Positions 1 to 64,000 of a DNA stretch of 64,000 nt are shown here, piece after piece. A program made the translations under genes and the position numbers. The notes beneath the pieces were generated by a model that saw only the letters and a list, made by a program, of their open reading frames with translations, did no database searches and was not told where the DNA came from. The DNA lies in the NCBI GenBank assembly GCA_947627735.1, contig CANQXG010000009.1, positions 1-64,000 on the forward strand. The letters are read 5' to 3'. The DNA comes from an uncultured Oscillospiraceae bacterium (GTDB taxonomy: Bacteria > Bacillota > Clostridia > Oscillospirales > Oscillospiraceae). Numbering within the stretch: the first letter of the stretch is position 1; each line of letters begins with the position of its first letter.

Positions 1-71
1 GCCCTCTTGCGGTTCTACTTCCTTGCTTCCTATTCATCTAATTCGGGCTTGACTTTTAATAGTTAGTCTTT

Positions 72-2903
72 TTAGTTAGATTTGGATTTTTTGCGGCTGC
101 GGACGACAAAAAAGCCCGCGCAGCCGGCCATGCCCAGAAGGGCGGTGCCGACAACCACGGGCAACAGCAGGCCGGTAGAGCCTGTCTGCGGCAGAGTGGT
201 GATGCGGTTATTTGTAACGGTATAGGTGATGTCGTACTGAGGGCCGGTCGCCGCGTCAAAGGGAAGCGTGCCCTGGAATATGCGGTCTTTCAGCAGGGAA
301 AGGCCCTCCGGGGCCTTTGTCTCCGTGAGCCGGTACTGCACCTTTCCGTCTGCCAGCAGGCCGTCAAACTTCACCGTGCCATCCGCGCCGGTGGTGAGCT
401 GGCCGTTTTCCAGGCCCAGACTGGTGCAGCTGCCGGCGACGGCCGTCGTGCTGTCCCGGAAAGTGACGGGCTGCCAGGAGCCTCCGTCCTGAGACCATTC
501 CAGAAGATAGGACGCGCCGGCGAGAGTGCTGCCCTGGGTATCGACCTTGTGAACGGTGATGGAGCCTATGGCCGGGTAATTATCCCTTGTGAGTTGCACC
601 TTCTGGCCGTCCGTATCGATGGTGAAGTCAAAAACGGAATCATCCAGCAGATAGCCCTCCGGGGCCGTGGTTTCCTTGGCCGTGTACTTCCCGTAAGGAA
701 GCTCCTCCACGGTGGCGGTGCCGTCCTCCCCGGTGGTGGCCTCGGTCACGGTGGCCCCGGTTTCGTCGTAAACCGTGAACACGGCTCCGGCGAGGGGCGT
801 CTGGGTGTCCGCATCCTGCTTGACGATGACCAGTTTGCCCTTGATGATCTGCTCTTTTACTGTGATCGCGGTATCATTGGCGGCAAGCTGCACGGCACCC
901 GGTTCAAGCCCGACGGGGTAAGAATTGGGGTCCAGGGTGTATCCGGTAGGCGGCGTGATCTCCTTCAGCTCGTAGCCAGTACCGCAGGGATACAGCTTGG
1001 TCACGAACTGGTCAGATTCGTCGATGGTGTAGGAATCCAGAAGTGCGCTGTCCTTGTAGATGCCGTATACTGCTCCAACAAGGGTGGCGCCGCTGCTCCG
1101 GCGTACATTGGCCTCTGCATCCACCTTGGTCACAGCAACGCGCCACATCTTCAGCTTGTTCGCAAAGTTCACGGTGGCGGTCTTGTCGTTTTCCACGGTA
1201 ACGGTCTGGGAGGGGTTATCGCAGACATAGGCTGCCGGGACCTGTTCGGTAACAGTGTACCTGCCGGGGGCAAGATCGGGGACGGTGATGGTCCCGTCTG
1301 ATCCGCTGGTAACGGTCTGATTCACCGAACCGCCCCGGACGGTGAACTGGATTCCGCTCACCTTGCCGTCGTCCGAGGTCTTAATGATCTTCAGCTCACC
1401 TTTCTCCGGCGTGTTGTGGAAGTATATAGTGGTTGTTTTGCCGGACCTGACGGTGACCGAAATTGACTTTCTGTCTGCCACGTAGCCAGAGGGGACCGAC
1501 TCGGTCACAGTGTAGCTGCCGGGCTCAAGGCCGCTGAGAGTAAGATAACCGGACGCGTCGGTTGTCCCGGACAGGTTCTTTCCGTTTCCTGTCAAGGTAA
1601 AAGTGATGCCCTGAACATGTCCGTCATCAGCAGTTTTGATGATTTTCACTTGCCCGGTCGAAGGGGCGGGAGGCTCTTCAGCTTGTGCGGAAACATTGAA
1701 GTATCCGGACGTGTCCCCGGTTGCCTCGATACCAATGATCGTCTCCTGCAGCCCGCTTCCTCCATACGCCGTGATGGTGGAGCTTGCGGACACAGCGTTT
1801 TTCCGGGTGACGTTGACCTTGGCCCCCGAAAAAGCAGAGGGGGATGAGATGGTCAGCTGGTTGCCGGAAACACTGAACCGAAGGGAACTGTTCGTGCTCG
1901 TAAAATCGAAATTGGAGAGCACATTTCTGCTGTCAGTGAGGGTCACAGTAAATTCGCCGCCCTGGTAAGTCATCTTATGAGATGGAGGGGGAGCGTCTAA
2001 AGCGCTGCAGAAACTGGGCAAGACGTTGTAAGTCTGCATGGCACTGACGATCTGGTTATAGACCGTTTTGACCTCGCTGTTCGCCCCGTTATAGCACACG
2101 GTGTTGATGACCTTGCTGTCGGAAAGGGTATAGGGCGAGGAAGTGCTGCGAACTCCGACGATGAACTCCCAAATGATCATCTGGGTAGCGGTGTACTTGC
2201 TCCCATAAGAACCGCTCAGGCTGTTGCTGTTCCCTTCCGCGCCGCAGAGAAGGGCAAGTTTGATAGCGTCCCGTTTCTGGCTGGAATAGCTGTTCCAAAG
2301 GGTCGCTGCGCTGGTAGATACGACGCAGCCGGTCGAAAGATACTTGCCCGGCTCCAGGCAGTAGGCCGGCTGGCCATTGGCGTAAAGGATGTGCCGTACT
2401 ATTCCACTTCCGCCTACGGTCCGGCCGTCATAGGAAAATGAATTCTGATACTTGATCGTATTGCCGGACGAATCATGGCTCACCTCGGCAGAGATCGTGG
2501 CACTGCTGCTGGCGGCTGCGTAGATTTTATCCAATGCGGGGGAGTTATCGTCCGCAAAGGGGCCATCTTCCCAGGCTTCATCTGCACTGGGACCATCCTC
2601 ATCGGGCGGGTCGATCTCCGGATCTTCAGTGGGATCGGGTTCCGCAGTCGGGGTCGTTGTAGGAGCAGGCTCCGCAGTGGGTTCCGGGGCGGGCGTTGCC
2701 GCTGGCGCGTCGGTTTCTGCCGGAGGTGATGTTTCTTCTGAGCTGCTCTCTGAAGAAACGATGTCTTCCAGTATTGCAGGGGTCGGCGTTGCCTCTGCCG
2801 GGTCCGTGTCGGCCTCCTCCTGGGCAAACGCGCCGAGAGGCAGCAGGCCCATCAGAAGTACAGCGATCAAAAGCAGCGGCAACAGGTGTTTGATCTTCTT
2901 CAC
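72..2903 (-). CDS. LPXTG-anchored thioester/CnaB surface adhesin
   Basis: Cell-wall-anchored surface protein of about 943 aa. The GTG at 2903 is chosen as start because AAGGAGG lies just upstream and a signal peptide (KKIKHLL then a hydrophobic run) follows directly. After a Pro/Thr/Glu-rich stalk comes a TQXA-type thioester domain: Cys182 in YCLEPG and Gln241 in TQMIIW are the pair expected to form the internal thioester. From about residue 417 there are roughly five CnaB/SpaA-like beta domains (repeated openings such as VKIIKTADDG and endings such as GSYTVTE). The C terminus is LPQTG at about 904, a membrane segment and a KKSK tail for sortase. Thioester adhesins bind host proteins covalently; the ligand here is unknown. 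No sortase gene is visible nearby. Confidence 0.88.
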   Translation of the reverse strand: MKKIKHLLPLLLIAVLLMGLLPLGAFAQEEADTDPAEATPTPAILEDIVSSESSSEETSPPAETDAPAATPAPEPTAEPAPTTTPTAEPDPTEDPEIDPPDEDGPSADEAWEDGPFADDNSPALDKIYAAASSSATISAEVSHDSSGNTIKYQNSFSYDGRTVGGSGIVRHILYANGQPAYCLEPGKYLSTGCVVSTSAATLWNSYSSQKRDAIKLALLCGAEGNSNSLSGSYGSKYTATQMIIWEFIVGVRSTSSPYTLSDSKVINTVCYNGANSEVKTVYNQIVSAMQTYNVLPSFCSALDAPPPSHKMTYQGGEFTVTLTDSRNVLSNFDFTSTNSSLRFSVSGNQLTISSPSAFSGAKVNVTRKNAVSASSTITAYGGSGLQETIIGIEATGDTSGYFNVSAQAEEPPAPSTGQVKIIKTADDGHVQGITFTLTGNGKNLSGTTDASGYLTLSGLEPGSYTVTESVPSGYVADRKSISVTVRSGKTTTIYFHNTPEKGELKIIKTSDDGKVSGIQFTVRGGSVNQTVTSGSDGTITVPDLAPGRYTVTEQVPAAYVCDNPSQTVTVENDKTATVNFANKLKMWRVAVTKVDAEANVRRSSGATLVGAVYGIYKDSALLDSYTIDESDQFVTKLYPCGTGYELKEITPPTGYTLDPNSYPVGLEPGAVQLAANDTAITVKEQIIKGKLVIVKQDADTQTPLAGAVFTVYDETGATVTEATTGEDGTATVEELPYGKYTAKETTAPEGYLLDDSVFDFTIDTDGQKVQLTRDNYPAIGSITVHKVDTQGSTLAGASYLLEWSQDGGSWQPVTFRDSTTAVAGSCTSLGLENGQLTTGADGTVKFDGLLADGKVQYRLTETKAPEGLSLLKDRIFQGTLPFDAATGPQYDITYTVTNNRITTLPQTGSTGLLLPVVVGTALLGMAGCAGFFVVRSRKKSKSN

Positions 2904-2924
2904 ATAGGTTCCTCCTTTATAAAA

Positions 2925-2948
2925 AATAGCCGCCCATTTCGGGGCGAC
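2925..2948 (-). terminator. Hairpin with T-run between the 118-aa gene and the adhesin
   Basis: On the minus strand a short GC stem (CGCCC pairing with GGGCG) is followed by TATTTTTT. It follows the stop of the gene at 2988-3344 and lies just before the adhesin ribosome-binding site, so it could end the upstream transcript or attenuate read-through into the adhesin. The stem is short, so confidence is moderate. Confidence 0.5.
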
Positions 2949-2987
2949 TTCCAAAGAGAGAGCAGGACGCTCTCCGATTGTACGAGC

Positions 2988-3344
2988 TTATTCAGGGCTT
3001 CCGCCGTTTTCCTCGATCTCATAGTCCCAAATGAGATCGTCCGTGTCAGCGATAAACTCATCCACGAACAGCCTCACGGCGTCAGGGTACGATTCCAGAC
3101 TGGCAACAGCTTCCGGCACCTCAATGGCAACGACATCGTGGAGCGCGCAGATCATGGCGAAAGCCTCGGAACTTTTGCCGGATTCCTGGAGCGCCTTGAT
3201 CGCGTTGGAGAGGCTTCGGAGGGATTCCAAAGAATCCACATAGCCATGAAGCTCTTCCCAGAGCGGGGATGTGTAGATGCCGGAGATCATGTTGATGAGG
3301 TTGACGGCAGACGGCATGGTGGTGTGGTCGTTGGGCGTAGACAT
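2988..3344 (-). CDS. Hypothetical acidic protein, 118 aa
   Basis: Small soluble acidic protein that I do not recognise. There is no signal peptide or membrane segment. The sequence is mostly predicted helix (SLESLRSLSNAIKALQES, then a Ser/Ala/Val-rich middle) and ends in a strongly acidic stretch DEFIADTDDLIWDYEIEENG. The ATG at 3344 has AGGGGG about 8 bases upstream. It lies upstream of the adhesin on the same strand, separated by a hairpin, and could be co-transcribed with it. Small acidic proteins of this kind are common on Firmicutes integrative elements, which would fit the accessory look of this end of the window, but no function can be assigned. Confidence 0.6.
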   Translation of the reverse strand: MSTPNDHTTMPSAVNLINMISGIYTSPLWEELHGYVDSLESLRSLSNAIKALQESGKSSEAFAMICALHDVVAIEVPEAVASLESYPDAVRLFVDEFIADTDDLIWDYEIEENGGSPE

Positions 3345-3363
3345 TGTATTATCCCCCTAAAAT

Positions 3364-3431
3364 AAGAATAAGCCGCCCTTGTGAGAGCGGCTATGTAGCG
3401 ATATCCTATTGCTAAAGGTATATGTAGATGG
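3364..3431. repeat. Direct repeat, copy 1 (about 67 bp)
   Basis: Imperfect direct repeat of 4438-4504. Both copies begin with GAATAAGCCGCCC, carry a hairpin (AGCCGC...GCGGCT) and continue through the sequence encoding TIYIYL-stop on the minus strand. The two copies bracket the MNT-HEPN genes. They look like the shared 3' end and terminator of two related minus-strand genes. Confidence 0.75.
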
Positions 3432-3554
3432 TAATAATACCTCCCAGAATCGTTTTTTGGCATGATACCTGATGAAGTCAATTAAGAAGGCTTTCCCGTC
3501 ACGGGGGTTCTCTTGATAATGAGGCTCGGCTGTGATAGAATACAGGCATGACAA
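3412..3554 (-). pseudogene. Frameshifted fragment related to the gene remnant at 4485-4757
   Basis: The minus strand reads through FIRYHAKKRFWEV. If two bases are skipped it continues TIYIYL-stop, matching the end of the other remnant (WEDITIYIYL-stop). In the uninterrupted frame the match is lost. Upstream of this point there is little similarity, so only the 3' end is clearly shared. I read it as a decayed paralogue or a recombination scar. The family is not recognised. Confidence 0.5.
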
Positions 3555-3585
3555 GGGGTGATGTGCTTGATGATGCGGCGAAAGG

Positions 3586-3708
3586 GACTATACCAAGTAC
3601 CACCTGGAGCTTGCGGAGGAAGATCTGAACGTAACCTGATTGCTATTTGACAATGGCAGCTATCGGATAGCCAAGAATAGAGCGTATTATGCGGTTTTTA
3701 GTTTAATG
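3586..3708 (+). pseudogene. Degraded HEPN-domain gene remnant
   Basis: Translation in one frame gives DYTKYHLELAEEDLNVT, a TGA stop, then LLFDNGSYRIAKNRAYYAVF. This is the classic opening of HEPN proteins (helix with repeated Glu/Asp, then NGxYRxAxNRAYYAxF), but it carries an in-frame stop, lacks a start codon and breaks off before the second half of the domain. It sits immediately upstream of an intact MNT-HEPN pair, suggesting that an earlier toxin-like HEPN gene decayed here. Confidence 0.7.
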
Positions 3709-3725
3709 GAAGGAGGGCGAAGTCA

Positions 3726-4037
3726 GTGCCGATAAATGAAATCGAAGAATTGAAGGAGCGGTTTGTTGAAACACTCTCTCCAATGCAGGTGTACCTGTTT
3801 GGATCCTTTGCGGACGGAACGGAAACAGAGGACAGTGATTTGGATTTCTACATCGTTGTCGATGACAAAGACGAAAATCTGTTTGACCTGACAGTGCAGG
3901 CATACCGGGCGATTTGCAAGGTGAAGCAACGCCCCGTCGATATTTTGGTCGGTACGAAAGCCGGATTTGAAGCCCGAAAAAATACCCCGTCTGTGGAAAG
4001 AGAAGTATACCGCAAAGGAGTGCTTCTTTATGGCTAA
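3726..4037 (+). CDS. MNT-type minimal nucleotidyltransferase (antitoxin-like)
   Basis: Protein of 103 aa with the nucleotidyltransferase signature GSFADGTETEDSDLDFYIVV, that is GS-x10-DxD, in which the two aspartates coordinate metal. Length and motif match minimal nucleotidyltransferases paired with HEPN proteins. In characterised MntA-HepT pairs this enzyme AMPylates and silences the HEPN RNase. The GTG at 3726 follows AAGGAGGG. Its stop overlaps the start of the downstream HEPN gene by 8 bases, so the two are translationally coupled. The pair lies in a lower-GC patch between direct repeats, consistent with horizontal acquisition. Confidence 0.85.
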   Translation: MPINEIEELKERFVETLSPMQVYLFGSFADGTETEDSDLDFYIVVDDKDENLFDLTVQAYRAICKVKQRPVDILVGTKAGFEARKNTPSVEREVYRKGVLLYG

Positions 4038-4425
4038 CAGTGTTGATACATGGATGAAGCTGGCTGAAAATGATTACGTCGTGGCAGAGCATCTTTATAA
4101 TACGTTTCGTCCAATGCCAATCGAGATCATCTGTTTCCATTGCCAGCAGGCTGCAGAAAAAGCAGTCAAAGCGGTGATCCTGTCGGCGCATATCACAGAA
4201 GAGGCTCCCAAAAAGCATGATATTTCTTTCCTTTTGAGAAGTCTTGAAACGCGATTTGAAATTGATGAATGCTATTTTGCCTATGCTGACTTTCTTAACC
4301 CCTTTGGCGTGATAGTACGCTATCCGAATGAGTTGTTTTTGGACGAGAAAAGCCCGAAAATGGCTCTTCAGTATGCCGAAGCATTATTGGATTGGGCAAG
4401 GGATATGATTCAGAGCGGGATCTGA
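4030..4425 (+). CDS. HEPN-domain protein, partner of the MNT enzyme
   Basis: Protein of 131 aa with an all-helical HEPN fold: WMKLAENDYVVAEHLY, then CFHCQQAAEKAVKAVI, then KKHDISFLLRSL and the late RYPNEL motif typical of PF05168-type HEPN proteins. The ATG at 4030 lies inside the end of the MNT gene (ATGGCTAA overlap). The R-x4-6-H ribonuclease motif of HepT-type toxins is not obvious, so this could be a nuclease-inactive or differently acting member. Taken with the MNT partner, a toxin-antitoxin or phage-defence role is plausible but not shown. Confidence 0.8.
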   Translation: MANSVDTWMKLAENDYVVAEHLYNTFRPMPIEIICFHCQQAAEKAVKAVILSAHITEEAPKKHDISFLLRSLETRFEIDECYFAYADFLNPFGVIVRYPNELFLDEKSPKMALQYAEALLDWARDMIQSGI

Positions 4426-4437
4426 CATACTTAAATT

Positions 4438-4504
4438 AGAATAAGCCGCCCTTGTGAGAGCGGCTATAATGTGATATCCTATAGTTAAAGATAAATGTAG
4501 ATGG
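4438..4504. repeat. Direct repeat, copy 2 (about 67 bp)
   Basis: Second copy of the repeat at 3364-3431, about 80% alike by eye, in the same orientation. It lies immediately after the HEPN gene and covers the 3' end of the remnant at 4485-4757 plus its hairpin. Confidence 0.75.
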
Positions 4505-4757
4505 TTATATCTTCCCACTGGTTTGGTCTCAAATAGTACCCCATGTCATTTCTGTACGATTTCGCTGTCTCATAATCTATATGAATCGCGAGAAAGGGGG
4601 CAAAATCGTCAGTAGAATGATATGCGAACAGTTTGGCGGGATAGGGAGCAGTAGAACCAAATAGCCTATCTGAGTACCGTCCCGCGCAGGCCGCGATCAA
4701 GAACGCCTGAGCAAAGCGATTTTCCCCTTCACCGTTATATCTAAAACGAATCCCCGG
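4485..4757 (-). pseudogene. Truncated unknown gene (3' part only)
   Basis: An open frame without a credible start runs on the minus strand from an in-frame TGA at 4758-4760 to the stop at 4485. It encodes RFRYNGEGENRFAQAFLIAA and later YYLRPNQWEDITIYIYL. The first ATG would give 71 aa, but in-frame coding sequence continues upstream of it and there is no good ribosome-binding site, so it looks 5'-truncated at the terminator. The family is not recognised. Its last residues match the frameshifted fragment at 3412-3554. Confidence 0.45.
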
Positions 4758-4784
4758 TCAGCTAACGCTGACCGGGGATTTTTG
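4750..4784 (+). terminator. Strong intrinsic terminator at the edge of the accessory patch
   Basis: Perfect 13-bp stem (ATCCCCGGTCAGC pairing with GCTGACCGGGGAT) with loop TAAC, followed by TTTTT on the plus strand. No intact plus-strand gene ends here, so it may belong to a gene truncated when the accessory patch was rearranged. Confidence 0.75.
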
Positions 4785-4808
4785 TGTTGTTTTTGGACAG
4801 TCCCTGTG

Positions 4809-6230
4809 TCAATCCTGCGGCGCGCGATAAGACGGGAGCACTCGTCCGCTTTTCAGCGATCCGTTTTCGGTCAGCATATCGTCATATGGTCTGGAACGGT
4901 ACTCCTCTATCACCTGCCGGCGCACTCTTTTGATCTCCTCCTGCAGCGAGGCCTCCTTTATAAGATCGTGCATCTCATGCGGGTCGTTTTCCAGATCAAA
5001 GAAAAGCTCCTCGCCCTTCACGCTGTTCCAAATATATTTATAGCGTCTGCCGACGACACATATCCCACCGGTCACCATGGTCTTTTCATTCCGGTAATTC
5101 TCGCTCATGACGGTCACCCGACTCTCCGGCTCGACAAGAAGCCGCGCGATATCCATACCGTCAAGACCCTCCGGCGCTTTTATGCCGGCACAGGCCGCAA
5201 ACGTGGGAAACAGATCCAGAAGCGAAACAGGCAGGCTGGACCTTAGACGGTTGAACCTGGCGTTTTCGCCTTGGGGGAATTTTACGATGAACGGGATGCG
5301 GACAGAACCCTCCAGGAACGGTCCCTTGCGGAACATATTGTGGTCCCCCATCATCTCTCCGTGATCTGCGGTAAACACCACCATCGTATCCTGATATAGC
5401 TGGGTTGATCTCAGATAATGGACGATCCGGCCGATCTGTTCGTCGATATGGCTGATCTGGGCATAGTAAGCTCTCTTGGCCAACTTGAGGTATTCCGTGT
5501 TGATCCGCCCTTCAAAGGGGAAGATACTGTTCGTGTCTTCCGAAAAGACCGGCGCCCAGTCTCCGATGGACGGGCCGGGGATCGCCGCATCACGATACAT
5601 GTCCAGCATATACTGGGGCGGGTCCAACGGCGGATGAGGCCGGTGAAAACTGATCTGCATGTAAAACGGTCTTGTAGGGTCCCGCATTTTCATCTGCCGG
5701 ATAGCCTCGGCCGCTGTCCAGCAGTTTGGATGAAGGTCAGGGTCCGCCGTCCATGGCATCACCGGAAATCCGTTGCAGTTGAAGCGTCTTGCAGTGTCCA
5801 GATCGCTGTCGCCGCATTTTTCCTGCAGCCACTGGTGGTAATCGGATAGCAGCCCTGCCTCGTCCGCTTTTGTTTCATAGAGAACATTGGTCTCAAAACC
5901 AAGTTTCAGCCGTTGCGGATGAAAATGGTTCTTACCTACATTGATCGTCTGATAACCGCTGTCCCTCAGCGTTTCCATCATCGTACCGGAAAAATCCCAA
6001 TCTGTTTCAAAGTTATTGGAAAAGAACCCGGTCCTGGCGGCCTTTTTCCCCGTCACAAGACAGGCCCGCGCGGGGACACAGGTGGGAGAGGGCGAATAGC
6101 CCCGTTTGAAAAAGCAACCTTCGGATGCCAACTCGTCAAGATACGGCGTGTATATGGCGCCGTTCCCATCATAATGAATGCAGTCACCACGGAACTGATC
6201 GGCCATGATCAGTATGATATTGGCCGGCAT
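4809..6230 (-). CDS. Sulfatase (S1 type, Cys active site)
   Basis: Hydrolyses a sulfate ester; 473 aa from the ATG at 6230, which follows AGGAGGAGG. The alkaline-phosphatase-superfamily fold is clear: metal-binding MADQ near the N terminus, the formylglycine motif CVPARACLVTG with Cys51, and FTADHGEMMGDH in the second half. A Cys-type motif in an anaerobe implies maturation by a radical-SAM anSME enzyme, which is not in the window. There is no signal peptide, so it should act in the cytoplasm. It is the last gene of the LacI-sulfatase-TTT cluster, about 100 bases after the next sulfatase. Phosphonate or phosphodiester hydrolases share the fold, but CxPAR with the neighbours favours a sulfatase. 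Confidence 0.88.
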   Translation of the reverse strand: MPANIILIMADQFRGDCIHYDGNGAIYTPYLDELASEGCFFKRGYSPSPTCVPARACLVTGKKAARTGFFSNNFETDWDFSGTMMETLRDSGYQTINVGKNHFHPQRLKLGFETNVLYETKADEAGLLSDYHQWLQEKCGDSDLDTARRFNCNGFPVMPWTADPDLHPNCWTAAEAIRQMKMRDPTRPFYMQISFHRPHPPLDPPQYMLDMYRDAAIPGPSIGDWAPVFSEDTNSIFPFEGRINTEYLKLAKRAYYAQISHIDEQIGRIVHYLRSTQLYQDTMVVFTADHGEMMGDHNMFRKGPFLEGSVRIPFIVKFPQGENARFNRLRSSLPVSLLDLFPTFAACAGIKAPEGLDGMDIARLLVEPESRVTVMSENYRNEKTMVTGGICVVGRRYKYIWNSVKGEELFFDLENDPHEMHDLIKEASLQEEIKRVRRQVIEEYRSRPYDDMLTENGSLKSGRVLPSYRAPQD

Positions 6231-6329
6231 ATTACTTCCTCCTCCTATGAAGTATGGTAGCTTTTTCACATCGCTGGCAGCGGCCGTGAGGGCCGAAACG
6301 CACCTCTGCCTTCCACGCTGCTCCATCGC

Positions 6330-7781
6330 TCAGCGATCGTCCAGCAGACAATTATTGTCCGCCGACGTCCACCACTCGTCCGGGCACACGGGCATGGCGG
6401 CCTTTACCCATTGCTTGAACAGTTTTGCGTTTTCTCTCCCAAGCTCCAGCGTCCTTATCGCCTTTTCCTCATCCCAAACGGCAGACAGCTCTCTCTGCAG
6501 CGCCTGTCGTATCCCGGCGAAGGCCGGGTCCCGGCCCAAGTCCCGGTCTTCTCCCGGATCGCTCTTTAGATCGAACAGCTGCACATCCGGATAAGTGCAG
6601 TATTGGATCAGCTTATAGCGACCGCGGCGGATCATTGCCGAGGGCATGTCCCCCTTGATGTCGATCAGCTGGCTGATGACCGGCCTCTGGTCCCAGGTGT
6701 CTTCTCCTCTCACCAGCGGCAGCAGGCTCCTCCCGTCCATTGCCGGCAGCGGCGGCGCGTCGCCCCATTCCAGCAGGGTCGGCGCCAGGTCCACCAAGCT
6801 CACCGGCTCGTCGATCCTGACCCCACGAGCCGGCAGATCCGGCGCGCACACGATCAGCGGTACTTTTGCGGACGATTCGTAAAAGTTGCTCTTCCAGTAC
6901 AGCCCGTGTTGCCCGAGGCCTTCCCCATGGTCAGACGCGTAAATAAAGATAGTGTCCGGTCCCAGACAGACGTGGGCAGACGCATACAGCCTGCCGATCA
7001 ACTGATCCATGTACTCGATATTGGCGTAATAGGCCGCACGCACCCGCTGCGATTCTTCAGAACTCACGCTCTCGATATCGCGCAGACGGATAAACTCCTG
7101 CAGCGCCGGGTGGAGCTGGCGGGTATCCTTTTGCGTCCACGCCGGCGGAGCAGGCAGAAGGCGCTTGTATTTCTTATAGAGTTCCGGCGGCGCCACAAAG
7201 GGACAATGGGGATTTGCATATCCCACCATCAGAAACAGCGGCCTATCCCCCCGTCGGCGCTCCATAAAGCTGCACGCCGCTTCCGTGACCTCCCGATCGA
7301 AGAAGGTCATGGCAGAGCTGCCCGGCCCGGATCTCTCGATACTGACCCTGCTCTGGTCGGGCGTGCCGCGCAGCGGGCCATACAGAGCCGCCTGCCTCTC
7401 CGGCCGGGGAAACGTGGGGGCCACATCCCCTACCAGGCGCTTTTCAAAACCGTGCCGCTGGTCATAGCCGATGAAATGCATCCGACCGGCCAGCACCGTT
7501 TCATAACCGGCAACGGCAAGGCTGCTCACAAAAGAAGGCTCATCGGTACGCAGACACTGCAGATTGTTCCACACGCCCGTACCTGTAGGCAGCCGCCCGG
7601 TCAGCATGCTGGAGCGGCTGGGCACACAAAGAGGAGAGTTGCAGTAGCATTGGGAGAAACGGACGCCCTCCTCCGCCAGGCGGTCAAGGTTCGGCGTATC
7701 TATCCACTTGTCATCCGCATAGCCGCCGATTAACGGATTGTGCTGATCGGACAGAATAAAAACGATATTTGGCTGTTTCAC
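6330..7781 (-). CDS. Sulfatase (S1 type, Cys active site)
   Basis: Second sulfatase of the cluster, 483 aa. The GTG at 7781 has GAGGAGG six bases upstream. N-terminal LSDQHNP supplies metal ligands, Cys52 in CVPSRSSMLTG is the residue converted to formylglycine, and YASDHGEGLGQHG is the C-terminal metal site. No signal peptide, hence probably cytoplasmic. It starts 10 bases after the TctA permease stop, so transport and desulfation should be co-expressed. It is clearly diverged from the other two sulfatases, which suggests different positions on one substrate or different substrates. Confidence 0.88.
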   Translation of the reverse strand: MKQPNIVFILSDQHNPLIGGYADDKWIDTPNLDRLAEEGVRFSQCYCNSPLCVPSRSSMLTGRLPTGTGVWNNLQCLRTDEPSFVSSLAVAGYETVLAGRMHFIGYDQRHGFEKRLVGDVAPTFPRPERQAALYGPLRGTPDQSRVSIERSGPGSSAMTFFDREVTEAACSFMERRRGDRPLFLMVGYANPHCPFVAPPELYKKYKRLLPAPPAWTQKDTRQLHPALQEFIRLRDIESVSSEESQRVRAAYYANIEYMDQLIGRLYASAHVCLGPDTIFIYASDHGEGLGQHGLYWKSNFYESSAKVPLIVCAPDLPARGVRIDEPVSLVDLAPTLLEWGDAPPLPAMDGRSLLPLVRGEDTWDQRPVISQLIDIKGDMPSAMIRRGRYKLIQYCTYPDVQLFDLKSDPGEDRDLGRDPAFAGIRQALQRELSAVWDEEKAIRTLELGRENAKLFKQWVKAAMPVCPDEWWTSADNNCLLDDR

Positions 7782-7791
7782 TTCCGCCTCC

Positions 7792-9324
7792 TCATCCGTT
7801 TATCCTGTGTTTGGTCTTTTTTTCGTTCCGCAGCGTGCGGATATTGGCATACAACATGATGATCCCCACCACTGTGATGCCGATGCACAGCGGACGGTGC
7901 AGCATATAAACGAGGACGTTCTGCTGGGCGGCGCCCGCTATCGTCATGGACGTCAGCAGATTCTTCTCGATGATAGGGCCGAGGATATATCCCAGGAACA
8001 CCGGGGCAGGCGCTATCTTTACCTTATAGAACAGGTAGCCGATGACTGTGAAAGCCATTGCCGTATAGACGTCAAACATGCTGTTGCGGAGGCTGAATGC
8101 GCCCAATACCACGCAGCATATCACAGGAGGGATGATATAGCTCATTTTCAGCTTTACGATCTGGGCCAGAAACGGAGTGCAGCCGATCGCGATCAGTCCC
8201 ATCACCACCACGCTGATAAGCAGGCCATACATAAAGCCATAGGTCATCTCGCCATATTGTGTGAACAGATTGGGACCCGGGATGATGCCATGGATGGTAA
8301 GAGCGCTGAAGATCAACGCGCAGGTAGCAGAGCCGGGAATGCCTAACGCCAGCATGGGCACAAAGGTCCCTCCGACCGCCGCATTGTTGGCGCTTTCAGC
8401 CGCCACGATACCCTCCGGGTTGCCCGTACCGAATGGCTCCTTGGACCGGCGTTTTGCCTCCCCATAGGCGACGAAAGCCGCGATGGCCGCGCCGGCCCCA
8501 GGAAGGATGCCGATAAAAGTCCCGATCCCCGCGGAGTATAGCAGTGTGAACGGTTTTTTCAGGATATTTTTCAGCGCCGTCCAGGGCGATATGCTTTCCA
8601 GGTAGATGTCCTTGCTCCCGGTGTCCGTTCCCTTCCGTCTGACGGCGGCGCTGTCGCGCAGCGCCTTGCGCGTCTGTACGATCAGCTCCCGTCCGGCTAT
8701 CAGGCCGAGCGCCAAAGCGACTTGCTTAAAGCCCATCGTAAAGGAGGTGATACCAAACGTCATCCGGGCAGTACCGCTGACGATGTCCACGCCTACCATG
8801 GAAACGAGCATACCGAAGCAGGCCCCGAATATGCCCTTCAGATAATTGTCGGCCGACAGGCTTGCGATGATCGTAAGACCGATCATTGCCACCAGCATCA
8901 TCTCCGGCGGGCCAAATTTGAGCGCAACATGGGCCAGCGCCGGCGCAAACAATATCAGCACGATGACGCCGATCGTGCCCCCGATGGTAGAGCTGATGGC
9001 GGCATAGTATAGCGCTTCCTTACCACGTCCCTTGCGCAGCATAGGATAGCCTTCCACGGTCGTACATATGGCCTCGGAGGTCCCCGGTATATTCAGCAAA
9101 ATGCCGGATATCGAGCCGCCAAAGCCACAGCCCATGAAAACGCCGGCCAGCAGCAGCAACGCCGGCAGCGGCTGCATGGAGTAGGTAAAGGGCAGCAGCA
9201 CCGTCACCCCGATGGATGCCCCGAGACCGGGAATGGCGCCAATGACAATGCCAAAAGCGGTCCCCAGCAAAACCATGATAAGCGCACCAGGTGTAAATAT
9301 GCTCTGTAAAATGGAACCTGCCAT
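7792..9324 (-). CDS. tctA: Tripartite tricarboxylate transporter, large permease TctA
   Basis: Large membrane subunit of a TTT-family secondary transporter, 510 aa with about 11-12 hydrophobic segments. The family signature is plain: GTAFGIVIGAIPGLGASIGV near the N terminus and GGSISGILLNIPGTSEAICT soon after, with its internally repeated counterpart GIGTFIGILPGAGAAIAAFV in the second half. The start at 9324 follows AGAGGAG. It is preceded by TctC and TctB, so the whole transporter is present. TTT systems usually carry organic acids; the sulfatases on both sides suggest a sulfated or acidic substrate. Confidence 0.93.
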   Translation of the reverse strand: MAGSILQSIFTPGALIMVLLGTAFGIVIGAIPGLGASIGVTVLLPFTYSMQPLPALLLLAGVFMGCGFGGSISGILLNIPGTSEAICTTVEGYPMLRKGRGKEALYYAAISSTIGGTIGVIVLILFAPALAHVALKFGPPEMMLVAMIGLTIIASLSADNYLKGIFGACFGMLVSMVGVDIVSGTARMTFGITSFTMGFKQVALALGLIAGRELIVQTRKALRDSAAVRRKGTDTGSKDIYLESISPWTALKNILKKPFTLLYSAGIGTFIGILPGAGAAIAAFVAYGEAKRRSKEPFGTGNPEGIVAAESANNAAVGGTFVPMLALGIPGSATCALIFSALTIHGIIPGPNLFTQYGEMTYGFMYGLLISVVVMGLIAIGCTPFLAQIVKLKMSYIIPPVICCVVLGAFSLRNSMFDVYTAMAFTVIGYLFYKVKIAPAPVFLGYILGPIIEKNLLTSMTIAGAAQQNVLVYMLHRPLCIGITVVGIIMLYANIRTLRNEKKTKHRING

Positions 9325-9404
9325 AGATCAGTCTCCTCTGTTCTGTGTCCTCTGTGGGAAACAGTACTGGTCCCCGTGGTTTTCGCCGCGGGAACCAGTG
9401 CAGC

Positions 9405-10442
9405 TCAGTTGTTTTCTTCGTTCACTTTCTCAAAGTTCGCCATCTGCTCCGTCAGATAGCTCTCATAGTACGGAGTAAACTCCTCATATCCCATGATGTC
9501 GCAGGAGCTGCCGCTGGACTCAAGCGCCTCGGCCAGAGCACCGTCGTCCGCCAATTTTTCAAGGGTGTCCGAGATGAACTTCACAATGCTCTCAGGGATG
9601 CTTTTTGGGGCGCACAGATAGGTGAAGGTCTCGTTGACGATCTTATATCCCATGGACAAGAACGTGTCCGCCGTGCCCTCGATATTCTCCGTGCGGTTCG
9701 CTGTGCTGCCCATCACGGTCATTCCCTCCGCCAGAGCGTTCTGGTAGAAGTTGTCGCTGACCATGGCACAATCCACGTGCCCGCCCAGGACCGAGGCGTA
9801 TGCGTCATTTCCGCTCCCGGCATTGACGATAGTAATGTCGACGCCCATAGCATCCTCCAGCTTCATGGGTCCAAAAACGGCGTTGCTCCCCGCCACGGCT
9901 ACCGTCAGTTCGCCCGGATGCTCCTTTGCATAAGCGGTAAAATCCTCTATGGACGAGAACGGGCTGTCCGGCTTGAGAATGAAAAGATTCGATTTGGCAG
10001 AAAGCTGGCAGATGGGCACGATGTCCTCTTTGGTGAAGGTGGCGCCCTCGAAATTAACGAGGATATTGGGAAGCTCCAAGCTGCCCACCGCCATCAGCGT
10101 ATAGCCGTCCGGCGCCGCGCTGAGCGCCTCGTTGGCGCCGATCAGGCCGTCGCCGCCGTCCACATTCCGGACGACTGTCGTGTAGCCCAGTTCACTCTGC
10201 AGAGTGTTCGCTACAGCTCTGGCGACCAGATCCGTATTGCCGCCCGCGGCGCGGTTGACGATGAACTGGATCGTGTTTTCCGGATAATCGCCGAGCGGGT
10301 CTTCCGCGCTTTGAACATCCTCCGTATTCTGGATGTCCTCCGCTGTGTCCTTGTTATCCTCGGGCTGCTCGGCATTGGCGCAGCCGGGCAGCAGGGATAG
10401 CACCAATAAAATGCACAGAATGGAAGCGATCGCTTTTTTCAT
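9405..10442 (-). CDS. tctC: TTT transporter substrate-binding lipoprotein TctC
   Basis: Extracytoplasmic binding protein of 345 aa. A lipoprotein signal ends in LSLLPGCANA, so the mature protein is tethered by its Cys. The Bug/TctC fold shows in YPENTIQFIVNRAAGGNTDLVAR near the N terminus (the loop that binds the ligand carboxylate), in NVDGGDGLIGANEAL and in GGHVDCAMVS. GAGGTG lies just before the ATG at 10442. It captures the substrate at the membrane surface and hands it to TctA-TctB. The ligand cannot be read from sequence. Confidence 0.92.
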   Translation of the reverse strand: MKKAIASILCILLVLSLLPGCANAEQPEDNKDTAEDIQNTEDVQSAEDPLGDYPENTIQFIVNRAAGGNTDLVARAVANTLQSELGYTTVVRNVDGGDGLIGANEALSAAPDGYTLMAVGSLELPNILVNFEGATFTKEDIVPICQLSAKSNLFILKPDSPFSSIEDFTAYAKEHPGELTVAVAGSNAVFGPMKLEDAMGVDITIVNAGSGNDAYASVLGGHVDCAMVSDNFYQNALAEGMTVMGSTANRTENIEGTADTFLSMGYKIVNETFTYLCAPKSIPESIVKFISDTLEKLADDGALAEALESSGSSCDIMGYEEFTPYYESYLTEQMANFEKVNEENN

Positions 10443-10598
10443 AATATCACCTCATTATAATTTTTTTCAGATCAGTCGATCACGGGATTCCGATCAGAAC
10501 TGTTCCTTCTGTTGGATGAACACCGGGTCCGGGATGGACCCATCCCGGCCAGGTCCTGCGGCGGCCGGGGCACAGTCAGAGTTTGCGGGGCGGAACGA

Positions 10599-11075
10599 TC
10601 AGAGCAGGATGCCTCGCGGCGTTTGCAGGGAAAGGACCTGATGGAACAGAAGATAGATCACAGCGATGACCGCCACGTCGTACAGAAGCACGCCCAGCAG
10701 CTTTTTCCAGACAATACCGTTTTCCAGCAAACAGAGCGTCACCGAAACGGCCGTGATGATCACAAACAGGCTTGCGTACATCCCCACATAGGGGATCGCC
10801 AATAGCATGACAACGACGATCGCCCCTACGGCCCATTCGCTTATCCGCACTATGCGCTGTGTCGGCGCGGCGTCAGCGTGTTCGCCTTCCTTCAAAAAGC
10901 TCTTGACGATGATCCCTATGGCCGCTGCCGCGGCGATGCCCATAGCGATGCGGGGCATCAGGCGCACGGTATCGGCCAATGCAGTGGTCTGCCCAAATAG
11001 AACGCCCACAAAAACCAGAATACCAATACCAACGAAAAGATCCACTTTGTTTTTGACCGATCTCACGAAGACCAA
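10599..11075 (-). CDS. tctB: TTT transporter small membrane subunit TctB
   Basis: Small membrane subunit of 158 aa with four hydrophobic helices in a TctB/DUF1468 arrangement: VDLFVGIGILVFVGVLFG, then MPRIAMGIAAAAAIGIIV, a charged loop, and two more helices with the pattern AIPYVGMYASLFVI. The start is TTG at 11075 (just after AAGGGGTGA) or GTG at 11066. Order in the operon is TctB-TctC-TctA. A 156-base gap separates it from TctC; I see no clear independent promoter there. Confidence 0.85.
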   Translation of the reverse strand: MVFVRSVKNKVDLFVGIGILVFVGVLFGQTTALADTVRLMPRIAMGIAAAAAIGIIVKSFLKEGEHADAAPTQRIVRISEWAVGAIVVVMLLAIPYVGMYASLFVIITAVSVTLCLLENGIVWKKLLGVLLYDVAVIAVIYLLFHQVLSLQTPRGILL

Positions 11076-11234
11076 TCACCCCTTCCATAAAAGGCCCCAG
11101 CGCGAAGATCGCCTCTGTGGTGACGAGCCGTGCTGATGTCTGGACCGGCCCGCTTACAGATCCGCGGGACGAGCACGGTCCGTGTCCGTCGATTTGATCC
11201 AGGGCGGCGGCCGCGCACCCTGGTCGTCCGCATG

Positions 11235-12668
11235 TCAGAACTGCTTGTTATAGATCGAGTACATCGCGTCCTGTTGCTTCTTCCCCGGTCCTACCGGCGC
11301 GATGCGCAGCGGATAGTACTCCGCATCCAACATAGTTTCATCGCCGGTCCGCTTGATGTGCTCCCACATCTTCGTACAAAGCATCTTCTTCGACTCAGCG
11401 TAATCCTGGTCGTCGCTGCGGTTCACGAGTTCGTCCGGATCGATATTCAGATCATAGAACTCGTCCCAGTCAAATGCATTGAAGACATATTTCAACCCGT
11501 CCTGCCAATAGATCCGCTGGGTAAAGGCGTAGCGCTGGCCAAAAAATTCCGCGAAAGCATAATGGGAATCCGTCCTCTGCCCTTTCAGCCACGGCACCAT
11601 CGACTCCCCCACATGGCTCCCGTTCAACGGGCGGCAGCCGGCCAGTTCCAACACTGTAGGCGCTATCTCATAGATGTTGATATAGAAATCCGCCTTGTGC
11701 CCCGCCATTTCCCTGCCGGGAAGCTTCATGACCAGTGGAATGCGATAGACCTCCTCAAACGGGGGGACCGTTTTCATCATCAGGCCATGAGCGCCCATCA
11801 GGTCGCCATGGTCCGCCAGAAAGACGATCATAGTATCATCATACAGATCCGCTTCCTTCAGGTGATCCAACAGCCGGCCCAGCTGTATGTCTACCAGGGT
11901 GCAGTAGCTGTAATAGCAGCGCATGACCTCGCGATATTGTTCCGGGGTCAGGCACTGCAGGACCTCCCGCATTCGGCGGTAGATGTCGGGCTTGTCGGTC
12001 ATCGCATCGTCAAAGCTCCGGGGCAGCGGCAGCTCACGCCCCTCATACATCTGATAGATCTCTTCCGGCACGCAATAGGGGTCGTGTGGCGCATAGGTGG
12101 ATATAAAGGTGCAAAACGGTCTGTTCTGCTTGCGCCGGGCGTCGATCTGCTCTATCGCCCGGCTGTAAATATAGTATTCCTCCGTATGGGTGGTATCCTC
12201 CGAAAACACGCCGCTGACCAGCTTGTCGGAGTATCCCGGGGTGGTAAGCGTGATGCGCTGCTTCATCGTGACCGGAAACGCCGGCATATGTTTCTCCGTC
12301 TGGTAATCGTCGATCCCGAACCTTTCCAGGCGATGGCTCCGCTCGATATGCCATTTTCCGTAGTAGGAAACATGGTACCCTTCCTCATGCAGCGCCGCCG
12401 TCAGCGTATCCAGGGAAGCGTCAAATTCGGCCCGGTAAGCAGGCACGGTATGGGTGCAGTCCACCATGCCGTGGGTATGTGGCAGCGTTCCGGTGAGCAG
12501 CGACGCCCGGGCAGGAGAGCAGATCGCGTTGCAGGTATACGCGCGGGAAAACTGTACGCCGTCTGCCATCAGACTGTGCAGATTGGGCATCTGGATGCCG
12601 GAGGACGGCTGCATCACCTGCTGCTGCATCTGATCTTGAATGAGAAAAATAATGTTTGGTTTTTTCAT
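11235..12668 (-). CDS. Sulfatase (S1 type, Cys active site)
   Basis: Third sulfatase, 477 aa from the ATG at 12668 (AAAGGAGC upstream). Key elements are FLIQDQM near the N terminus, CSPARASLLTG with Cys50 as the formylglycine precursor, and FLADHGDLMGAHG late in the protein. No signal peptide. It lies directly downstream of the LacI-type regulator (34-base gap), so it is the first enzyme gene of the cluster. The second half contains the WDEFYDLNIDPDELVN pattern common to arylsulfatase-like enzymes. Substrate unknown. Confidence 0.88.
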   Translation of the reverse strand: MKKPNIIFLIQDQMQQQVMQPSSGIQMPNLHSLMADGVQFSRAYTCNAICSPARASLLTGTLPHTHGMVDCTHTVPAYRAEFDASLDTLTAALHEEGYHVSYYGKWHIERSHRLERFGIDDYQTEKHMPAFPVTMKQRITLTTPGYSDKLVSGVFSEDTTHTEEYYIYSRAIEQIDARRKQNRPFCTFISTYAPHDPYCVPEEIYQMYEGRELPLPRSFDDAMTDKPDIYRRMREVLQCLTPEQYREVMRCYYSYCTLVDIQLGRLLDHLKEADLYDDTMIVFLADHGDLMGAHGLMMKTVPPFEEVYRIPLVMKLPGREMAGHKADFYINIYEIAPTVLELAGCRPLNGSHVGESMVPWLKGQRTDSHYAFAEFFGQRYAFTQRIYWQDGLKYVFNAFDWDEFYDLNIDPDELVNRSDDQDYAESKKMLCTKMWEHIKRTGDETMLDAEYYPLRIAPVGPGKKQQDAMYSIYNKQF

Positions 12669-12702
12669 GGATATGCGGCTCCTTTTGATCTTCGCGGGGC
12701 CA

Positions 12703-13695
12703 TCATGTACTTTGCCGTATCGACAGTCCACAGGGGATCACCACATTCTTTGCCGGTTGTTTATTCAACACCTGGAGCATGGTCCGGGCCGCGATCCTGC
12801 CGCTTTCTTCCAGCCGGTTATCTACAGATGTCAGGGGAGGCCAGCATTCACGGGCGCAGTTGGAGTTGTTAAAACCGACCAAAGCTATCTGCTGAGGGAT
12901 GGCGATACCCTGGTCGTTGCAGTAGTGCGCGCCGCCTACGGCCAGAATATCCGCAGAGTAGATGACGGCATCCGTATCCGGAAACCGCGCAAGCAGCTCC
13001 GCTGTCGCCCGATTCCCTTCTTCCAGGGATCGCTCATCTACCTCCAAAAGCCGCGTGGGACTCAGACCGCACATCTTCATGCCCTTTATAAAACCGGTAT
13101 ACTTTTTTAAGTCTGACCCGGACTTGTGAGAATACACCCATCCGATCTTCCTTCGCCCGTTTTTGTAAAGATACGTCACAGCATCTATGATCCCCTGAGA
13201 TTCGTTTTGTATCACCTCGTAAACGTTGGGAAGGAGAAAATTCCCGTTGACTGCCACAAAGGGAAATCCGGCATACCGCCGCTCTATGGTCACGCGGCAA
13301 ATGCCGTTCTGGAAGATCGAACCCAACAGGATAACACCGTTGACCCGCTTTTCGATCAGGTCGTCCATCTGGCCGATAAACTCCTCCTCAACATTCAGGA
13401 GGTTGCAAAGAACGGTGTTGACTTTCCATTTGTTGAGTTCCTGATTGATCGCGTAGGCCAGGCCAGCCATATATGAGTGGCGTATGTCATCCATCAAAAG
13501 ACCTACTGCATACAGCTTCTGCTGTCCAAAGTTGCGGGCTTCCTGCCTTGGGACATATCCGTAGCGATGGATCACTTCCTCGACCTTTGCCCTGGTCTGC
13601 GCGCCGACATTGCTGCTGCCGTTGAGCACCCTTGAAACTGTGGTGATGGACACGCCCGCCAGCTTGGCGATATCATAGATCGTTAATTGCCCCAT
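12703..13695 (-). CDS. LacI/GalR-family transcriptional regulator
   Basis: 330-aa repressor with an N-terminal helix-turn-helix and hinge (LTIYDIAKLAGVSITTVSRVLNG) followed by a periplasmic-binding-protein-like effector domain (VGLLMDDIRHSYMAGLAYAI, VGFNNSNCARECWPPLTSVD). The ATG at 13695 is chosen over an upstream in-frame ATG because AGGA lies just before it and because LacI proteins begin right before the helix-turn-helix. It leads the sulfatase-TTT cluster and probably senses the imported or desulfated ligand. A 14-bp perfect palindrome overlaps its promoter, suggesting autoregulation. Confidence 0.92.
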   Translation of the reverse strand: MGQLTIYDIAKLAGVSITTVSRVLNGSSNVGAQTRAKVEEVIHRYGYVPRQEARNFGQQKLYAVGLLMDDIRHSYMAGLAYAINQELNKWKVNTVLCNLLNVEEEFIGQMDDLIEKRVNGVILLGSIFQNGICRVTIERRYAGFPFVAVNGNFLLPNVYEVIQNESQGIIDAVTYLYKNGRRKIGWVYSHKSGSDLKKYTGFIKGMKMCGLSPTRLLEVDERSLEEGNRATAELLARFPDTDAVIYSADILAVGGAHYCNDQGIAIPQQIALVGFNNSNCARECWPPLTSVDNRLEESGRIAARTMLQVLNKQPAKNVVIPCGLSIRQST

Positions 13696-13750
13696 AGCTT
13701 CCTCACGCCATACGCCGTCCACATCTGTTGATAGCCCCCTGTATGACCTC

Positions 13751-13780
13751 ATTATATCGGCGGCGCTTTCATGAAAGCAA
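13751..13780 (-). promoter_or_regulatory. Promoter with LacI-type operator palindrome
   Basis: On the minus strand TTGCTT (13780-13775) and TATAAT (13756-13751) are 18 bases apart. The perfect palindrome GCTTTCATGAAAGC (13765-13778) lies between and over them, where a bound repressor would block RNA polymerase. It drives the LacI-sulfatase-TTT cluster. The palindrome lacks the central CG of many LacI sites. Confidence 0.7.
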
Positions 13781-14044
13781 CTGCCAATTCTTTTTCATCC
13801 GACAAATCTGATCGAGCGCTTTTGGTGAAATCCACAGTTAATTGTGCCATGAAGGCCGACATTCATTCACACTTCATACAAAATCGCAGGATGCGATACA
13901 GAATCATCTCGCTCCCGGTGAAAGGGGCCGTTTCCCCATCTTCGCCTGACACTGCAGCAAGAGAGTGATAGCAATGGAACGGGTCATCTGACCGGTTTAT
14001 GGGACAGCGCTGCTGATATGATGAGCATACCGGGAGGTGTTTTT
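13781..14044. other. Intergenic stretch between divergent transcription units
   Basis: About 260 bases of lower-GC sequence between the LacI promoter and the small gene at 14045. I see no convincing coding frame, RNA motif or terminator here. A TATGAT at 14017-14022 could be a -10 for the rightward genes, but no good -35 is properly spaced. Confidence 0.5.
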
Positions 14045-14233
14045 ATGAAGCACAAGGTCAGAGCGCTGGTCCAGGTGGAGAAATACGGTCTGTTCGGAAA
14101 GCAAAAGGTCTTTGAGGAGCGCACCATCACGGTGGACGGCAAGACATACAGGAAGATGAAAAAGGCCGAGCAGGAGCGGCCCTTCAGCATCGGGGAGATG
14201 ATGTTCTATGACCTCATATGGGACGGCGACTGA
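14045..14233 (+). CDS. Small hypothetical basic protein, 62 aa
   Basis: Begins at the ATG after GGGAGGTG. The protein is short and charged: MKHKVRALVQVEKYGLFGKQ, then VDGKTYRKMKKAEQERPF and an acidic end DLIWDGD. It is mostly predicted beta strand followed by helix, with no membrane segment or Cys pair. I do not recognise the family. Codon use resembles its neighbours, which with the strong ribosome-binding site supports a real gene. It is followed by another small unknown gene and by tag. Confidence 0.65.
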   Translation: MKHKVRALVQVEKYGLFGKQKVFEERTITVDGKTYRKMKKAEQERPFSIGEMMFYDLIWDGD

Positions 14234-14294
14234 GGGCAACCGCTGCCTATTGCCGGAAGAATAGGTTTGCGGTAAAATACAAGGAGGATGAAGC

Positions 14295-14573
14295 ATGAGC
14301 ATCATATTGAGAAGCTACCGTGAGGTGTGGCGGGACACGCTGCGGGCGGAGGCCGGGCCGGACCAGGTGACGCGCCTGCCCCTGCGCCGGATCGGGGCGA
14401 AGGATGGCGTGTATGTCATCTCTGGCGCCCGGCATGAGGAGGCGGCCCGGTACATGGCGGAGCGGCTGGCGGCCGTCCCCGGTCTGGCGGCGGAGATCGT
14501 CCTGGCCGGCGAGGTGGAGGCCATGTTCGGCGTCGCCGTGGATGTGGAGTACCCCGGCGTGAAGGCTGGATAA
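14295..14573 (+). CDS. Hypothetical protein, 92 aa
   Basis: Small soluble protein beginning after AAGGAGG. It opens MSIILRSYREVWRDTLRAEA and continues with VYVISGARHEEAARYMAERLAAVPGL and AEIVLAGEVEAMFGV, an alternating strand-helix pattern resembling a small alpha/beta domain. There are no catalytic motifs. It ends 11 bases before the 3-methyladenine glycosylase gene, so the two are probably one transcript. Function unknown. Confidence 0.65.
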   Translation: MSIILRSYREVWRDTLRAEAGPDQVTRLPLRRIGAKDGVYVISGARHEEAARYMAERLAAVPGLAAEIVLAGEVEAMFGVAVDVEYPGVKAG

Positions 14574-14584
14574 GGAGAACGACT

Positions 14585-15175
14585 ATGCAGAGATGTCCCT
14601 GGTGCCTGATGAACGAGCGGCAGACGCGCTACCACGACGAGGAGTGGGGCGTGCCGGTCCATGACGACCGCAAGCAGTTCGAGTTTCTCATGCTGGAGGC
14701 CATGCAGTGCGGCCTCAGCTGGGACACGGTGCTGCGCAAGCGGGAGATCTTCCGCGGCTGCTTCGACGGGTTCGATTTTGATAAGGTGGCGGCCTACACA
14801 GATGAGGATGTGGAGCGGATCATGGCCACGCCCGGCATGATCCGCTCCCGGCGGAAGATCGAGGCGGTCATCAACAATGCCCGGTGCGTACAGCACATCC
14901 GGGCGGAGTTCGGCAAGTTTTCGGACTATCTCTGGGGCTGGACGGGCGGAAAGACGATGCTATACAAGGACCACGAGCTGGGGCATATCCCGGCGTCCAA
15001 TGACCTGTCCGACCGCATCGCCAAGGACCTGAAAAAGCGGGGCATGAAGTACATCGGCAGCGTGACGGTTTATGCCCACCTGCAGGCCTGCGGGATCATC
15101 AACGACCATGTGAAAGAGTGCTTCCGGTATCGGGAGCTGGCGGAGAGTGCGGATACGGAGCGGGTGGAGGAATGA
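14585..15175 (+). CDS. tag: DNA-3-methyladenine glycosylase I
   Basis: Base-excision repair enzyme of 196 aa that removes 3-methyladenine from alkylated DNA. The TagI family is unmistakable: RCPWC at the N terminus, the YHDEEWGVPVHDD motif, EAMQCGLSWDTVLRKRE with the helix-hairpin-helix region following, and the C-terminal QACGIINDHVKECF. The early Cys, the His of YHDEEW and the late His/Cys form the zinc site. Length is normal for the family. AAGGAG precedes the ATG. It is cytoplasmic. Confidence 0.95.
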   Translation: MQRCPWCLMNERQTRYHDEEWGVPVHDDRKQFEFLMLEAMQCGLSWDTVLRKREIFRGCFDGFDFDKVAAYTDEDVERIMATPGMIRSRRKIEAVINNARCVQHIRAEFGKFSDYLWGWTGGKTMLYKDHELGHIPASNDLSDRIAKDLKKRGMKYIGSVTVYAHLQACGIINDHVKECFRYRELAESADTERVEE

Positions 15176-15290
15176 CCACGCTGCACAACGGGATATACGA
15201 ACAGGTCATCAGCAAGGCGTAGCACAGCCCGCGGTCAGCAACGGCGAAGCTTCCCCAAAACCCCCTTTCTTGTGTTTTGACGGGCGCGGG

Positions 15291-15370
15291 GGTATAATGG
15301 CGCGAGAGCGCCATTATACCGAAATGCCGGTCGCGCTCCCGGCTTGCGCCGGAACCGCGCGACATGGCAC
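15291..15370 (+). repeat. Dispersed palindromic repeat, copy A
   Basis: An 80-bp element opening with a perfect 13-bp hairpin (GGTATAATGGCGC, loop GAGA, GCGCCATTATACC), then TCGCGCTCCCGGCTTGCGCC. It matches copy B at 42229-42312 in the opposite orientation. A partial echo (CATTATACCGAAATGCCGG) follows at 15384-15402. It lies between tag and crcB in otherwise empty sequence. It resembles small MITE- or REP-like elements; no transposase is near. Confidence 0.75.
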
Positions 15371-15436
15371 GACAGACGCCAGTCATTATACCGAAATGCC
15401 GGGTGAGAAGTTGACTGCAGGACGGAGGACAGGAAC

Positions 15437-15802
15437 ATGGGGTTTTTATTTGTCGCGCTGGGCGGCGCGGCGGGCGCCATGGGGCGGTATGCCATAAGCC
15501 TTTTACCGGTCAGGACCGGCTTTCCCATACTGACGCTGCTCGTCAATATCCTGGGCGCGGTGCTGATCGGCTTTATCGCGGGCGTCGCCGGGGATAACAG
15601 CGATGTATCGCCGAACACGGTCCTGTTTTGGAAGACCGGCGTGTGCGGGGGCTTCACGACCTTTTCCACCTTTTCGCTGGAGGCGTTCACGCTGTTTGAA
15701 AACAAGGCATGGCTGGCCGGGGGCGCCTATATTTTCCTGAGCGTGGCCGGCTGTCTGGCGGGCATCTTTTTGGGAAAAAAGCTGTCCATGCTGGCCCGCT
15801 GA
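15437..15802 (+). CDS. crcB: Fluoride channel CrcB/FluC
   Basis: Four-helix fluoride exporter of 121 aa that works as an antiparallel dimer in the membrane. Signature features are GGAAGAMGRYAIS at the N terminus, TLLVNILGAVLIGFIAG with the conserved Asn, and GGFTTFSTFSLEAF, whose Phe and Thr/Ser residues line the ion path. Length is typical. ACGGAGGACAGGAAC precedes the ATG. Many crcB genes are preceded by a fluoride riboswitch; I looked for its conserved motif here and did not see it. Confidence 0.94.
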   Translation: MGFLFVALGGAAGAMGRYAISLLPVRTGFPILTLLVNILGAVLIGFIAGVAGDNSDVSPNTVLFWKTGVCGGFTTFSTFSLEAFTLFENKAWLAGGAYIFLSVAGCLAGIFLGKKLSMLAR

Positions 15803-15844
15803 CAGCGCGTTCCCGGGCGGCAAAGAGGGATTTGAGGTGGGATC

Positions 15845-16165
15845 ATGGCGTCAAGCAAAGAATATTTGGATTTTGTTTTAGGGCAATTATCCGAATTGGA
15901 TGAGATCACAGTTCGGGCTATGATGGGAGAATTTATCATCTATTACCGCGGCAAGATCGTAGGCGGTATCTATGATGACAGGCTGCTTGTAAAACCAATA
16001 GAAGCAGCGATCCGCTATATGCCGGCAGCGACCTATGAAAGCCCCTATGAGGGAGCAAAAGAGATGTTGCTGGTGGACGAAGTTGACAACAGAGAGTTTT
16101 TGACAGGTCTATTCAACGCCATGGTTGAGGAACTGCCGGCGCCAAAACCGAAAAAGAAGAAATAG
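15845..16165 (+). CDS. TfoX N-terminal domain protein
   Basis: Small cytoplasmic protein of 106 aa matching the TfoX/Sxy N-terminal domain: YLDFVLGQLSELDEITVRAMMGEFIIYYRGKIVGGIYDDRLLVK, here cited as its two parts (the RAMMGEF motif and the GGIYDDRLLVK motif). It ends in a Lys-rich tail PKPKKKK. In Proteobacteria the full-length protein regulates competence; the isolated domain in Firmicutes has no settled role. GAGGTGG precedes the ATG. Codon use is visibly more AT-rich than the flanking genes, hinting at recent transfer. Confidence 0.85.
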   Translation: MASSKEYLDFVLGQLSELDEITVRAMMGEFIIYYRGKIVGGIYDDRLLVKPIEAAIRYMPAATYESPYEGAKEMLLVDEVDNREFLTGLFNAMVEELPAPKPKKKK

Positions 16166-16197
16166 ACAACTTCCGCTTTGTCGGGGGAGGGGATGCT

Positions 16198-17118
16198 GTG
16201 TCCAAATACGATATAGACCCGGAGCTGGCGGGGATCGCGAAGATCAAAATGCCGAATGCCCCGGCACTTCTGCCCATGATGAACAAGATCATCGGCCTTT
16301 CCAAATGCCGGTCGGACGACGCCGTCGCCGTCACCCGGCATAGGACGCCGGGGCATGGCGGCGCGGGCCTGGACACGCTGGTGATCGAACCGGCCCATCA
16401 CACGGGGGAACTTCCCTGCATGGTGCTGTATCACGGCGGAGGCTTTGTGCTGAAGGCGTCCTTTGCCCACCACAACATGGCGAAGCTGTATGCCTCCGGC
16501 CTGCCGTGCAGGGTCATCTATACCGACTACCGCCTGGCGCCGGAGCATCCCTTTCCCGTCCCGGCGGAGGATTGCTATTGCACATACGAGTGGGCGCTGG
16601 AGCAGGCCGGCGGCGCGCCTGTCATCGTCGCCGGGGACAGCGCCGGCGGCGCCCTTGCCCTGGCCGTGACCCTGATGGCAAGGGACCGGGGCCTGCGTAT
16701 GCCGGATGCGGAGATTCTGATCTATCCGGTCACGGACAGGCTGATGACGACCGATTCCATGAAAGAATATGTTGACGCCCCGGTCTTTGACGCCAAGCTG
16801 TCCAAAATGATGTGGGACGCCTACCTGGGGCACGAACAGCCGGAGAGGATCGAGTACGCCTCTCCCTTGGAGGCGGCGTCCTTTGCCCGGTTCCCGCCGA
16901 CATACATAGAGGTCGCCCAGTTCGACGCCCTCCGTGACGAGGGCGTGCTGCTGTGCCAAAAGCTGCAAGAGCAGGGGATACCGGCGGAATGCCATGAGGT
17001 GAAGGGTTCCTGTCACGGGTTTGAAACGGCAACAAAAAGCGATCTGCTGAAGACCTGTGTGGAGAGAAGGATAGCTTGGCTCAGAGCCGTGCTGGACAGC
17101 GCAGATAAAAGAGCATAA
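16198..17118 (+). CDS. Alpha/beta hydrolase, HSL-type esterase
   Basis: 306-aa carboxylesterase of the hormone-sensitive-lipase family. The oxyanion-hole motif YHGGGFV, the nucleophile elbow GDSAGGALAL, the acid in AQFDALRDEG and the His in SCHGFE make a complete Ser-Asp-His triad. The GTG at 16198 follows GGGGAGGGG. No signal peptide, so it is intracellular and probably acts on short-chain acyl esters. It is followed by a strong terminator. The natural substrate cannot be read from sequence. Confidence 0.9.
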   Translation: MSKYDIDPELAGIAKIKMPNAPALLPMMNKIIGLSKCRSDDAVAVTRHRTPGHGGAGLDTLVIEPAHHTGELPCMVLYHGGGFVLKASFAHHNMAKLYASGLPCRVIYTDYRLAPEHPFPVPAEDCYCTYEWALEQAGGAPVIVAGDSAGGALALAVTLMARDRGLRMPDAEILIYPVTDRLMTTDSMKEYVDAPVFDAKLSKMMWDAYLGHEQPERIEYASPLEAASFARFPPTYIEVAQFDALRDEGVLLCQKLQEQGIPAECHEVKGSCHGFETATKSDLLKTCVERRIAWLRAVLDSADKRA

Positions 17119-17147
17119 GACAGTTTCCCGCGTACAGGAGAACGAAA

Positions 17148-17178
17148 CAGGGCCGGAGAGATCTCCGGCCCTGTTTTG
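17148..17178 (+). terminator. Intrinsic terminator after the esterase
   Basis: Perfect 11-bp stem (CAGGGCCGGAG pairing with CTCCGGCCCTG) with loop AGAT, followed by TTTT. Confidence 0.8.
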
Positions 17179-17245
17179 CTGTACGGTTTATAGGTCAGGA
17201 TATGCGGTTCAATACAGGCATAGAGCACAGCGGAGGTGAAAAGAA

Positions 17246-17314
17246 ATGTGGCTCTTATGCATTATCGTGTTCCCGCTGATGGTCCTGGCCGATCTTTTGA
17301 AGATGAACAGGTGA
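17246..17314 (+). CDS. Possible 22-aa membrane peptide
   Basis: A short frame MWLLCIIVFPLMVLADLLKM plus NR has a well-placed ribosome-binding site (GGAGGTG eight bases before the ATG). The peptide is a single hydrophobic helix with a short positive tail, which fits a small membrane protein. It lies alone in the gap between the convergent esterase and CDF genes, after a terminator, so it would need its own promoter, and none is clear. It may be real or chance. Confidence 0.4.
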   Translation: MWLLCIIVFPLMVLADLLKMNR

Positions 17315-17323
17315 CGCGTACAG

Positions 17324-18514
17324 TCAGTCCCCGGCGTCCTCGTCGGCCACATAGCTCTTGTCCATGGTGATGACGCACAGGTACCGCCCCTCCATCCGGT
17401 TGATCTGCCGGAGGATGTCGAACTCCACCGCGTCCTGCCGCTTCTGGTCGTAGTCATAGGGCACCAGCAGCCGGAAGCTCACGTCCGTATAGCCGTCCTC
17501 CACGGAGAGGCGGAAGTCGTGCAGCTCCAGGCGGGGGTCGATCCGCTCCACGATCTCGGTCACCCTCCCGCGGATGCGGAGGATGTACTCGTCCCGCACC
17601 TCCACCGGGTCCACGTGGATCACCAGGCGCACCCCCAGCCGGCAGGCCACATACCGCTCGATCTGCTCGATGAGTTCGTGGGCCTGCTCGATGTCCATCT
17701 CCCGGGACACCGCCACCCGGGCGCTGGCCATGTTCCGGTTCGGCCCGTAGCTGTGGATGATGAGGTCGTACACATCCTCCACGCCCTCAAAGGTGCGCAT
17801 CAGCTCCGTGATCGACTGATACAGCTCCCGTCCCGCCGGCTCGCCCAGCAGCGGCTCCAGCGTCTCCTTGGCGATCTTCACCCCGGCCACCATGACGAAC
17901 AGCGACACCACCAGCCCCGCCCAGGCGTCCACATCCGCCCCGGTCAGCTGGAAGATCAGCACGGACAGGACGGACACGACGGTGGACAGGGAGTCCCCCA
18001 GGGAATCCGCCGCCGCGGCCATCATCACCTTGGAGTCGATGCGCCGGCCTATGTTCCTGTTGAAAAAGCCCAGCCACAGCTTCACGGCTACGGACAGCAG
18101 CAGAAACAGAAACGGGACAAGCTCGAAGGACAGCTCCCCCGGCTTTCCGATCCGGCCTAGGCTGCTCCTGAACAGGGAAAACCCCACCTCGATCACCAGA
18201 AACGCCACGATGAAGGCCGCGACATACTCCATCCGGCCATAGCCGAAGGGATGCTTGCTGTTGGCGGGCCTTTCCGCCAGCTTGATGCCGGCGAAGCCGA
18301 TGATGGCGAAGGCGGCGTCGGAGAGGTTGTTGAAGGCGTCCGCCACCACGGCGATGCTCCCCATCACCAGCCCGATGGTCATTTTCACCGCGAACAGCAG
18401 CGCGTTGCACACGATGCCCACGACGCTGGCCAGCGTCCCGTATCGGGTGCGCACCCCGGGGTCCTGGGTGTTCTCATAGCCGCGCACGAAGGTGCGCACA
18501 AGAAGCTCTGTCAA
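17324..18514 (-). CDS. Cation diffusion facilitator (CDF) metal transporter
   Basis: Divalent-metal/proton antiporter of 396 aa. The six-helix membrane domain carries the two metal-site motifs DAFNNLSDA (about residue 59) and AAADSLGDSLST (about 165), and the linker contains KHPFGYGRMEY. The C-terminal half is a long cytoplasmic domain with an extra segment (VEVRDEYILRIRGRVTEIVE onward), longer than in minimal CDFs. DxxxD rather than HxxxD in the first site is seen in Mn/Fe-type members, so Mn or Fe export is a reasonable guess. The start at 18514 is an ATG in a moderate context. Confidence 0.9.
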   Translation of the reverse strand: MTELLVRTFVRGYENTQDPGVRTRYGTLASVVGIVCNALLFAVKMTIGLVMGSIAVVADAFNNLSDAAFAIIGFAGIKLAERPANSKHPFGYGRMEYVAAFIVAFLVIEVGFSLFRSSLGRIGKPGELSFELVPFLFLLLSVAVKLWLGFFNRNIGRRIDSKVMMAAAADSLGDSLSTVVSVLSVLIFQLTGADVDAWAGLVVSLFVMVAGVKIAKETLEPLLGEPAGRELYQSITELMRTFEGVEDVYDLIIHSYGPNRNMASARVAVSREMDIEQAHELIEQIERYVACRLGVRLVIHVDPVEVRDEYILRIRGRVTEIVERIDPRLELHDFRLSVEDGYTDVSFRLLVPYDYDQKRQDAVEFDILRQINRMEGRYLCVITMDKSYVADEDAGD

Positions 18515-18592
18515 CTGCTGTTTCCTCCTCTTCGCTCCTGTCCCGGCTCACAGGATACTATCTCTGTGCCGTGCATCATTATCAAATGACCG

Positions 18593-19129
18593 CTATCCGA
18601 ACAGGACCCTTCGGAACAGGTTCGCGGTCTTTTCCTCACCCAGTCCCTTTTTGAAAACATCGGTGGAGGGTCCGCCGCGGCGCAAAAGCTTCTCCACATA
18701 GGCGGCGGACTGCGCCGCTTTGCCCTTTTTGGCAACGCTCTGTTCGAGCCGGAGGGGATCATACCAGTGCGAGCCGAGATCGTGGTCCGGGAGCGAGGCG
18801 TAACGGGCCTTCACCTCGTCCAGCGGCTCCAGGAAACAGGGGCCGGTCAGCGTGTCGGTCAGTTCGAAGATCAATGTGTCGCCGCCCAGGGCCTTTACCC
18901 GGTCATAGGACAGCAGCGGCATATCCCTCCACTTGGGGTTGATGATAAGGGTCTCCATTTTCACCAGGCCAAAGAAACCGGCGGCGGTCATCCATGACAC
19001 ATTGCCCAGCCCGGCCGCCTCATATTGGCGGATAACAAACGTCATGCCTTTGATCTTCAGCTCACGGTATTCCCCCACAGGGATCTCCTGCAGGGCGAGA
19101 TGTGTTTTCAGCTTGTCAAGAAGATCCAT
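18593..19129 (-). CDS. Hypothetical protein, possibly bilin-reductase-like fold
   Basis: 178-aa soluble protein from the ATG at 19129 (AGGGG upstream). I do not recognise a named family. The core METLIINPKWRDMPLLSYDR then VKALGGDTLIFELTDTL follows the strand-loop-strand pattern of ferredoxin-dependent bilin reductases (hydrophobic strand, P, DxP, D, hydrophobic strand ending in D). A basic C-terminal tail follows (RLEQSVAKKGKAAQSAAYVE). Catalytic residues of known bilin reductases cannot be assigned. It is monocistronic. The similarity is only a pattern match by eye. Confidence 0.6.
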   Translation of the reverse strand: MDLLDKLKTHLALQEIPVGEYRELKIKGMTFVIRQYEAAGLGNVSWMTAAGFFGLVKMETLIINPKWRDMPLLSYDRVKALGGDTLIFELTDTLTGPCFLEPLDEVKARYASLPDHDLGSHWYDPLRLEQSVAKKGKAAQSAAYVEKLLRRGGPSTDVFKKGLGEEKTANLFRRVLFG

Positions 19130-19169
19130 CGTGGGCCATCCCCTAGTTTTGATATCGGGCAATCTCATT

Positions 19170-19349
19170 ATTATTAATATAGCATATCGTCCCCGATCTG
19201 TCCATGTTTAGTGCTTTTTGGAACGGCGTCTGCCCCCGGCGGATGGGGCGGGCTTTTTTGCTGTCCGGGAACGGAGAGGAGGGCGGCAAAGCCGCGCAAA
19301 ATGTACAAAATCGGACGCAAACGGAGGCCGTCGTTTTCGGGGCGAGGTA
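19170..19349. other. Intergenic sequence upstream of the VTC-CotH operon
   Basis: About 180 bases with no supported gene. A GC-rich stretch near 19230-19255 ends in TTTTTT but its stem is imperfect. I looked for a c-di-GMP riboswitch core here and in the leader that follows the promoter and saw none. Confidence 0.5.
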
Positions 19350-19378
19350 TTGCATAATCAAGAACAGTTTGATATAAT
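19350..19378 (+). promoter_or_regulatory. Promoter of the VTC-CotH polymer operon
   Basis: TTGCAT (19350-19355) and TATAAT (19373-19378) are separated by exactly 17 bases. The first gene starts about 95 bases downstream, leaving a leader of roughly 90 nt rich in short GC inverted repeats. Confidence 0.7.
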
Positions 19379-19474
19379 CATTCAGTATTTTCAGACTGGG
19401 CGCGGAGCGCCGTACACAATGCGCTTCGCGGGGCATATCATAGCATCGGACCCGGCGGACAGGGGGGATCGGAC

Positions 19475-20170
19475 TTGGTCGAGGTCTTGCGGCAGGAAAA
19501 GAAATACCTTCTCCCGCTGCCGGAGGCGCGCCGGCTCAGCGGCAGGCTACAGGCCGTCATGCTCCAGGACAGCCACAACGGCCCCCGGGGCTATCGGATA
19601 CGGTCGCTGTACTTCGACACGCTTGACGACAGGGACTTCGCGGACAAGGTGGACGGCCTGGAGCTGCGCCGGAAGATACGGCTGCGGTGCTACGACCCGA
19701 ACAGTGATTTCGCGGTGCTGGAGATGAAGCAAAAGCAGGGGCAGTACCAGAAAAAGCGGTCTCTGCGGATGAGCCGGGAGGATGCCAAGAGGCTGATCCG
19801 GGGCGACTACGAGATAATGCTGCGCCACGACGAGCCATTCGCGAAGGAGTGCTACGGGCTGATGAACACGCTGTGCTACCGGCCGAAGGCGGTGGTGGAG
19901 TACAAGCGGCAGGCGTTCATCGCCAGGGAAAACAGAATAAGGGTCACACTGGACAGCGACATCATCGCCACAGAGGCGAACTTCGACATTTTTTCTCCGG
20001 AGCTGCTCCAGTATCCGGTACTAGACCCTTTTCAGGTGGTGCTTGAAGTTAAGTACAATGGCTTTCTGCTCAGCTACATCAAAAAAGCGGTGAGCACGGC
20101 GGACCGGTCGGAATTTTCGGTGAGCAAGTATTGTCTGGCCCGGAGCGTGGGCCATCATTACGATCCATAA
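19475..20170 (+). CDS. VTC-domain polyphosphate polymerase-like protein
   Basis: 231-aa VTC domain, the tunnel-shaped catalytic fold of eukaryotic Vtc4 that makes polyphosphate from ATP. Recognisable elements are RQEKKYLLP at the start, YRIRSLYFDT, LRRKIRLRCYD (basic tunnel residues), VLEMKQKQG, VVEYKRQAF and VVLEVKYNGF (acidic metal ligand and Lys). The start is TTG at 19475 after AGGGGGGATC. It is soluble and probably membrane-associated through the next gene product, a DUF4956 protein. First gene of a nine-gene plus-strand operon. The product could be polyphosphate or a phosphate-linked modification of the envelope polymer. Confidence 0.9.
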   Translation: MVEVLRQEKKYLLPLPEARRLSGRLQAVMLQDSHNGPRGYRIRSLYFDTLDDRDFADKVDGLELRRKIRLRCYDPNSDFAVLEMKQKQGQYQKKRSLRMSREDAKRLIRGDYEIMLRHDEPFAKECYGLMNTLCYRPKAVVEYKRQAFIARENRIRVTLDSDIIATEANFDIFSPELLQYPVLDPFQVVLEVKYNGFLLSYIKKAVSTADRSEFSVSKYCLARSVGHHYDP

Positions 20171-20186
20171 GAGAGGTGCGGAAAAC

Positions 20187-20864
20187 ATGAGAGAGAAGCT
20201 GTTTGAGCTGCTTTCCAGCGAGGGCGATCTGAGTCTGGAGACCATCCTTGTGCGTCTGGCGGCGGCGACGATCATCGGGATATTCATCTATTTTTCCTAC
20301 TGGATGTCCCACAGCGGCAGTGTTTACAGCAAAAAATTCAACATCACGCTGGTGTCCATGACGCTGGTGACCACGACGGTCATGATCGTCATCGGGAACA
20401 ACCTGGCGCTGAGCCTGGGCATGGTGGGTGCGCTGTCGATCGTGCGATACAGGACGGCGATAAAGGATACGAGGGATACACTGTATATTTTCTGGACGAT
20501 CGTGGTGGGCATATGCTGCGGCGCGGGGGATTACCGGGTGGCGGCGGTGGGAAGCGTGTTCATCTTCCTGGTGCTGCTGGTGTTCGGCAGAGTGAAGAAC
20601 GACGACAGGATCTTGCTGATCGCGTCCATCAGCCGGACGAACGAGGAACGGCTGGAAGCCTTGGTATTCCAGCGTTTTGGGCGTAAAGCGGTGCTGCGGG
20701 TGAAGAACACGACGGAGTCCAGCGCGGAGTTTATTTTCGAGCTGGGACGGCGGACGATGGACAAAGACAAGCGCAATCCCCAGCCTCTGACGGACATGAT
20801 CTACGGCCTGGGCGGGGTGGACTACGTGAATATCGTGAGCCAAAACGACAGCATCGGAAGCTGA
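20187..20864 (+). CDS. DUF4956 membrane protein
   Basis: 225-aa protein with an N-terminal membrane half (three or four helices: VRLAAATIIGIFIYFSYWM, ITLVSMTLVTTTVMIVIG, and helices around FWTIVVGICCG and VFIFLVLLVFG) and a C-terminal cytoplasmic domain (VKNDDRILLIASIS onward) resembling a small alpha/beta fold. The conserved DUF4956 motif LSLGMVGALSIVRYRTAIKD lies between helices and carries basic residues facing the membrane. DUF4956 genes commonly accompany VTC and CotH genes. It starts 16 bases after the VTC stop. It probably anchors or gates the VTC enzyme. Confidence 0.88.
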   Translation: MREKLFELLSSEGDLSLETILVRLAAATIIGIFIYFSYWMSHSGSVYSKKFNITLVSMTLVTTTVMIVIGNNLALSLGMVGALSIVRYRTAIKDTRDTLYIFWTIVVGICCGAGDYRVAAVGSVFIFLVLLVFGRVKNDDRILLIASISRTNEERLEALVFQRFGRKAVLRVKNTTESSAEFIFELGRRTMDKDKRNPQPLTDMIYGLGGVDYVNIVSQNDSIGS

Positions 20865-20899
20865 AAAAGGGCAAAAAAGACGCAAAAATAAGAAAAAAT

Positions 20900-20970
20900 G
20901 TGCAGTTTTGGGGCACTAAAAGGGCAGTTTTGGGGCACAAAAGTGCAGTTCTGAGGTCAGAAGGGGCAGT
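20900..20970 (+). repeat. Four phased direct repeats, 21-22-bp period
   Basis: GCAGT occurs at 20902, 20924, 20945 and 20966, each in a related unit (TGCAGTTTTGGGGCACTAAA, GGCAGTTTTGGGGCACAAA, TGCAGTTCTGAGGTCAGAA, and a shorter GGCAGTATGAGG). The last unit overlaps the CotH ribosome-binding site and start. Spacing equals two helical turns. Confidence 0.75.
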
Positions 20971-22497
20971 ATGAGGAACAAGATCCTGTTTTCAATACTG
21001 GCTGTGGTGATGCTGGCGGGCGTATTTTGCATGCCGGTGCTGAGCGCGTCGGGGCAGAACAGGTCGGAGCGGTACCACCAGCATCTGGAGGAGCCGGGGT
21101 ATACCCCCTGCGCCGACCACGGGTCGGGCACGTTCTGCACCCACCTGCCCATCGTGGTCATCGACACGGAGGGACAGAAGGTCCCGGGAACGCTGACCGG
21201 TGAAAAGGACCTGTTCCAACAGACGACCTATACCACGGCGGAGGACGGCACGGACTACATCAACGTGTCGGTGAAGGTGATCGACAACGAGGAGGGCAAC
21301 AACCACCTGACGGACGAGCCGGCGCTCACCACCAGGAGCCTGTTCCGCATCCGGGGCAACTCCTCCCGGCGGTTCGAGAAGCTCCCCTATCTGCTGAAAT
21401 TCGTCAACGAGGACGGCACCGACAACGACGTGGAGGTCATGGGGATGGACGCCCACCACGAGTGGGCGCTGAACGGCCCCTATCTGGACAAATCACTTGT
21501 GCGCAACTACATGTGGTACAACATAGCCGGGGAGATCATGGAGTACGCCCCGAACGTGCGGTACTGCGAGGTGTTCCTGAACGGGGAATACAAGGGCCTG
21601 TATCTGATGGTGGAGACCATCACCAACGGGGGACCGGAAGGAGGACGGCTGGACCTGTCCGACTCTGTCAAGGGCACCGATGTGATGGGATACCTGCTGC
21701 GCATCGACCGGCCCACGGAGGTGGACCTGGAGACCACCCGGGACATCAATGTTTTCACGGAGCGCATAGGGATCGAGGGCGCAGACGTGGCCGTCCGCTA
21801 TCCGGGCAAGACAAAGCTGACGGAGGACCTGGCCCGGCAGATAGAGCTGGAGTTCTCCGCCTTTGAAAAGGCGGTCTACTCCTACGACCACGACACAGAG
21901 GATTACGGCTACTGGAACTATATCGACACCGACAGCTTCATCGACTATTGGATCATCAACGCGTTCACCTGCAACCAGGACGCTGGGTCCGCATCCACAT
22001 ACATATATAAAGAACCCGGCGGGAAATACAAGCTGTGCGTGTGGGACTTCAACAACTCATGCGACAACTACCCAGAGGACCCCTATGACCCCAGCCTGTT
22101 CCTGGCGCGGGGCATGCCGTTTATAAACGCCCCCTATTTCGCCATGCTCTTCCGGGACGACAAGGAGTGCTTCGCGGAGCAGGTCATCGAGCGGTATGAG
22201 CAGCTGCGCCAGACATACCTGAGCGACGAGTATCTGCAGGACTACATCGACAGCACCATCGAGTGGCTGGGGCCGGCGGTGGAGCGGAATTATGACCGGT
22301 GGAAGGACGCGTTTGGCAGTCAGATGCTGGAAAGCAAGGAAGGCGTCGGCCTGGCAGACAGAAACCAGTACACGACGGAGGAAGCGACTGCCTATCTGAA
22401 GGAGTGGCTGGCGGCCCGGGGGGCGTTCATGGACGAACACATCGATGTTCTGAACTTTTACGGGCACCCGTCCACCTATAAGAAATGGGAGCACTGA
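20971..22497 (+). CDS. cotH: CotH-family protein kinase, secreted
   Basis: 508-aa CotH kinase-like protein with a signal peptide (about residues 1-26, ending near VLSASG). CotH proteins are secreted kinases of atypical fold; Bacillus CotH phosphorylates spore-coat proteins. Landmarks: TRSLFRIRGNSSRRFEKLPY (the substrate-strand motif with RGNSS), HHEWALNGPYLDKSLVRNYM, YCEVFLNGEYKGLYLMVETI with the catalytic-type GxYxGxYxxxE, and WDFNNSCDN as the metal-binding DxN. It lies in an envelope-polymer operon rather than a spore-coat cluster, so its target is probably a secreted or surface protein of this system. A 106-base gap with phased repeats precedes it. Confidence 0.9.
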   Translation: MRNKILFSILAVVMLAGVFCMPVLSASGQNRSERYHQHLEEPGYTPCADHGSGTFCTHLPIVVIDTEGQKVPGTLTGEKDLFQQTTYTTAEDGTDYINVSVKVIDNEEGNNHLTDEPALTTRSLFRIRGNSSRRFEKLPYLLKFVNEDGTDNDVEVMGMDAHHEWALNGPYLDKSLVRNYMWYNIAGEIMEYAPNVRYCEVFLNGEYKGLYLMVETITNGGPEGGRLDLSDSVKGTDVMGYLLRIDRPTEVDLETTRDINVFTERIGIEGADVAVRYPGKTKLTEDLARQIELEFSAFEKAVYSYDHDTEDYGYWNYIDTDSFIDYWIINAFTCNQDAGSASTYIYKEPGGKYKLCVWDFNNSCDNYPEDPYDPSLFLARGMPFINAPYFAMLFRDDKECFAEQVIERYEQLRQTYLSDEYLQDYIDSTIEWLGPAVERNYDRWKDAFGSQMLESKEGVGLADRNQYTTEEATAYLKEWLAARGAFMDEHIDVLNFYGHPSTYKKWEH

Positions 22498-22528
22498 GCA
22501 AGGTCCGGGACAGGAAGGAGGGCAGCCG

Positions 22529-24802
22529 GTGAAAAAGTTCATCATCGTGGTCACGGCATTCGTGGCGGTGCTGTTCGTCGGCTATCAGGCCTATTACCGG
22601 CTGGGGGCGTACATAGACCTGCGGCCCAACACGCCGGTGACCACCTTTATGAAGACGGACGAGGACACCATCTACATGGAAAAAGAGGGGGAGTATGTCC
22701 CCTTTGAGATACGGGGCGTGGACATGGGCGTGGGCATCCCCGGCCAGTGGGCCACGGACTTCGCCATCGAGAAGGACACCTACATCCGCTGGTTCGGCAT
22801 GATCCAGGACATGGGGGCCAACACCATCCGGGTGTATACCATCCTGCACCAGGACTTCTACGACGCCCTTTACGAGTATAACACCCAGCGGGAGGAGGAC
22901 GGACTGGAGCCGCTGTACCTGCTGCACGGGGTGTGGGTGAACGACTATGTGCTCTTCTCCCACCGGGACGCCTATGACCCGGAGTTTCTGGACACGTTCC
23001 TGGAGGACTGCCGCACGGTGATCGACATCATCCACGGGGACCGGTCCCTGAGCCTGGGCTATGAGAACCGGGGCAGCGGCAACTACCGGCGCGACGTGTC
23101 CAAGTGGGTGCTGGGCTACATCCTGGGGGTGGAATGGGAGGACTACACGGTGGTGTATACCGACCAGGCCCAGGAGGAGAACAGCAGCTACGAGGGGACG
23201 TACCTCTATACCACCGACAACGCCCGCCCCTTCGAGGCCATGCTGGCCCAGGTGGGGGACAAGGCCATCGAGTACGAGTCCAACCGATACAAGCAGCAGC
23301 GGCTGGTGGCCTTCGCCAACTGGCCCACCACCGACCCGTTCCGCTATCCTATGAGCGTGGTTTTCTCCAAACAAAAAATGGGACAGGTGGACGTGGAGCA
23401 CATCCAGAGCAAGAACACCTTCATCTCCGGCATGTTCGCCTCCTACCACATCTATTCCTATTACCCGGACTATCTGGAGATCATGCGCGACGTCGGGGCC
23501 AGTTACACCGATGAAGAGATAATACAGCGCATCGGAACGGCCCGCGCGTCAAACATACTTTACCGCATGTCCAAGCTGAAAGGCCCCAGCATCGAGGACT
23601 ATGTATACGAAGGGGATTACAAAGACTCCCAGGGACGCTATAATACATATCTTGCCTATCTGAAGGCACTGACCCGCTATCACACCATGCCGGTGGTCAT
23701 CTCCGAGTTCGGAGTCACCACCGGCCGCGGCATGGCCCAGCTCGACCGGAACACCAACCGCAACCAGGGCCACATGTCCGAGCAGGAGCAGGGCCAGGCC
23801 ATCATCGACTGCTTCGAGGACATCCGGGCCGCAGGCTGCGCCGGCGGGTGCGTGTTCACGTGGCAGGACGAGTGGTTCAAGCGGACGTGGAACACCATGC
23901 ACGCGGTGGACCTGGACTACACGGCCTACTGGAGCGACTACCAGACCAACGAGCAGTTCTTCGGCCTGCTCAGCTTCGACCCGGGCGAGGAAAAAAGCGT
24001 GTGCTACGTGGACGGGGACATCTCCGAGTGGACGGAGGAGGACCTGGTCAGCAGCAACGGGGACGCGGACCTGTCCATGAAATACGACGAGAAATTCCTC
24101 TACTTCCTGGTGCACAAGGAGGGTCTGGACCAGGAGGGGGACAGCCTGTACATCCCCATAGATACCCAGCCGAAGGTGGGCAGCACCTACGCCGAGGAGC
24201 AGGACGTCAGCTTTGAGCGGCCCGCCGACTTTCTCATGGTCATCCATGGGAAAGAGGACAGCCACGTCTATGTCCAGGAGCGGTACGAGTGTCTCAACGC
24301 CATCTACGGCGCGTCCTATTACGGGATAAACCCCTATTATGACCCGCCGGAGGTGCACAGCCCCCGCTTTACGCAGATCGGCATGGCGCTCACACTGGAG
24401 GATTACATCCCCGATTACAGCGCGATATATCAGCCGGCGGGCGAGATGTTCGAGACCGGCAAGCTGCGGCACGGCAACGCCAACCCGGACAGCGAGGCGT
24501 TCGACTCCCTGGCGGACTTCATGTTCGCGGGGGACTATGTGGAGATACGCATCCCCTGGGAGCTGCTCAACTTCTCCGACCCCTCCAACATGATGATCCA
24601 CGACGACTACTACGAGTGCTACGGCATCGAGAATTACCACATCGACGAGATGTATGTGGGCGTGACCGACGGACAGCAGAAGGGCTGGCGCACGCCGATG
24701 GACGCCTTTGCCCTGGAGGGCTGGGGGAAGGACGTGACGTACCACGAAAGGCTGAAACGGTCCTATTACATGCTGAAGGACTACTGGACCGGCCTGGCGT
24801 GA
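22529..24802 (+). CDS. Membrane-anchored glycoside-hydrolase-like protein
   Basis: 757-aa protein with an uncleaved N-terminal membrane anchor (FIIVVTAFVAVLFVGYQAYY). Residues about 50-470 look like a TIM-barrel glycosidase of the GH2/GH5 clan: FEIRGVDMG, GANTIRVYTILHQDFYDALY, and PVVISEFGVTTGRG, where the Glu is in the position of the catalytic nucleophile, then TWQDEWFKRTWN. A C-terminal region of about 270 aa (from VDGDISEWTEED) resembles a carbohydrate-binding or DOMON-like beta domain. It should face outward. In the operon it may trim, transfer or remodel the polymer made by the GT2. The family was assigned by motif only. Confidence 0.7.
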   Translation: MKKFIIVVTAFVAVLFVGYQAYYRLGAYIDLRPNTPVTTFMKTDEDTIYMEKEGEYVPFEIRGVDMGVGIPGQWATDFAIEKDTYIRWFGMIQDMGANTIRVYTILHQDFYDALYEYNTQREEDGLEPLYLLHGVWVNDYVLFSHRDAYDPEFLDTFLEDCRTVIDIIHGDRSLSLGYENRGSGNYRRDVSKWVLGYILGVEWEDYTVVYTDQAQEENSSYEGTYLYTTDNARPFEAMLAQVGDKAIEYESNRYKQQRLVAFANWPTTDPFRYPMSVVFSKQKMGQVDVEHIQSKNTFISGMFASYHIYSYYPDYLEIMRDVGASYTDEEIIQRIGTARASNILYRMSKLKGPSIEDYVYEGDYKDSQGRYNTYLAYLKALTRYHTMPVVISEFGVTTGRGMAQLDRNTNRNQGHMSEQEQGQAIIDCFEDIRAAGCAGGCVFTWQDEWFKRTWNTMHAVDLDYTAYWSDYQTNEQFFGLLSFDPGEEKSVCYVDGDISEWTEEDLVSSNGDADLSMKYDEKFLYFLVHKEGLDQEGDSLYIPIDTQPKVGSTYAEEQDVSFERPADFLMVIHGKEDSHVYVQERYECLNAIYGASYYGINPYYDPPEVHSPRFTQIGMALTLEDYIPDYSAIYQPAGEMFETGKLRHGNANPDSEAFDSLADFMFAGDYVEIRIPWELLNFSDPSNMMIHDDYYECYGIENYHIDEMYVGVTDGQQKGWRTPMDAFALEGWGKDVTYHERLKRSYYMLKDYWTGLA

Positions 24803-24818
24803 GAGGAGGTGACAGGCC

Positions 24819-25943
24819 GTGACCGGAGGGGAAACACTGCTTTACGGCTACGGCGCGGTGTGCGTCTGCATGCTGATCTTCAACATCATATATATCTTCT
24901 TCCAGAAGGGGCAGAATGAGCGGCTGGACAAACGGCGGCAGAAGTTCGTCCGGGGGATGGGCGGACAGCTGGAGATCATCCGGGACGGCGGCCAGCCGGA
25001 GGAGAAGTTCGTGAAGCGGCTGGAAAAGCGGCTGCACCGGGTGAACAACCTGATCGCCTTCGAGTGGGCGCTGACGGAGATAGCCGACAGGAAGCAGTTC
25101 GACGAGGAGCTGCTGGCGTTCCAGATGCAGACAAGGGAGATGATCCAGCGGCTGGCAGCGCTTTATAAGGACAGAGAGGATATGCAGGCGGCGTACTTCG
25201 CCTATTTCATCGCCCGGCACCGGGTGGTGCGGTTCATGGACGAGGACGCGATGCAGGATATCATGCTGGAGTACGTGGGGAAGAACAACCTGTACTGCCG
25301 GGTCAACGCCATGCAGGCGCTGTACGCCTTCGGCACGCCGGCGTCCATCGCCAGGGCCGTGGAGATGATGAGCCGGGCGGGAAGCGCGTTCAACGAGAAG
25401 ATACTGACCGACGGGCTGCTGTCCTATAAAGGGGACCATAAGGCCCTGACAGAGGCGCTGTGGGCGCGGTTCGAGAAGCTGAGCACGCGGTTCCAGCTGG
25501 CCGTGCTGAATTATGTGCGGTTCAAAAGCGGGGATTATAAGGAGCGGATGTTCGGCATACTGACCGACGCGAGGCGGGATAAGGAGCTGCGGCTGGCCGC
25601 CGTGCGGTACTTCGGGCGGTATGTGTACGAGCCGGCGCGGGAGATCATGCTGGGGTTCTTGGCCGACAGCGATCCGAAGGATTGGGAGTACGCGGCGATC
25701 AGCGCCACGTGCCTGGCGCCCTATGAGGGGGAGGATGTGTCGGCGGCGCTGATGGACGCGATGCATAGCTCCAACTGGTACGTGCGGTACAATGCGTCCG
25801 TGAGCCTGGACAGCCGGGATATGGATTACAGCGACCTGATCGAGGTCGTGGGCGGCCGGGATCGGTACGCGCGGGAGATGATGCTGTATCGGCTGGATGC
25901 CAAGCGCTTGGAGCAGCAGGAGAGGCAGGAGGTGAGCGTATGA
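24819..25943 (+). CDS. HEAT-repeat protein with N-terminal membrane anchor
   Basis: 374-aa protein: one N-terminal membrane helix (YGAVCVCMLIFNIIYIFF), a basic linker, then an all-helical domain of HEAT-like repeats in the second half (LRLAAVRYFGRYVYEPAREIM, WEYAAISATCLAPYEG, WYVRYNASVSL). Such repeats form curved protein-binding scaffolds. Its stop overlaps the glycosyltransferase start (ATGA), so the two are translationally coupled and probably form a complex at the inner face of the membrane. The start at 24819 is a GTG after GAGGAGGTG. No enzymatic motif is seen. Confidence 0.85.
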   Translation: MTGGETLLYGYGAVCVCMLIFNIIYIFFQKGQNERLDKRRQKFVRGMGGQLEIIRDGGQPEEKFVKRLEKRLHRVNNLIAFEWALTEIADRKQFDEELLAFQMQTREMIQRLAALYKDREDMQAAYFAYFIARHRVVRFMDEDAMQDIMLEYVGKNNLYCRVNAMQALYAFGTPASIARAVEMMSRAGSAFNEKILTDGLLSYKGDHKALTEALWARFEKLSTRFQLAVLNYVRFKSGDYKERMFGILTDARRDKELRLAAVRYFGRYVYEPAREIMLGFLADSDPKDWEYAAISATCLAPYEGEDVSAALMDAMHSSNWYVRYNASVSLDSRDMDYSDLIEVVGGRDRYAREMMLYRLDAKRLEQQERQEVSV

Positions 25944-27355
25944 GTCCCGGGGTGCGGGATGCGGTGCAGGCGTTTTATGACTTCGTGGGCGCGTTCTTCG
26001 TGCTGTACATGTTCGGGTACGCCAGCTTCCTGTTTCTGTCCGTGACGGTGGGTTCGTCCACCCTGTTCGGCGCCCGGCGGCGCAATACGCTGAAAAGCGA
26101 GCTGCAGTCGGTGTACTATGTGCCGGTGTCCGTGCTGGTGCCGGCCCATAACGAGAGCGTCACCATCGGCGAAACGGTGCACTCGCTGCTGCTGCTGGAT
26201 TATCCGCTGTACGAGATCATCGTGGTGGACGACGGCTCCACCGACGATACCAGCCAGGTGCTCATCGACCGGTTCCATCTGCAGCGCATCAACCGGCCCA
26301 TCCAGCAGGCCATCCGCTGTCAGCCCATCGAGGCGGTGTATGAGTCCCGGGCCTATAAGGTGCCCATCACCCTCATACGCAAGCGCAACGGGGGAAAGGG
26401 CGACGCGCTGAACATGGGCATCAACGCCTCCCGGTATCCCTACTTCGTGTGCATGGACGCCGACTCGGTGCTCCAGCGGGATTCCCTGGAGATGCTGGTG
26501 CGGCCCGTGCTGGAGGATGAGAACGTGGTGGCCGTGGGCGGAGCCGTCCGGCCCGGCAACGGCGCGGAGATCGTGGACGGGAGGGTGGTCAAGTACCGGA
26601 TGCCCTCCAAGATCCTGCCCTGCATGGAGGTGCTGGAGTACGACCGGTCATTCCTGGCCGCCCGTATCCTGTTCGACAAATTCAACGGCTCCATCATCAT
26701 CTCCGGGGCCTTCGGCCTGTTCAAAAAGAGCGTGGTGGTGGACGTGGGCGGCTACAGCGTCAACACCATGGGCGAGGACATGGAGCTGGTGGTGAAGCTG
26801 CACGTGTTCTGCCGGGAGAACAACATCCCCTACCGCATCCGGTACGCCACCGACGCCATATGCTGGACCCAGGCGCCGGAGCGGATGCAGGACCTGGTCA
26901 AGCAGCGCCGGCGCTGGCACATCGGGCTGTTCCAGAGCCTGACCAAGCACCGGAACATACTGATGAACCCCAAGTACGGCATGGTGAGCTTCATCTCCTA
27001 CCTGTACTTTCTGCTGTACGAGCTGCTGTCGCCCTACATCGAGGTGTTCGGCGTGTTCACCATCGGCCTGGCGGGCGTGCTGGACTTTCTGAACTTCCCG
27101 TTCTGGGTGCTGTACCTGGGCATATACATCATCTTCTCCGCCATACTGTCCCTGACGGCGTTCTTCTCCCGCATCCACACCATCGACCTGCGGCTGGGCT
27201 TTGCTGACGCGGTGAAGGCGCTGCTGCTGTGCGCGTTGGAGGTGTCCTGCCTGCGGTTCATCCTGGCATGGGTGCGCATGACGGCCCTGATCGGGTACAG
27301 GAAGAAGAAAATGGTGTGGGGCAAGATCGAGCGGAAGAAGATCAATTTCCGCTGA
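25940..27355 (+). CDS. Processive family-2 glycosyltransferase (PgaC/cellulose-synthase type)
   Basis: 471-aa membrane glycosyltransferase. After an N-terminal helix the GT-A domain has VLVPAHNES, VVDDGSTDDT (about residue 95), the DxD as CMDADS (about 172), GED (about 277, the catalytic base region) and QRRRW (about 322-326, acceptor and processivity). Four C-terminal helices complete the membrane channel. This set is that of synthases which polymerise and extrude beta-linked polymers such as poly-GlcNAc, cellulose or hyaluronan. It is the probable polymer synthase of the operon. No PilZ domain is attached, so c-di-GMP control would have to act through a partner. Confidence 0.93.
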   Translation: MSPGVRDAVQAFYDFVGAFFVLYMFGYASFLFLSVTVGSSTLFGARRRNTLKSELQSVYYVPVSVLVPAHNESVTIGETVHSLLLLDYPLYEIIVVDDGSTDDTSQVLIDRFHLQRINRPIQQAIRCQPIEAVYESRAYKVPITLIRKRNGGKGDALNMGINASRYPYFVCMDADSVLQRDSLEMLVRPVLEDENVVAVGGAVRPGNGAEIVDGRVVKYRMPSKILPCMEVLEYDRSFLAARILFDKFNGSIIISGAFGLFKKSVVVDVGGYSVNTMGEDMELVVKLHVFCRENNIPYRIRYATDAICWTQAPERMQDLVKQRRRWHIGLFQSLTKHRNILMNPKYGMVSFISYLYFLLYELLSPYIEVFGVFTIGLAGVLDFLNFPFWVLYLGIYIIFSAILSLTAFFSRIHTIDLRLGFADAVKALLLCALEVSCLRFILAWVRMTALIGYRKKKMVWGKIERKKINFR

Positions 27356-27389
27356 CCCATTGTTTGCAGTGATGAAAGGAGATAAGACC

Positions 27390-27488
27390 ATGGGACTGTC
27401 TGAAATGAAAAAGAGCCTCCCGGGTCCTCAGACAGAGAGCGTCCGCCGCGGCGCGGCCCGTCCGGCGGAGCGGGAGGCGGGTGTCTGA
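27390..27488 (+). CDS. Possible 32-aa leader peptide before the EAL gene
   Basis: ATG at 27390 with AAAGGAGA upstream opens a 32-codon frame (MGLSEMKKSLPGPQTESVRR and so on) ending in TGA at 27486, three bases before the GTG start of the EAL protein and in the same frame. It could be a leader peptide, a coupling frame, or the real start of the downstream gene interrupted by a nonsense change. The residues are hydrophilic and do not look like a signal peptide. Confidence 0.4.
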   Translation: MGLSEMKKSLPGPQTESVRRGAARPAEREAGV

Positions 27489-27491
27489 GCC

Positions 27492-29342
27492 GTGGAGAAC
27501 GCTGTCATCTATGTGGCGGGAGACCCGGAGGCGTATCCCGTAGAATATTACGACGAGCAGACCGGCGCCTATCAGGGGCTGATCCCGGCGCTGCTGGAGC
27601 GGTTCGGCCGGGAGCAGGGCTATGACGTGCGCTACTACGAGCCGGACAAAGGCGACCAGCGCCAGACTCTGGCGGAGGACCGGCAGGTGGACATCATCTC
27701 CGACGGGGGCGGCGGCGCCGACTTCCGCCACGACGCCGGGGGCGAGGTCGTGCTCTTGGAAACGGAGCAGGACGGCCAGAGCGTGGTATATAAGCTGCTA
27801 GTGACGGAGGTGGCGCCGGAGGGGCTGGCGGATCAGCTGCGCAGCTTCCTGGCCGGGGTGGAGGAGCAGGACCGGACGGGCCTGCTGGTCCAGTCTGCCC
27901 GGCGGGAGAAGCCCGTGGACACCACTCTGATACAGATCGGCGGGGCCGTGGCGGGCGCGCTGCTGGTGATCCTGGCGGCGGTGGCCGTGTTCATGGCGCG
28001 CCACTACCGCCGGCGCATCCGTTCCATGGAGATGGACCGGGAGACCGACACGGTCACCGGCCTGGGCAACCGGGACTATCTGGAGCGGAACTGCAACACA
28101 TACATCAACGACCAGAACAAGATCCTCTACCGGCTGCTGTACGTGTTCGTGGACACGGACCAGCTGGACAAATACTTCGGCCGCAGCGTCACGGACGAGT
28201 ATGTCCGGGCGGTGGCCCTGGCTCTGCAGGAGCACACGGGGGACATGGACATCCTCTCCCGGGTGTCCGACACCGGGTTCGTGCTGCTGCGCCTGACCAT
28301 GGACGATCAGGACGAGCAGCACTGGCTGAAGACGGTGCTGGACAGGATCGACGGCGAGTCCCCGGACAAGACCTCCGGCGGGGAGCGGTATTACGCCGTG
28401 GGCAGCTATCAGATCCGGCCCACCGACCGGGACCTGTACGGGATGATCTTCGACGCGTCCCAGTGCGCCCAGTCCGCCTACCTGGACGGGGAGGTGTTCC
28501 GGGCGTGCACCGACGAGGTGATCCGGAACCTGGCCGTGGAGCGCCAGTTCCGGGAGGACATGCGCCGGGGCCTGGACAGCGGGGAGTTTTTGCTGTATCT
28601 GCAGTTTTACGTGGACAGCGCCACCGGCGATATCGTGGGGGGCGAGGCCCTGTCCCGGTGGGATCACCCGGGGCGGGGGCTGCTGATGCCGGGGGACTTT
28701 CTGCCCATGATGGAGCGGGAGCACCTGGTGCCCCAGCTGGACTACCGGTGTCTGGAGAACGCCTGCGCGTTCCTGCAGGACATGTATAAACAGGGCCGGG
28801 AGCGGTTTTTCGTTTCCTGCAACTTCGCCAAGGAGACCTTCTCCGACCCGGCGTTCCCGGAGGAGTGCCGGAAGGTGGTGAGGAAGTACGGCTTCCCCGT
28901 CAAATGGCTGGTGTTCGAGCTGAAGGAGACCGGCACGGACCGGGAGATAGAGCAGATCCGGGAGAACATCCGCCGGGTGAAGGAGCTGGGCGTCACGGTG
29001 GCGCTGGACGACTTCGGGGAGCTGTTCGCCTCCTTCGCCGACGTGGAGGACATCCCGCTGGACATCGTGAAGATCAGCCGCCGCCTGGTGGAGGGCATCG
29101 GCTCCAAGAGCGGCGAGAGCGTCATGCGGGGCATGATCCGGGTCAGCCGGGAGCTGGGCTTCGGGGTCATGGCCGAGGGCGTGGAGAGCGAGGAGCAGGC
29201 CGATTTCCTGCGCAGAGAGGGCTGCGAGGCCATGCAGGGGTTCCTGTTTTACAGGCCGCTGCCGGAGTGGGAGGCGCGAAAGATCATCGTGGCCGGCGGA
29301 AGATCCCACCCGGAGCAGAAAGCGGTCGGGACCGCGCCATGA
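27492..29342 (+). CDS. Sensor-like protein with degenerate GGDEF and intact EAL domain
   Basis: 616-aa c-di-GMP-related protein. N-terminal 150 residues resemble a shortened solute-binding (SBP_bac_3) domain (VIYVAGDPEAYPVEYYDEQT, GLIPALLERFGREQGYD), then a membrane helix (about 152-171), a GGDEF fold in which the active-site loop reads RVSDTGF instead of GGDEF (about 258), and an EAL domain. The EAL residues needed for phosphodiesterase activity are present: GGEALSRW (about 383), the Asn of SCNFAK, FELKET, LDDFGE (about 506), DIVKISRR, AEGVESEEQ and QGFLFYRPL. It should hydrolyse c-di-GMP, linking the operon to that messenger. Oddly there is no signal peptide before the sensor domain. Confidence 0.85.
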   Translation: MENAVIYVAGDPEAYPVEYYDEQTGAYQGLIPALLERFGREQGYDVRYYEPDKGDQRQTLAEDRQVDIISDGGGGADFRHDAGGEVVLLETEQDGQSVVYKLLVTEVAPEGLADQLRSFLAGVEEQDRTGLLVQSARREKPVDTTLIQIGGAVAGALLVILAAVAVFMARHYRRRIRSMEMDRETDTVTGLGNRDYLERNCNTYINDQNKILYRLLYVFVDTDQLDKYFGRSVTDEYVRAVALALQEHTGDMDILSRVSDTGFVLLRLTMDDQDEQHWLKTVLDRIDGESPDKTSGGERYYAVGSYQIRPTDRDLYGMIFDASQCAQSAYLDGEVFRACTDEVIRNLAVERQFREDMRRGLDSGEFLLYLQFYVDSATGDIVGGEALSRWDHPGRGLLMPGDFLPMMEREHLVPQLDYRCLENACAFLQDMYKQGRERFFVSCNFAKETFSDPAFPEECRKVVRKYGFPVKWLVFELKETGTDREIEQIRENIRRVKELGVTVALDDFGELFASFADVEDIPLDIVKISRRLVEGIGSKSGESVMRGMIRVSRELGFGVMAEGVESEEQADFLRREGCEAMQGFLFYRPLPEWEARKIIVAGGRSHPEQKAVGTAP

Positions 29343-31216
29343 AAAGACCCATCCGTTTTCTGTGGGCGGCGGCGTCGGCGGCGCTGGCGCTGTGTATGCT
29401 GCTGGGCTGCGCGGCGGGAGAGCTGTCCGCCGACACCGCGCCGGCGGCCACAGCCGCCCCCGCGCCGACCGCCACGGAGGCCCCCGCCGCCGAGGAGGAG
29501 GCGCTGCCCGGCCTGGAGCAGATCATGGACCCGGCGGAGCGGGTGTGGCGCTATACGGACGATCCGGTCCGCCTGGCCGCCATCCGGGACGACGGGTGGC
29601 TGGCGGCGGACTTCGACGACAGCGGCTGGCTGGCCGCGGCGGGCTCCTTCGGCGCCAATGAGGGGCGTCTGAAGGAGGTAGCCGGGGAGGAGCCGAGCGT
29701 TTGCCTGCGCCACTATCTGCCCGACGGGCGGACCGTGCCCGTGTACTATTTCCGCCTGCGCTTCACCGCCCGACCGGCGGAGGTGACGGAGCCGCTGAGC
29801 GCCGAGATCCTGTATGACGACGCGGCGGTGGTGTATCTCAATGGCCGGGAGATATTCTCCGGCAACGTCCCCGACGGCGGGTATCCCGACGCCGGCGCCT
29901 ACGGCTGCGCCGGGTTTTACGACGAGATGCCCCGGGGCACGGTGGTGCTGGACGGCGCCTCCCTCCGGGAGGGGGAGAACGTGCTGTGCGTGGCGCTGCA
30001 CCAGGCCGACGACTCCAGCAGCGACATCTTCTTCGCCCTGGGCGCTTTCACCGCCGGGGCGGCGGAGCAGGACGATCTGCGCGCCGATACCCTGTGCCTG
30101 GGCGTGGGGGAGGATGAAGGCCAGATGCTCGTCACCTGGCGGGGGCCTGCCCTGGAGGGCGCCTGCGTCCAGGTGGAGGCCGGGGACCGGCTCACCGACG
30201 GGGCAGCCGTGTATCCCGCGGCCCGGAGCTATGAGGAGGACGGGCTGTGCACCTACCGGGCGGTGATCGACGGGCTGGAGCCGGGGGATTATGTCTACCG
30301 GCCCGTGGACCTCTATCCGGGCCAGACCGGGCACTTCACCGTGACCGACCCGGGGGAGGGGTTCACGTTTTTGTGCCACGGGGACGCCCAGATCCGGGAT
30401 GGGGACGACCTGGAGGCCACGTGGGCGTATCAGACCCTGGCGGACCACGCCATGGGCGGGGGCGGGGCGCAGTTCGTGCTGTCCCTGGGCGACCAGGTGG
30501 ATGAGGCCGGCAGCCGGGCGCAGTATCGGCGCTTCACCGCCGCGCCGGTGCTCAAATCCGTGCCGCTGGCGGCGGTGCTGGGCAACCATGAAACGGGCAG
30601 CCGGGCGTTCAGCCAGGCGTTTTCCCTGCCCAATATGGACGCGGCCACGGTCACCGACGCCGGGGATATGAGCGGGGATTACTGGTTCGTGCGGGGCAAT
30701 ACCCTGTTTCTGTGCCTGAACAGCAACAATGAGGACGTGGAGGCCCACCGGCAGTTCATCCGGCAGGCCGTGGACAGCTGCGCGGCCCGGTACGGCGAGC
30801 CGGTGTGGACGGTGGCGGCGTTCCACTTCGCCCCCTTCTCCCCCGGCACCCACGCCGATGACGAGGCGGTGCGGCAGACGCGGGAGGAGTATCCCGCCAT
30901 GCTGGCGGAGGCGGGGGTGGACGTGGTGTTCTCCGGCCACGACCACATCTATGCCCGCTCCTGGCCCATGGACGGGCAGGAGCCTGTCCGGGACGGCGGG
31001 GAGGGGATCGTCTACTTCACCCTGGGTTCCGCCACCGGCAGCAAGTTTTACGACATATCCGAGGGGACGTTCGACTATGTGGCCTTCGCCGACGGGGAGC
31101 GCTGGCCGGCCATGAGCCGGGTGGATGTGACGGACAGCTCCTTTACCGTCACCACCTATCAGCTGCGGGGAAACGACATCCTCCTGCTGGACAGCTATCG
31201 GATCGACAGGCCCTGA
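29339..31216 (+). CDS. Metallophosphoesterase lipoprotein (purple-acid-phosphatase type)
   Basis: 625-aa surface lipoprotein: signal ending CMLLGC, a Pro/Ala/Thr-rich linker, a galactose-binding-like beta domain (AADFDDSGWLAAAGSFG, VVYLNGREIF), a purple-acid-phosphatase N-terminal Fn3-like domain (GEDEGQMLVTWRG), then the calcineurin-like catalytic domain with HGDAQ, GDQVDEAG (about 384), GNHETG (about 415), FHFAPF and SGHDHIYAR (about 532). These supply the dinuclear metal site, which looks complete. It starts inside the EAL stop codon (ATGA). Located outside the membrane in a VTC/CotH operon, it could remove phosphate from a phosphorylated polymer or protein. Confidence 0.87.
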   Translation: MKRPIRFLWAAASAALALCMLLGCAAGELSADTAPAATAAPAPTATEAPAAEEEALPGLEQIMDPAERVWRYTDDPVRLAAIRDDGWLAADFDDSGWLAAAGSFGANEGRLKEVAGEEPSVCLRHYLPDGRTVPVYYFRLRFTARPAEVTEPLSAEILYDDAAVVYLNGREIFSGNVPDGGYPDAGAYGCAGFYDEMPRGTVVLDGASLREGENVLCVALHQADDSSSDIFFALGAFTAGAAEQDDLRADTLCLGVGEDEGQMLVTWRGPALEGACVQVEAGDRLTDGAAVYPAARSYEEDGLCTYRAVIDGLEPGDYVYRPVDLYPGQTGHFTVTDPGEGFTFLCHGDAQIRDGDDLEATWAYQTLADHAMGGGGAQFVLSLGDQVDEAGSRAQYRRFTAAPVLKSVPLAAVLGNHETGSRAFSQAFSLPNMDAATVTDAGDMSGDYWFVRGNTLFLCLNSNNEDVEAHRQFIRQAVDSCAARYGEPVWTVAAFHFAPFSPGTHADDEAVRQTREEYPAMLAEAGVDVVFSGHDHIYARSWPMDGQEPVRDGGEGIVYFTLGSATGSKFYDISEGTFDYVAFADGERWPAMSRVDVTDSSFTVTTYQLRGNDILLLDSYRIDRP

Positions 31217-31252
31217 GCCGCGGGGCAGGGAGCGGGAAGCGGCGAGGTGGAT

Positions 31253-32536
31253 ATGAAAAAACGACGGGCTGCGTCCATCGCAGCGACAATACTGCTCCTG
31301 CTGGCAGGCGGGTGCCGGGGGACGGACAGTCCCCTGGCCGCGGCGCCGGCGCCGACGGTATCTCCGCCGCCGGTATGGCTGGAGGCGGAGGATGTGACCG
31401 CCAATGATGCGTTCGAGCTGGCCGATCCGGCGGAGGCGGCGGACAGGGGGGCCAGCCTCTATTGCTGGTGGCCCTATCTGCGAAACGCCGGCGCCTTCGC
31501 CCGGGGGGCGGCGCTGCTGGCCGACCTGGGGGTGGACAGGCTGTATCAGCAGCTTACCTGCGCGGAGCTGGCCATGGAGGACACCGCCGATATGGTGGCC
31601 GCGCTGGCGGATATGGGCGTGCAGACGGTGCTCCTGACCGGGGATCGGGAATGGCAGGAAACGGGGCTGGACGAGTACAGGGCGCTGATCGACGCGCTGG
31701 ATGAGTTCAACAGCACCATCGGCGCGGACCACCCCATCCCCGGGGTGGCGCTGGACGTGGAATACTACACCACCGACGCGTGGCGCGCGGAACCGGAGAG
31801 GTGCTTTGCCGAGCATATCGAGCTGATGGAGCAGGCATATGACTACGCCCATGAGAAGGGGCTGTTCGTGGTGCAGGTCATCCCCGCCGTGTACGACGAG
31901 GTCGACAGGGAGCTGTTTGAGCGGTTCGCGGAGCGCTGCTGCGACGAGCTGTCGGTGATGAACTACGTCAAAGACGTGGCGGTGAGCAGGATATGGAATG
32001 AGGTGCACGTCTGCCGCCGGCTGGGAAAGCCCATAGAGACCATTTACGAGACCCAGCCGCTCAGCGAGTATTACGGCGTCACCGAGGATGTCACCTATTT
32101 CTACGACGGTCTGGACGCCCTGGCGGAGGACTACGGGCAGATGGAGCGGGTGTACGGCGACGTGGGGCTGGCCTACCACCACTACGCGAGCATGCACGCG
32201 CTGCGGACCGGCGGGGTGATCGTGAGCGTGTATCTGTACACCACCGACGATGACCCGGCCCGGGACGAGAACGGCCAGCCCGCCGGCATCCCCTTCATCA
32301 CCCTCACCGGCGACGACGGAAGCGTCCTCACCGGGACGCCCTACCGGCCCTATCCGGAGGGGGAGCACGGGGAGAGCTGCTACCTTGTCTTTGGGGCGAA
32401 GCGGGACGTGGCATACACCGTAAGCCTGGGGGGCGACGGCTATGAGCCGCAGCCGGAGAGGAACGAGCCGATGGCGTTTTCCGGCGGCGACCCGGCCCTG
32501 GCATTCAACGTGGCCTTCCACGTCCGGCCAAAATAA
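31253..32536 (+). CDS. TIM-barrel-like lipoprotein, unknown glycosidase-like
   Basis: 427-aa lipoprotein (signal ending LLLAGGC). Start chosen as the ATG at 31253, five bases after GAGGTGG. The mature part looks like an alpha/beta barrel: LYCWWPYLRNAGAFARG, LGVDRLYQQL, VQTVLLTGDREW, IPGVALDVEYY with acidic residues in the position of barrel catalytic sites, FVVQVIPAVYDEVD and ELSVMNYVKD. I do not recognise the family; the pattern resembles putative polysaccharide hydrolases or deacetylase-like barrels found in exopolysaccharide loci. Last gene before a strong terminator, so it closes the operon. Confidence 0.7.
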   Translation: MKKRRAASIAATILLLLAGGCRGTDSPLAAAPAPTVSPPPVWLEAEDVTANDAFELADPAEAADRGASLYCWWPYLRNAGAFARGAALLADLGVDRLYQQLTCAELAMEDTADMVAALADMGVQTVLLTGDREWQETGLDEYRALIDALDEFNSTIGADHPIPGVALDVEYYTTDAWRAEPERCFAEHIELMEQAYDYAHEKGLFVVQVIPAVYDEVDRELFERFAERCCDELSVMNYVKDVAVSRIWNEVHVCRRLGKPIETIYETQPLSEYYGVTEDVTYFYDGLDALAEDYGQMERVYGDVGLAYHHYASMHALRTGGVIVSVYLYTTDDDPARDENGQPAGIPFITLTGDDGSVLTGTPYRPYPEGEHGESCYLVFGAKRDVAYTVSLGGDGYEPQPERNEPMAFSGGDPALAFNVAFHVRPK

Positions 32537-32540
32537 AATA

Positions 32541-32579
32541 CCGTCCCCAGCCATGAAGCGGCCGGGGACGGCTATTTTT
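32541..32579 (+). terminator. Terminator of the VTC-CotH operon
   Basis: Stem CCGTCCCC pairing with GGGGACGG, followed by CTATTTTTA. It marks the 3' end of the 13-kb operon. Confidence 0.8.
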
Positions 32580-32585
32580 ATCCGA

Positions 32586-33041
32586 TTAGAGGGAGGCGGG
32601 AGCGCCGCCGCGGGCGAGGGCGGCGTGGTATTCGTCCACGATCTGGGCCATGGTGACGCGGCGGAGGCTGTCGGCCACGTCCTCCCGGAGCCGGCCATAG
32701 GTTGTGTCCAGCACCTGGCCGATGTTCCGTCCCACGGGGCACAGGGGAGAGGGGGAGCCGTGGACCCCCACCAGCTTTTCCAGGCAGTCCGGCTCCACCG
32801 CCTGGCAGACGCCGTACAGGGTGATCTCCCCCAGGGGCCGGGCCAGGGTGGCGCCGCCGGCGCCGCCGCGCACGGCGATGATGCCCGCCTTTTTCAGGGC
32901 GCTGAGGATGCCCCGGACCGTCACGGGGTTGCAGCCCGTGGACAGGCCCAGAAGCTGGCTGGTGACCCGGTTCCCGGCGCCGTATTCGTTTATGAAGATC
33001 AGGCAGTGGACAGCGATGGAACACTTTTGACTGATATGCAT
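32586..33041 (-). CDS. Rrf2-family transcriptional regulator
   Basis: 151-aa regulator with the Rrf2 winged helix (ISQKCSIAVHCLIFINEYGAG, then NPVTVRGILSALKKAGIIAVRGGAGGATLARP). Cysteines are present (positions in CSIAVHC, TGCN, VCQAVEPDC, LCPV) but not in the spacing of the [2Fe-2S] IscR/NsrR cluster, so an Fe-S sensor role is uncertain. It is transcribed divergently from the flavodoxin-ferredoxin gene; two matching inverted repeats lie between them. Probably an autorepressor that also controls the neighbour. GGAGGCGCC precedes the ATG. Confidence 0.9.
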   Translation of the reverse strand: MHISQKCSIAVHCLIFINEYGAGNRVTSQLLGLSTGCNPVTVRGILSALKKAGIIAVRGGAGGATLARPLGEITLYGVCQAVEPDCLEKLVGVHGSPSPLCPVGRNIGQVLDTTYGRLREDVADSLRRVTMAQIVDEYHAALARGGAPASL

Positions 33042-33062
33042 GGCCGGCGCCTCCTTAGCGGT

Positions 33063-33154
33063 ATTTTAGCAGAGTTCGGGGCTGATGTAAACATTGACAT
33101 TACACCTGGGCGGCGGTATAATGGGAGAAAAGATGTAACTCTAAACTTTACATC
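33063..33154. promoter_or_regulatory. Divergent promoters with twin Rrf2-type operators
   Basis: Rightward promoter TTGACA (33094-33099), 17 bases, TATAAT (33117-33122): full consensus. Leftward promoter TTTACA (33091-33086), 17 bases, TAAAAT (33068-33063). Operator 1 is GATGTAA-N9-TTACACC (33084-33106), covering both -35 boxes. Operator 2 is GATGTAA-N9-TTACATC (33132-33154), just downstream of the rightward start point. Confidence 0.85.
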
Positions 33155-33171
33155 AAGGGAGGCGCTTTACG

Positions 33172-33924
33172 ATGAAATATGTCCGGATCATTTTCAGCCC
33201 CACAGGCGGGACGGAGCGGGTGGCCGAGGCCATCACCTCCGCCTGGCCGGCGGGGGAGACCGTGGACCTGTCCGTGGCTGGGGACGAGTATGAGAAGTAC
33301 GCCTTTGGCCCGGAGGATGTGGCGCTGATCGCCATGCCCTCCTTCGGCGGCCTGGCGCCCAAGCCGGCCATCGACCGGCTGCGCCGGATCAGGGGCGGCG
33401 GGGCGAAGTGCGTGCTGGCGGCGGTGTACGGCAACCGGGCCTTTGAGGACACCCTGGTGCAGATGGAGGACGCGGCGGAGGCCAGCGGCTTTCAGGTTGT
33501 GGCCGCCGTGGCCGCGGTGGCGGAGCACTCCATCGCCCGGCAGTACGCCGCGGGCCGACCCGACGAGGCCGACCGGGCGCAGCTGGCCGGGTTCGGGAAG
33601 GAGATCCTGGAGAAGATAAAGGCCGGCGGCGGGAAGCCCGCCATCCCCGGCGATAGGCCCTATAAGAAGGCCGGCGGCGGGATGACGCCCAAGGCGGGGG
33701 ACGAGTGCGTCGCCTGCGGGCTGTGCGCCCGGCGGTGCCCGGTGGGGGCCATCGACCCCAAGGCGCCCAGGACGGCGGACGGGGACAAGTGCATCGGCTG
33801 TATGCGGTGCGTGGCGGTGTGCCCGAAAAAGGCCAGGAAGATCAACGGCGCGGCCCTGGCGGCGGTGTCCCTGGCGCTGAAGAAGGCGTGCTCCGTGCCC
33901 AAGGAAAACCAGCTGTTCCTCTGA
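33172..33924 (+). CDS. EFR1-type flavodoxin-ferredoxin fusion
   Basis: 250-aa redox protein. The N-terminal 150 residues are a flavodoxin-like domain (IIFSPTGGTERVAEAI binds the FMN phosphate; ALIAMPSFGGLAP; KCVLAAVYGNRAFEDTL), and the C-terminal part is a two-cluster ferredoxin (CVACGLCARRCPVGAID and CIGCMRCVAVCPKKA). Such EFRODO/EFR1-like fusions shuttle electrons in anaerobes. GGGAGGCG precedes the ATG. It is expressed from a consensus promoter under apparent Rrf2 repression, so it is probably induced by redox or metal stress. Confidence 0.9.
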   Translation: MKYVRIIFSPTGGTERVAEAITSAWPAGETVDLSVAGDEYEKYAFGPEDVALIAMPSFGGLAPKPAIDRLRRIRGGGAKCVLAAVYGNRAFEDTLVQMEDAAEASGFQVVAAVAAVAEHSIARQYAAGRPDEADRAQLAGFGKEILEKIKAGGGKPAIPGDRPYKKAGGGMTPKAGDECVACGLCARRCPVGAIDPKAPRTADGDKCIGCMRCVAVCPKKARKINGAALAAVSLALKKACSVPKENQLFL

Positions 33925-33933
33925 AAAGAGCAT

Positions 33934-33959
33934 GAAAAAAAGCGGACCGTTCGGTCCGC
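33934..33959 (-). terminator. Convergent terminator between the ferredoxin and aldo/keto reductase genes
   Basis: Stem GCGGACC pairing with GGTCCGC with loop GTTC. On the minus strand it is followed by TTTTTTT, so it best serves the aldo/keto reductase gene, but it lies just after the plus-strand gene too. Confidence 0.75.
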
Positions 33960-33972
33960 CTCTCTTCGTCTT

Positions 33973-35103
33973 TCAGCCGTTCAGCTTGGCGGCGAAGTCC
34001 GCCATGGCCTCGGAGATCTTGATCTGCTGGGGGCAGACCTTCTCGCAGCTGCGGCAGCCCACGCAGGCGGTGGGGTGCTTGTCCTCCGGCACGGCCATCA
34101 GGGCCATGGGGGCGATGAAGCCGCCGCCGGTGAAGCGGTGCTCGTTATACAGCTCCAGCAGCATGGGGATGTCCAGGCCCCTGGGGCAGTGGCTGACGCA
34201 GTAGCGGCAGGCGGTGCAGGGAAGCCGGCCGCTGAGAAGCCCGTCCGCCACGGCCAGAAGGGCGCTCCTCTCCGCCTCGCTCAGGGGCGCGTCGGTTTCA
34301 AAGGTGCGGATGTTCGCCTTGAGCTGCTCCGCGCTGGACATGCCGGACAGGATCATGGTCACCCCGGGCACGGCCTGCAGGAAACGGAAGGCCCAGGCAG
34401 GAACGCTCTCGTCGGGCCGCAGGGCGCGGAGCTTTTCCGCGCCGGCCTGGGGCAGACTGGCCAGCTTTCCTCCCCGCAGGGGTTCCATCACCCACACGGG
34501 GATGTTCCGGCTGTTCAGCAGCGCCACCTTGGCCTTGGCGTCCTGGAAGGTCCAGTCCACGTAGTTGAGCTGGATCTGGCAGAACTCCATGTGCTCGCCC
34601 CAGGCGTCCAGAAACCGCTCCATGACGGGCACGGCCCCGTGGGCGGAGAAGCCCAGGTGGCGGATGCGTCCGGCCTTCTTCTGCTCCATAAGGTAGGGCA
34701 CCACGCCGTATTTGGGGTCCAGGTAAGCGTCGATGTTCATCTCGCAGACGTTGTGGCAGAGGTAGAAGTCGAAGTGGTCCACGCCGCACTTTTTCAGCTG
34801 CTCCTCGAATATCTCTTTGACCTTCGGCATGTTGGCCAGGTCATAGCCGGGGAATTTTGTAGCCAGGTAAAAGCTGTCCCGGGGGTACTTGCCCAGGGCC
34901 TTGCCCAGGACGGTCTCGGAGTGGCCGCCGTGGTAGCCCCAGGCGGTGTCGTAGTAGTTGACGCCGTGGGCCATGGCGTAGTCCACCATGGCCTCCGCCG
35001 CGGATACGTCGATCCGGCTGTCGTCACCGTCGATCACCGGCAGGCGCATGGCGCCCATGCCCAGGGCGGACAGGCGGGCGTCGTGGAATGTCTTGTAGAT
35101 CAT
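33973..35103 (-). CDS. Aldo/keto reductase with C-terminal 4Fe-4S clusters
   Basis: 376-aa oxidoreductase from the ATG at 35103, which follows AAGGAGG. The TIM-barrel AKR part has LGMGAMRLP, NYYDTAWGYHGGHSE (Asp and Tyr of the tetrad), YLATKFPG (Lys) and FYLCHNV (His). The C terminus adds CTACRYCVSHCPRGLDI and CVGCRSCEKVCPQQI, two ferredoxin-like motifs, the second with the usual spacing. This architecture is common in Clostridia and uses ferredoxin-linked electrons in place of, or beside, NAD(P)H. Substrate unknown. Confidence 0.92.
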   Translation of the reverse strand: MIYKTFHDARLSALGMGAMRLPVIDGDDSRIDVSAAEAMVDYAMAHGVNYYDTAWGYHGGHSETVLGKALGKYPRDSFYLATKFPGYDLANMPKVKEIFEEQLKKCGVDHFDFYLCHNVCEMNIDAYLDPKYGVVPYLMEQKKAGRIRHLGFSAHGAVPVMERFLDAWGEHMEFCQIQLNYVDWTFQDAKAKVALLNSRNIPVWVMEPLRGGKLASLPQAGAEKLRALRPDESVPAWAFRFLQAVPGVTMILSGMSSAEQLKANIRTFETDAPLSEAERSALLAVADGLLSGRLPCTACRYCVSHCPRGLDIPMLLELYNEHRFTGGGFIAPMALMAVPEDKHPTACVGCRSCEKVCPQQIKISEAMADFAAKLNG

Positions 35104-35148
35104 ATGTGCCTCCTTTTGGGATAGGGTGTGTATGGGCCGGCGGCGCCC

Positions 35149-35177
35149 TTGACGAAGGGGGCGGACGCCGGTATAAT
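35149..35177 (+). promoter_or_regulatory. Promoter of the 72-aa gene
   Basis: TTGACG (35149-35154), 17 bases, TATAAT (35172-35177). The start codon at 35200 lies about 15 bases after the expected transcription start. Confidence 0.7.
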
Positions 35178-35199
35178 CCATGGTGAGAGGGGGAGAGCC

Positions 35200-35418
35200 A
35201 TGTTTTGGAAGAGGAAGAGCGCCGCGCCCGCCTTCGACAGGACCGGCAAGGAGCCGGTCATCCGCTCCAGCATATGCACCGGGGAGAAGGTGGCCGGCTA
35301 TCGGGACGCCGCCACGGGGAAGTTCGTGGAGGTGATGCTGATCCGGGACGAGGGCGACATGAAGCGGTTCCTGGGCGACTACGGCTTCGCCCGGGAGGAG
35401 ATCAAATACGAGTGGTGA
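35200..35418 (+). CDS. Small hypothetical protein, 72 aa
   Basis: Begins MFWKRKSAAPAFDRTGKEPV after a GGGGGAGAG ribosome-binding site and has its own good promoter. The middle reads CTGEKVAGYRDAATGKFVEV and the end is RFLGDYGFAREEIKYEW. The pattern suggests a compact beta-hairpin plus helix; similar short proteins in Clostridia are called aspartate-dehydrogenase-like or unknown, and I cannot assign a role. It is monocistronic and followed by a long hairpin. Confidence 0.75.
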   Translation: MFWKRKSAAPAFDRTGKEPVIRSSICTGEKVAGYRDAATGKFVEVMLIRDEGDMKRFLGDYGFAREEIKYEW

Positions 35419-35425
35419 TGCGCAG

Positions 35426-35462
35426 CGATCCGCGCCGCTCCCCGGGGGAGCGGCGCGGATCG
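35426..35462. repeat. Long perfect inverted repeat (18-bp arms)
   Basis: CGATCCGCGCCGCTCCCC and its exact complement are separated by one base. There is no immediate T-run; a TTTTTT lies about 20 bases further on. It probably ends the plus-strand transcript and may protect the convergent AbrB message. Confidence 0.7.
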
Positions 35463-35489
35463 TTCAGTCGTGCGGACGCGGCTTTTTTA

Positions 35490-35735
35490 TTAGGTGCGGG
35501 TCGCCAGCGTACTGATACAGGCGGTGCAGACGTTCTTTCCCTTGTAGGTCACGATCCCCTTGGAGCTGTCACAGAAGACACAGGCAGGCTGATATTTTTT
35601 CAGCATGATCGTGTCCTCGGAAACGAAGATCTCCAGGGCGTCACGCTCCGCGATGTCCAGCGTACGGCGCAGCTCAATGGGAAGGACGATACGCCCTAAT
35701 TCATCTACCTTGCGCACGATACCAGTCGACTTCAT
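35490..35735 (-). CDS. AbrB/SpoVT-type transition regulator with zinc-ribbon tail
   Basis: 81-aa DNA-binding protein from the ATG at 35735. The swapped-hairpin domain is clear: STGIVRKVDELGRIVLPIEL then RRTLDIAERDALEIFV. The tail has CVFCDSS and VCTACIS, a likely zinc-binding four-Cys ribbon that occurs in clostridial AbrB proteins. AbrB regulators repress stationary-phase and surface genes during growth. GGGGGGATC precedes the start. It could affect the envelope operons in this window, but no binding site was identified. Confidence 0.92.
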   Translation of the reverse strand: MKSTGIVRKVDELGRIVLPIELRRTLDIAERDALEIFVSEDTIMLKKYQPACVFCDSSKGIVTYKGKNVCTACISTLATRT

Positions 35736-35906
35736 ATGATCCCCCCGATCCCAGTTTTCACTGCACCAAACCGTATCATATAAGGCGGAAAATGTCAACG
35801 AGGTAAACGGGAAAAGGAAAAAGTTTGGTAATTATTCACCATATGTATTACCAAGTTCTGCCTGAAAATCCCAGGTTTTTCCTGGGTTTGCGGGCGCAAA
35901 CCGGTC

Positions 35907-37571
35907 TTACATGCTCTCCGGCGCAGCCACGCCCAAAATGCCCAGGGCGTTGGCCAGGACCTGCTTCGCCGCGGCGGCCAGGGCCAGGCGGGCCTGGGCC
36001 AGGGCAGGCTCCTCGCCCCGGATGCGGCAGGCGTTATAGAACTTGTGGAAACGGGAGGCCAGCTCCGTGGCGTAGCGGTTGATGCGGGACGGGTCCAGCT
36101 CCGCCGCCGCACCGGCGATCTCCCCGGGGAAGGAGGCGATGGAGCGGATCAGCTCCCGCTCCTGGGGGGCGGTGAGCAGGGCCGCGTCGGCGTGCTCCGC
36201 CGGCGCCACGCCGTCGGCGGCCAGGGTGGCCAGCAGCGAGCAGATGCGGGCGTGGGCGTACTGGACGTAGTAGACCGGGTTCTCGCTGTCCTGGCGCACC
36301 GCCAGGTCCAGATCGAACTCCAGGTGGCTGCCGGGGCTGGCGTTGAAAAAGTACCGGCAGGGGTCGGGGCCGATCTCGTCCATCAGGTCGGCCAGGGTCA
36401 GGGCCTTGCCCGTGCGCTTGGAGACCTTCACGGTCTCGCCGCCCCGGACCAGGCGGACCATCTGCATGATGAGGAAGTCCAGCGCCCGGCCCTCCAGGCC
36501 AAGCTCCGGGCATTTCATGGTCTGGCCGAAGCGGATGGCGTGGCCGTGGTGGTCCGCGCCCCACACGTCGACGACCCGGTCGAAGCCCCGCTCCACGAAC
36601 TTGTTGCGGTGGTAGGCGATGTCCACGGCGTAGTAGGTCCAGGTGCCGTCCGCCCGGCGCATGCACTCGTCCTTGTCCGCGCCGAAGTCGGTGTTGCGCA
36701 GCCACAGCTGGCCGTCCTTTTCATAGGTGTGGCCGCCGCGGGTGAGGATGTCCACCGTTTCGGCCACGTAGCCGGACTCGTGCAGCTCTGTTTCCAGGAA
36801 CCACCGGTCGAATTTGATGCCGTAGCGCTCCAGGTCCGCCCGCATCCGGGCGATGTTCCGGGGCAGGCCGTAGGCGACGAAGGCCGCCCGGCGCTCATCG
36901 GAGGGCATGTCCACGTACTTCTCGCCCTCCGCGGCGTATATCTCCGCGGCAAGCTCGCGGATGTCGTCGCCGTGGTAGCCGTTTTCGGGGAACGCCACCG
37001 CGTCCTCGCCCTGGATGAGCTGCAGGTACCGGGCCTCCAGGGACTGGCCGAACAGCTCCACCTGGTGGCCGGCATTGTTTACATAAAACTCCCGCCACAC
37101 GTCCCAGCCGGCCCAGTCCAGCACGGCGGCGGTGGTGTCGCCCAGCACGCCGCCCCGGGCGTTGCCGATGGTCATGGGGCCGGTGGGGTTGGCGGAGACG
37201 AACTCCACCATCACCTTCTTGCCGTTACGGGTCTCGCTGCGGCCGTAATCGGCGCCCTCGGCGGCCACCGCGTCCAGCACGGCGGTATACCAGCCGTCGG
37301 ACAGCCGGAAGTTCAAAAAGCCGGGGCCGGCGGCCTCGGCAGCGGTGAAGAAGGTCCCCTCCAGGGACAGGTTTTTCAGGATGTCCTCCGCGATGGCCCG
37401 GGGGGCGGCGTGCAGGGCCTTGGCCCCGGCCATGGCGTGGTTGGCGGCAAAGTCGCCGTTGCGGGCGTCCTTGGGGATGCCCACGGACCCGGACACGCCC
37501 TCCAGGGCCGGGACCGCTTTCTTGATGAGCGCGTCGATGTCCGACTTCGCCCGTTCGATCAGGTCAGCCAT
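35907..37571 (-). CDS. argS: Arginyl-tRNA synthetase
   Basis: 554-aa class I synthetase that charges tRNA-Arg. The N-terminal additional domain, the catalytic core (VMVEFVSANPTGPM, then the HIGH-like site, DWAGWDVWREFYVNNAG, VWGADHHGHAIRF, KVSKRTGKALTL as the KMSKS loop) and the DALR C-terminal domain (SRINRYATELASRFHKFYNAC) are all present at normal length. The HIGH motif reads TIGN here: the first His, which contacts ATP, is Thr. Otherwise the enzyme looks intact. It overlaps the DUF1934 gene by 8 bases (ATGGCTGA), a common clostridial arrangement. Confidence 0.95.
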   Translation of the reverse strand: MADLIERAKSDIDALIKKAVPALEGVSGSVGIPKDARNGDFAANHAMAGAKALHAAPRAIAEDILKNLSLEGTFFTAAEAAGPGFLNFRLSDGWYTAVLDAVAAEGADYGRSETRNGKKVMVEFVSANPTGPMTIGNARGGVLGDTTAAVLDWAGWDVWREFYVNNAGHQVELFGQSLEARYLQLIQGEDAVAFPENGYHGDDIRELAAEIYAAEGEKYVDMPSDERRAAFVAYGLPRNIARMRADLERYGIKFDRWFLETELHESGYVAETVDILTRGGHTYEKDGQLWLRNTDFGADKDECMRRADGTWTYYAVDIAYHRNKFVERGFDRVVDVWGADHHGHAIRFGQTMKCPELGLEGRALDFLIMQMVRLVRGGETVKVSKRTGKALTLADLMDEIGPDPCRYFFNASPGSHLEFDLDLAVRQDSENPVYYVQYAHARICSLLATLAADGVAPAEHADAALLTAPQERELIRSIASFPGEIAGAAAELDPSRINRYATELASRFHKFYNACRIRGEEPALAQARLALAAAAKQVLANALGILGVAAPESM

Positions 37572-38010
37572 TTCTCTTCTCTTTCACGTTGATCTTGAAT
37601 TTGTTCCGGCCCATGGGGGTGTGGTTGAAGTCGATGTCGTAGTCCAGCTCCATGGTGCCGCCGTGCTCGTCCAGGCGCGCGTCGATGCGACGGGTATCCA
37701 CCCCCATGGTGGCGCTGCCGAAGGGGGTCTGGTACAGGAAGAAGTCCTTCTGTCCCTCTCTGAACACCGTTTCGGAGTTCAGACTGCCCTCCCGCCGGAG
37801 CACCACGCCCAGGGGGCTGATGGTGAAGGTGGTGCGGGTCCCGTCCAGCCCGGTCAGGTCGCTCTCCTCGTAGGTGAAGCGGCTCTCTCCGTTCTCGAAG
37901 CCGTATTTTCCGGCGGTGACCAGCTCCACCGCATCCCGCTGGCCCGAGGGGTCGTGCTGGATGCCGGTGATGGAAATGATAACGTCTCGCATATTCATAG
38001 GCTCTATCAT
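37564..38010 (-). CDS. DUF1934 domain protein
   Basis: 148-aa protein of the DUF1934 family, a calycin-like beta barrel found upstream of argS in many Firmicutes. Recognisable parts are DVIISITGIQHD, ESRFTYEESDLTGLDGTRTTF, YQTPFGSATMGVDTRRID and ELDYDIDFNHTPMGRNKFKI. The ATG at 38010 is chosen because GGGGGAG lies ten bases upstream; two later in-frame ATGs are possible. It is cytoplasmic, of unknown function, and translationally coupled to argS. Confidence 0.88.
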   Translation of the reverse strand: MIEPMNMRDVIISITGIQHDPSGQRDAVELVTAGKYGFENGESRFTYEESDLTGLDGTRTTFTISPLGVVLRREGSLNSETVFREGQKDFFLYQTPFGSATMGVDTRRIDARLDEHGGTMELDYDIDFNHTPMGRNKFKINVKEKRNG

Positions 38011-38082
38011 AATATAAAATCTCCCCCAAAACAAGGGAAAAATAAACATCCCCTGAAGATTCGTTGCTTTACCCTATGGCAC

Positions 38083-38106
38083 ATTATAGCACATTCGTGC
38101 TATAAT
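38083..38106. promoter_or_regulatory. Palindrome containing back-to-back -10 boxes
   Basis: Perfect dyad TTATAGCAC-ATTC-GTGCTATAA (38084-38105). TATAAT occurs at 38101-38106 on the plus strand and, mirrored, at 38088-38083 on the minus strand. It sits between the divergent DUF1934-argS and 38139 genes, so one protein could control both. No good -35 box is seen for either direction. Confidence 0.6.
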
Positions 38107-38138
38107 ACAACTGCAACGACTATAAGGAGGTGAGCGTC

Positions 38139-38546
38139 GTGACCATCGATCTTACCGAAAAGGAATTCCGAAGACTGCTGGACCTGGTCTATGTGGGGGA
38201 CTGGATACTGAACTCCGCCCGGGGGGAGGACCGGTTCGAGGACTATGATATGCTCCAGGAAAAGCTGTTCGCCATGTGCCCCCAGGTCGGCATGCGCTCG
38301 CTCATCGAAACTTGGCAGGGCCATGTGTTCCCCTCCCAGGCCTATGAGGAGGGCGGCATCCACGAGGCCATCGCCGACTATGAGGACGCGGTGTTCTTCG
38401 ACATCCTGGCCGAGGAGCTGGCCCGCCGGGATATGGAGGGAGAGGGCCTGGACGCCGACGACGAGACGGAGCTGATGAACCGGATCGAGGAGTATTACAG
38501 CGAATTCGAGCAGCACGGGATCGACAACCTCACCGTGGAGTCCTGA
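38139..38546 (+). CDS. Hypothetical acidic protein, 135 aa
   Basis: Soluble protein starting at the GTG eight bases after AAGGAGG. It begins MTIDLTEKEFRRLLDLVYVG and continues DWILNSARGEDRFEDYDMLQEKLF, with a long acidic helical C-terminal half (DYEDAVFFDILAEELARRD, DADDETELMNRIEEYYSEFE). There are no Cys pairs or membrane segments. The family is a clostridial protein of unknown role that I cannot name. It is followed by a strong terminator and probably monocistronic. Confidence 0.75.
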   Translation: MTIDLTEKEFRRLLDLVYVGDWILNSARGEDRFEDYDMLQEKLFAMCPQVGMRSLIETWQGHVFPSQAYEEGGIHEAIADYEDAVFFDILAEELARRDMEGEGLDADDETELMNRIEEYYSEFEQHGIDNLTVES

Positions 38547-38558
38547 CAGGGAAAAACA

Positions 38559-38595
38559 GCCCGCCCGGCGAAAAGCCGGGCGGGCCGCTTTTTTT
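38559..38595 (+). terminator. Strong intrinsic terminator, probably bidirectional
   Basis: Perfect 11-bp GC stem (GCCCGCCCGGC pairing with GCCGGGCGGGC) with loop GAAAA and a T7 run on the plus side; the minus side has a shorter T-run (TGTTTTTC). It serves the gene ending at 38546 and possibly ribU from the other side. Confidence 0.88.
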
Positions 38596-38603
38596 GTCTG
38601 TCG

Positions 38604-39290
38604 TTACAGGATGTTCAGCATCACCAGGATCAGCAGTACGCCGGTGATCACCAGCGCCGCCGCCAGCAGCAGCACGCCCACGTGGACCCGGCCATGGCTG
38701 TCCCCGGAGGGGGAGGCCTCCACCAGGTTGGCCTTGCGCAGGGCGGTGACCACGGGCTTATACACCAGGAGGGTGAGGCCCGCGTTGATGGCGCCCTTGA
38801 TGAGGTTGAAGGGCAGAAACAGGGTGGGCAGCATGGAGGCCACCACCTCCCGGGGCACGCCCTGATAAAGGGGCGTGACGATGTAGTTCCACAGGCACAT
38901 CATGGCGGCCATCACCAGCACGCCGGCGCCCAGGCTGGCCACGGCGCCCTTCATGCTGCGGGCGCGCTTGTAGACCACGGCGGCGGTCACGGCGAAGGAG
39001 CAGGTGGAGACCACGTTCATCACAAAGCCCACAGGGCCGGTGCTGGAAACGGTTATCATCTCCACGAAGCTGACGATCACGGAGATGATGACGGCGGTCA
39101 GGGGTCCGAAGATGAACCCGCCGATGACCACGATCACGTCCTTGGGATCGTAGCTGAGGATGTTCTGCACGGCGGGGACCACCTGGCCGACGAGCATGGC
39201 CGCGTAGGCCACGGCGCAGAGCATGCCCACGGTGGCGGGCCGGCGGGCGCTGGCAGGCTTGGAGTTGTTGACGGTGGGGTGACTGTCCAT
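38604..39290 (-). CDS. ribU: Riboflavin ECF transporter S component RibU
   Basis: 228-aa membrane protein with six hydrophobic helices, the substrate-binding S component of an energy-coupling-factor importer. The ECF signature is GMLCAVAYAAMLVG (with AxxxA-type packing for the T component) and YDPKDVIVVIGGFIFGPLTA, the stretch typical of RibU. Identity as riboflavin uptake is supported by the FMN riboswitch directly upstream. The ATG at 39290 follows GGAGG. It depends on a shared EcfAA'T module encoded elsewhere. Confidence 0.93.
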   Translation of the reverse strand: MDSHPTVNNSKPASARRPATVGMLCAVAYAAMLVGQVVPAVQNILSYDPKDVIVVIGGFIFGPLTAVIISVIVSFVEMITVSSTGPVGFVMNVVSTCSFAVTAAVVYKRARSMKGAVASLGAGVLVMAAMMCLWNYIVTPLYQGVPREVVASMLPTLFLPFNLIKGAINAGLTLLVYKPVVTALRKANLVEASPSGDSHGRVHVGVLLLAAALVITGVLLILVMLNIL

Positions 39291-39304
39291 GGAAGGGTAC
39301 CTCC

Positions 39305-39350
39305 GATAAAAGATTCGACACCTGGATGGCTCATGTGCCTTCCAGGTGTC
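39305..39350 (-). terminator. Riboswitch expression-platform terminator
   Basis: Between the FMN aptamer and ribU, a hairpin GACACCTGGA...TCCAGGTGTC is followed by GAATCTTTTAT on the minus strand. It is the likely off-state structure when FMN is bound. Confidence 0.7.
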
Positions 39351-39416
39351 AATATCGGGCCGCGTTCCAAGGGCGCGGGCCGGTGGCCCGCCTCCAAAAA
39401 CAGCGCCGCTCAACAC

Positions 39417-39560
39417 ATCTTCTTCCATCCAGACTGTCAGCCGCGCATCGCGCGGCGTTACTGTCGGTCCCGGAGTTGCACCGGGTCGGCCTCGGGCCTT
39501 TCGGCCATCGGCTCGCGGACTGTACCGCCGGTCGGGTATCTCACCCTGCCCTGAAGACAT
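39417..39560 (-). promoter_or_regulatory. FMN riboswitch (RFN element)
   Basis: On the minus strand the full RFN consensus is readable: GGGCAGGGTGAGATACCCGA, CCGGCGGT, AGTCCGCGAGC, the GGTGCAACTCCGGGACCGAC arm, and AGTCTGGATGGAAGAAGA at the 3' end. FMN binding should end transcription before ribU, so riboflavin uptake is shut off when flavin is plentiful. Confidence 0.96.
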
Positions 39561-39586
39561 CGTTCGCCTGTTCAGTTGTCGGGAAT

Positions 39587-39615
39587 ACTATAACACTTTA
39601 CACCGGCGAATGCAA
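39587..39615 (-). promoter_or_regulatory. Promoter of the FMN riboswitch-ribU transcript
   Basis: TTGCAT (39615-39610) and TATAGT (39592-39587) on the minus strand, 17 bases apart, starting about 20 bases before the aptamer. Confidence 0.75.
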
Positions 39616-39639
39616 CCCCCTATTTGGGGCCGCGCCCGC

Positions 39640-40173
39640 TCAGCCCAGGGCCGCGTCGATCATGGCGCTGTACTCCTCCACCATCTCCTCCGCCGGGCCG
39701 GCCCCCAGGGAGGTGTCCGAGATGGTCCCGTCCGGGGCGATGATGACGGTGTAAGGGATGGCGTCGGTGGGGTAGAGCGCGCCGATGGTCCCGTCGGTGT
39801 CCAGCACCACGGGGAAGTCGTAGCCCTTGTCCGCGATGAAGTCCGCCACGGTCCGGCTGTCCTCCTGCAGGTCCACGGCGATGATGGCCAGATCGTCGCC
39901 GTACTTCTCCAGAAGCTGGGGGAAGGCGGGCATCTCGCCCACGCAGGGGCCGCACCAGGTGGCCCAGAAGTTCAGCAATATGACCTTCCCCTCGTAGTCG
40001 GACAGCGTCAGCTCCCCGCCGGCAAGAAGCTCGCCGGTGAAGTCCGTGTACCGCAGCGCCGGGTCCGGCGTCACCGCCGTGGGGTCATAGTCGGTGATCG
40101 CCTCCCCGCCGCCGCAGCCGGCGAGGGCCAGGCACATCCACGCCGCCAGCAGCAGCGCGAAAAGGCGTCTCAT
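39640..40173 (-). CDS. TlpA-like thioredoxin-fold lipoprotein
   Basis: 177-aa extracytoplasmic thiol-disulfide protein. The lipoprotein signal ends LALAGC. The thioredoxin fold has VILLNFWATWCGPCVGEMPA (CGPC redox pair), AIIAVDLQED, and the cis-proline in DAIPYTVIIAPDG. Such proteins usually reduce disulfides outside the membrane. It overlaps the preceding 4Fe-4S membrane gene by 4 bases, and that gene follows a CXXC peptide, so the three probably form a transmembrane electron path feeding reductant to this protein. Confidence 0.92.
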   Translation of the reverse strand: MRRLFALLLAAWMCLALAGCGGGEAITDYDPTAVTPDPALRYTDFTGELLAGGELTLSDYEGKVILLNFWATWCGPCVGEMPAFPQLLEKYGDDLAIIAVDLQEDSRTVADFIADKGYDFPVVLDTDGTIGALYPTDAIPYTVIIAPDGTISDTSLGAGPAEEMVEEYSAMIDAALG

Positions 40174-40991
40174 GGGTCCCTCTCCCTTCCGAAATAGATG
40201 GCGTTTTTCGGGCACACCGCCCGGCAGGCGCCGCACTGCACGCACTCCCGGTCGCCCACATGGCACACGTCCACGGGACACTTTTTCACGCACAGGCCGC
40301 AGTTGTCGCATAGGGCCTTGTCCACCCGCATGGCCAGCAGGGCGAAGCGGGCGAACAGGGAATAAATGGCCCCCAGGGGGCACAGAAACCGGCAGAAGGA
40401 CCGGTAACAGAACACGCACGCCAGCAGGATCAAAATGCACAGCACGCTCTTCCAGGCGAACAGGCCCCCCAGCCGCCCCCGGATGTCCGCCCGGAGCAGG
40501 GCCAGGGGCCAGCCGCCCTCCAGCGTCCCCGCCGGGCAGATGTACTTGCAGAAGGCCGGCAGGGGATAGCCCTGTGCCCAGGCGGCGTACACGGGGATCG
40601 CCACCACGAACAGGGCCAGGATGACGTATTTGAGCAGGCTCAGCCGCCGGGTCCAGCGGCTTTTGCCGAGCTTGGGGCCGGGGAGCTTGTGCAGCAGCTC
40701 CTGGATCAGCCCGAAGGGGCACAGGAACCCGCACACCAGCCGCCCCAGGGCCAGGCCCGTCAGCAGGATGAAGCCGCCCACGTACAGCGGCAGCTTCCTC
40801 GGCAGCCGGCTCAGGGCGTTCTGCAGCGCCCCCAGGGGGCAGCTGCCCACCGCGCCGGGGCAGGAGTAGCAGTTCAGGCCCGGCACGCACACGCCCTTGC
40901 CGCCGCCCTGCCAGAGAGCGCCGTCCCGGAAGCCGGCGAAGTTGGCGTTATACAGCACCGCGCTGGCCAGCTGGATGCATTTGCGCTTCAA
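40170..40991 (-). CDS. 4Fe-4S membrane protein (NapH/YccM-like)
   Basis: About 273 aa from the TTG at 40991 (AGGGG just upstream; homologous proteins start near MKRKxIQL). Five or so membrane helices carry two CxxxCP motifs (CGFLCPFGL and CRFLCPLGA) plus an N-terminal NCYSCPGAVGSCPLG segment; the C terminus has two ferredoxin clusters (CDNCGLCVKKCPVD and CVQCGACRAVCPKNA). This is the polyferredoxin family that moves electrons across the membrane. It lies between a small CXXC peptide and a TlpA thioredoxin. Confidence 0.9.
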   Translation of the reverse strand: MKRKCIQLASAVLYNANFAGFRDGALWQGGGKGVCVPGLNCYSCPGAVGSCPLGALQNALSRLPRKLPLYVGGFILLTGLALGRLVCGFLCPFGLIQELLHKLPGPKLGKSRWTRRLSLLKYVILALFVVAIPVYAAWAQGYPLPAFCKYICPAGTLEGGWPLALLRADIRGRLGGLFAWKSVLCILILLACVFCYRSFCRFLCPLGAIYSLFARFALLAMRVDKALCDNCGLCVKKCPVDVCHVGDRECVQCGACRAVCPKNAIYFGRERDP

Positions 40992-40995
40992 ACCC

Positions 40996-41136
40996 CTATC
41001 CAAGGCCCACACACTCCAGACACAGATATACCGCCTTCGACAGCGTTTCGGCGTATTGCCCCTGGGCAAGACCCAGGACCAGGGCGGCGGCGCCCGCCGC
41101 CGCCACCGCCAGGCGCAGAGCGGTCTTTCTTCTCAT
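40996..41136 (-). CDS. CD1871A-like CXXC motif small membrane protein
   Basis: 46-aa protein: a basic start MRRKTALRLAV, one membrane helix (AAAGAAALVLGLAQG) and a short tail YAETLSKAVYLCLECVGLG with a CLEC motif. The motif and length match the CD1871A-type CXXC proteins that occur beside 4Fe-4S membrane proteins in Clostridia. AGGGATGGC precedes the ATG at 41136. It ends 4 bases before the polyferredoxin start. Its Cys pair may pass electrons between the polyferredoxin and TlpA. Confidence 0.85.
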   Translation of the reverse strand: MRRKTALRLAVAAAGAAALVLGLAQGQYAETLSKAVYLCLECVGLG

Positions 41137-41164
41137 GGCGCCATCCCTCCGTCTGCGGACGCCC

Positions 41165-42193
41165 TCACAGCCGGGCGATGTCCGCCAGCAGGGCGTCGAT
41201 CTCTTCGTCCGTGGTGGCCCAGCTGGTGCAGAAGCGCACGCACATCCGCCCGTCCTCCGATGGGTGGTCCGGCTCGAAGGTGTACTTCCCCTCCAGGGCG
41301 GACAGCTGTTCGGCGGTGAGCAGGACGAACTGCTGGTTGGTGGGGCTGTCCAGGTACAGGGGCACGCCCCGGGCGACGAAGGCCGCCTTCAGGCGCTGGG
41401 CCTGCTCCACCGCCCGGCGGCAGATGTCGAAGTACAGGCCGTTTTCAAACAGCGCGGCGAACTGCAGCCCCAGCAGCCAGCCCTTGGCCAGCATGGCGCC
41501 GTTTTGCTTGATATAGCTGCGGAAATCCGTCTGCAGGGCGGGATTGGAGATGACCAGGGCCTCCCCGAACAGGGCGCCGCACTTGGTCCCGCCGATGTAG
41601 AACATGTCCGCCAGACGGGCCAGGTCCGCCAGGGTCGCGTCCGTGGCCGCCAGGCCGTAGCCCAGCCGGGCCCCGTCCACGAACAGGTACATGCCGTACT
41701 TGTCGCAGACCTGCCGCAGGGCGGTCAGCTCCGCCAGGGAGTAGACCGTGCCGTACTCCGTGGGCAGGGAGATGTACACCAGCTTGGGCTGGGTGATGTG
41801 CTCCCGGACGGGGCTGGTGCGGTAGCCCTCGCCCAGCTCCGCCACCTGGGCGGCGGTGAGCTTCCCGTCCCGGCCGGGGACGGTGAGGAGCTTGTGGCCG
41901 GTGTGCTCCACTGCGCCGGTCTCGTGGGCGTGGATGTGGCCGGTGTGGGCGCATATGGCGCCCTGGTAGGGCCGCAGGGCCGCGGCGATGGCGGTGAAGT
42001 TGGTCTGGGTGCCGCCCACCAGAAAGTGCACGGCGGCGTCGGGGCGGTCCAGGTGGCTTTTGATGGCCGCCGCCGCTTTTTCGCACCAGACATCCCCGCC
42101 GTAGCCGCCGAAGCTGTCGGCGGCGGTGTCGGCCAGGGCCTGGAGCACGGCGGGATGGGCGGAGCGGTTATAGTCGTTGTTGAAGCGGATCAT
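41165..42193 (-). CDS. ltaE: Low-specificity L-threonine aldolase
   Basis: 342-aa PLP enzyme that cleaves threonine to glycine and acetaldehyde. Fold-type-I motifs are clear: FNNDYNRSAHPAVLQAL, GGYGGDVWCEKA, FLVGGTQTNFTAIAAALRP, the PLP-contacting Asp region LFVDGARLGYGL and the Schiff-base Lys in YIGGTKCGALFG. The start ATG at 42193 follows AGGAGA. It is cytoplasmic and soluble. Beta-eliminating lyase relatives share this fold, but the HAHETGAVEHTGHKL stretch is typical of threonine aldolases. Directly upstream lies dispersed repeat copy B. Confidence 0.92.
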   Translation of the reverse strand: MIRFNNDYNRSAHPAVLQALADTAADSFGGYGGDVWCEKAAAAIKSHLDRPDAAVHFLVGGTQTNFTAIAAALRPYQGAICAHTGHIHAHETGAVEHTGHKLLTVPGRDGKLTAAQVAELGEGYRTSPVREHITQPKLVYISLPTEYGTVYSLAELTALRQVCDKYGMYLFVDGARLGYGLAATDATLADLARLADMFYIGGTKCGALFGEALVISNPALQTDFRSYIKQNGAMLAKGWLLGLQFAALFENGLYFDICRRAVEQAQRLKAAFVARGVPLYLDSPTNQQFVLLTAEQLSALEGKYTFEPDHPSEDGRMCVRFCTSWATTDEEIDALLADIARL

Positions 42194-42228
42194 GGCGCTG
42201 TTCTCCTGTACGATTTTTGATATAAGAG

Positions 42229-42312
42229 TATACCATATCGCGCGGTTGCGGCGCAAGCCGGGAGCGCGATCGGTATCATTTTGGTATAACAGCGCGGAGC
42301 GCCTGTTATACC
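42229..42312 (-). repeat. Dispersed palindromic repeat, copy B
   Basis: 84-bp element in the reverse orientation to copy A. Read on the minus strand it opens with the hairpin GGTATAACAGGCGC...GCGCTGTTATACC, then TCGCGCTCCCGGCTTGCGCC and ACCGCGCGATATGG. Hairpin sequences differ between copies but keep pairing. It lies in the short gap between the divergent ltaE and sigma-factor genes and may affect their promoters. Confidence 0.75.
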
Positions 42313-42433
42313 ATGGCCTGGGCGGGATGAAAAGACGCCGCGGCGCCGGGGAGGAAAATTTTTGCCGGGGGTTGAAAAATCGGGGCGGGCTGACGGATAT
42401 TATAGGTGAAAAGCTTTTCAAGAGGAAACGGAA

Positions 42434-42916
42434 ATGCTCACGAGAGAACGATTCACACAGCTGGCCCAGGCGTATATGGACACGGTCTTCCGGGTGGCCT
42501 TCAGCTATCTGAAGAGCCGGGAGGACGCGGACGACGTGGTGCAAAACGCGCTCCTGGCGCTGTACCGGACGGACAGGGACTTTGAAAGCGACGAGCACGT
42601 GAAGGCGTGGCTCATCCGGGTGGCGGCCAATGAGAGCCGGAAGCTGCTGCGCTCCCCCTGGCGGAGGCGGGGCGAGCCGCTGGAGGACTATGAGAACACC
42701 CTCCGATTCGACCAGCCGGAGGACCGGGAACTGTACGCCGCCGTCATGGACCTGGACGTGAAGTACCGGGCGGTGATCGTGCTGTACTATTACGAGGGCT
42801 ATTCCATCCGGGAGACGGCCCGGCTGCTGGGCGTGCCGCCCGCCACGGTGGGCACGCGCCTGGCCCGGGCCAGGGAGAAACTGAGATCCACACTGACGGA
42901 GGCGGAGAAACTATGA
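42434..42916 (+). CDS. ECF-type RNA polymerase sigma factor
   Basis: 160-aa sigma factor. Region 2 reads YMDTVFRVAFSYLKSREDAD DVVQNALL (split here for length) and region 4 reads YRAVIVLYYYEGYSIRETAR then LLGVPPATVGTRLARAREKL, the -35-binding helix-turn-helix. Regions 1.1 and 3 are absent, as in ECF sigmas. The ATG at 42434 is preceded by AAGAGGAAACGG. Its stop overlaps the DUF4179 gene (ATGA), which should encode its anti-sigma factor. The stimulus is unknown. Confidence 0.92.
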   Translation: MLTRERFTQLAQAYMDTVFRVAFSYLKSREDADDVVQNALLALYRTDRDFESDEHVKAWLIRVAANESRKLLRSPWRRRGEPLEDYENTLRFDQPEDRELYAAVMDLDVKYRAVIVLYYYEGYSIRETARLLGVPPATVGTRLARAREKLRSTLTEAEKL

Positions 42917-44046
42917 GCGAGAGCGAGCGCATACGGCGGGCACTGGCGCCCCTCCATGCCTCCGAGAACACCTTGGAGGAGGTACTGGATATGATCGGAA
43001 GAGATGAAACATACGCCCGGCGCACGGGCCGCAGGGCCATGCGCACCGCCCTCATCGCCGCGGCGGTGGCGGCGGCGCTGTCCGTGGCGGCCTACGCCGC
43101 GGGGGAGTATACCGGGTTTTTCGACACGGTGTTCGGCGACAGGGCCATCGCCGGCTGGGACACGGAGCACATGGTCTATACCGACGCCGACGGCAACGTG
43201 TGGGAGCAGTATGACCTGCCCGGCCAGGAGCGGACGCCGGCGGACCCGGAGGCGGCCCAGGCCCTGGTGGGGGACAGCACCGCCAGCGTGGACAGGTCCG
43301 TCACCGTGGGGGACGTCACCTACACCGTGAAGGACATCGTCGTGGACGAGCACGGCATGGGGGCGCTGACCTACGTCATGGACGACCCCAACGGCTTCCC
43401 GGGCATGACCTTCGACGGCGGCATCATGCAGTATGACCCCTATACGCCGGGCAGCCAGATGCCGCCGGTGCTTGCAAGCTGCGACGCCGACGGGAACGCG
43501 GGCAGAGCACTCTCCTGCGTGGAGATGGTGTCCGCGGACGGGACGGATACCCGCCGGACCGTGGCGGTGTACTTCGCCCCCCTGGAGAGCATGGACGGCG
43601 CTGCGGCGCTGCGGCTGAGCTTCGGCGTGGTCACGGGATATGACCCGGCCACCGGCGCGGTGGAGCAGAAATGGGGCGGGGTGGTCTTCCCCCTGTCCGG
43701 GGCGGCGCAGGCCACGGCCCTGACCGGCCCCGGCGGATGGAGCGCCGATATCTCCCCCCTGGGGCTGCAGATCGTGCCCCCGGCGGAGAACCCCTACGGG
43801 CAGAACTATTACTTCAACGACCTGGTCATCCACATGGCCGACGGCACGCAGTACGTCCTGAAGCAGGAGGAACCCTACATGCGCAATACCCCTGCGGGGT
43901 GCTATGAGGGGGAGAAGATCAACTTCGTCTTTAACCGGCTCATCGACCCCGGGCAGGTGACGGCCGTCACCGCCCTGGGCAAGGGTTCCGGCGAGCGGGA
44001 CGGCCAGCCGGTGCACGACGCGCTGGACCTGACGTTCACGAAATGA
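42913..44046 (+). CDS. DUF4179 membrane anti-sigma factor
   Basis: 377-aa protein with a short cytoplasmic N-terminal part (LAPLHASENTLEEVLDMIGR, a helix that should clamp the sigma factor), a membrane helix (ALIAAAVAAALSVAAYAA) and a large extracellular beta-rich domain starting GEYTGFFDTVFGDRAIAGWD, typical of DUF4179. It overlaps the sigma gene by 4 bases. Sensing would release the sigma factor, perhaps by proteolysis. The ligand cannot be deduced from sequence. Confidence 0.88.
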   Translation: MSESERIRRALAPLHASENTLEEVLDMIGRDETYARRTGRRAMRTALIAAAVAAALSVAAYAAGEYTGFFDTVFGDRAIAGWDTEHMVYTDADGNVWEQYDLPGQERTPADPEAAQALVGDSTASVDRSVTVGDVTYTVKDIVVDEHGMGALTYVMDDPNGFPGMTFDGGIMQYDPYTPGSQMPPVLASCDADGNAGRALSCVEMVSADGTDTRRTVAVYFAPLESMDGAAALRLSFGVVTGYDPATGAVEQKWGGVVFPLSGAAQATALTGPGGWSADISPLGLQIVPPAENPYGQNYYFNDLVIHMADGTQYVLKQEEPYMRNTPAGCYEGEKINFVFNRLIDPGQVTAVTALGKGSGERDGQPVHDALDLTFTK

Positions 44047-44056
44047 GCTATATACG

Positions 44057-44088
44057 GGCCGGCCCCCGCGAGGGGGGCCGGCCTTTTT
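44057..44088 (+). terminator. Terminator after the sigma/anti-sigma operon
   Basis: Eleven-bp GC stem (GGCCGGCCCCC pairing with GGGGGCCGGCC), loop GCGAG, then TTTTT. Confidence 0.88.
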
Positions 44089-44107
44089 GCGGGCAGGGGA
44101 CCGTACC

Positions 44108-44490
44108 AAAAGCCTCCCCTGTGCAAGGGGAGGTGGCGCCTCACGGGGTCCCCAAAAGGCACGCCTGCCTTTTGGGGAGAGGAGGAGCCGCGGGCCACTC
44201 GAGCCATGCCGGGAAACGGCATGGGGAGACCTGGCTTCGCGTGCTCCGACAAGGCGGAGGGGTTGTTACAATCCCTCAGTCAGCGCTTCGCGCTGACAGC
44301 CCCCTTTGCACAAGGGGGCCTGCGATAATGTGCGCCTTCGGCGCGATAGGCCGCGCGTGCATGGGGTCCCCAAAAGGCACGCCTGCCTTTTGGGGAGAGG
44401 AGGAGCCGTAAAACGACAATCCCTCAGTCACCGCCTGACGGCGGCGACAGCTCCCTTTACACAAGGGAGCCTTCCAAGAGGTGCGCCTGC
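44108..44490. repeat. Composite palindromic repeat cluster
   Basis: A 380-base non-coding stretch made of related hairpin units. A 46-bp unit starting GGGGTCCCCAAAAGGCACGC occurs exactly twice (44145-44190 and 44363-44408). A second type, CAATCCCTCAGTCA...CTCCCTTTACACAAGGGAGCC, occurs in two variants (about 44270 and 44420), and a related hairpin CCTCCCCTGTGCAAGGGGAGG opens the cluster. These look like the short dispersed repeats frequent in Oscillospiraceae intergenic regions. No spacer pattern, leader or cas gene supports a CRISPR. Confidence 0.85.
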
Positions 44491-44503
44491 GGCGCGGTAA
44501 GAC

Positions 44504-44532
44504 TTGCATTTGGAGGCGGGAGAGGATATAAT
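44504..44532 (+). promoter_or_regulatory. Promoter of the CvpA-ligase-epimerase operon
   Basis: TTGCAT (44504-44509), 17 bases, TATAAT (44527-44532), followed by an AT-rich leader to the TTG start at 44575. Confidence 0.72.
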
Positions 44533-44574
44533 ACTATGTAATTATGTAAATTTGTTCCGGGGGGAGGCGAGCGG

Positions 44575-45267
44575 TTGAAGCTGACGGCGGGAATGGTCTA
44601 TGACATCATCCTCATGCTCATGGTCCTGCACATCCTGTGGCGGGGCTGGCAGCAGGGGCTGATATCGGAGCTGCTGCGCCTGGCGGGCTGGGGGGCGGCC
44701 ATCGTGCTGGTGGCGGTCTATGCCGGTCCCTGGGCGGAGAAGGTCTACCACGCCGTGGTGGAGAAGCACGCCGTGGCCGCCGTGGCCTCCGCCATCCCGG
44801 CGGAGGTGCTCACCGCCATGGAGAGCGGCGCCGCCGCCATGAACCAGCTGCAGGCCGTGCTGGACAGCCTCAGCGGCATCCTGGGCGGGCAGGTGTTGGA
44901 CGAGGCCTCCTCCGCGGCTATCCTGTCCATCCTCAGCCAGGACGCCGGGAGCCTGGCCCAGGCCATCACCCAGACCGTGCTGCAGCCCATGCTGGTGAGC
45001 GTGGTGCAGATGGTCGTGTCCCTGCTGATCCTGGTCGGGTGCCTGGGCGTGTCCCGGGCGCTGGCCCGGATGGCGGCCTCCCGGGGCAGAGATGGCATAC
45101 TGAGCATGACCAACCGCCTTCTTGGCCTGGCCCTGGGCATCGGGGAGGCGCTGGTGAGCGCGTGGGCGTTCGTGTTCGTGCTGGATCTGCTGACGCTGTT
45201 CATCGATACGTCCTGGCTCAACGGCCAGGTGCTGGAGCAGACCTTCTTCATACGGCTGCTGCTGTGA
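44575..45267 (+). CDS. cvpA: CvpA-family membrane protein
   Basis: 230-aa protein with the CvpA pattern: a helix opening YDIILMLMVLHILWRGWQQG (conserved RGWxxG), an adjacent helix LRLAGWGAAIVLVAVYAGPW, a long Ala/Ser-rich loop and two further helices (MVVSLLILVGCLGVSRALAR, then LALGIGEALVSAWAFVFVLD). CvpA was named for colicin V production and has been linked to envelope stability. Start is TTG after GGGAGGCG. It precedes an adenylating enzyme and an aminosugar epimerase, again suggesting an envelope role. Confidence 0.85.
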   Translation: MKLTAGMVYDIILMLMVLHILWRGWQQGLISELLRLAGWGAAIVLVAVYAGPWAEKVYHAVVEKHAVAAVASAIPAEVLTAMESGAAAMNQLQAVLDSLSGILGGQVLDEASSAAILSILSQDAGSLAQAITQTVLQPMLVSVVQMVVSLLILVGCLGVSRALARMAASRGRDGILSMTNRLLGLALGIGEALVSAWAFVFVLDLLTLFIDTSWLNGQVLEQTFFIRLLL

Positions 45268-45290
45268 AATAGAGAATAGGAGAGAAAGAT

Positions 45291-46802
45291 ATGATCACCA
45301 ACGTACTGGATTGGCTGGACGCCTCCGCCGGGCGGCTGCCGGACAAGATCGCCTTCGGGGACGAACACACCACCCTCACCTTCTCCCAGCTGCGGGAGCT
45401 GGCCCGCCGGGGCGGGTCCTATCTGTGCCGGCGGGTGCAGCCCCGGCAGCCCGTGGCGGTGTTCATGGAGAAGACGCCGGAGTGCCTGGCGGCCTTCTTC
45501 GCGGCGGTGAGCGCCGGGTGCTTTTACGTGCCCCTGGACACCAAGATGCCCGCCGAGCGGATCAAGCTCATCTTCGACACCCTCCACCCGGCCTTCGTGT
45601 TCTGCGACGAGAAAAACGCCGAGGCCGCCCGGGCCGTGGCGGGCCAGGCGGGGTGCGAGGTGTTCTCCGCCGCCTGCATGACCGAGCCGGACGAGGCGGC
45701 CCTGGCGGCGGTGCGGGCCGACCATGTGGACACGGACCTGCTGTACGTGCTGTTCACCAGCGGCTCCACCGGGGTGCCCAAGGGCGTCACCATCAGCCAC
45801 CGGGGCATCGTGGACTGGGCCGACTGGCTCCACGGGACGCTGGGGGTGGACGAAAACTGCACCCTGGGCAACCAGGCGCCCTTCGTGTTCGACAACTCCA
45901 CCCTGGATATCTACTCCACCCTGCGCAGCGGATGCACCACCTGGATCATCCCGAAAAAGTGCTTCTCCTTCCACAAGACCATGATGCGCTTCCTCCGGGA
46001 GCACGCCATCGACACCATCTTCTTCGTGCCCTCCGCCCTCATCGCCGCGGCCAACTCCGGCATCCTGGAAAAGGACCCGCCCACGGGGTTGAAGAACATC
46101 TTCTTCTGCGGCGAGGTCATGCCCAACCGGCAGCTGAACATGTGGCGGCGGGCGGTGCCGGGGGCAAGGTACTGCAACATGTACGGCCCCACGGAGATCA
46201 CCGACGTGTGCGCGTATTATATCGTGGACCGCCAGTTTGGCGACGACGACCCCCTGCCCATAGGCCGGGCCTGCGCCAACACCCGCATCCTCATCCTGGA
46301 CGAGGAGGATAAGCCCGTGGGCCCCGGCCAGACCGGGGAGCTGTGCGTGATGGGCACGTGCCTGTCCCTGGGGTATTACAACAATCCCGTCCAGACGGAG
46401 AAGGCCTTCGTCCAGAACCCCCTGAACAGCGCCTTCCACGAGCGGATGTACCGCACCGGGGACCTGGCCCGGTACAACGAGCGGGGGGAGATCATGTTCC
46501 TGGGCCGCCGGGACTTCCAGATCAAGCACCAGGGCTGCTACCGCATCGAGCTGGGGGAGATCGAGACGGCCCTCCTGGCGGTGGAGGGGGTGGCCAACGG
46601 CTGCTGCCTGTTCGATGAAGCGAAGGACGAGATCGTGTGCGTGTACACCGGCGGCGCGGAGGAGCACGACCTGGCCAAGGCCCTGGCGGAGAAGCTGCCC
46701 GGGTACATGATGCCCAACCGGTACGTGCATCTGGACCGGCTGCCCATGACCATCAACGACAAGATCGACCGGGTGACCCTGCGGAGGGAACACATCGGAT
46801 GA
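45291..46802 (+). CDS. Stand-alone adenylation enzyme (DltA/NRPS type)
   Basis: 503-aa AMP-forming ligase. Core motifs are LFTSGSTGVPKGV (A3), NQAPFVFDNSTLDIYST (A4), NMYGPTEITDVC (A5), YRTGDLARYNERGEIMFLGR (A7-A8) and a C-terminal INDKIDR with the A10 Lys. Size and lack of a carrier domain match D-alanine-carrier ligase DltA or free-standing NRPS adenylation enzymes. The substrate pocket cannot be decoded by eye. No dltB, dltC or dltD is adjacent, so a normal dlt operon is absent; a carrier protein must be elsewhere. Its stop overlaps the epimerase start (ATGA). Confidence 0.88.
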   Translation: MITNVLDWLDASAGRLPDKIAFGDEHTTLTFSQLRELARRGGSYLCRRVQPRQPVAVFMEKTPECLAAFFAAVSAGCFYVPLDTKMPAERIKLIFDTLHPAFVFCDEKNAEAARAVAGQAGCEVFSAACMTEPDEAALAAVRADHVDTDLLYVLFTSGSTGVPKGVTISHRGIVDWADWLHGTLGVDENCTLGNQAPFVFDNSTLDIYSTLRSGCTTWIIPKKCFSFHKTMMRFLREHAIDTIFFVPSALIAAANSGILEKDPPTGLKNIFFCGEVMPNRQLNMWRRAVPGARYCNMYGPTEITDVCAYYIVDRQFGDDDPLPIGRACANTRILILDEEDKPVGPGQTGELCVMGTCLSLGYYNNPVQTEKAFVQNPLNSAFHERMYRTGDLARYNERGEIMFLGRRDFQIKHQGCYRIELGEIETALLAVEGVANGCCLFDEAKDEIVCVYTGGAEEHDLAKALAEKLPGYMMPNRYVHLDRLPMTINDKIDRVTLRREHIG

Positions 46803-47899
46803 ACGGCAAAAAGCGGCTGATGGCCGTGTTCGGCACCAGGCCGGAGGCGATCAAGCTGTGCCCGCTGGTCCATGAGCTGCGCCGGCGGGGCTGGCCGGTG
46901 ACGGTGTGCGTCACGGCCCAGCACCGGCAGATGCTGGACCAGGTGCTGGACGCGTTCCGGCTGAGGCCGGACGCGGACCTGGACCTGATGAGGCCGGAGC
47001 AGGATCTGGCGGGGCTGACGGCGGCGGCGCTGGAGGGCGTCAGCGGCGCGCTGGCGCGCTTTTCCCCGGAGATGGTATTGGTCCAGGGGGACACGGTGAC
47101 GGCCTTTGCCGGGGCGCTGGCGGCCTTCTACGCCCACATCCCCGTGGGCCATGTGGAGGCGGGACTGCGCACCTATGACATGGAAAGGCCCTGGCCGGAG
47201 GAGTTCGCCCGGCGGGCCGTGAGCCTCATAAGCGGGTACCACTTCGCCCCCACCGCCGCCGCCCGGAACAACCTGCTGGCCGAGGGCGCGGCGCCGGAGC
47301 GGGTGTTCGTCACCGGCAACACCGCCATCGACGCCCTGCGGACCACGGTGAGGGAGGATTATGTAAACCCGATCCTGGACTGGGCGGGGTCCCGCCGGCT
47401 GCTGCTGGTCACCGCCCACCGGCGGGAGAGCCGGGGCGCGCCCATGGAGGGGATGCTCCGGGCCATCCGGCGGGCGCTGGAGGAGCGGCCGGACACCGCG
47501 GCGGTGTTTCCCCTGCACATGAACGGCCTGGCCCGGGAGGCGGCGGAGCGGGTGCTGGCCGATTGTCCCCAGGTGCGGCTGACCGGGCCTATGGACCCGG
47601 TGGATTTCCACAACATCATGGCCCGGTGCTATCTGGCGGTCACCGACTCCGGCGGCATCCAGGAGGAGGCCCCGGCGCTGGGCAAGCCGGTGGTGGTGAT
47701 GCGGGATGCCACGGAGCGGCCCGAGGGGGTCGCGGCGGGGACGCTTCTGCTGGCGGGCACGTCGGAGCAGGGGGTGTACCGGGCGGTGAGCACGCTGCTG
47801 GACGACCAGGCCGCCTACGGGGCCATGGCCCGGGCGGAGAATCCCTACGGCGACGGACACGCCTGTGAGCGCATCGCGGACGCGCTGGAGCGGATATAA
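46799..47899 (+). CDS. wecB: UDP-N-acetylglucosamine 2-epimerase
   Basis: 366-aa non-hydrolysing epimerase that makes UDP-ManNAc for surface polysaccharides or linkage units. Clear motifs: VFGTRPEAIKLCPLVHEL, TAQHRQMLDQVL, VQGDTVTAFAGALAAFY, HVEAGLRTYDMERPWPEE, VTAHRRES, the TDSGGIQEEAPALGKPVVVMR stretch (given as TDSGGIQEEAP) and the allosteric-site residues around them. The ATG lies within the preceding gene stop. A terminator follows. With CvpA and the adenylation enzyme it suggests an envelope-glycan operon. Confidence 0.94.
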   Translation: MNGKKRLMAVFGTRPEAIKLCPLVHELRRRGWPVTVCVTAQHRQMLDQVLDAFRLRPDADLDLMRPEQDLAGLTAAALEGVSGALARFSPEMVLVQGDTVTAFAGALAAFYAHIPVGHVEAGLRTYDMERPWPEEFARRAVSLISGYHFAPTAAARNNLLAEGAAPERVFVTGNTAIDALRTTVREDYVNPILDWAGSRRLLLVTAHRRESRGAPMEGMLRAIRRALEERPDTAAVFPLHMNGLAREAAERVLADCPQVRLTGPMDPVDFHNIMARCYLAVTDSGGIQEEAPALGKPVVVMRDATERPEGVAAGTLLLAGTSEQGVYRAVSTLLDDQAAYGAMARAENPYGDGHACERIADALERI

Positions 47900-47921
47900 G
47901 GACAAAGGAAGAACGAATGAG

Positions 47922-47955
47922 CGCCCCGGCGGGCAGACCGCCGGGGCGTTTTTTT
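47922..47955 (+). terminator. Terminator after the epimerase gene
   Basis: Stem CGCCCCGGCGG pairing with CCGCCGGGGCG, loop GCAGA, then T7 on the plus strand. The convergent glycosyltransferase operon ends just beyond it. Confidence 0.88.
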
Positions 47956-47968
47956 GGTTTTATGGGCC

Positions 47969-49210
47969 TCACATGATGGCCTCGCCCCGCATGAAGCAGG
48001 CGGCGTAGTAGAGAAAGCACACCGCCTCCGTCAGCAGGATCAGCGCCCGGGTCCAGCGGTTTTTCAGGCTGCCTGCGGCCAGGTACATGGGCACGCAGCC
48101 CAGCATGTACCGGCCGCCGCTGATGAGCCAGCCGGCGGTGTAGCTCATGCCCAGGTAGGCGGAGCCGTACAGCACGTGGGCGTTGTCCAGCCGGCGGCGC
48201 CAGCCGGCCATGAGCAGGGCCGCGGCGATGAAGTAGATGAACAGCTGGGGCCAGTAGATCCAGTTGGCCAGGCCGGGGTACTGCACCCCCATGGAGAACT
48301 GCTGGGCCAGGGTGTCCCCCAGCCACTGGGGGGTCTGCCACCAGGGGGCGATGCTCTCATAGTACCGGAAGGCGAACCAGTCGCCGCACACCGCCCGGTT
48401 CAGCCACAGGTACAGCCCCCAGCCTATGGCCGGACCCAGCAGGGCCAGGTACCGGCCATCGAAGCGCCAATGCCTGATGCGCATGTCCCGCCAGGCGCAG
48501 TATACCCCCGGCAGGAGCAGCAGTATCCCCTGTGCCCGTGTCAGGGCGCACAGGAACCCCGCCGCCCCGGCCAGGAGCCACTTCCTCTCCCGGATGGCCC
48601 ACAGGCCCGTGATGGTCAGCAGCAGGAACAGCCCCTCCGTGAACACCCCCAGGCAGAAGAACCCGAAGGGGTACAGCCAGTAGGCGGCCATGGCCGTGCC
48701 CGGGCAGGGGCAGTCCTTTCCGGCCAGCTTTTGGAACATCACCCCGGCCATGCCGCAGCAGACCTGGGACAGGACCATCCCCGCCAGGGCATACCGGCCT
48801 CCCAGCAGGTCCCCCAGCAGCCGGAGCAGGAAGGGGTAGAGGGGGTAGAAGACGATGTTGTTCACGTTCTCCCCTTCGGACACATAGCCGTTTTCGGCCA
48901 GGAACAGGTAGCGGGTGGCGTCCCCGGCCTGGGTGAAGCGGACCCACATCCGGGCCAGGAAGCCCTCCCCGCGCCAGTCCATGGCCCGCCAGCCGGACCA
49001 GGCGCCCAGCCAAAGCACCCCCACCGACACCAGGAATACCACCGGCCAGGGCCATGCGGCGGGACTGAGTTTGGCCAGGGCCGCCCGGCCCGCCGGGGGC
49101 ACAGACAAGTTCAATTTGACGCCCAGCAGCTCCTCCAGCGCCCGCAGAGCCAGCAGCATCAGCAGCGCCAGCATCCCGGCGGTGGACAGTATCCAAAGCA
49201 GGTCCTCCAT
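47969..49210 (-). CDS. PIG-V-like GT-C mannosyltransferase, copy 1
   Basis: 413-aa integral membrane glycosyltransferase with about ten helices. The GT-C signature is the first loop: GDATRYLFLAENGY, followed by NNIVFYPLYPFLLRL, the pattern of PIG-V (GPI mannosyltransferase II) and its bacterial relatives that use lipid-linked sugars. The usual W-D-A motif appears here as GDA. The ATG at 49210 follows GGAGGTGA. It is the last gene of the BlaI-BlaR operon, only 4 bases after the acyltransferase. It probably adds a sugar to an envelope glycan on the outer face of the membrane. Confidence 0.85.
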   Translation of the reverse strand: MEDLLWILSTAGMLALLMLLALRALEELLGVKLNLSVPPAGRAALAKLSPAAWPWPVVFLVSVGVLWLGAWSGWRAMDWRGEGFLARMWVRFTQAGDATRYLFLAENGYVSEGENVNNIVFYPLYPFLLRLLGDLLGGRYALAGMVLSQVCCGMAGVMFQKLAGKDCPCPGTAMAAYWLYPFGFFCLGVFTEGLFLLLTITGLWAIRERKWLLAGAAGFLCALTRAQGILLLLPGVYCAWRDMRIRHWRFDGRYLALLGPAIGWGLYLWLNRAVCGDWFAFRYYESIAPWWQTPQWLGDTLAQQFSMGVQYPGLANWIYWPQLFIYFIAAALLMAGWRRRLDNAHVLYGSAYLGMSYTAGWLISGGRYMLGCVPMYLAAGSLKNRWTRALILLTEAVCFLYYAACFMRGEAIM

Positions 49211-49214
49211 ATCG

Positions 49215-50357
49215 TCACCTCCCGGGACGGTCCAGCGCATATTCCCGGCGGGCGCCCGCCGCGCGGCCCAGCAGGGCCAGGCCGCGGTACAGGCCGTCCA
49301 CCGCCGCGGAGGCGGCCAGGCTCAGGGCGGTGAGCACCGCCAGGTCCAGCCAGACGCTCCGGGAACAGTATACCACCTGGGTGAACTCCAGGAAATAGAA
49401 GCAGAAAAAGGAGTGGGTCAGCCACATGTTGGCGCTGTGCCGGCCCAGAAAGGCGGCCAGGGCCTTCATCCGCCGGACCCGGTCGAAGCATACCGAGCAG
49501 CACAGGGCGAACAGCGGCGCGATCAGGATATCCCCGTTGGCCACGTCGGACAGCACATAGGCCCGGCAGAGAAACAGCAACGCCATGCCCGCCAGGGCCG
49601 CGGCCCCGGGATGGGCCAGCCGGCCCATGGCCCGCTTCAGCCGGGCCATGGCGTCGTACCGGGCGAAGACGATGCCGGCGAAGAAGGCGGTCATGTACTT
49701 GTTGACGGTGCAAAACCGCCGGAAGTAGAGGTTGCTCCCCAGGCCGGCCAGGCCCGGCACGCCCGCCAGGCCCGGGAACACCCCCTGGGTCAGGATGTCC
49801 AGGCAGAACACCGCGAACATGTCCGGCAGAAAGCCCCTGGCCCGGTCCGTGGCCCGGCAGAAGAGATAGCCCAAAGGCAGGGCGCACAGATAGGAGCCGA
49901 GGAACCACCACTCCCCGTTGAGGTTGGTGTCGTAGCCGGTGAAGTTGAGAAGAAGCGTGCGTAAAAGGCTCTTGCCGTCGGTGAGGACAAAGCGGGTGCA
50001 GAGGGGGTTGATGCCCTCCCCGGCGCGGGCGAAGAAGAGAAAGCCGATGGGGATGAACAGGAAAAATACCCGCCAGAACCGCCGGTACAGCCTCCACACA
50101 TCCTCCGCCAGATCGGCCCGGCCCGCCGACCGGCGGCGGAAAAGGCCGTACCCGCCCAGGAAGAAGAACAGCGGCACGCACAGTAAGCTGTTCATGGCGA
50201 AGTCCGCCAGATACCCCTTCTCCACGAAGCCGGGCAGCCACGAGGAGAACCCCTCAAAGCCCGCCGGCCACCGGTCCGGGAAGGCGGCCAGATGGTGCAG
50301 CAGCATCAGCTCGATGGCCACGCCCTTCAGGGCGAGGGTGTCGTCTTTTGTGAACAC
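49215..50357 (-). CDS. Membrane acyltransferase, family 3
   Basis: 380-aa integral membrane O-acyltransferase (PF01757-like) with about ten helices. Early features are LKGVAIELMLLHHLAAF with the paired His of the active site, VPLFFFLGGYGLFRR with the RR loop, and NGEWWFLGSYL. Late in the protein, NMWLTHSFFCFYF supplies the second His. The GTG at 50357 follows AGGAGG. Such enzymes acetylate or otherwise acylate polysaccharides. It lies among GT-C glycosyltransferases, so the operon product is probably an acylated glycan. Confidence 0.9.
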   Translation of the reverse strand: MFTKDDTLALKGVAIELMLLHHLAAFPDRWPAGFEGFSSWLPGFVEKGYLADFAMNSLLCVPLFFFLGGYGLFRRRSAGRADLAEDVWRLYRRFWRVFFLFIPIGFLFFARAGEGINPLCTRFVLTDGKSLLRTLLLNFTGYDTNLNGEWWFLGSYLCALPLGYLFCRATDRARGFLPDMFAVFCLDILTQGVFPGLAGVPGLAGLGSNLYFRRFCTVNKYMTAFFAGIVFARYDAMARLKRAMGRLAHPGAAALAGMALLFLCRAYVLSDVANGDILIAPLFALCCSVCFDRVRRMKALAAFLGRHSANMWLTHSFFCFYFLEFTQVVYCSRSVWLDLAVLTALSLAASAAVDGLYRGLALLGRAAGARREYALDRPGR

Positions 50358-50381
50358 GGGACCGCCTCCTCTCGGACGGGA

Positions 50382-51602
50382 TCAGCCGTAAAAGTGCATA
50401 TACAGCGCGCCGTAGGCGTTGAAGGCCACGGCCATGCCCCCCAGGGCCAGCTCCCAGGCCGCCGGCTTCTTCGGCCCCTTTTCGGCCAGATACATGTAGG
50501 CGAAGGGCAGCATGTCGCAGGTGTACCGGGCGCCGAACTGCCACCCGCCCATGGTCCGGTGCAGGCAGGTGAGCACCAGCTGCGCCGCCATGCCGGCGAA
50601 CAGCAGCACCCCCAGGGCGCCGGGCCGCCTATTGCGGGCCAGGTTGAGCGCCGCCCGGAGGAAGTATATGAGAAACAGGGGGTTGGCCGCGAAGAACAGG
50701 AAGCCCTGGAACAGGGGGAATACCAGGCGCTTGTTTTCAAAGCGCACCGGGGCGAACAGCTGCTTCAGGTTTGGCCAGAGGTAGCTGATGTGGAACTGCC
50801 CGTGCTCGGCCCGCATGAACTCCGGCAGGTAGTTGTGGCCGAACTCCAGGACGCTGTGGAAGCGGACATAGTTGTAGGCCATATAGCAGGCGCCGATGAG
50901 CACCGGGCCGATGAGGCACCGCCACTGGGCCAGGCAGCTTTTCACGAACCCGCCGCGGTCGGCCCGCTCCCGCCAGGCGAACAGGAAGAAGAACACCGGC
51001 AGATACACCGCGCTCATGGGCCTGCAGCCCACCGCCAGGGCCAGGAAGGTGGTGGCCAGGGCCTTTTTGCCGTACATCGCGCACAGCACCGCCGCCAGGC
51101 ACATGACCATGTTCAGCACCTGGGCCTGGAACCAGACCCCGGCGTTGGTGCTCATCCACAGGGTGTTGGCCCCCCACACGCACACCAGCGCCCAAAAAGC
51201 GCTGACGGCGGGGGTGCGGCCGGCGCGGAGCATGATGCAGTAGGCCAGCGCCGCGGCCACAAGGCCGTAGCCGGCGATGATGAGGCCGTTGGGGGTGTTC
51301 AGCCCGTGCAGCAGCACCGACGGGATCAGCAGCACCGACGGCAGCGGCGGGAAGGACACATAGTACCGGCCATCATAGATGGCCAGCTCCAGATACTCAT
51401 ACTTCTCCGGCTGGGCGATGTAGGTCCGCCCCTGGAGCCAGTTCCAGGTCTGGAGGGTATAGCTGTCCCAGTTCTCATGGGCGAACAGGGTGCCGCCCAT
51501 CAGGTCGCTGAGGAGAAAATAGCCCGCCGCCATCGCGGCCAGCAGGGCCGCCAGGGTGGTCAGCGCCTCCCGGCGGGGGTGTCGAAGATCCTGTGTGTCC
51601 AT
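50382..51602 (-). CDS. GT-C membrane glycosyltransferase
   Basis: 406-aa polytopic protein with the GT-C arrangement: an N-terminal helix, then an outward loop with FAHENWDSYTLQTWNWLQGR and GRYYVSFPPLPSVLLIP (acidic residues expected to bind metal or the lipid-phosphate donor), and around ten further helices. It is related in layout to ArnT/PMT and to hypothetical glycan transferases. AAAGGAGCGG precedes the ATG. It lies 13 bases after the PIG-V-like copy 2 gene and 24 before the acyltransferase. Sugar and acceptor are unknown. Confidence 0.8.
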   Translation of the reverse strand: MDTQDLRHPRREALTTLAALLAAMAAGYFLLSDLMGGTLFAHENWDSYTLQTWNWLQGRTYIAQPEKYEYLELAIYDGRYYVSFPPLPSVLLIPSVLLHGLNTPNGLIIAGYGLVAAALAYCIMLRAGRTPAVSAFWALVCVWGANTLWMSTNAGVWFQAQVLNMVMCLAAVLCAMYGKKALATTFLALAVGCRPMSAVYLPVFFFLFAWRERADRGGFVKSCLAQWRCLIGPVLIGACYMAYNYVRFHSVLEFGHNYLPEFMRAEHGQFHISYLWPNLKQLFAPVRFENKRLVFPLFQGFLFFAANPLFLIYFLRAALNLARNRRPGALGVLLFAGMAAQLVLTCLHRTMGGWQFGARYTCDMLPFAYMYLAEKGPKKPAAWELALGGMAVAFNAYGALYMHFYG

Positions 51603-51615
51603 ACCGCTCCTTTCC

Positions 51616-52899
51616 TCACATCACCTGCCAGCCCGCCAGATAGGCCGTCAGGAAGGCCGCCTGCAGCAGGGCCATGGCCGCCGCGAAGATCCAGCCCGCC
51701 GCCGGCCGGCGGCGGAACAAAAGCGCCAGCGCCGCGAACAGCGGAAACGCGCATGCCATATACCGGCCGCAGCTCAGCGGCCAGCTCAGAGAGTAGTTCA
51801 GCGCCGTGCACCCGGCCAGATAGGCCGTCCAGGCGGGGGGCATCCGGCCCGGCGCCCAGACCAGCGCCGCCGCGCAGACCAAAAATATGGCCAGCTCCGG
51901 CCCCCAGATCACCAGGGCCTGCCGCTCGCCCCAGCGCTTGACCAGGTACTCACATATGGTGCCCAGGCACCGGGGCATGGGGGCGAAGCCCTGATGCCAG
52001 ACCGCTTTTTCGTAGTATACGAATCGGAAGGGGTCGCCGTCCACCGCCCAGTTGACGGCCAGGTAGATCCCCACCCCCGCCAGCGTCACCGCCAGGGGCA
52101 GGACCACCCGCCCGCCGTCCCGGACCAGACCGCGCCAGTCCCGGGCCAGCAGCTTTCCCACAGGCCGCTCCGCGGCGCAGTATTCCACCAGGCCTACCGC
52201 CAGCAGCAGCGCTCCCTGCATCCGCGTCAGGGCCGCCAGGGCGCCCAATAGGCCCGCCGGCAGCCACCGGCGGCGGCGGATGCAGGCAAAGCCCGCCGCG
52301 CTCAAAAGCAGGAACAGGCTCTCGGAGAACACCGCCCCGAAGAAAAACGCGAAGGGATAGCAGCTCAGAAGCCCCAATGCCAGCCGGGCCGTCCGGCGGC
52401 CAAAGTCCTCCGTCAGCGTACGGGCCAGGATGGGCGCCGCGCCGATGTAGCAGGCGCAGCTGATGAGGTGGCCGCACACCGCCCAGTCGGGGATGATGAG
52501 GTGCAGCGCCCGCATCAGCCAGGGGTACAGGGGATAAAACACCAGCGTGGTGTGCATCCCCTCCGTTTCAAAGCCCCGGTAGCCCAGCTCCGCGATGCGC
52601 AGGAAGTTGTTGGCGTCCCACTGCCGCCACAGCTCCAGCAATCCCCGGAAGGTGACCTCCTCCCGGGTCATGGCGCAGCGCAGCAGGCTGAAGGCCCAGG
52701 CCAGGGCCAGTGCCCCGGCGGCCCACAGCGCCGCCCGCAGGCCCATCGCGGCGGTGAAGGACTCCCCGGCGGGCAGCGGCGCCGTCCGGCGGGCGATTTT
52801 CAGGGGCCGGGGGGACAGACACTGCAGGGCCAGCGCCAGGCAGGCCCAGACCATCACGGCCGTGCCGGCCAGCTGGACCGGCAGAGCGAGCGCCCTCAT
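51616..52899 (-). CDS. PIG-V-like GT-C mannosyltransferase, copy 2
   Basis: 427-aa paralogue of the last gene in this operon. The signature loop is WDANNFLRIAELGYRGFE followed by LVFYPLYPWLMRAL, closer to the PIG-V consensus than copy 1. Other shared parts are FFFGAVFSESLFLLLSAAGF and ALTRMQGALLLAVGL. Its ATG overlaps the BlaR-like gene stop (ATGA), so it is translationally coupled to the sensor protease. Two diverged copies in one operon suggest two successive sugars in the glycan. Confidence 0.87.
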   Translation of the reverse strand: MRALALPVQLAGTAVMVWACLALALQCLSPRPLKIARRTAPLPAGESFTAAMGLRAALWAAGALALAWAFSLLRCAMTREEVTFRGLLELWRQWDANNFLRIAELGYRGFETEGMHTTLVFYPLYPWLMRALHLIIPDWAVCGHLISCACYIGAAPILARTLTEDFGRRTARLALGLLSCYPFAFFFGAVFSESLFLLLSAAGFACIRRRRWLPAGLLGALAALTRMQGALLLAVGLVEYCAAERPVGKLLARDWRGLVRDGGRVVLPLAVTLAGVGIYLAVNWAVDGDPFRFVYYEKAVWHQGFAPMPRCLGTICEYLVKRWGERQALVIWGPELAIFLVCAAALVWAPGRMPPAWTAYLAGCTALNYSLSWPLSCGRYMACAFPLFAALALLFRRRPAAGWIFAAAMALLQAAFLTAYLAGWQVM

Positions 52900-53978
52900 G
52901 ACTGAGGCGCCTCCACCGGGATGGGGGTAGGCGTGGGCGGGTATACCGGCTCCTCGCCCTCCACGGCCCTTTCCGGCAGGGCGCCCGCGGGAGGGGGCGT
53001 GCCCCGGGCGGGGATGGGCTGGGAGTACATCTCAAACGCCACCGGCGAGGGCGTGGGGGTGGGGATGGGTTCATCGTAGGCCGGCGAGGCGGCTGCCGCC
53101 GCGGCGAATACGGTCAGCGAGCAGGCCACGATGGCCGCCCCGGCCAGGAAGCTGCGCAGGCCCCGGCGGCGGTAGCGCATGATCTCCGTCACCCGCTCCC
53201 GCACGGCCCGCAGGCCGAAGCCGGACAGCAGCATGTCCGTGCCCCGGCGCTCCTCCAGGCCGATGAGGGCCATGGCGTAGGCCGCCCGGCCATCGGCGGT
53301 GCGGCGCAGCACCGCCTCGTCGCAGGCCAGCTCTATGTCCCGCTGGGCCAGGGCGTACATGGCCCAGACGAAGGGGTTGAACCAGTGCACGCACAGCGCC
53401 GCCGTCAGGATGTACTTGGCCGGCACATCCAGCCGGCGGATGTGGCACAGCTCATGGGTCAGCACCAGCTCCAGCTCCCGCCGGTCCCAGCGGTCCCAGC
53501 CCTTGGGCAGCAGGATCACAGGCCGGAGAAAGCCGTAGGTCAGGGGGGTGGACACCGTCTGGCACTCCCGGACGGACACCGTCCGGCGCAGGCCGAAGGC
53601 GTCCACCAGGACCCGGACGGAGCCGTCGCATACCGGCAGGGCCAGGGCGTAGCGCCGCAGACCGGACAGGTGGCGCAGCAGCATCACCGCCGCGGCGGTG
53701 ATGGCGACCGCCAGCCACAGGGCCGTCAGCCAGGGAAAGCCATCGGCGGCGGGCTGCGCGGTCTGTGCCGTCCCGGCGGCTGCCGCCGGGAGCAGGGCCA
53801 TGGCCCGGGCGGGCACCGGCACGGACACCGTCACCGGCGCCAGCAGCCGCACCGCCGCCACCAGCCACAGGGCCGGGAACAGCTCCTTTCCCAGCCTGTC
53901 CAGCAGCAGCGACCGCAGACATACCGTCGCCGCGATCAGCACCGAGGCGGACGCCGTCATGTGCCACAGCGTGGTCAT
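52896..53978 (-). CDS. BlaR1-like M56 membrane metalloprotease without a penicillin-binding sensor domain
   Basis: 360-aa protein with the M56 layout: helices at the N terminus, then the zinc-protease site LVLTHELCHIRRLD (HExxH, about 174) and AQRDIELACDEAVL (the third ligand Glu), then a membrane helix (FLAGAAIVACSLTVFAAAAA). In true BlaR1 a 250-residue penicillin-binding domain follows. Here the C terminus is only a Pro/Thr-rich tail (PIPTPTPSPVAFEMYSQP and so on), so beta-lactam sensing is unlikely by this protein alone. It overlaps BlaI by 4 bases. On activation it should cleave BlaI and derepress the operon. Confidence 0.9.
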   Translation of the reverse strand: MTTLWHMTASASVLIAATVCLRSLLLDRLGKELFPALWLVAAVRLLAPVTVSVPVPARAMALLPAAAAGTAQTAQPAADGFPWLTALWLAVAITAAAVMLLRHLSGLRRYALALPVCDGSVRVLVDAFGLRRTVSVRECQTVSTPLTYGFLRPVILLPKGWDRWDRRELELVLTHELCHIRRLDVPAKYILTAALCVHWFNPFVWAMYALAQRDIELACDEAVLRRTADGRAAYAMALIGLEERRGTDMLLSGFGLRAVRERVTEIMRYRRRGLRSFLAGAAIVACSLTVFAAAAAASPAYDEPIPTPTPSPVAFEMYSQPIPARGTPPPAGALPERAVEGEEPVYPPTPTPIPVEAPQS

Positions 53979-54328
53979 TGCAGCTCCTCCACCAGCTTTT
54001 TCAGCTCCTCCAGCTCCTCCGGCGCCAGGCGCTTCCGGCCCAGGAGGGAGGCCACCAGCTTGTCCGCCGAGCCGCCGTAGAGCTTGTCCACCAGCTCGTC
54101 GGTGGCGTAGGCCTGGGCCTGCTGGCGGGAGATCAGGGGCCGGCAGATGAAGCCCGGCTCCGACCGGGCCGCCGCCCCCTTGTCCAGACATTTCTTTATG
54201 ACCGTGTAGGTGGTGGTCTTGGACCAGCCCACCTGCTGGGCGAGCTGCTGGGCGATGGCCTTGGCGCTGGCCTGGCCCTGGTCCCACAGCACCTCCATCA
54301 CCTTCAGCTCGGAGTCGTACAGTTTCAT
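53975..54328 (-). CDS. BlaI/MecI-family repressor
   Basis: 117-aa winged-helix repressor: DSELKVMEVLWDQGQASAKA IAQQLAQQ (split here for length), WSKTTTYTVIKKCLDKG and the dimerisation helix EELEELKKLVEELQ. The start is preceded by AAAGGACGG. Family members bind as dimers and are cleaved by the M56 protease. Two inverted repeats with the same arms lie at its promoter, so it is probably the repressor of its own six-gene operon of glycosyltransferases and an acyltransferase. Confidence 0.93.
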   Translation of the reverse strand: MKLYDSELKVMEVLWDQGQASAKAIAQQLAQQVGWSKTTTYTVIKKCLDKGAAARSEPGFICRPLISRQQAQAYATDELVDKLYGGSADKLVASLLGRKRLAPEELEELKKLVEELQ

Positions 54329-54348
54329 CGCCGCGCCGTCCTTTCAGT

Positions 54349-54402
54349 TTCTATCAAAATAGAACCTGCCCGTATTCTACTCCGTTAGAAAGCTTTTGTC
54401 AA
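54349..54402 (-). promoter_or_regulatory. BlaI promoter with two operator dyads
   Basis: Promoter TTGACA (54402-54397), 17 bases, TAGAAT (54379-54374). Dyad 1, TTCTA-N6-TAGAA (54375-54390), covers the spacer and -10. Dyad 2, again TTCTA-N6-TAGAA (54349-54364), lies just downstream of the start point; centres are 26 bases apart. The arms differ from the TACA/TGTA of staphylococcal BlaI sites. Confidence 0.85.
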
Positions 54403-54473
54403 GCCCCGGAGCGGATACGGGCAGAAAAAACGGGCGCCGCGCAAAATTGGCGGCGCCCGGCGATGATCCCGGT

Positions 54474-55328
54474 TCAGTTTTCGGAGATCGTTTTTACGGC
54501 GGCGGGCTGCTCCAGGCTCTCCGGATGGGCCAGCATCTCCTTCAGCCGGGCGAAGGCCAGGGCGAAGTAGTGGCCCGAGGCGATGCGCTCGTCCATGACC
54601 ACGCCCAGGGGGATGCAGCGCACCACCTCCACCGTGCCGTCCCGGCCCCGGCGGACCGTGTCCCGCATGTTGCCCATGGCGATGGCCACGGAGGTGGTGC
54701 CGAAGTCGTAGACGTGGTGGTAGATGTGGTTGGTGCGGATGCTGGCCAGGTTGGTGAACAGGGCGCTGGCGTGGAAGGGGCTGACGTCCAGCAGCTTCTG
54801 GGGCAGTAGCCCGTGCCGGTCCCCGAACCGGAGCACCCAGCCCGCGAAGTTCACCAGCCCCCCCAGCTTCAGCAGTACCTTCATGACCTTGTCCAGGCTG
54901 TTGGCGTCCTCCGCGGCGGTGGAGGAGTTCTTCTCGATGTAGTCGTCCAGCTTCTTCTGCACGTCGAATACCGTGTCCTGGGGGGTGAACTCCAGCTTGG
55001 CCATGGTGTTGCTGTTGGCGTTGCCGTCGGGCCGCAGGACCACCAGGGAGATCTTGAAGTCCTTGTGCTGGTAGATGCGCTTGTTCACCACGAACCGGTT
55101 CAGGGAGGGGAACTCCCCCGCCAGATGGGCGTAGGCGGTCATGATCATGGCCATGTGGCTGACGTGGCGGCCCTCCCGGCGCTTCTCGTTCATATACCGC
55201 CGCAGGGGTTCCAGGGGGATGTCCACCGTGACCATGTTCATGGAGTCGTGGCGCTCCGTCATGATCAGGGGGATGAGGTAGTACATGGGCACCTCGTCCC
55301 GCACGCGGATGCCGTCAGGTCTTCCCAT
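54474..55328 (-). CDS. 2-oxoacid dehydrogenase E2-like protein lacking the catalytic His
   Basis: 284-aa protein with the fold of the E2 acyltransferase catalytic domain (chloramphenicol-acetyltransferase-like): YYLIPLIMTERHDSMNMVTV, LRRYMNEKRREGRHVSHMAM, FPSLNRFVVNKRIYQHKDF and ISLVVLRPDG. There is no lipoyl or peripheral-subunit domain. In the usual C-terminal DHRxxDG motif this protein reads DERIASG, so the active-site His and Asp are gone. It is probably not an acyltransferase; a structural or binding role is more likely. AAAGGAGC precedes the ATG. It is monocistronic. Confidence 0.8.
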   Translation of the reverse strand: MGRPDGIRVRDEVPMYYLIPLIMTERHDSMNMVTVDIPLEPLRRYMNEKRREGRHVSHMAMIMTAYAHLAGEFPSLNRFVVNKRIYQHKDFKISLVVLRPDGNANSNTMAKLEFTPQDTVFDVQKKLDDYIEKNSSTAAEDANSLDKVMKVLLKLGGLVNFAGWVLRFGDRHGLLPQKLLDVSPFHASALFTNLASIRTNHIYHHVYDFGTTSVAIAMGNMRDTVRRGRDGTVEVVRCIPLGVVMDERIASGHYFALAFARLKEMLAHPESLEQPAAVKTISEN

Positions 55329-55372
55329 ATCGAACAGCTCCTTTCCACGGAGAAGAAAAAATCGAGCAAAAT

Positions 55373-55398
55373 ATAAAGATATTTAATAAAGATATTTA
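55373..55398. repeat. Tandem 13-bp AT-rich repeat
   Basis: ATAAAGATATTTA occurs twice in direct succession in the promoter region upstream of the E2-like gene. This is the most AT-rich spot nearby and could be a regulator-binding site. Confidence 0.7.
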
Positions 55399-55471
55399 TA
55401 TTTAACCACAAAATCCGCCGGCGTGCAAGGAAAAAATGGAATAAAACGGGAAATTTCTTCCGCCGGGGCCG

Positions 55472-56251
55472 TCACAGGTGCACGCCCAGCGCCGTCAGCG
55501 CCCAGCAGATGAGCACCGGCAGCGCCAGCGCCGGCAGGTAGTCGGCGGTCTTCATCTTCTTGACGCCCAGCAGGTTCAGGGCGATGGCCAGCAGGATCAG
55601 GGAGCCGGCGCAGTTCATCACCGGCATGGCGCCGATCCGGTCCAGGAAGGGCTGGATGGAGGCCGCCAGGGCCACCAGCGCCCCCTGGAACACCAGCACG
55701 AAGGCCGCCGAGACCAGCACGGACCCGCCGTAGGTGACGGCCAGACAGGTGGAGGAGACGAAGTCCAGCATGGATTTTATCAGCAGCGTGGTGTGGCAGT
55801 CCAGTACCAGCCGGCCCGCCGGATTGGCCGCGCTCTCGAAGGAACCCAGCACCGTCATGGAGCCGATGCAGAACAGCAGGCACGCCGTCACGAAGCCCTC
55901 CGCCGGGTTGGCCGCGCCCGGGGCGCCGCCGATGCGGGCCAGGAGGGCGTCTCCCAGCCGGTTCAGCCGGTCGTCCAGCCGCAGCAGCCAGCCGATGAGC
56001 AGGCCGCCGGCCATGGACACCACGCACACGATGGCCTGGCCGCCGCCGGTCACCCCCGTGATGCCGGAGGCGGCGGCGAAGACGGTGCACAGGCCCAGAC
56101 AGGCCATCATGGCCCCGGGCAGCTCCTCCCGGGCGGGCCAGGAGCCGGTCCGGGGCTTATCCCGGCGGCCCCGCCGCCGCAGCAGCAGACCCAGGCTGCC
56201 TCCCAGCAGCACCGTCAGTACGTTGCATATGACGCCGAAATACTTCCACAC
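55472..56251 (-). CDS. DUF554 membrane protein
   Basis: 259-aa integral membrane protein with about seven helices. The GTG at 56251 is taken as start because the sequence then opens MWKYFGVICNVLTVLLGGSL, typical of DUF554 proteins, with AGGA upstream. Further family features are GGQAIVCVVSMAGGLLIGWL, NPAEGFVTACLLFCIGSMTV and a C-terminal NCAGSLILLAIALNLLG. Some members are annotated as possible transporters, but the function is unknown. It stands alone with its own terminator region. Confidence 0.88.
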   Translation of the reverse strand: MWKYFGVICNVLTVLLGGSLGLLLRRRGRRDKPRTGSWPAREELPGAMMACLGLCTVFAAASGITGVTGGGQAIVCVVSMAGGLLIGWLLRLDDRLNRLGDALLARIGGAPGAANPAEGFVTACLLFCIGSMTVLGSFESAANPAGRLVLDCHTTLLIKSMLDFVSSTCLAVTYGGSVLVSAAFVLVFQGALVALAASIQPFLDRIGAMPVMNCAGSLILLAIALNLLGVKKMKTADYLPALALPVLICWALTALGVHL

Positions 56252-56330
56252 GGTCGTTTCCTCACAGTATACTAAAATCAACTGAGGCAGTATAACACAC
56301 TTTTCGCCGTTTGCATAGGTGAAACGCATG

Positions 56331-56353
56331 AAAAGGCCCCGCCGGAGCGGGGC
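56331..56353 (-). terminator. Hairpin after the MATE gene
   Basis: On the minus strand stem GCCCCGC pairs with GCGGGGC (loop TCCG), followed by only four T residues, so it is a weak intrinsic terminator. Confidence 0.5.
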
Positions 56354-56364
56354 GGGGCGCGCTA

Positions 56365-57795
56365 TCAGGCCGTGCCGTCGGCGGGCAGGCGGCGGAAGAA
56401 CTGGATCACGAAGGGCACCGTCACCACCGCGGACAGGACATCGCTGATGGGCTGGGAGTACATGATCCCCGGCAGGCCCCACACCTGGGACAGGACCAGC
56501 AGCAGGGGCATGAAGCAGGCGCCGCTGCGCAGGGCGCTGAGGAAGGTGGCCCTGCCGGCCAGGCCGATGCTCTGGAACAGCATGTTGGCGCACACCGTCA
56601 GGGGCATGAACACCAGCGCCGCGCACTGTGCCCGCATGGCCGGCACGGCGATGGCGATCACCGCCGGGTCGTCCCGCAGCAGGGCGGACACCCAGGGGGC
56701 CAGCGCCGCCCCCGCCGCGGCGAACAGGGAGATCAGCCCCGTGCCGAAGCCCAGGGTGAAGAAAAATCCCGCGCGGACGCGGCTGTAGATCTTCGCGCCG
56801 TAGTTGAAGGCGGACACGGGCTGGAAGCCCTGGCCGATGCCCAGGCCCACGCAGAACAGCAGGTTCGTCACCCGGGCCACGATGCCCATGGCGGCGATGG
56901 CCGCGTCCCCGAAGACCTTGGCCCGGTAGTTGAGAAGCATGGTGGACACGCTGGTCAGGCCCTGGCGGGTCAGGCTGGGCAGGCCGGTGAGAAGGATGCT
57001 GCCGGTGGTGGAGAAGAAAAGCCCCGCGCCCGCCTTGGCGGCCTCCCCGTCCGGCGCCGCGCCGTCCTCCGGCGGGACCAGGAAGGGCATGTACCGCAGG
57101 GAGAACACGGTCTGGGTCTTTTTGCGCAGGAACATGGACAGCAGTATCCCGGAGCTGATGTACTGGGAGATCATGGTGGACAGGCCGGCGCCCAGAATGC
57201 CCAGGTGCAGGCCGTTCATCAGCAGCGCGTCGCCGAATATATTTAGGATGCCGCCGCTGACCAGGCCCACCATGGCGAAGGCGGCCCGGCCCTCGTAGCG
57301 GAGGATGTTGTTCATCACGCAGCCGGTGACCATGGCCGGGGCGGCCGCCAGGATGCAGGCGGCGTAGGTCATGGCGTAGGGCAGGATGGTGTCCGTGGAA
57401 CCCAGGAGCCGGCACAGCGGCTCCAGCAGGACCAGGCCCAGCGCCGCGATGAGCATGCTGCACGCCAGGGAAACGAAAAAGGCGTCGGAGGAGAACTGCC
57501 GCGCCCGGCGCAGCCGCTTTGCCCCCAGCAGGCGGGAGATGTTGCTGCCGGCGCCGTGGCCGAACATGAAGCCCACCGCCTGGAGGATGCTCATCATGGC
57601 GAACACCACCCCCGTGGCGCCGGAGGCGCTGGTGTTGATCTGGCCCACGAACCAGGTGTCCACCACGTTGTACAGGTTGGTGACCATCATGCTCAGGGTG
57701 GTGGGCAGGCCCAGCTCCAGGATCAGGGAGGGGACGGGCTGGCCGGTCATTTTTTCAAATTGGGTGGCATAGGTCCTGGTGCGGGAAATGGGCAT
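56365..57795 (-). CDS. MATE-family efflux transporter
   Basis: 476-aa multidrug/oligosaccharide-type exporter with twelve helices in two homologous halves. The start at 57795 follows AGGAGGCG. Family features: LILELGLPTTLSMMVTNLYN VVDTWFVG (split here), LQAVGFMFGHGAGSNISRLLGA, and in the second half QGFQPVSAFNYGAKIYSRVR. The GxGxx and NYGA motifs are those of clostridial MATE proteins. Substrate unknown. Confidence 0.93.
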   Translation of the reverse strand: MPISRTRTYATQFEKMTGQPVPSLILELGLPTTLSMMVTNLYNVVDTWFVGQINTSASGATGVVFAMMSILQAVGFMFGHGAGSNISRLLGAKRLRRARQFSSDAFFVSLACSMLIAALGLVLLEPLCRLLGSTDTILPYAMTYAACILAAAPAMVTGCVMNNILRYEGRAAFAMVGLVSGGILNIFGDALLMNGLHLGILGAGLSTMISQYISSGILLSMFLRKKTQTVFSLRYMPFLVPPEDGAAPDGEAAKAGAGLFFSTTGSILLTGLPSLTRQGLTSVSTMLLNYRAKVFGDAAIAAMGIVARVTNLLFCVGLGIGQGFQPVSAFNYGAKIYSRVRAGFFFTLGFGTGLISLFAAAGAALAPWVSALLRDDPAVIAIAVPAMRAQCAALVFMPLTVCANMLFQSIGLAGRATFLSALRSGACFMPLLLVLSQVWGLPGIMYSQPISDVLSAVVTVPFVIQFFRRLPADGTA

Positions 57796-57828
57796 GGGGC
57801 GCCTCCTGGATCTGACATTCTCCACTAT

Positions 57829-57856
57829 ATTGTAAGCGTTTTTTCAGAAAATGCAA
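57829..57856 (-). promoter_or_regulatory. Promoter of the MATE gene
   Basis: TTGCAT (57856-57851) and TACAAT (57834-57829) on the minus strand, 16 bases apart. Confidence 0.6.
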
Positions 57857-57921
57857 GGCCCCGGACGGCGGAAGTCTGCCCGTTCGGGCGGCGAATGGGG
57901 CAGAATAAGCGCGGACGGTCA

Positions 57922-57950
57922 TTTACAACCGGCCGGCGGTGGGGTATAAT
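57922..57950 (+). promoter_or_regulatory. Promoter of the DUF975 gene
   Basis: TTTACA (57922-57927), 17 bases, TATAAT (57945-57950); the ATG follows at 57987. Confidence 0.75.
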
Positions 57951-57986
57951 GTCACATGGGCAGAGTTTCTGCCGGAAAGAGGGAAA

Positions 57987-58634
57987 ATGAACGAAATGAT
58001 GAAATCGAGAGCGGAGATAAAGGAATACGCCAAGGCCGCCTTCGCGGGGCGGTATTGGTACTGCGTGGCGGTGACGGTGCTGGTGTCGCTGTTCGTGACC
58101 GCCTGCACCTCCTTCACGCTGGGCCTGGGCGGGCTGATCCTGTCGGGGCCGATCACGGCGGGCTATTGCTACTTCTTCACCCAGGTGTTCCAGGGCCGGG
58201 GCGCCGAGGTGGACGTGGGCACGCCCTTCTCCGTGGGGTTCACCAACTTTGGCCGGAAGCTGGGCGGCCATCTGTGGATGTCGCTGTTCGTGTGGCTGTG
58301 GAGCCTGCTGTTCGTCATCCCGGGGGTCATAAAGGCCTATTCCTACGCCATGACCTCCTATATCCTGGGGGACTGCCCCAATGTGCGGGCCAAGGACGCG
58401 CTGAAGCTGTCCATGCGGATCATGGCCGGGCACAAGTGGGAGCTGTTCGTGTTCCATCTCAGCTTCATCGGCTGGCAGCTGCTCAACGGCCTCACCATGG
58501 GGCTGCTGGGGATCTTCTACGTCACGCCCTACATGAACACCTCCCTGGCGGGGTATTATCTGGAGGTGCGGGAGCAGGCCCTGCGCACCGGGGCCGTGAC
58601 GTTGGAGCAGCTCAACGGCGCGCCGGTGGACTGA
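57987..58634 (+). CDS. DUF975-like membrane protein
   Basis: 215-aa membrane protein. The chosen ATG at 57987 follows AGAGGG, 37 bases after the promoter -10. It starts with a basic helix (MMKSRAEIKEYAKAAFAGRY), then four to five helices (VAVTVLVSLFVTACTSFTLG, FVWLWSLLFVIPGVIKAYSY, LFVFHLSFIGWQLLNGLT). The VIPGVIKAYSYAMTSYILGD stretch with conserved Pro, Lys and Tyr is the DUF975 hallmark. The function of the family is not established. Confidence 0.85.
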   Translation: MNEMMKSRAEIKEYAKAAFAGRYWYCVAVTVLVSLFVTACTSFTLGLGGLILSGPITAGYCYFFTQVFQGRGAEVDVGTPFSVGFTNFGRKLGGHLWMSLFVWLWSLLFVIPGVIKAYSYAMTSYILGDCPNVRAKDALKLSMRIMAGHKWELFVFHLSFIGWQLLNGLTMGLLGIFYVTPYMNTSLAGYYLEVREQALRTGAVTLEQLNGAPVD

Positions 58635-58651
58635 AAAAGCAAAGGAAAAGA

Positions 58652-58678
58652 CCCGGACCAGCTGGTCCGGGCCTTTTT
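58652..58678 (+). terminator. Terminator after the DUF975 gene
   Basis: Palindrome CCCGGACCAGCTGGTCCGGG followed by CCTTTTT on the plus strand. Confidence 0.85.
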
Positions 58679-58688
58679 CGCGGCGGTA

Positions 58689-59336
58689 TTATTTCTGCCG
58701 GCAGTTGTCCTTGCGGATGGCGTCCGCCCAGTTGCTGCCCAGGGGGGCGCGGGACCGCACGGCGCTCACCGCGCTGCCCACCGTGTCGTACAGCACCTGG
58801 GTGCCCTGGCTGTCCGCCCGGTAGCCCACCGCCCGGTCCGCCTCGATGCCGAAGGCGGCAGCGGTGCTCACCGCGTCGATGTTGGCCGCCAAAAACAGGA
58901 ACTCCCAGCCGTACTTCTCCTTCTCGTGGGCGATCATGGCCTTGACCCGGTCGCTGGAATAAAAGCGGCTGGCGTTCTCCATGCCGTCGGTGGTGATGAC
59001 GAACACGGTGTGCTCCGGCACGTCCTCGGGCCGGGCGTAGCGGTGGATGTCCGCGATGTGGCGGATGGTCTGGCCGATGGCGTCCATGAGGGCGGTGCAG
59101 CCGCCCACGGTGTAGTCCCTGTTCGTCAGGGCCGGCACCTGCTCCAGAGGCAGCCGGTCGTGGATGGTGTGGGCGCTGTTGGAGAACAGGACCGTGGTGA
59201 CGTAGGCCCGGCCAGGCAGAGCGCGCTGCTTTTCGATCAGGGCGTTGAACCCGCCGACGGTGTCCGCCTCCAGACCCGCCATAGAGCCGCTGGCGTCCAG
59301 GATGAATACCATTTCCGTGATGTCGTTTCTCGTCAT
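58689..59336 (-). CDS. VWA-domain protein
   Basis: 215-aa von Willebrand A domain protein without signal peptide, so cytoplasmic. The metal-ion-dependent adhesion site is intact: FILDASGSM (DxSxS), the Thr of GGCTALMDAIGQ, and TTDGMENAS (the Asp of the third loop). It resembles TerY-like VWA proteins of stress and tellurite-type clusters. GGGAGGTC precedes the ATG but is predicted to be paired in a leader hairpin. It lies 98 bases downstream of a macrodomain gene on the same strand, so the two may act together. Confidence 0.9.
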   Translation of the reverse strand: MTRNDITEMVFILDASGSMAGLEADTVGGFNALIEKQRALPGRAYVTTVLFSNSAHTIHDRLPLEQVPALTNRDYTVGGCTALMDAIGQTIRHIADIHRYARPEDVPEHTVFVITTDGMENASRFYSSDRVKAMIAHEKEKYGWEFLFLAANIDAVSTAAAFGIEADRAVGYRADSQGTQVLYDTVGSAVSAVRSRAPLGSNWADAIRKDNCRQK

Positions 59337-59342
59337 GATGAT

Positions 59343-59383
59343 GACCTCCCGTACTGTTTTTGTTGTACACAGTATAGGAGGTC
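59343..59383 (-). promoter_or_regulatory. Leader hairpin sequestering the VWA ribosome-binding site
   Basis: On the minus strand GACCTCC and TACTG pair with CAGTA and GGAGGTC, with a 13-nt loop and a small internal loop (about 12 bp in all). The 3' arm is the Shine-Dalgarno sequence of the VWA gene, so translation may need the hairpin to open. Confidence 0.6.
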
Positions 59384-59434
59384 TTTCGATGTTTTTGGTC
59401 GCCCGGCAGGCGACAAATCGTGCGGCGAGGTTTC

Positions 59435-60451
59435 TCAGGCGCCCAGCAGGGACTGGTCGAACACGAACAGCGCCTCGTTGATCTGGAAGACGTTGTAGTT
59501 GCCCCGGCGGATGAAGTACTCCACGATCACGTCCGCCTTGCTGGCCGGGGACAGGGCGTAGCCAGCCTTTTGGAGCAGCTCCCGGGTCTCCTCCAGGGGC
59601 AGCTCCAGGGCGATGGCGAAGGCCAGGGCGGTGGGCTTACTGGGCTTGTAGTGGACGTCGGAGCGGATCTTGGAGAACAGCTTGCGGTCGATGTTGGCCT
59701 TTTTATAGCACTCCGCGTCGGTCATGCCCCGCTCGTCGATCTTCCGCAGGAGCATCTGGGAGAAGCTCTCGTCCATGTGGGCCAGGCGCTGCTCCAGGCT
59801 GCTGTAGGCCCCGGCGGGGGCCGCTGCCGGCATGGGCTTGGCCGCGGGGGCGGCGTCCCCCAGCATGGCGTGCAGGCGCATGGAGCGCATCCGCTCGGCG
59901 CAGGCGTCGTAGTGGGTGTCCACATAGTGGTCGTCGATGAACGACTGCACGTCGGTGAACAGCTTCGTGCTCAGGGCGTAGGGCGTGGGGCTGAACACCA
60001 CCAATGTCACCAGCATGTCGTCGCTGGTGTCCAGCAGGAACGCGCCGATGGCGTCCACCGCCACCCGCAATGCCTGGTCCTTGGGGTAGCCGAACACCCC
60101 CGCCGAGATCAGCGGGAAGGCCACGCTGTGGCACTCGTGCTCCCGGGCCAGGGCCAGGGAGGAGCGGTAGCAGCTCTCCAGCAGCTCCCTCTCCCCGTGG
60201 CCGCCGCCCTGCCAGACGGGGCCGACGGTGTGGATGACGTACTTGCAGGGCAGATCGTAGCCCTTGGTGATCCGGGCCTGGCCGGTGGGGCAGCCGCCCA
60301 GGGTGCGGCACTCCTCCAGCAGCCCCGGCCCGGCGGCCTTGTGGATGGCGCCGTCCACGCCGCCGCCCCCCAGAAGGGAGTTTTTCGCCGCGTTCACGAT
60401 GGCGTCGCAGGGGAAGGCCGTGATGTCGGCCCGGACGATACGAAAAGGCAT
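59435..60451 (-). CDS. Macrodomain protein with C-terminal helical domain
   Basis: 338-aa protein. Residues 1-175 are an ADP-ribose-binding macrodomain: [35 protein letters not shown] (split here; the AIVNAAN-like and GGGVDGAIH motifs are those of ADP-ribosyl hydrolases), [10 protein letters not shown] and [12 protein letters not shown]. After a Pro/Ala linker comes a helical domain with HTH-like features ([40 protein letters not shown]). Macrodomains remove or read ADP-ribose; the C-terminal part may bind nucleic acid or protein. AGGAGGTG precedes the ATG at 60451. Confidence 0.9.
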
Positions 60452-60478
60452 GGGGCACCTCCTGAAAAGAATACACCC

Positions 60479-60507
60479 ATTATAGTCCGTTATACTGTCC
60501 CGCGCAA
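60479..60507 (-). promoter_or_regulatory. Promoter of the macrodomain-VWA genes
   Basis: TTGCGC (60507-60502) and TATAAT (60484-60479) on the minus strand, 17 bases apart. Confidence 0.68.
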
Positions 60508-60519
60508 GTCCTCCGGGGG

Positions 60520-60548
60520 TTGCATTTGCCGGCGCGGAGGTGTATAAT
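60520..60548 (+). promoter_or_regulatory. Promoter of the HAD-thiN operon
   Basis: TTGCAT (60520-60525), 17 bases, TATAAT (60543-60548), divergent from the macrodomain promoter. Confidence 0.75.
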
Positions 60549-60608
60549 GCCCATCGAAAACGGCGGGGCGCCCGGAGCGGGTCCCCGCTTTTTTCGGAGG
60601 AGAGAGCT

Positions 60609-61265
60609 ATGGACAAGAGATACGCCATATTCGACATGGACGGCACGCTGGTGGACTCCATGGGGTACTGGGACAGCCTGGCGGAGGAATACCTCCACAG
60701 CCAGGGGGTGAAGGTCGTGCCGCCGGAGATCCTGCGGCGGATCGTGCCCATGACCATGGCCGAGTCGGCGGACCTGTTCCGACAGGAGCTGGGTCTGACC
60801 GGGTCCCGGGAGAGCATCGCCGCGGACATGAACGGGCTGATGGACGTGCACTACCACACGGACGTGCCCCTGAAGCAGGGGGCGGAGGCATACCTGCGGG
60901 CGCTGCACCGGCGGGGCGTGAAGATGTGCGTGGCGTCGGCCACGGCGGAGCCGCTGATGGAGGCGTGTCTGGAGCGGCTGGGCGTGCGGGAGCTGTTCCA
61001 GTTCGTGCTCAGCTGCGACAGCGTCAACGCCGGCAAGGACAGGCCGGACGTGTTCCACGAGGCGGCCAGGCGCATGGGCGCGCCGTCGCCGGGGCAGGTG
61101 GCGGTGTATGAGGACGCCGTCCACGGCGGGCGCACCGCCAAGGCGGCGGGGTATTACCTGGTGGCCGTGTATGACGACAGCGGCAAGGCCCACTGGGAGG
61201 AGCTGAAGGCCATGGCCGACGAGGTCATCGAGCGGTGGGACCTGGCGGTCCCGGAGGAGGGCTGA
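60609..61265 (+). CDS. HAD-superfamily phosphatase (beta-phosphoglucomutase-like)
   Basis: 218-aa HAD hydrolase. Motif I is [10 protein letters not shown] (nucleophile and acid Asp), motif II the Ser/Thr of [11 protein letters not shown], motif III the Lys of GKDRPDVF and motif [11 protein letters not shown] four-helix cap lies between motifs I and II, as in phosphoglucomutase/phosphatase types. GGAGGAGAGAG precedes the ATG. It ends one base before thiN and may act on a thiamine-pathway phosphate, but general phosphatase activity is equally likely. Confidence 0.92.
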
Positions 61266-61266
61266 C

Positions 61267-61902
61267 ATGGGCCGGTGCGTGATCCTGGGCGGCGGGCCGA
61301 TCGGGGACTACGACCGGGCGCGGAGCGCGCTGAGGCCGGACGACTGGGTGGTGTGCTGCGACAGCGGACTGTACCATGTGCCCCGGCTGGGGGTGCGCCC
61401 GGCGCTGGTGGTGGGGGATTTCGACTCCTGCCACAGGCCGCAGACGGAGGCGGAGATCATCACCCTGCCCTCGGTGAAGGACGACACCGACACGGTGTAC
61501 GCCGCCCGGGAGGCCCTGCGCCGGGGCTGGCGGGAATTTCTGCTGCTGGGCGTCACCGGCGGGCGGATAGACCACACCCTGGCCAACCTGGGGCTGCTGA
61601 TGGCCCTGGACAGGGCGGGCGCCCACGGCGTCATCGCGGACGCATACGGGGAGATGGAGATCCTCTCCCGGGGCACGGCCTACGTGGAGGACAGATGGCG
61701 GTGGTTCTCCCTGCTGCCGGTGGGAGGCCCGGCCTCGGGCGTCACCGTCACGGGGGCGAAGTATCCCCTGCAGGACGCCCGGATCGAGCCGGAGTACCCC
61801 TACGGGGTGAGCAACGAGCCTCTGCCCGGGGGCCGGGCGGCCATATCCCTGGGGGAGGGCCGGCTGCTGCTGGTCCGGACGGACAGGGATTGGATAGACT
61901 GA
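61267..61902 (+). CDS. thiN: Thiamine pyrophosphokinase
   Basis: 211-aa enzyme that converts thiamine to thiamine diphosphate with ATP. Motifs: VCCDSGLYH near the N terminus, LVVGDFDSC (catalytic Asp residues), SVKDDTDTVYA and LLGVTGGRIDHTLANLGLL, together the TPK signature, then the beta-sandwich thiamine-binding domain (FSLLPVGGPASGVTVTGAKY, YGVSNEPL). It starts immediately after the HAD gene, with GGAGG near its stop. Length is typical. A strong terminator follows. Confidence 0.93.
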   Translation: MGRCVILGGGPIGDYDRARSALRPDDWVVCCDSGLYHVPRLGVRPALVVGDFDSCHRPQTEAEIITLPSVKDDTDTVYAAREALRRGWREFLLLGVTGGRIDHTLANLGLLMALDRAGAHGVIADAYGEMEILSRGTAYVEDRWRWFSLLPVGGPASGVTVTGAKYPLQDARIEPEYPYGVSNEPLPGGRAAISLGEGRLLLVRTDRDWID

Positions 61903-61908
61903 GGCGAA

Positions 61909-61940
61909 GCGGCGCTCCGAGGGAGGAGCGCCGCTTTTTT
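61909..61940 (+). terminator. Terminator after thiN
   Basis: Ten-bp stem GCGGCGCTCC pairing with GGAGCGCCGC, followed by T6. Confidence 0.88.
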
Positions 61941-62036
61941 GCGGGAGGAAAAATATATGAAAATTTCATCATTCGGTCACAAAACCGCAGGCCGGCTGGT
62001 GTACAATGGGTCCATGACGGAGAGGAGGCGGCACGG

Positions 62037-63047
62037 ATGGTCGAGGTGAGCCACCTGACGAAGCGATACGGCGCCCACACCGCGGTGGAGGATCTGTCCT
62101 TCACGGTGGAGAAGGGGCTGGTATACGGCTTTTTGGGTCCCAACGGGGCGGGAAAGACCACCACCATGAACATACTGACCGGGTGCCTGGCCGCCACGGA
62201 GGGCCAGGTGACCATCGGCGGGTACGATATATTCGACCAGCCCATCCAGGCCAAGCGGCTGGTGGGCTATCTGCCGGAGCAGCCGCCCTTATACGGGGGC
62301 ATGACGGTGGAGGAGTACCTCAGCTTCGTGGCCCGGGCCAAGGGCGTGACCGTGGGCAGGCTGGACGGCCAGCTGGCCGAGGCAGAGGCGGTCACCGGCG
62401 TGACGGACGTGGCCGGGCGGCTCATACGCAACCTGTCCAAGGGCTACCGCCAGCGGGTGGGCATCGCCCAGGCCCTGCTGGGCAGCCCCCAGGTCATCAT
62501 CCTGGACGAGCCTACGGTGGGGCTGGACCCGCTGCAGATCGTGGAGATCCGCAAGCTGATCCGCTCCCTGGGCCGGGACAGGACGGTGATCCTCTCCAGC
62601 CACATCCTCAGCGAGGTGCAGGCGGTGTGCGACCGGGTCATCATGGTCCACAAGGGCCGGCTGGTGGCCCAGGGCACGGCGGCGGAGCTGGAGCAGCGGT
62701 TCGCCGGGAAGGTGACCTATCATCTGACGGTGAAGGCCGCGCCGGGCGAGGTCCATCAGGCACTGGAGCCGGCGGAGGGCGTGCTGGAGGTGGCCACGGA
62801 GCCGGGGGACGAAGGCCGGCTCAATGTCACGGTGACGGCGTCGGACGCCGGCCCCGGCATGGACGAGAGGATCAGCTTCGCCCTGAGCGATCAGCGCATA
62901 CCGGTGCTGCGCCTGGAGCGGGAGCAGGCGAGTCTGGAGGACGTGTTCCTGGCCCTGACCCAGGAGCAGCCGACCGGTCCCGCCGACAGCCGGCCCGGGC
63001 GGACCCGGCGGTTCGGGAGAGGAGGCAGACATGACCGCGATCTATGA
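62037..63047 (+). CDS. ABC transporter ATP-binding protein
   Basis: 336-aa ATPase subunit from the ATG at 62037 (GAGGAGG upstream). Walker A GPNGAGKTTT, Q-loop YLPEQPPLYGG, ABC signature LSKGYRQRVGIAQAL, Walker B VIILDEPTVGLD and the H-loop SSHILSE are all present. A C-terminal domain of about 110 aa (VTYHLTVKAAPGEVHQ onward) is typical of GldA/CcmA-type exporters. It overlaps the permease gene by 17 bases. With the next two genes it forms a gliding-type (GldAFG-like) ABC export system. Confidence 0.92.
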   Translation: MVEVSHLTKRYGAHTAVEDLSFTVEKGLVYGFLGPNGAGKTTTMNILTGCLAATEGQVTIGGYDIFDQPIQAKRLVGYLPEQPPLYGGMTVEEYLSFVARAKGVTVGRLDGQLAEAEAVTGVTDVAGRLIRNLSKGYRQRVGIAQALLGSPQVIILDEPTVGLDPLQIVEIRKLIRSLGRDRTVILSSHILSEVQAVCDRVIMVHKGRLVAQGTAAELEQRFAGKVTYHLTVKAAPGEVHQALEPAEGVLEVATEPGDEGRLNVTVTASDAGPGMDERISFALSDQRIPVLRLEREQASLEDVFLALTQEQPTGPADSRPGRTRRFGRGGRHDRDL

Positions 63048-63903
63048 GCGGGAGCTGGACAGCCAGCTCAACGGCCTGACGGGGTATGTGTACGGGGCAC
63101 TGATGCTGCTGTTCGCGGGGATATACGTGATGGTGAGCAACCTGGCCGGGTCGCCGGATTTCACCAACGTGCTGTACAGCATGAATTTCATCTACCTCAT
63201 CGGCATCCCCCTGCTGACCATGCGCAGCGTGGCGGAGGAGCGCCATCAGAAGACGGACCAGCTGCTGTACAGCCTGCCGCTGAGCATGACGAAGATCGTG
63301 CTGGGCAAGTATCTGGCGCTGGTGACGGTGATGGTCATGCCCATATTGGTGATGGGGCTGTATCCGCTGCTGCTCAACGCCCTGGCCACGGCGGGGGCCA
63401 TCTCCCTGAAGAGCGCCTACTCCGCCCTGGCGGGGTATGTGCTGCTGGGCATGGCGCTGACGGCGGTGGGGCTTTATATCTCCAGTCTGATGGACAGCCC
63501 CGCCCTGGCGGCGGGGGCGTGCTTCATCGTGATGCTGCTGGCCTATTTCCTGTCCCCCCTGGCGGAGTATATCCCCCAGTCGGGGCCGGCGTCCCTGGCG
63601 GCCTTCGCCCTGGCGGCGGCGGTGTTCGCGCTGATTTTGTGGCGGGCCACGGGCAACCGGGCCGCGGCCCTGGGGATCGGCGCGGCGCTGGAGGCGGGGC
63701 TGGGGGCATGGTACGCCCTGGCGCCGGACATGTTCCCCGGGCTTTTTGCCGATGTGGTGCAGTGGCTGGCCATTTTCGACAGATTCGACAACTTCGCCTA
63801 TGATATATTCGATGTGCGCTCGGCGGTGTATTTCCTGTCGGCGGCGGCGGTGTTCCTGTTCCTCACGGTCCAGGCCATGGAGCGCAGGAGGTGGGCGGCG
63901 TGA
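63031..63903 (+). CDS. ABC transporter permease (GldF/ABC-2 type)
   Basis: 290-aa membrane protein with six or more helices: IYERELDSQLNGLTGYVYGA, VLYSMNFIYLIGIPLLTMRS and VAEERHQKTDQLLYSLPLSM, the last being the conserved cytoplasmic coupling stretch (EExxGTxxLLxxxP-like) of ABC-2 permeases. Start is ATG at 63031, inside the ATPase gene. Its stop overlaps the next start (GTGA). Substrate unknown. Confidence 0.88.
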   Translation: MTAIYERELDSQLNGLTGYVYGALMLLFAGIYVMVSNLAGSPDFTNVLYSMNFIYLIGIPLLTMRSVAEERHQKTDQLLYSLPLSMTKIVLGKYLALVTVMVMPILVMGLYPLLLNALATAGAISLKSAYSALAGYVLLGMALTAVGLYISSLMDSPALAAGACFIVMLLAYFLSPLAEYIPQSGPASLAAFALAAAVFALILWRATGNRAAALGIGAALEAGLGAWYALAPDMFPGLFADVVQWLAIFDRFDNFAYDIFDVRSAVYFLSAAAVFLFLTVQAMERRRWAA

Positions 63904-64000
63904 AGAAGCTCATGAAGAAGCTGGGCGCCTCCCTGGGGACGAAGGGCTGGCGGGCCGGCGCGTACAGCGTGTTCGCGGCGGTGCTGGTCATCGCCATGGC
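63900..64000 (+). CDS. Partial gene, probably GldG-like ABC accessory protein
   Basis: Only the first 33 codons are inside the window. The GTG at 63900 overlaps the permease stop. The start KKLMKKLGASLGTKGWRAGA then YSVFAAVLVIAMA is a basic segment running into a membrane helix, as in GldG-like proteins that follow GldF permeases. Position is the main support; the product could be a second permease. Confidence 0.55.
   Translation, partial: MKKLMKKLGASLGTKGWRAGAYSVFAAVLVIAM

Follow-up and report, generated by a model that had tools for sequence, protein, structure and literature searches.

The stretch of DNA analysed here, 64,000 nucleotides from an uncultured Oscillospiraceae bacterium (the window), contains a nine-gene operon of gut Clostridia that is real and widely shared. 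The operon joins two portable modules, ORF4-HEAT-GT2 and VTC-DUF4956-CotH; it is a noteworthy variation on polymer systems already known and not entirely new. With a probability of about 0.6, we read it as machinery for a synthase-dependent exopolysaccharide, linked to a polyphosphate and phosphorylation module, with c-di-GMP turnover encoded alongside, and we infer that phosphate chemistry takes place on the polymer.

In agreement with an earlier note on this DNA, the nine open reading frames all lie on the plus strand and span 19475-32536. The note had also described the gaps as 16-36 bases or overlaps, apart from 106 bases before CotH; this description fits except before the EAL gene, the gaps in operon order being 16, 106, 31, 16, -4, 136, -4 and 30 bases in the ORF table. 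The EAL gene starts at GTG 27492, because the frame that opens at an in-frame ATG at 27390 is interrupted by TGA at 27486. A putative plus-strand promoter (19350..19378), composed of a weak -35 TTGCAT and an extended -10 TGATATAAT at 19370-19378, did not reach the threshold set for the consensus scan. The strong terminator that had been proposed is recovered by hairpin scan and sequence as an intrinsic terminator-like hairpin at 32540..32573, with T-runs on both flanks and reading in both directions. Pfam families found among the window genes are VTC, DUF4956, CotH, HEAT_2, GT2, EAL and Metallophos.

The distribution of the genes among relatives separates a core from its accessories. Among the 80 best named relatives, a neighbourhood survey, which the earlier note had proposed as a check on co-occurrence, recovered the order VTC-DUF4956-CotH-ORF4-HEAT-GT2 in 68, and contig ends interrupt 10 of the remaining 12. 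The note's refuting condition, a lack of conserved co-occurrence in related genomes, thus did not come true. Two cultured commensals, Flavonifractor sp. An10 (L113) and Anaerotignum lactatifermentans An390 (L140), have all six genes. Because it is conserved across relatives, this six-gene core is no chance grouping, and an EAL phosphodiesterase gene frequently follows it. Despite coverage of 9 kb of upstream sequence, one relative (L141) has no triad of VTC, DUF4956 and CotH and another (L139) is without most of it. The VTC proteins of the core form one clade in the tree (15 rows, support 100/98), and the tree points to transfer between families. Both modules also occur apart. The triad, contiguous in the window and its relatives, is found without a GT2-HEAT synthase, and beyond the class to which the window belongs ORF4-HEAT-GT2 is found with no triad, beside response regulators (L187, L190, L197) or GGDEF proteins (L201, L202).

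The last two genes are optional members. The penultimate gene (29339..31216) encodes a lipoprotein phosphatase of calcineurin-like or purple-acid type (PF00149, Metallophos, 5e-11; profile match to 6git in the PDB, 5.4e-05), and has homologues in the stretches of 5 of 80 relatives, upstream of VTC in 2 of the 5. The final gene (31247..32536) encodes a lipoprotein, as had been proposed, with the lipobox LAGGC; for the barrel fold suggested in the note, a PDB search gave no match and Pfam only a weak HAD match below cut-off; its homologues occur in 18 of 80 relatives and also near the synthase in L197-L199. These frequencies rule out both genes as parts of the core, and because of them the association of all nine genes as one unit may still reflect chance. 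With the phosphatase in so few relatives, the suggestion that its opposition to VTC and CotH characterises the system is not supported.

Within the synthase module, profile and hydropathy evidence indicates that ORF4 (22529..24802) is anchored in the membrane and probably lies outside the cell, with one part that resembles glycoside hydrolases and an unassigned C-terminal part. No Pfam family matched ORF4, but a 16-sequence profile weakly matched the GH2 catalytic-domain protein 9fz9 in the PDB (E=0.0017) and a hydropathy scan located an N-terminal hydrophobic segment; the glycosidase-like membrane protein of the earlier note is retained in part. The putative nucleophile E393 is kept in 87 of 92 and E202 in 83 of 92; the putative acid/base and nucleophile are absent from some members. 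The HEAT-repeat protein (24819..25943; PF13646, HEAT_2, 4.5e-08) likewise has an N-terminal hydrophobic segment, and its gene overlaps by 4 bases that of a processive-type GT2 membrane glycosyltransferase (25940..27355; PF00535, 2.2e-28) with several C-terminal hydrophobic segments. The GT2 motifs D97-D98-G99, D173-A174-D175, E279-D280 and Q322-R323-x-R325-W326 are conserved in 83-84 of 84 distinct sequences. A processive-type GT2 with an overlapping HEAT gene, as had been claimed, is supported.

The phosphate module opens with a soluble VTC-domain protein (19475..20170; PF09359, 6.6e-40) in which a hydropathy scan found no hydrophobic segment. A single-sequence PDB search gave no match, and a 25-row profile matched yeast Vtc4 at 2.2e-19. 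Along this profile alignment, counted by hand, residues K10, R69, R71, K85, K94, R145 and R156 pair with Vtc4 K200, R264, R266, K281, K294, R361 and R373, which we take to be the catalytic tunnel of the yeast enzyme. The two proteins share these tunnel residues, which all of the 80 distinct core sequences keep unchanged, and the polyphosphate polymerase fold assigned previously is borne out. Yeast VTC carries SPX and membrane domains; because the window protein has 231 residues, it has no room for either, and unlike the yeast protein it consists of the tunnel domain alone with DUF4956 as a separate protein. The latter (20187..20864; PF16316, 5.9e-14) is an MgtC-like membrane protein, with a PF02308 match below cut-off and three to four hydrophobic segments (four peaks, two of them overlapping, in the scan); of the 73 VTC loci sampled, 71 have it next to VTC. 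CotH (20971..22497; PF08757, 1.3e-56) has an N-terminal hydrophobic export segment and its profile matches CotH 5jd9 in the PDB at 2.2e-22. Aligned to 5jd9, D337 (82 of 83 core sequences) and D359 (83 of 83) are presumably the catalytic and metal-binding aspartates, in keeping with the kinase assignment made before.

The EAL phosphodiesterase (27492..29342; PF00563, 1.9e-61) combines a degenerate GGDEF domain without the motif, one hydrophobic segment and a partial SBP_bac_3-like sensor below the Pfam cut-off. Eight of its positions (glutamates, an Asn, an Asp pair, a Lys and a Gln), which we take to be the catalytic set, are kept in 72-77 of 77 sequences, and its identification as a c-di-GMP phosphodiesterase stands. 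None of 80 EAL-domain proteins from core-type loci has an intact GGDEF motif. Of 95 loci, 68 have an EAL gene downstream of ORF4, and 32 have a diguanylate cyclase gene with an intact motif upstream, on either strand. The idea that EAL occurs only where the operon does was ruled out by EAL matches in 63 of 150 family genomes; in three genomes (G000, G136, G146) the operon's EAL is the sole match. PilZ was found in 1 of 16 core genomes and not in the window's own genome; hence the c-di-GMP receptor, if any, may be of another kind. Not all synthase-dependent exopolysaccharide systems use PilZ. Many relatives also carry, between GT2 and EAL, a DivIVA-like gene that the earlier note did not list (PF05103; L066 and L013 exceed the cut-off, L054 falls short of it). 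At this place the window has a 32-codon plus-strand stub (27390..27488) that is probably the remnant of a DivIVA-like coiled-coil gene whole in those relatives, judging from a 20-residue match at 55% to L091 and L145 (E=0.012-0.013 among 47 sequences), in both cases from residue 1.

The closest counterpart is the Clostridium perfringens locus NELoc-2 (CP4_0458-CP4_0468), for which a gene table was published in 2010 without a function (PMC2879425). That table lists VTC, a 222-aa membrane 'tubulin/FtsZ' protein, CotH, a 685-aa protein, HEAT and a GT2 'chitin synthase' in this order, the DUF4956 counterpart being deduced from size and place. Unlike the window, NELoc-2 has two copies of VTC and its partner, which flank a resolvase, and a sigma factor upstream, and none of the 11 genes in the table is an EAL gene (PMC2879425). 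In a later survey, 18 of 23 positive strains also had a polysaccharide deacetylase-family gene (PMC11677781). The triad, for its part, is described in two papers as an accessory of Gram-positive pel loci together with DUF4832, which a cyclase/phosphodiesterase gene replaces in bifidobacteria (PMC7112168, PMC12345266). The claim that the system is undescribed thus holds only in part: the triad has been published and, going by the table, NELoc-2 probably has the same gene order, with no function given for it. A literature search for a GT2-HEAT-CotH or VTC-DUF4956-CotH system, with subscription papers and preprints outside its range and absence therefore unproven, yielded as relevant, among the papers listed, two on pel and three on C. 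perfringens; a CotH protein encoded close to an iron-stalk cluster has no VTC there, as far as the available part of that source goes (PMC8250860).

Membership in the Pel and PNAG systems was rejected. In pel loci the triad stands by the Pel synthase and in the window by GT2-HEAT, and PelG was above cut-off in none of 16 core genomes (two had weak matches below) and at E<=0.001 in none of 25 genomes, by a search whose control was positive in 1 of 14. Most of the 25 have VTC loci of other contexts, 17 carry CotH loci outside the core, and one is also among the 16. A 2025 paper located the triad nowhere outside pel; here it is present in genomes without PelG above cut-off. By locus numbering, CotH of Streptococcus intermedius lies at the opposite end of the triad (1594 CotH, 1593 polymerase, 1592 DUF4956; PMC12345266). 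As for PNAG (Pga/Ica), PgaC/IcaA is the best NCBIfam model for all three GT2s scanned, far below cut-off (150-153 of 422 bits), and by Pfam the nine operon genes include no deacetylase family, with a HEAT partner instead.

On family knowledge and the kept motifs, GT2 with its membrane-anchored HEAT partner would polymerise a nucleotide sugar and extrude the chain, which ORF4 may bind or trim outside the membrane. VTC would convert ATP to polyphosphate at the inner face with DUF4956, its near-constant neighbour, as a likely membrane partner, and extracellular CotH may phosphorylate the new matrix, either the glycan itself or a protein in it, for example ORF4. By lowering c-di-GMP the EAL protein could tune output, with a diguanylate cyclase encoded upstream in a third of loci, and the DivIVA-like protein of many relatives probably sets the machine at curved membrane. 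A bolder version, to which we give little credence, makes VTC-DUF4956 a polyphosphate-making and exporting machine, a plug-in for synthases as unlike as GT2-HEAT and Pel, with CotH phosphorylating the nascent polysaccharide from polyphosphate where extracellular ATP is scarce.

The triad might instead serve general phosphate or polyphosphate homeostasis (MgtC-like DUF4956 plus VTC) and merely be co-transcribed with a synthase whose polymer is phosphate-free. VTC is without the GT2-HEAT core in 65 of 73 sampled loci, 63 of them with an adjoining DUF4956, and without CotH in the flank taken in 47 of 73; therefore VTC-DUF4956 may in general serve another purpose. Many non-core loci have a two-component system, and 27 of the 65 a Cthe_2159-type protein, which L018 and L021 combine with CotH near VTC-DUF4956. 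Against this, the VTC proteins of the core make up a separate clade and remain linked to the synthase in different families, and in pel loci two of the triad's genes alter the polymer phenotype: deletion of the DUF4956 or CotH gene in S. intermedius reduced aggregation and altered Pel levels (PMC12345266). We consider homeostasis unlikely. The polymerase mutant (SIR_1593) retained aggregation, and the mutants reported there with altered Pel do not include it (PMC12345266); this phenotype, the many VTC loci without CotH or the core, the missing PilZ of the window's own genome, the site gaps in ORF4 and the incomplete triads of L141 and L139 were counted against the exopolysaccharide reading.

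It is possible, if doubtful, that CotH phosphorylates a secreted protein such as ORF4 rather than a glycan and thereby regulates the machine. The characterised CotH is a spore-coat protein kinase, according to PMC7112168 and PMC12345266, and apart from CotH itself no conserved core protein but ORF4 is predicted to be extracellular; yet the core conserves no dedicated substrate gene, and sequence cannot separate the two targets. That GT2 extrudes no polymer and instead passes sugars singly to a carrier, whether lipid or wall, appears very improbable: the equivalog cut-offs of named synthases are unmet, but processive motifs including QRxRW are kept, hydrophobic segments follow and the best model is that of a PNAG synthase.

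The operon shows that the triad of CotH, polyphosphate polymerase and DUF4956 is no peculiarity of Pel: it is a portable module that can be attached to dissimilar synthases, and its role is therefore testable outside streptococci. The operon also indicates a HEAT-coupled synthase with adjoining EAL turnover, and suggests what NELoc-2, linked to necrotic enteritis since 2010, might do.

The distribution of the operon's relatives reveals a conserved gene cluster built of two portable modules, the triad of VTC, DUF4956 and CotH genes and a synthase module of ORF4 (22529..24802), HEAT and GT2. ORF4 was searched in one genome per species across 84,980 species, and among the best 80 of the 344 stretches containing a relative, the six core genes occur in order in 68 (67 by the first count, with L147 added on closer look). 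These 80 relatives, ten of which are truncated by contig ends (L102, L114, L116, L126, L131, L154, L157, L158, L163 and L168), include Oscillospiraceae, Lachnospiraceae, Flavonifractor, Anaerotignum, Monoglobus, Blautia and Anaerostipes. Two loci in which 9 kb upstream is covered have ORF4-HEAT-GT2-EAL without the triad (L141) or with nothing of it but the end of the CotH gene (L139).

At E<=1e-20, ORF4 is found in 22 of 398 genomes of the phylum, namely the window's own and 21 outside its class. Twenty of the 23 listed places were examined, the window's own being set apart. The full core is present in one (L186), while eight possess ORF4, HEAT and GT2 with none of the three triad genes in the stretch drawn around them (L187, L188, L190, L197-L199, L201, L202) and two have ORF4 and GT2 only (L191, L193); ORF4 is found without HEAT beside it in 9 of 20. 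Thus, the synthase module exists independently of the phosphate triad. L187, L190 and L197 carry response-regulator genes, L198 and L199 a gene of the same size, and L191, L201 and L202 carry GGDEF genes. In L197-L199, which come from large genomes, ORF4-HEAT-GT2 is accompanied by the response-regulator-size gene, by one of the size of a sugar dehydrogenase and by a homologue of the lipoprotein that ends the window's operon. The dehydrogenase-size gene, identified as a nucleotide-sugar dehydrogenase in L197 only, offers a clue that their polymer may contain an acidic sugar.

Within the class, VTC is present in 199 of 391 genomes, the window's own included. In a sample of 73 loci (about every second row among the matches listed, the last two picks excluded), DUF4956 directly follows VTC in 71, CotH lies within the examined flank in 26 and the whole core is present in 8. 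The two loci without DUF4956, L056 and L065, are close kin with a common deviating neighbourhood. Among the 65 non-core loci, 27 have near VTC-DUF4956 a carbohydrate-binding protein of the Cthe_2159 type (for example L083:11049-12926), a family name resting on one representative; most of these are without CotH, L018 and L021 have both, and a two-component system is nearby in many of the 65. This arrangement may perhaps reflect surface polyphosphate in a wider setting. The HEAT protein was matched in 9 of 150 family genomes, again including the window's own, and gave no match in a second species of its genus (G095). The core is in order in all seven loci examined from the other eight genomes, which exclude the weakest match (G082, 3.2e-6); the VTC gene of L016 is broken by the contig start. 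CotH is split into two ORFs in L085:3424-4836 and GT2 in L071:7808-9206, through either decay or assembly error.

The catalytic residues of the cluster are kept. VTC positions equivalent to Vtc4 K200, R264, R266, K281, K294, R361 and R373, numbered along the profile alignment and which we take to be the catalytic tunnel residues of yeast, are invariant in 80 of 80 sequences. CotH retains D337 in 82 and D359 in 83 of 83 sequences and GT2 its motif residues in 83-84 of 84, these counts, like that for VTC, being over distinct sequences; the eight EAL catalytic positions are kept in 72-77 of 77. ORF4 matches a glycoside hydrolase weakly (E=0.0017, profile search of the PDB) and possesses E393 in 87 and E202 in 83 of 92 sequences. 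Because the match is weak and these residues are not kept throughout, enzyme activity is uncertain for some members.

Genes for c-di-GMP turnover are likewise present. Of 95 loci, 68 have an EAL gene on the strand of ORF4 and downstream of it, and 32 have a cyclase gene with an intact motif upstream on either strand; these 95 rows represent at most 90 different loci, at least five contigs being common to the VTC/HEAT and ORF4 surveys, as their equal lengths show (L012/L144, L011/L127, L054/L164, L062/L106, L089/L103). None of 80 EAL-domain proteins of these loci has an intact GG[DE]EF. The window's own genome, 86% complete, has one EAL match, that of the operon, two GGDEF matches, one full-length and on another contig (G000:C7:33010-33453), and no PilZ; a single one of 16 core genomes has PilZ. 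If c-di-GMP acts on the GT2-HEAT machine, its receptor is probably other than PilZ, and HEAT, DUF4956 and a DivIVA-like protein are candidates. EAL itself was rejected as a mark of the operon, an EAL match being found in 63 of 150 family genomes.

The ORF table places all nine genes where the earlier note had them, and Pfam and NCBIfam scans upheld most of its domain calls and corrected some. The most informative correction concerns where EAL begins: the ATG at 27390 reaches only the TGA at 27486, and EAL starts at GTG 27492. Between GT2 and EAL, relatives encode a coiled-coil protein, with longest ORFs of about 150-240 residues, in 8 of 15 core loci of the VTC/HEAT survey and 47 of the 80 best ORF4 relatives. 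Of three scanned, two match DivIVA over the Pfam cut-off (L066:2460-2900, L013:6973-7461) and L054 falls below it. The first 20 residues of the window's 32-codon stub (27390-27488) align at 55% with the L091 and L145 proteins, both from residue 1 (E=0.012-0.013, 47 sequences searched). This similarity suggests that the stub is the counterpart of the DivIVA-like gene, a member present in more than half of the relatives and probably lost from the window; the gene is also absent from other loci such as L094, L100 and L109.

A tree built from 80 VTC proteins, rooted for drawing only, unites the 15 core rows in a single clade (support 100/98) adjoining a group of 16, of which 12 have CotH. The window's VTC groups with those of two genomes from a different family (97/86) and not with the remaining six core rows of the family to which it belongs, so that horizontal transfer is likely. 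Operon and window have the same GC content, 0.63, with 0.57-0.62 in the six core genes and 0.66-0.70 in the last three.

The gene table of the Clostridium perfringens locus NELoc-2 lists, in the window's order, VTC, a 222-226-aa membrane 'tubulin', CotH, a 685-aa unknown, HEAT and GT2; the first two occur twice, the locus is listed with no demonstrated function, and an avirulent strain also carries it (PMC2879425). The triad was reported earlier as an accessory of Pel polysaccharide loci (PMC7112168). In Streptococcus intermedius, according to PMC12345266, strains lacking the DUF4956 gene aggregated less and had more Pel, those lacking the CotH gene aggregated less and had less Pel, and a polyphosphate-polymerase mutant retained aggregation; the same paper states that the three-gene synteny was not found outside pel. 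The exporter PelG is over cut-off in none of 16 core genomes, and thus the operon of the window and of its relatives runs counter to pel-only synteny.

We infer that the operon would export a polymer, synthesize polyphosphate through VTC and phosphorylate the matrix, and that it may be under c-di-GMP control. A bolder and unlikely reading, in which exported polyphosphate would be the phosphate donor of CotH, fits the gene pairing and the low supply of extracellular ATP.
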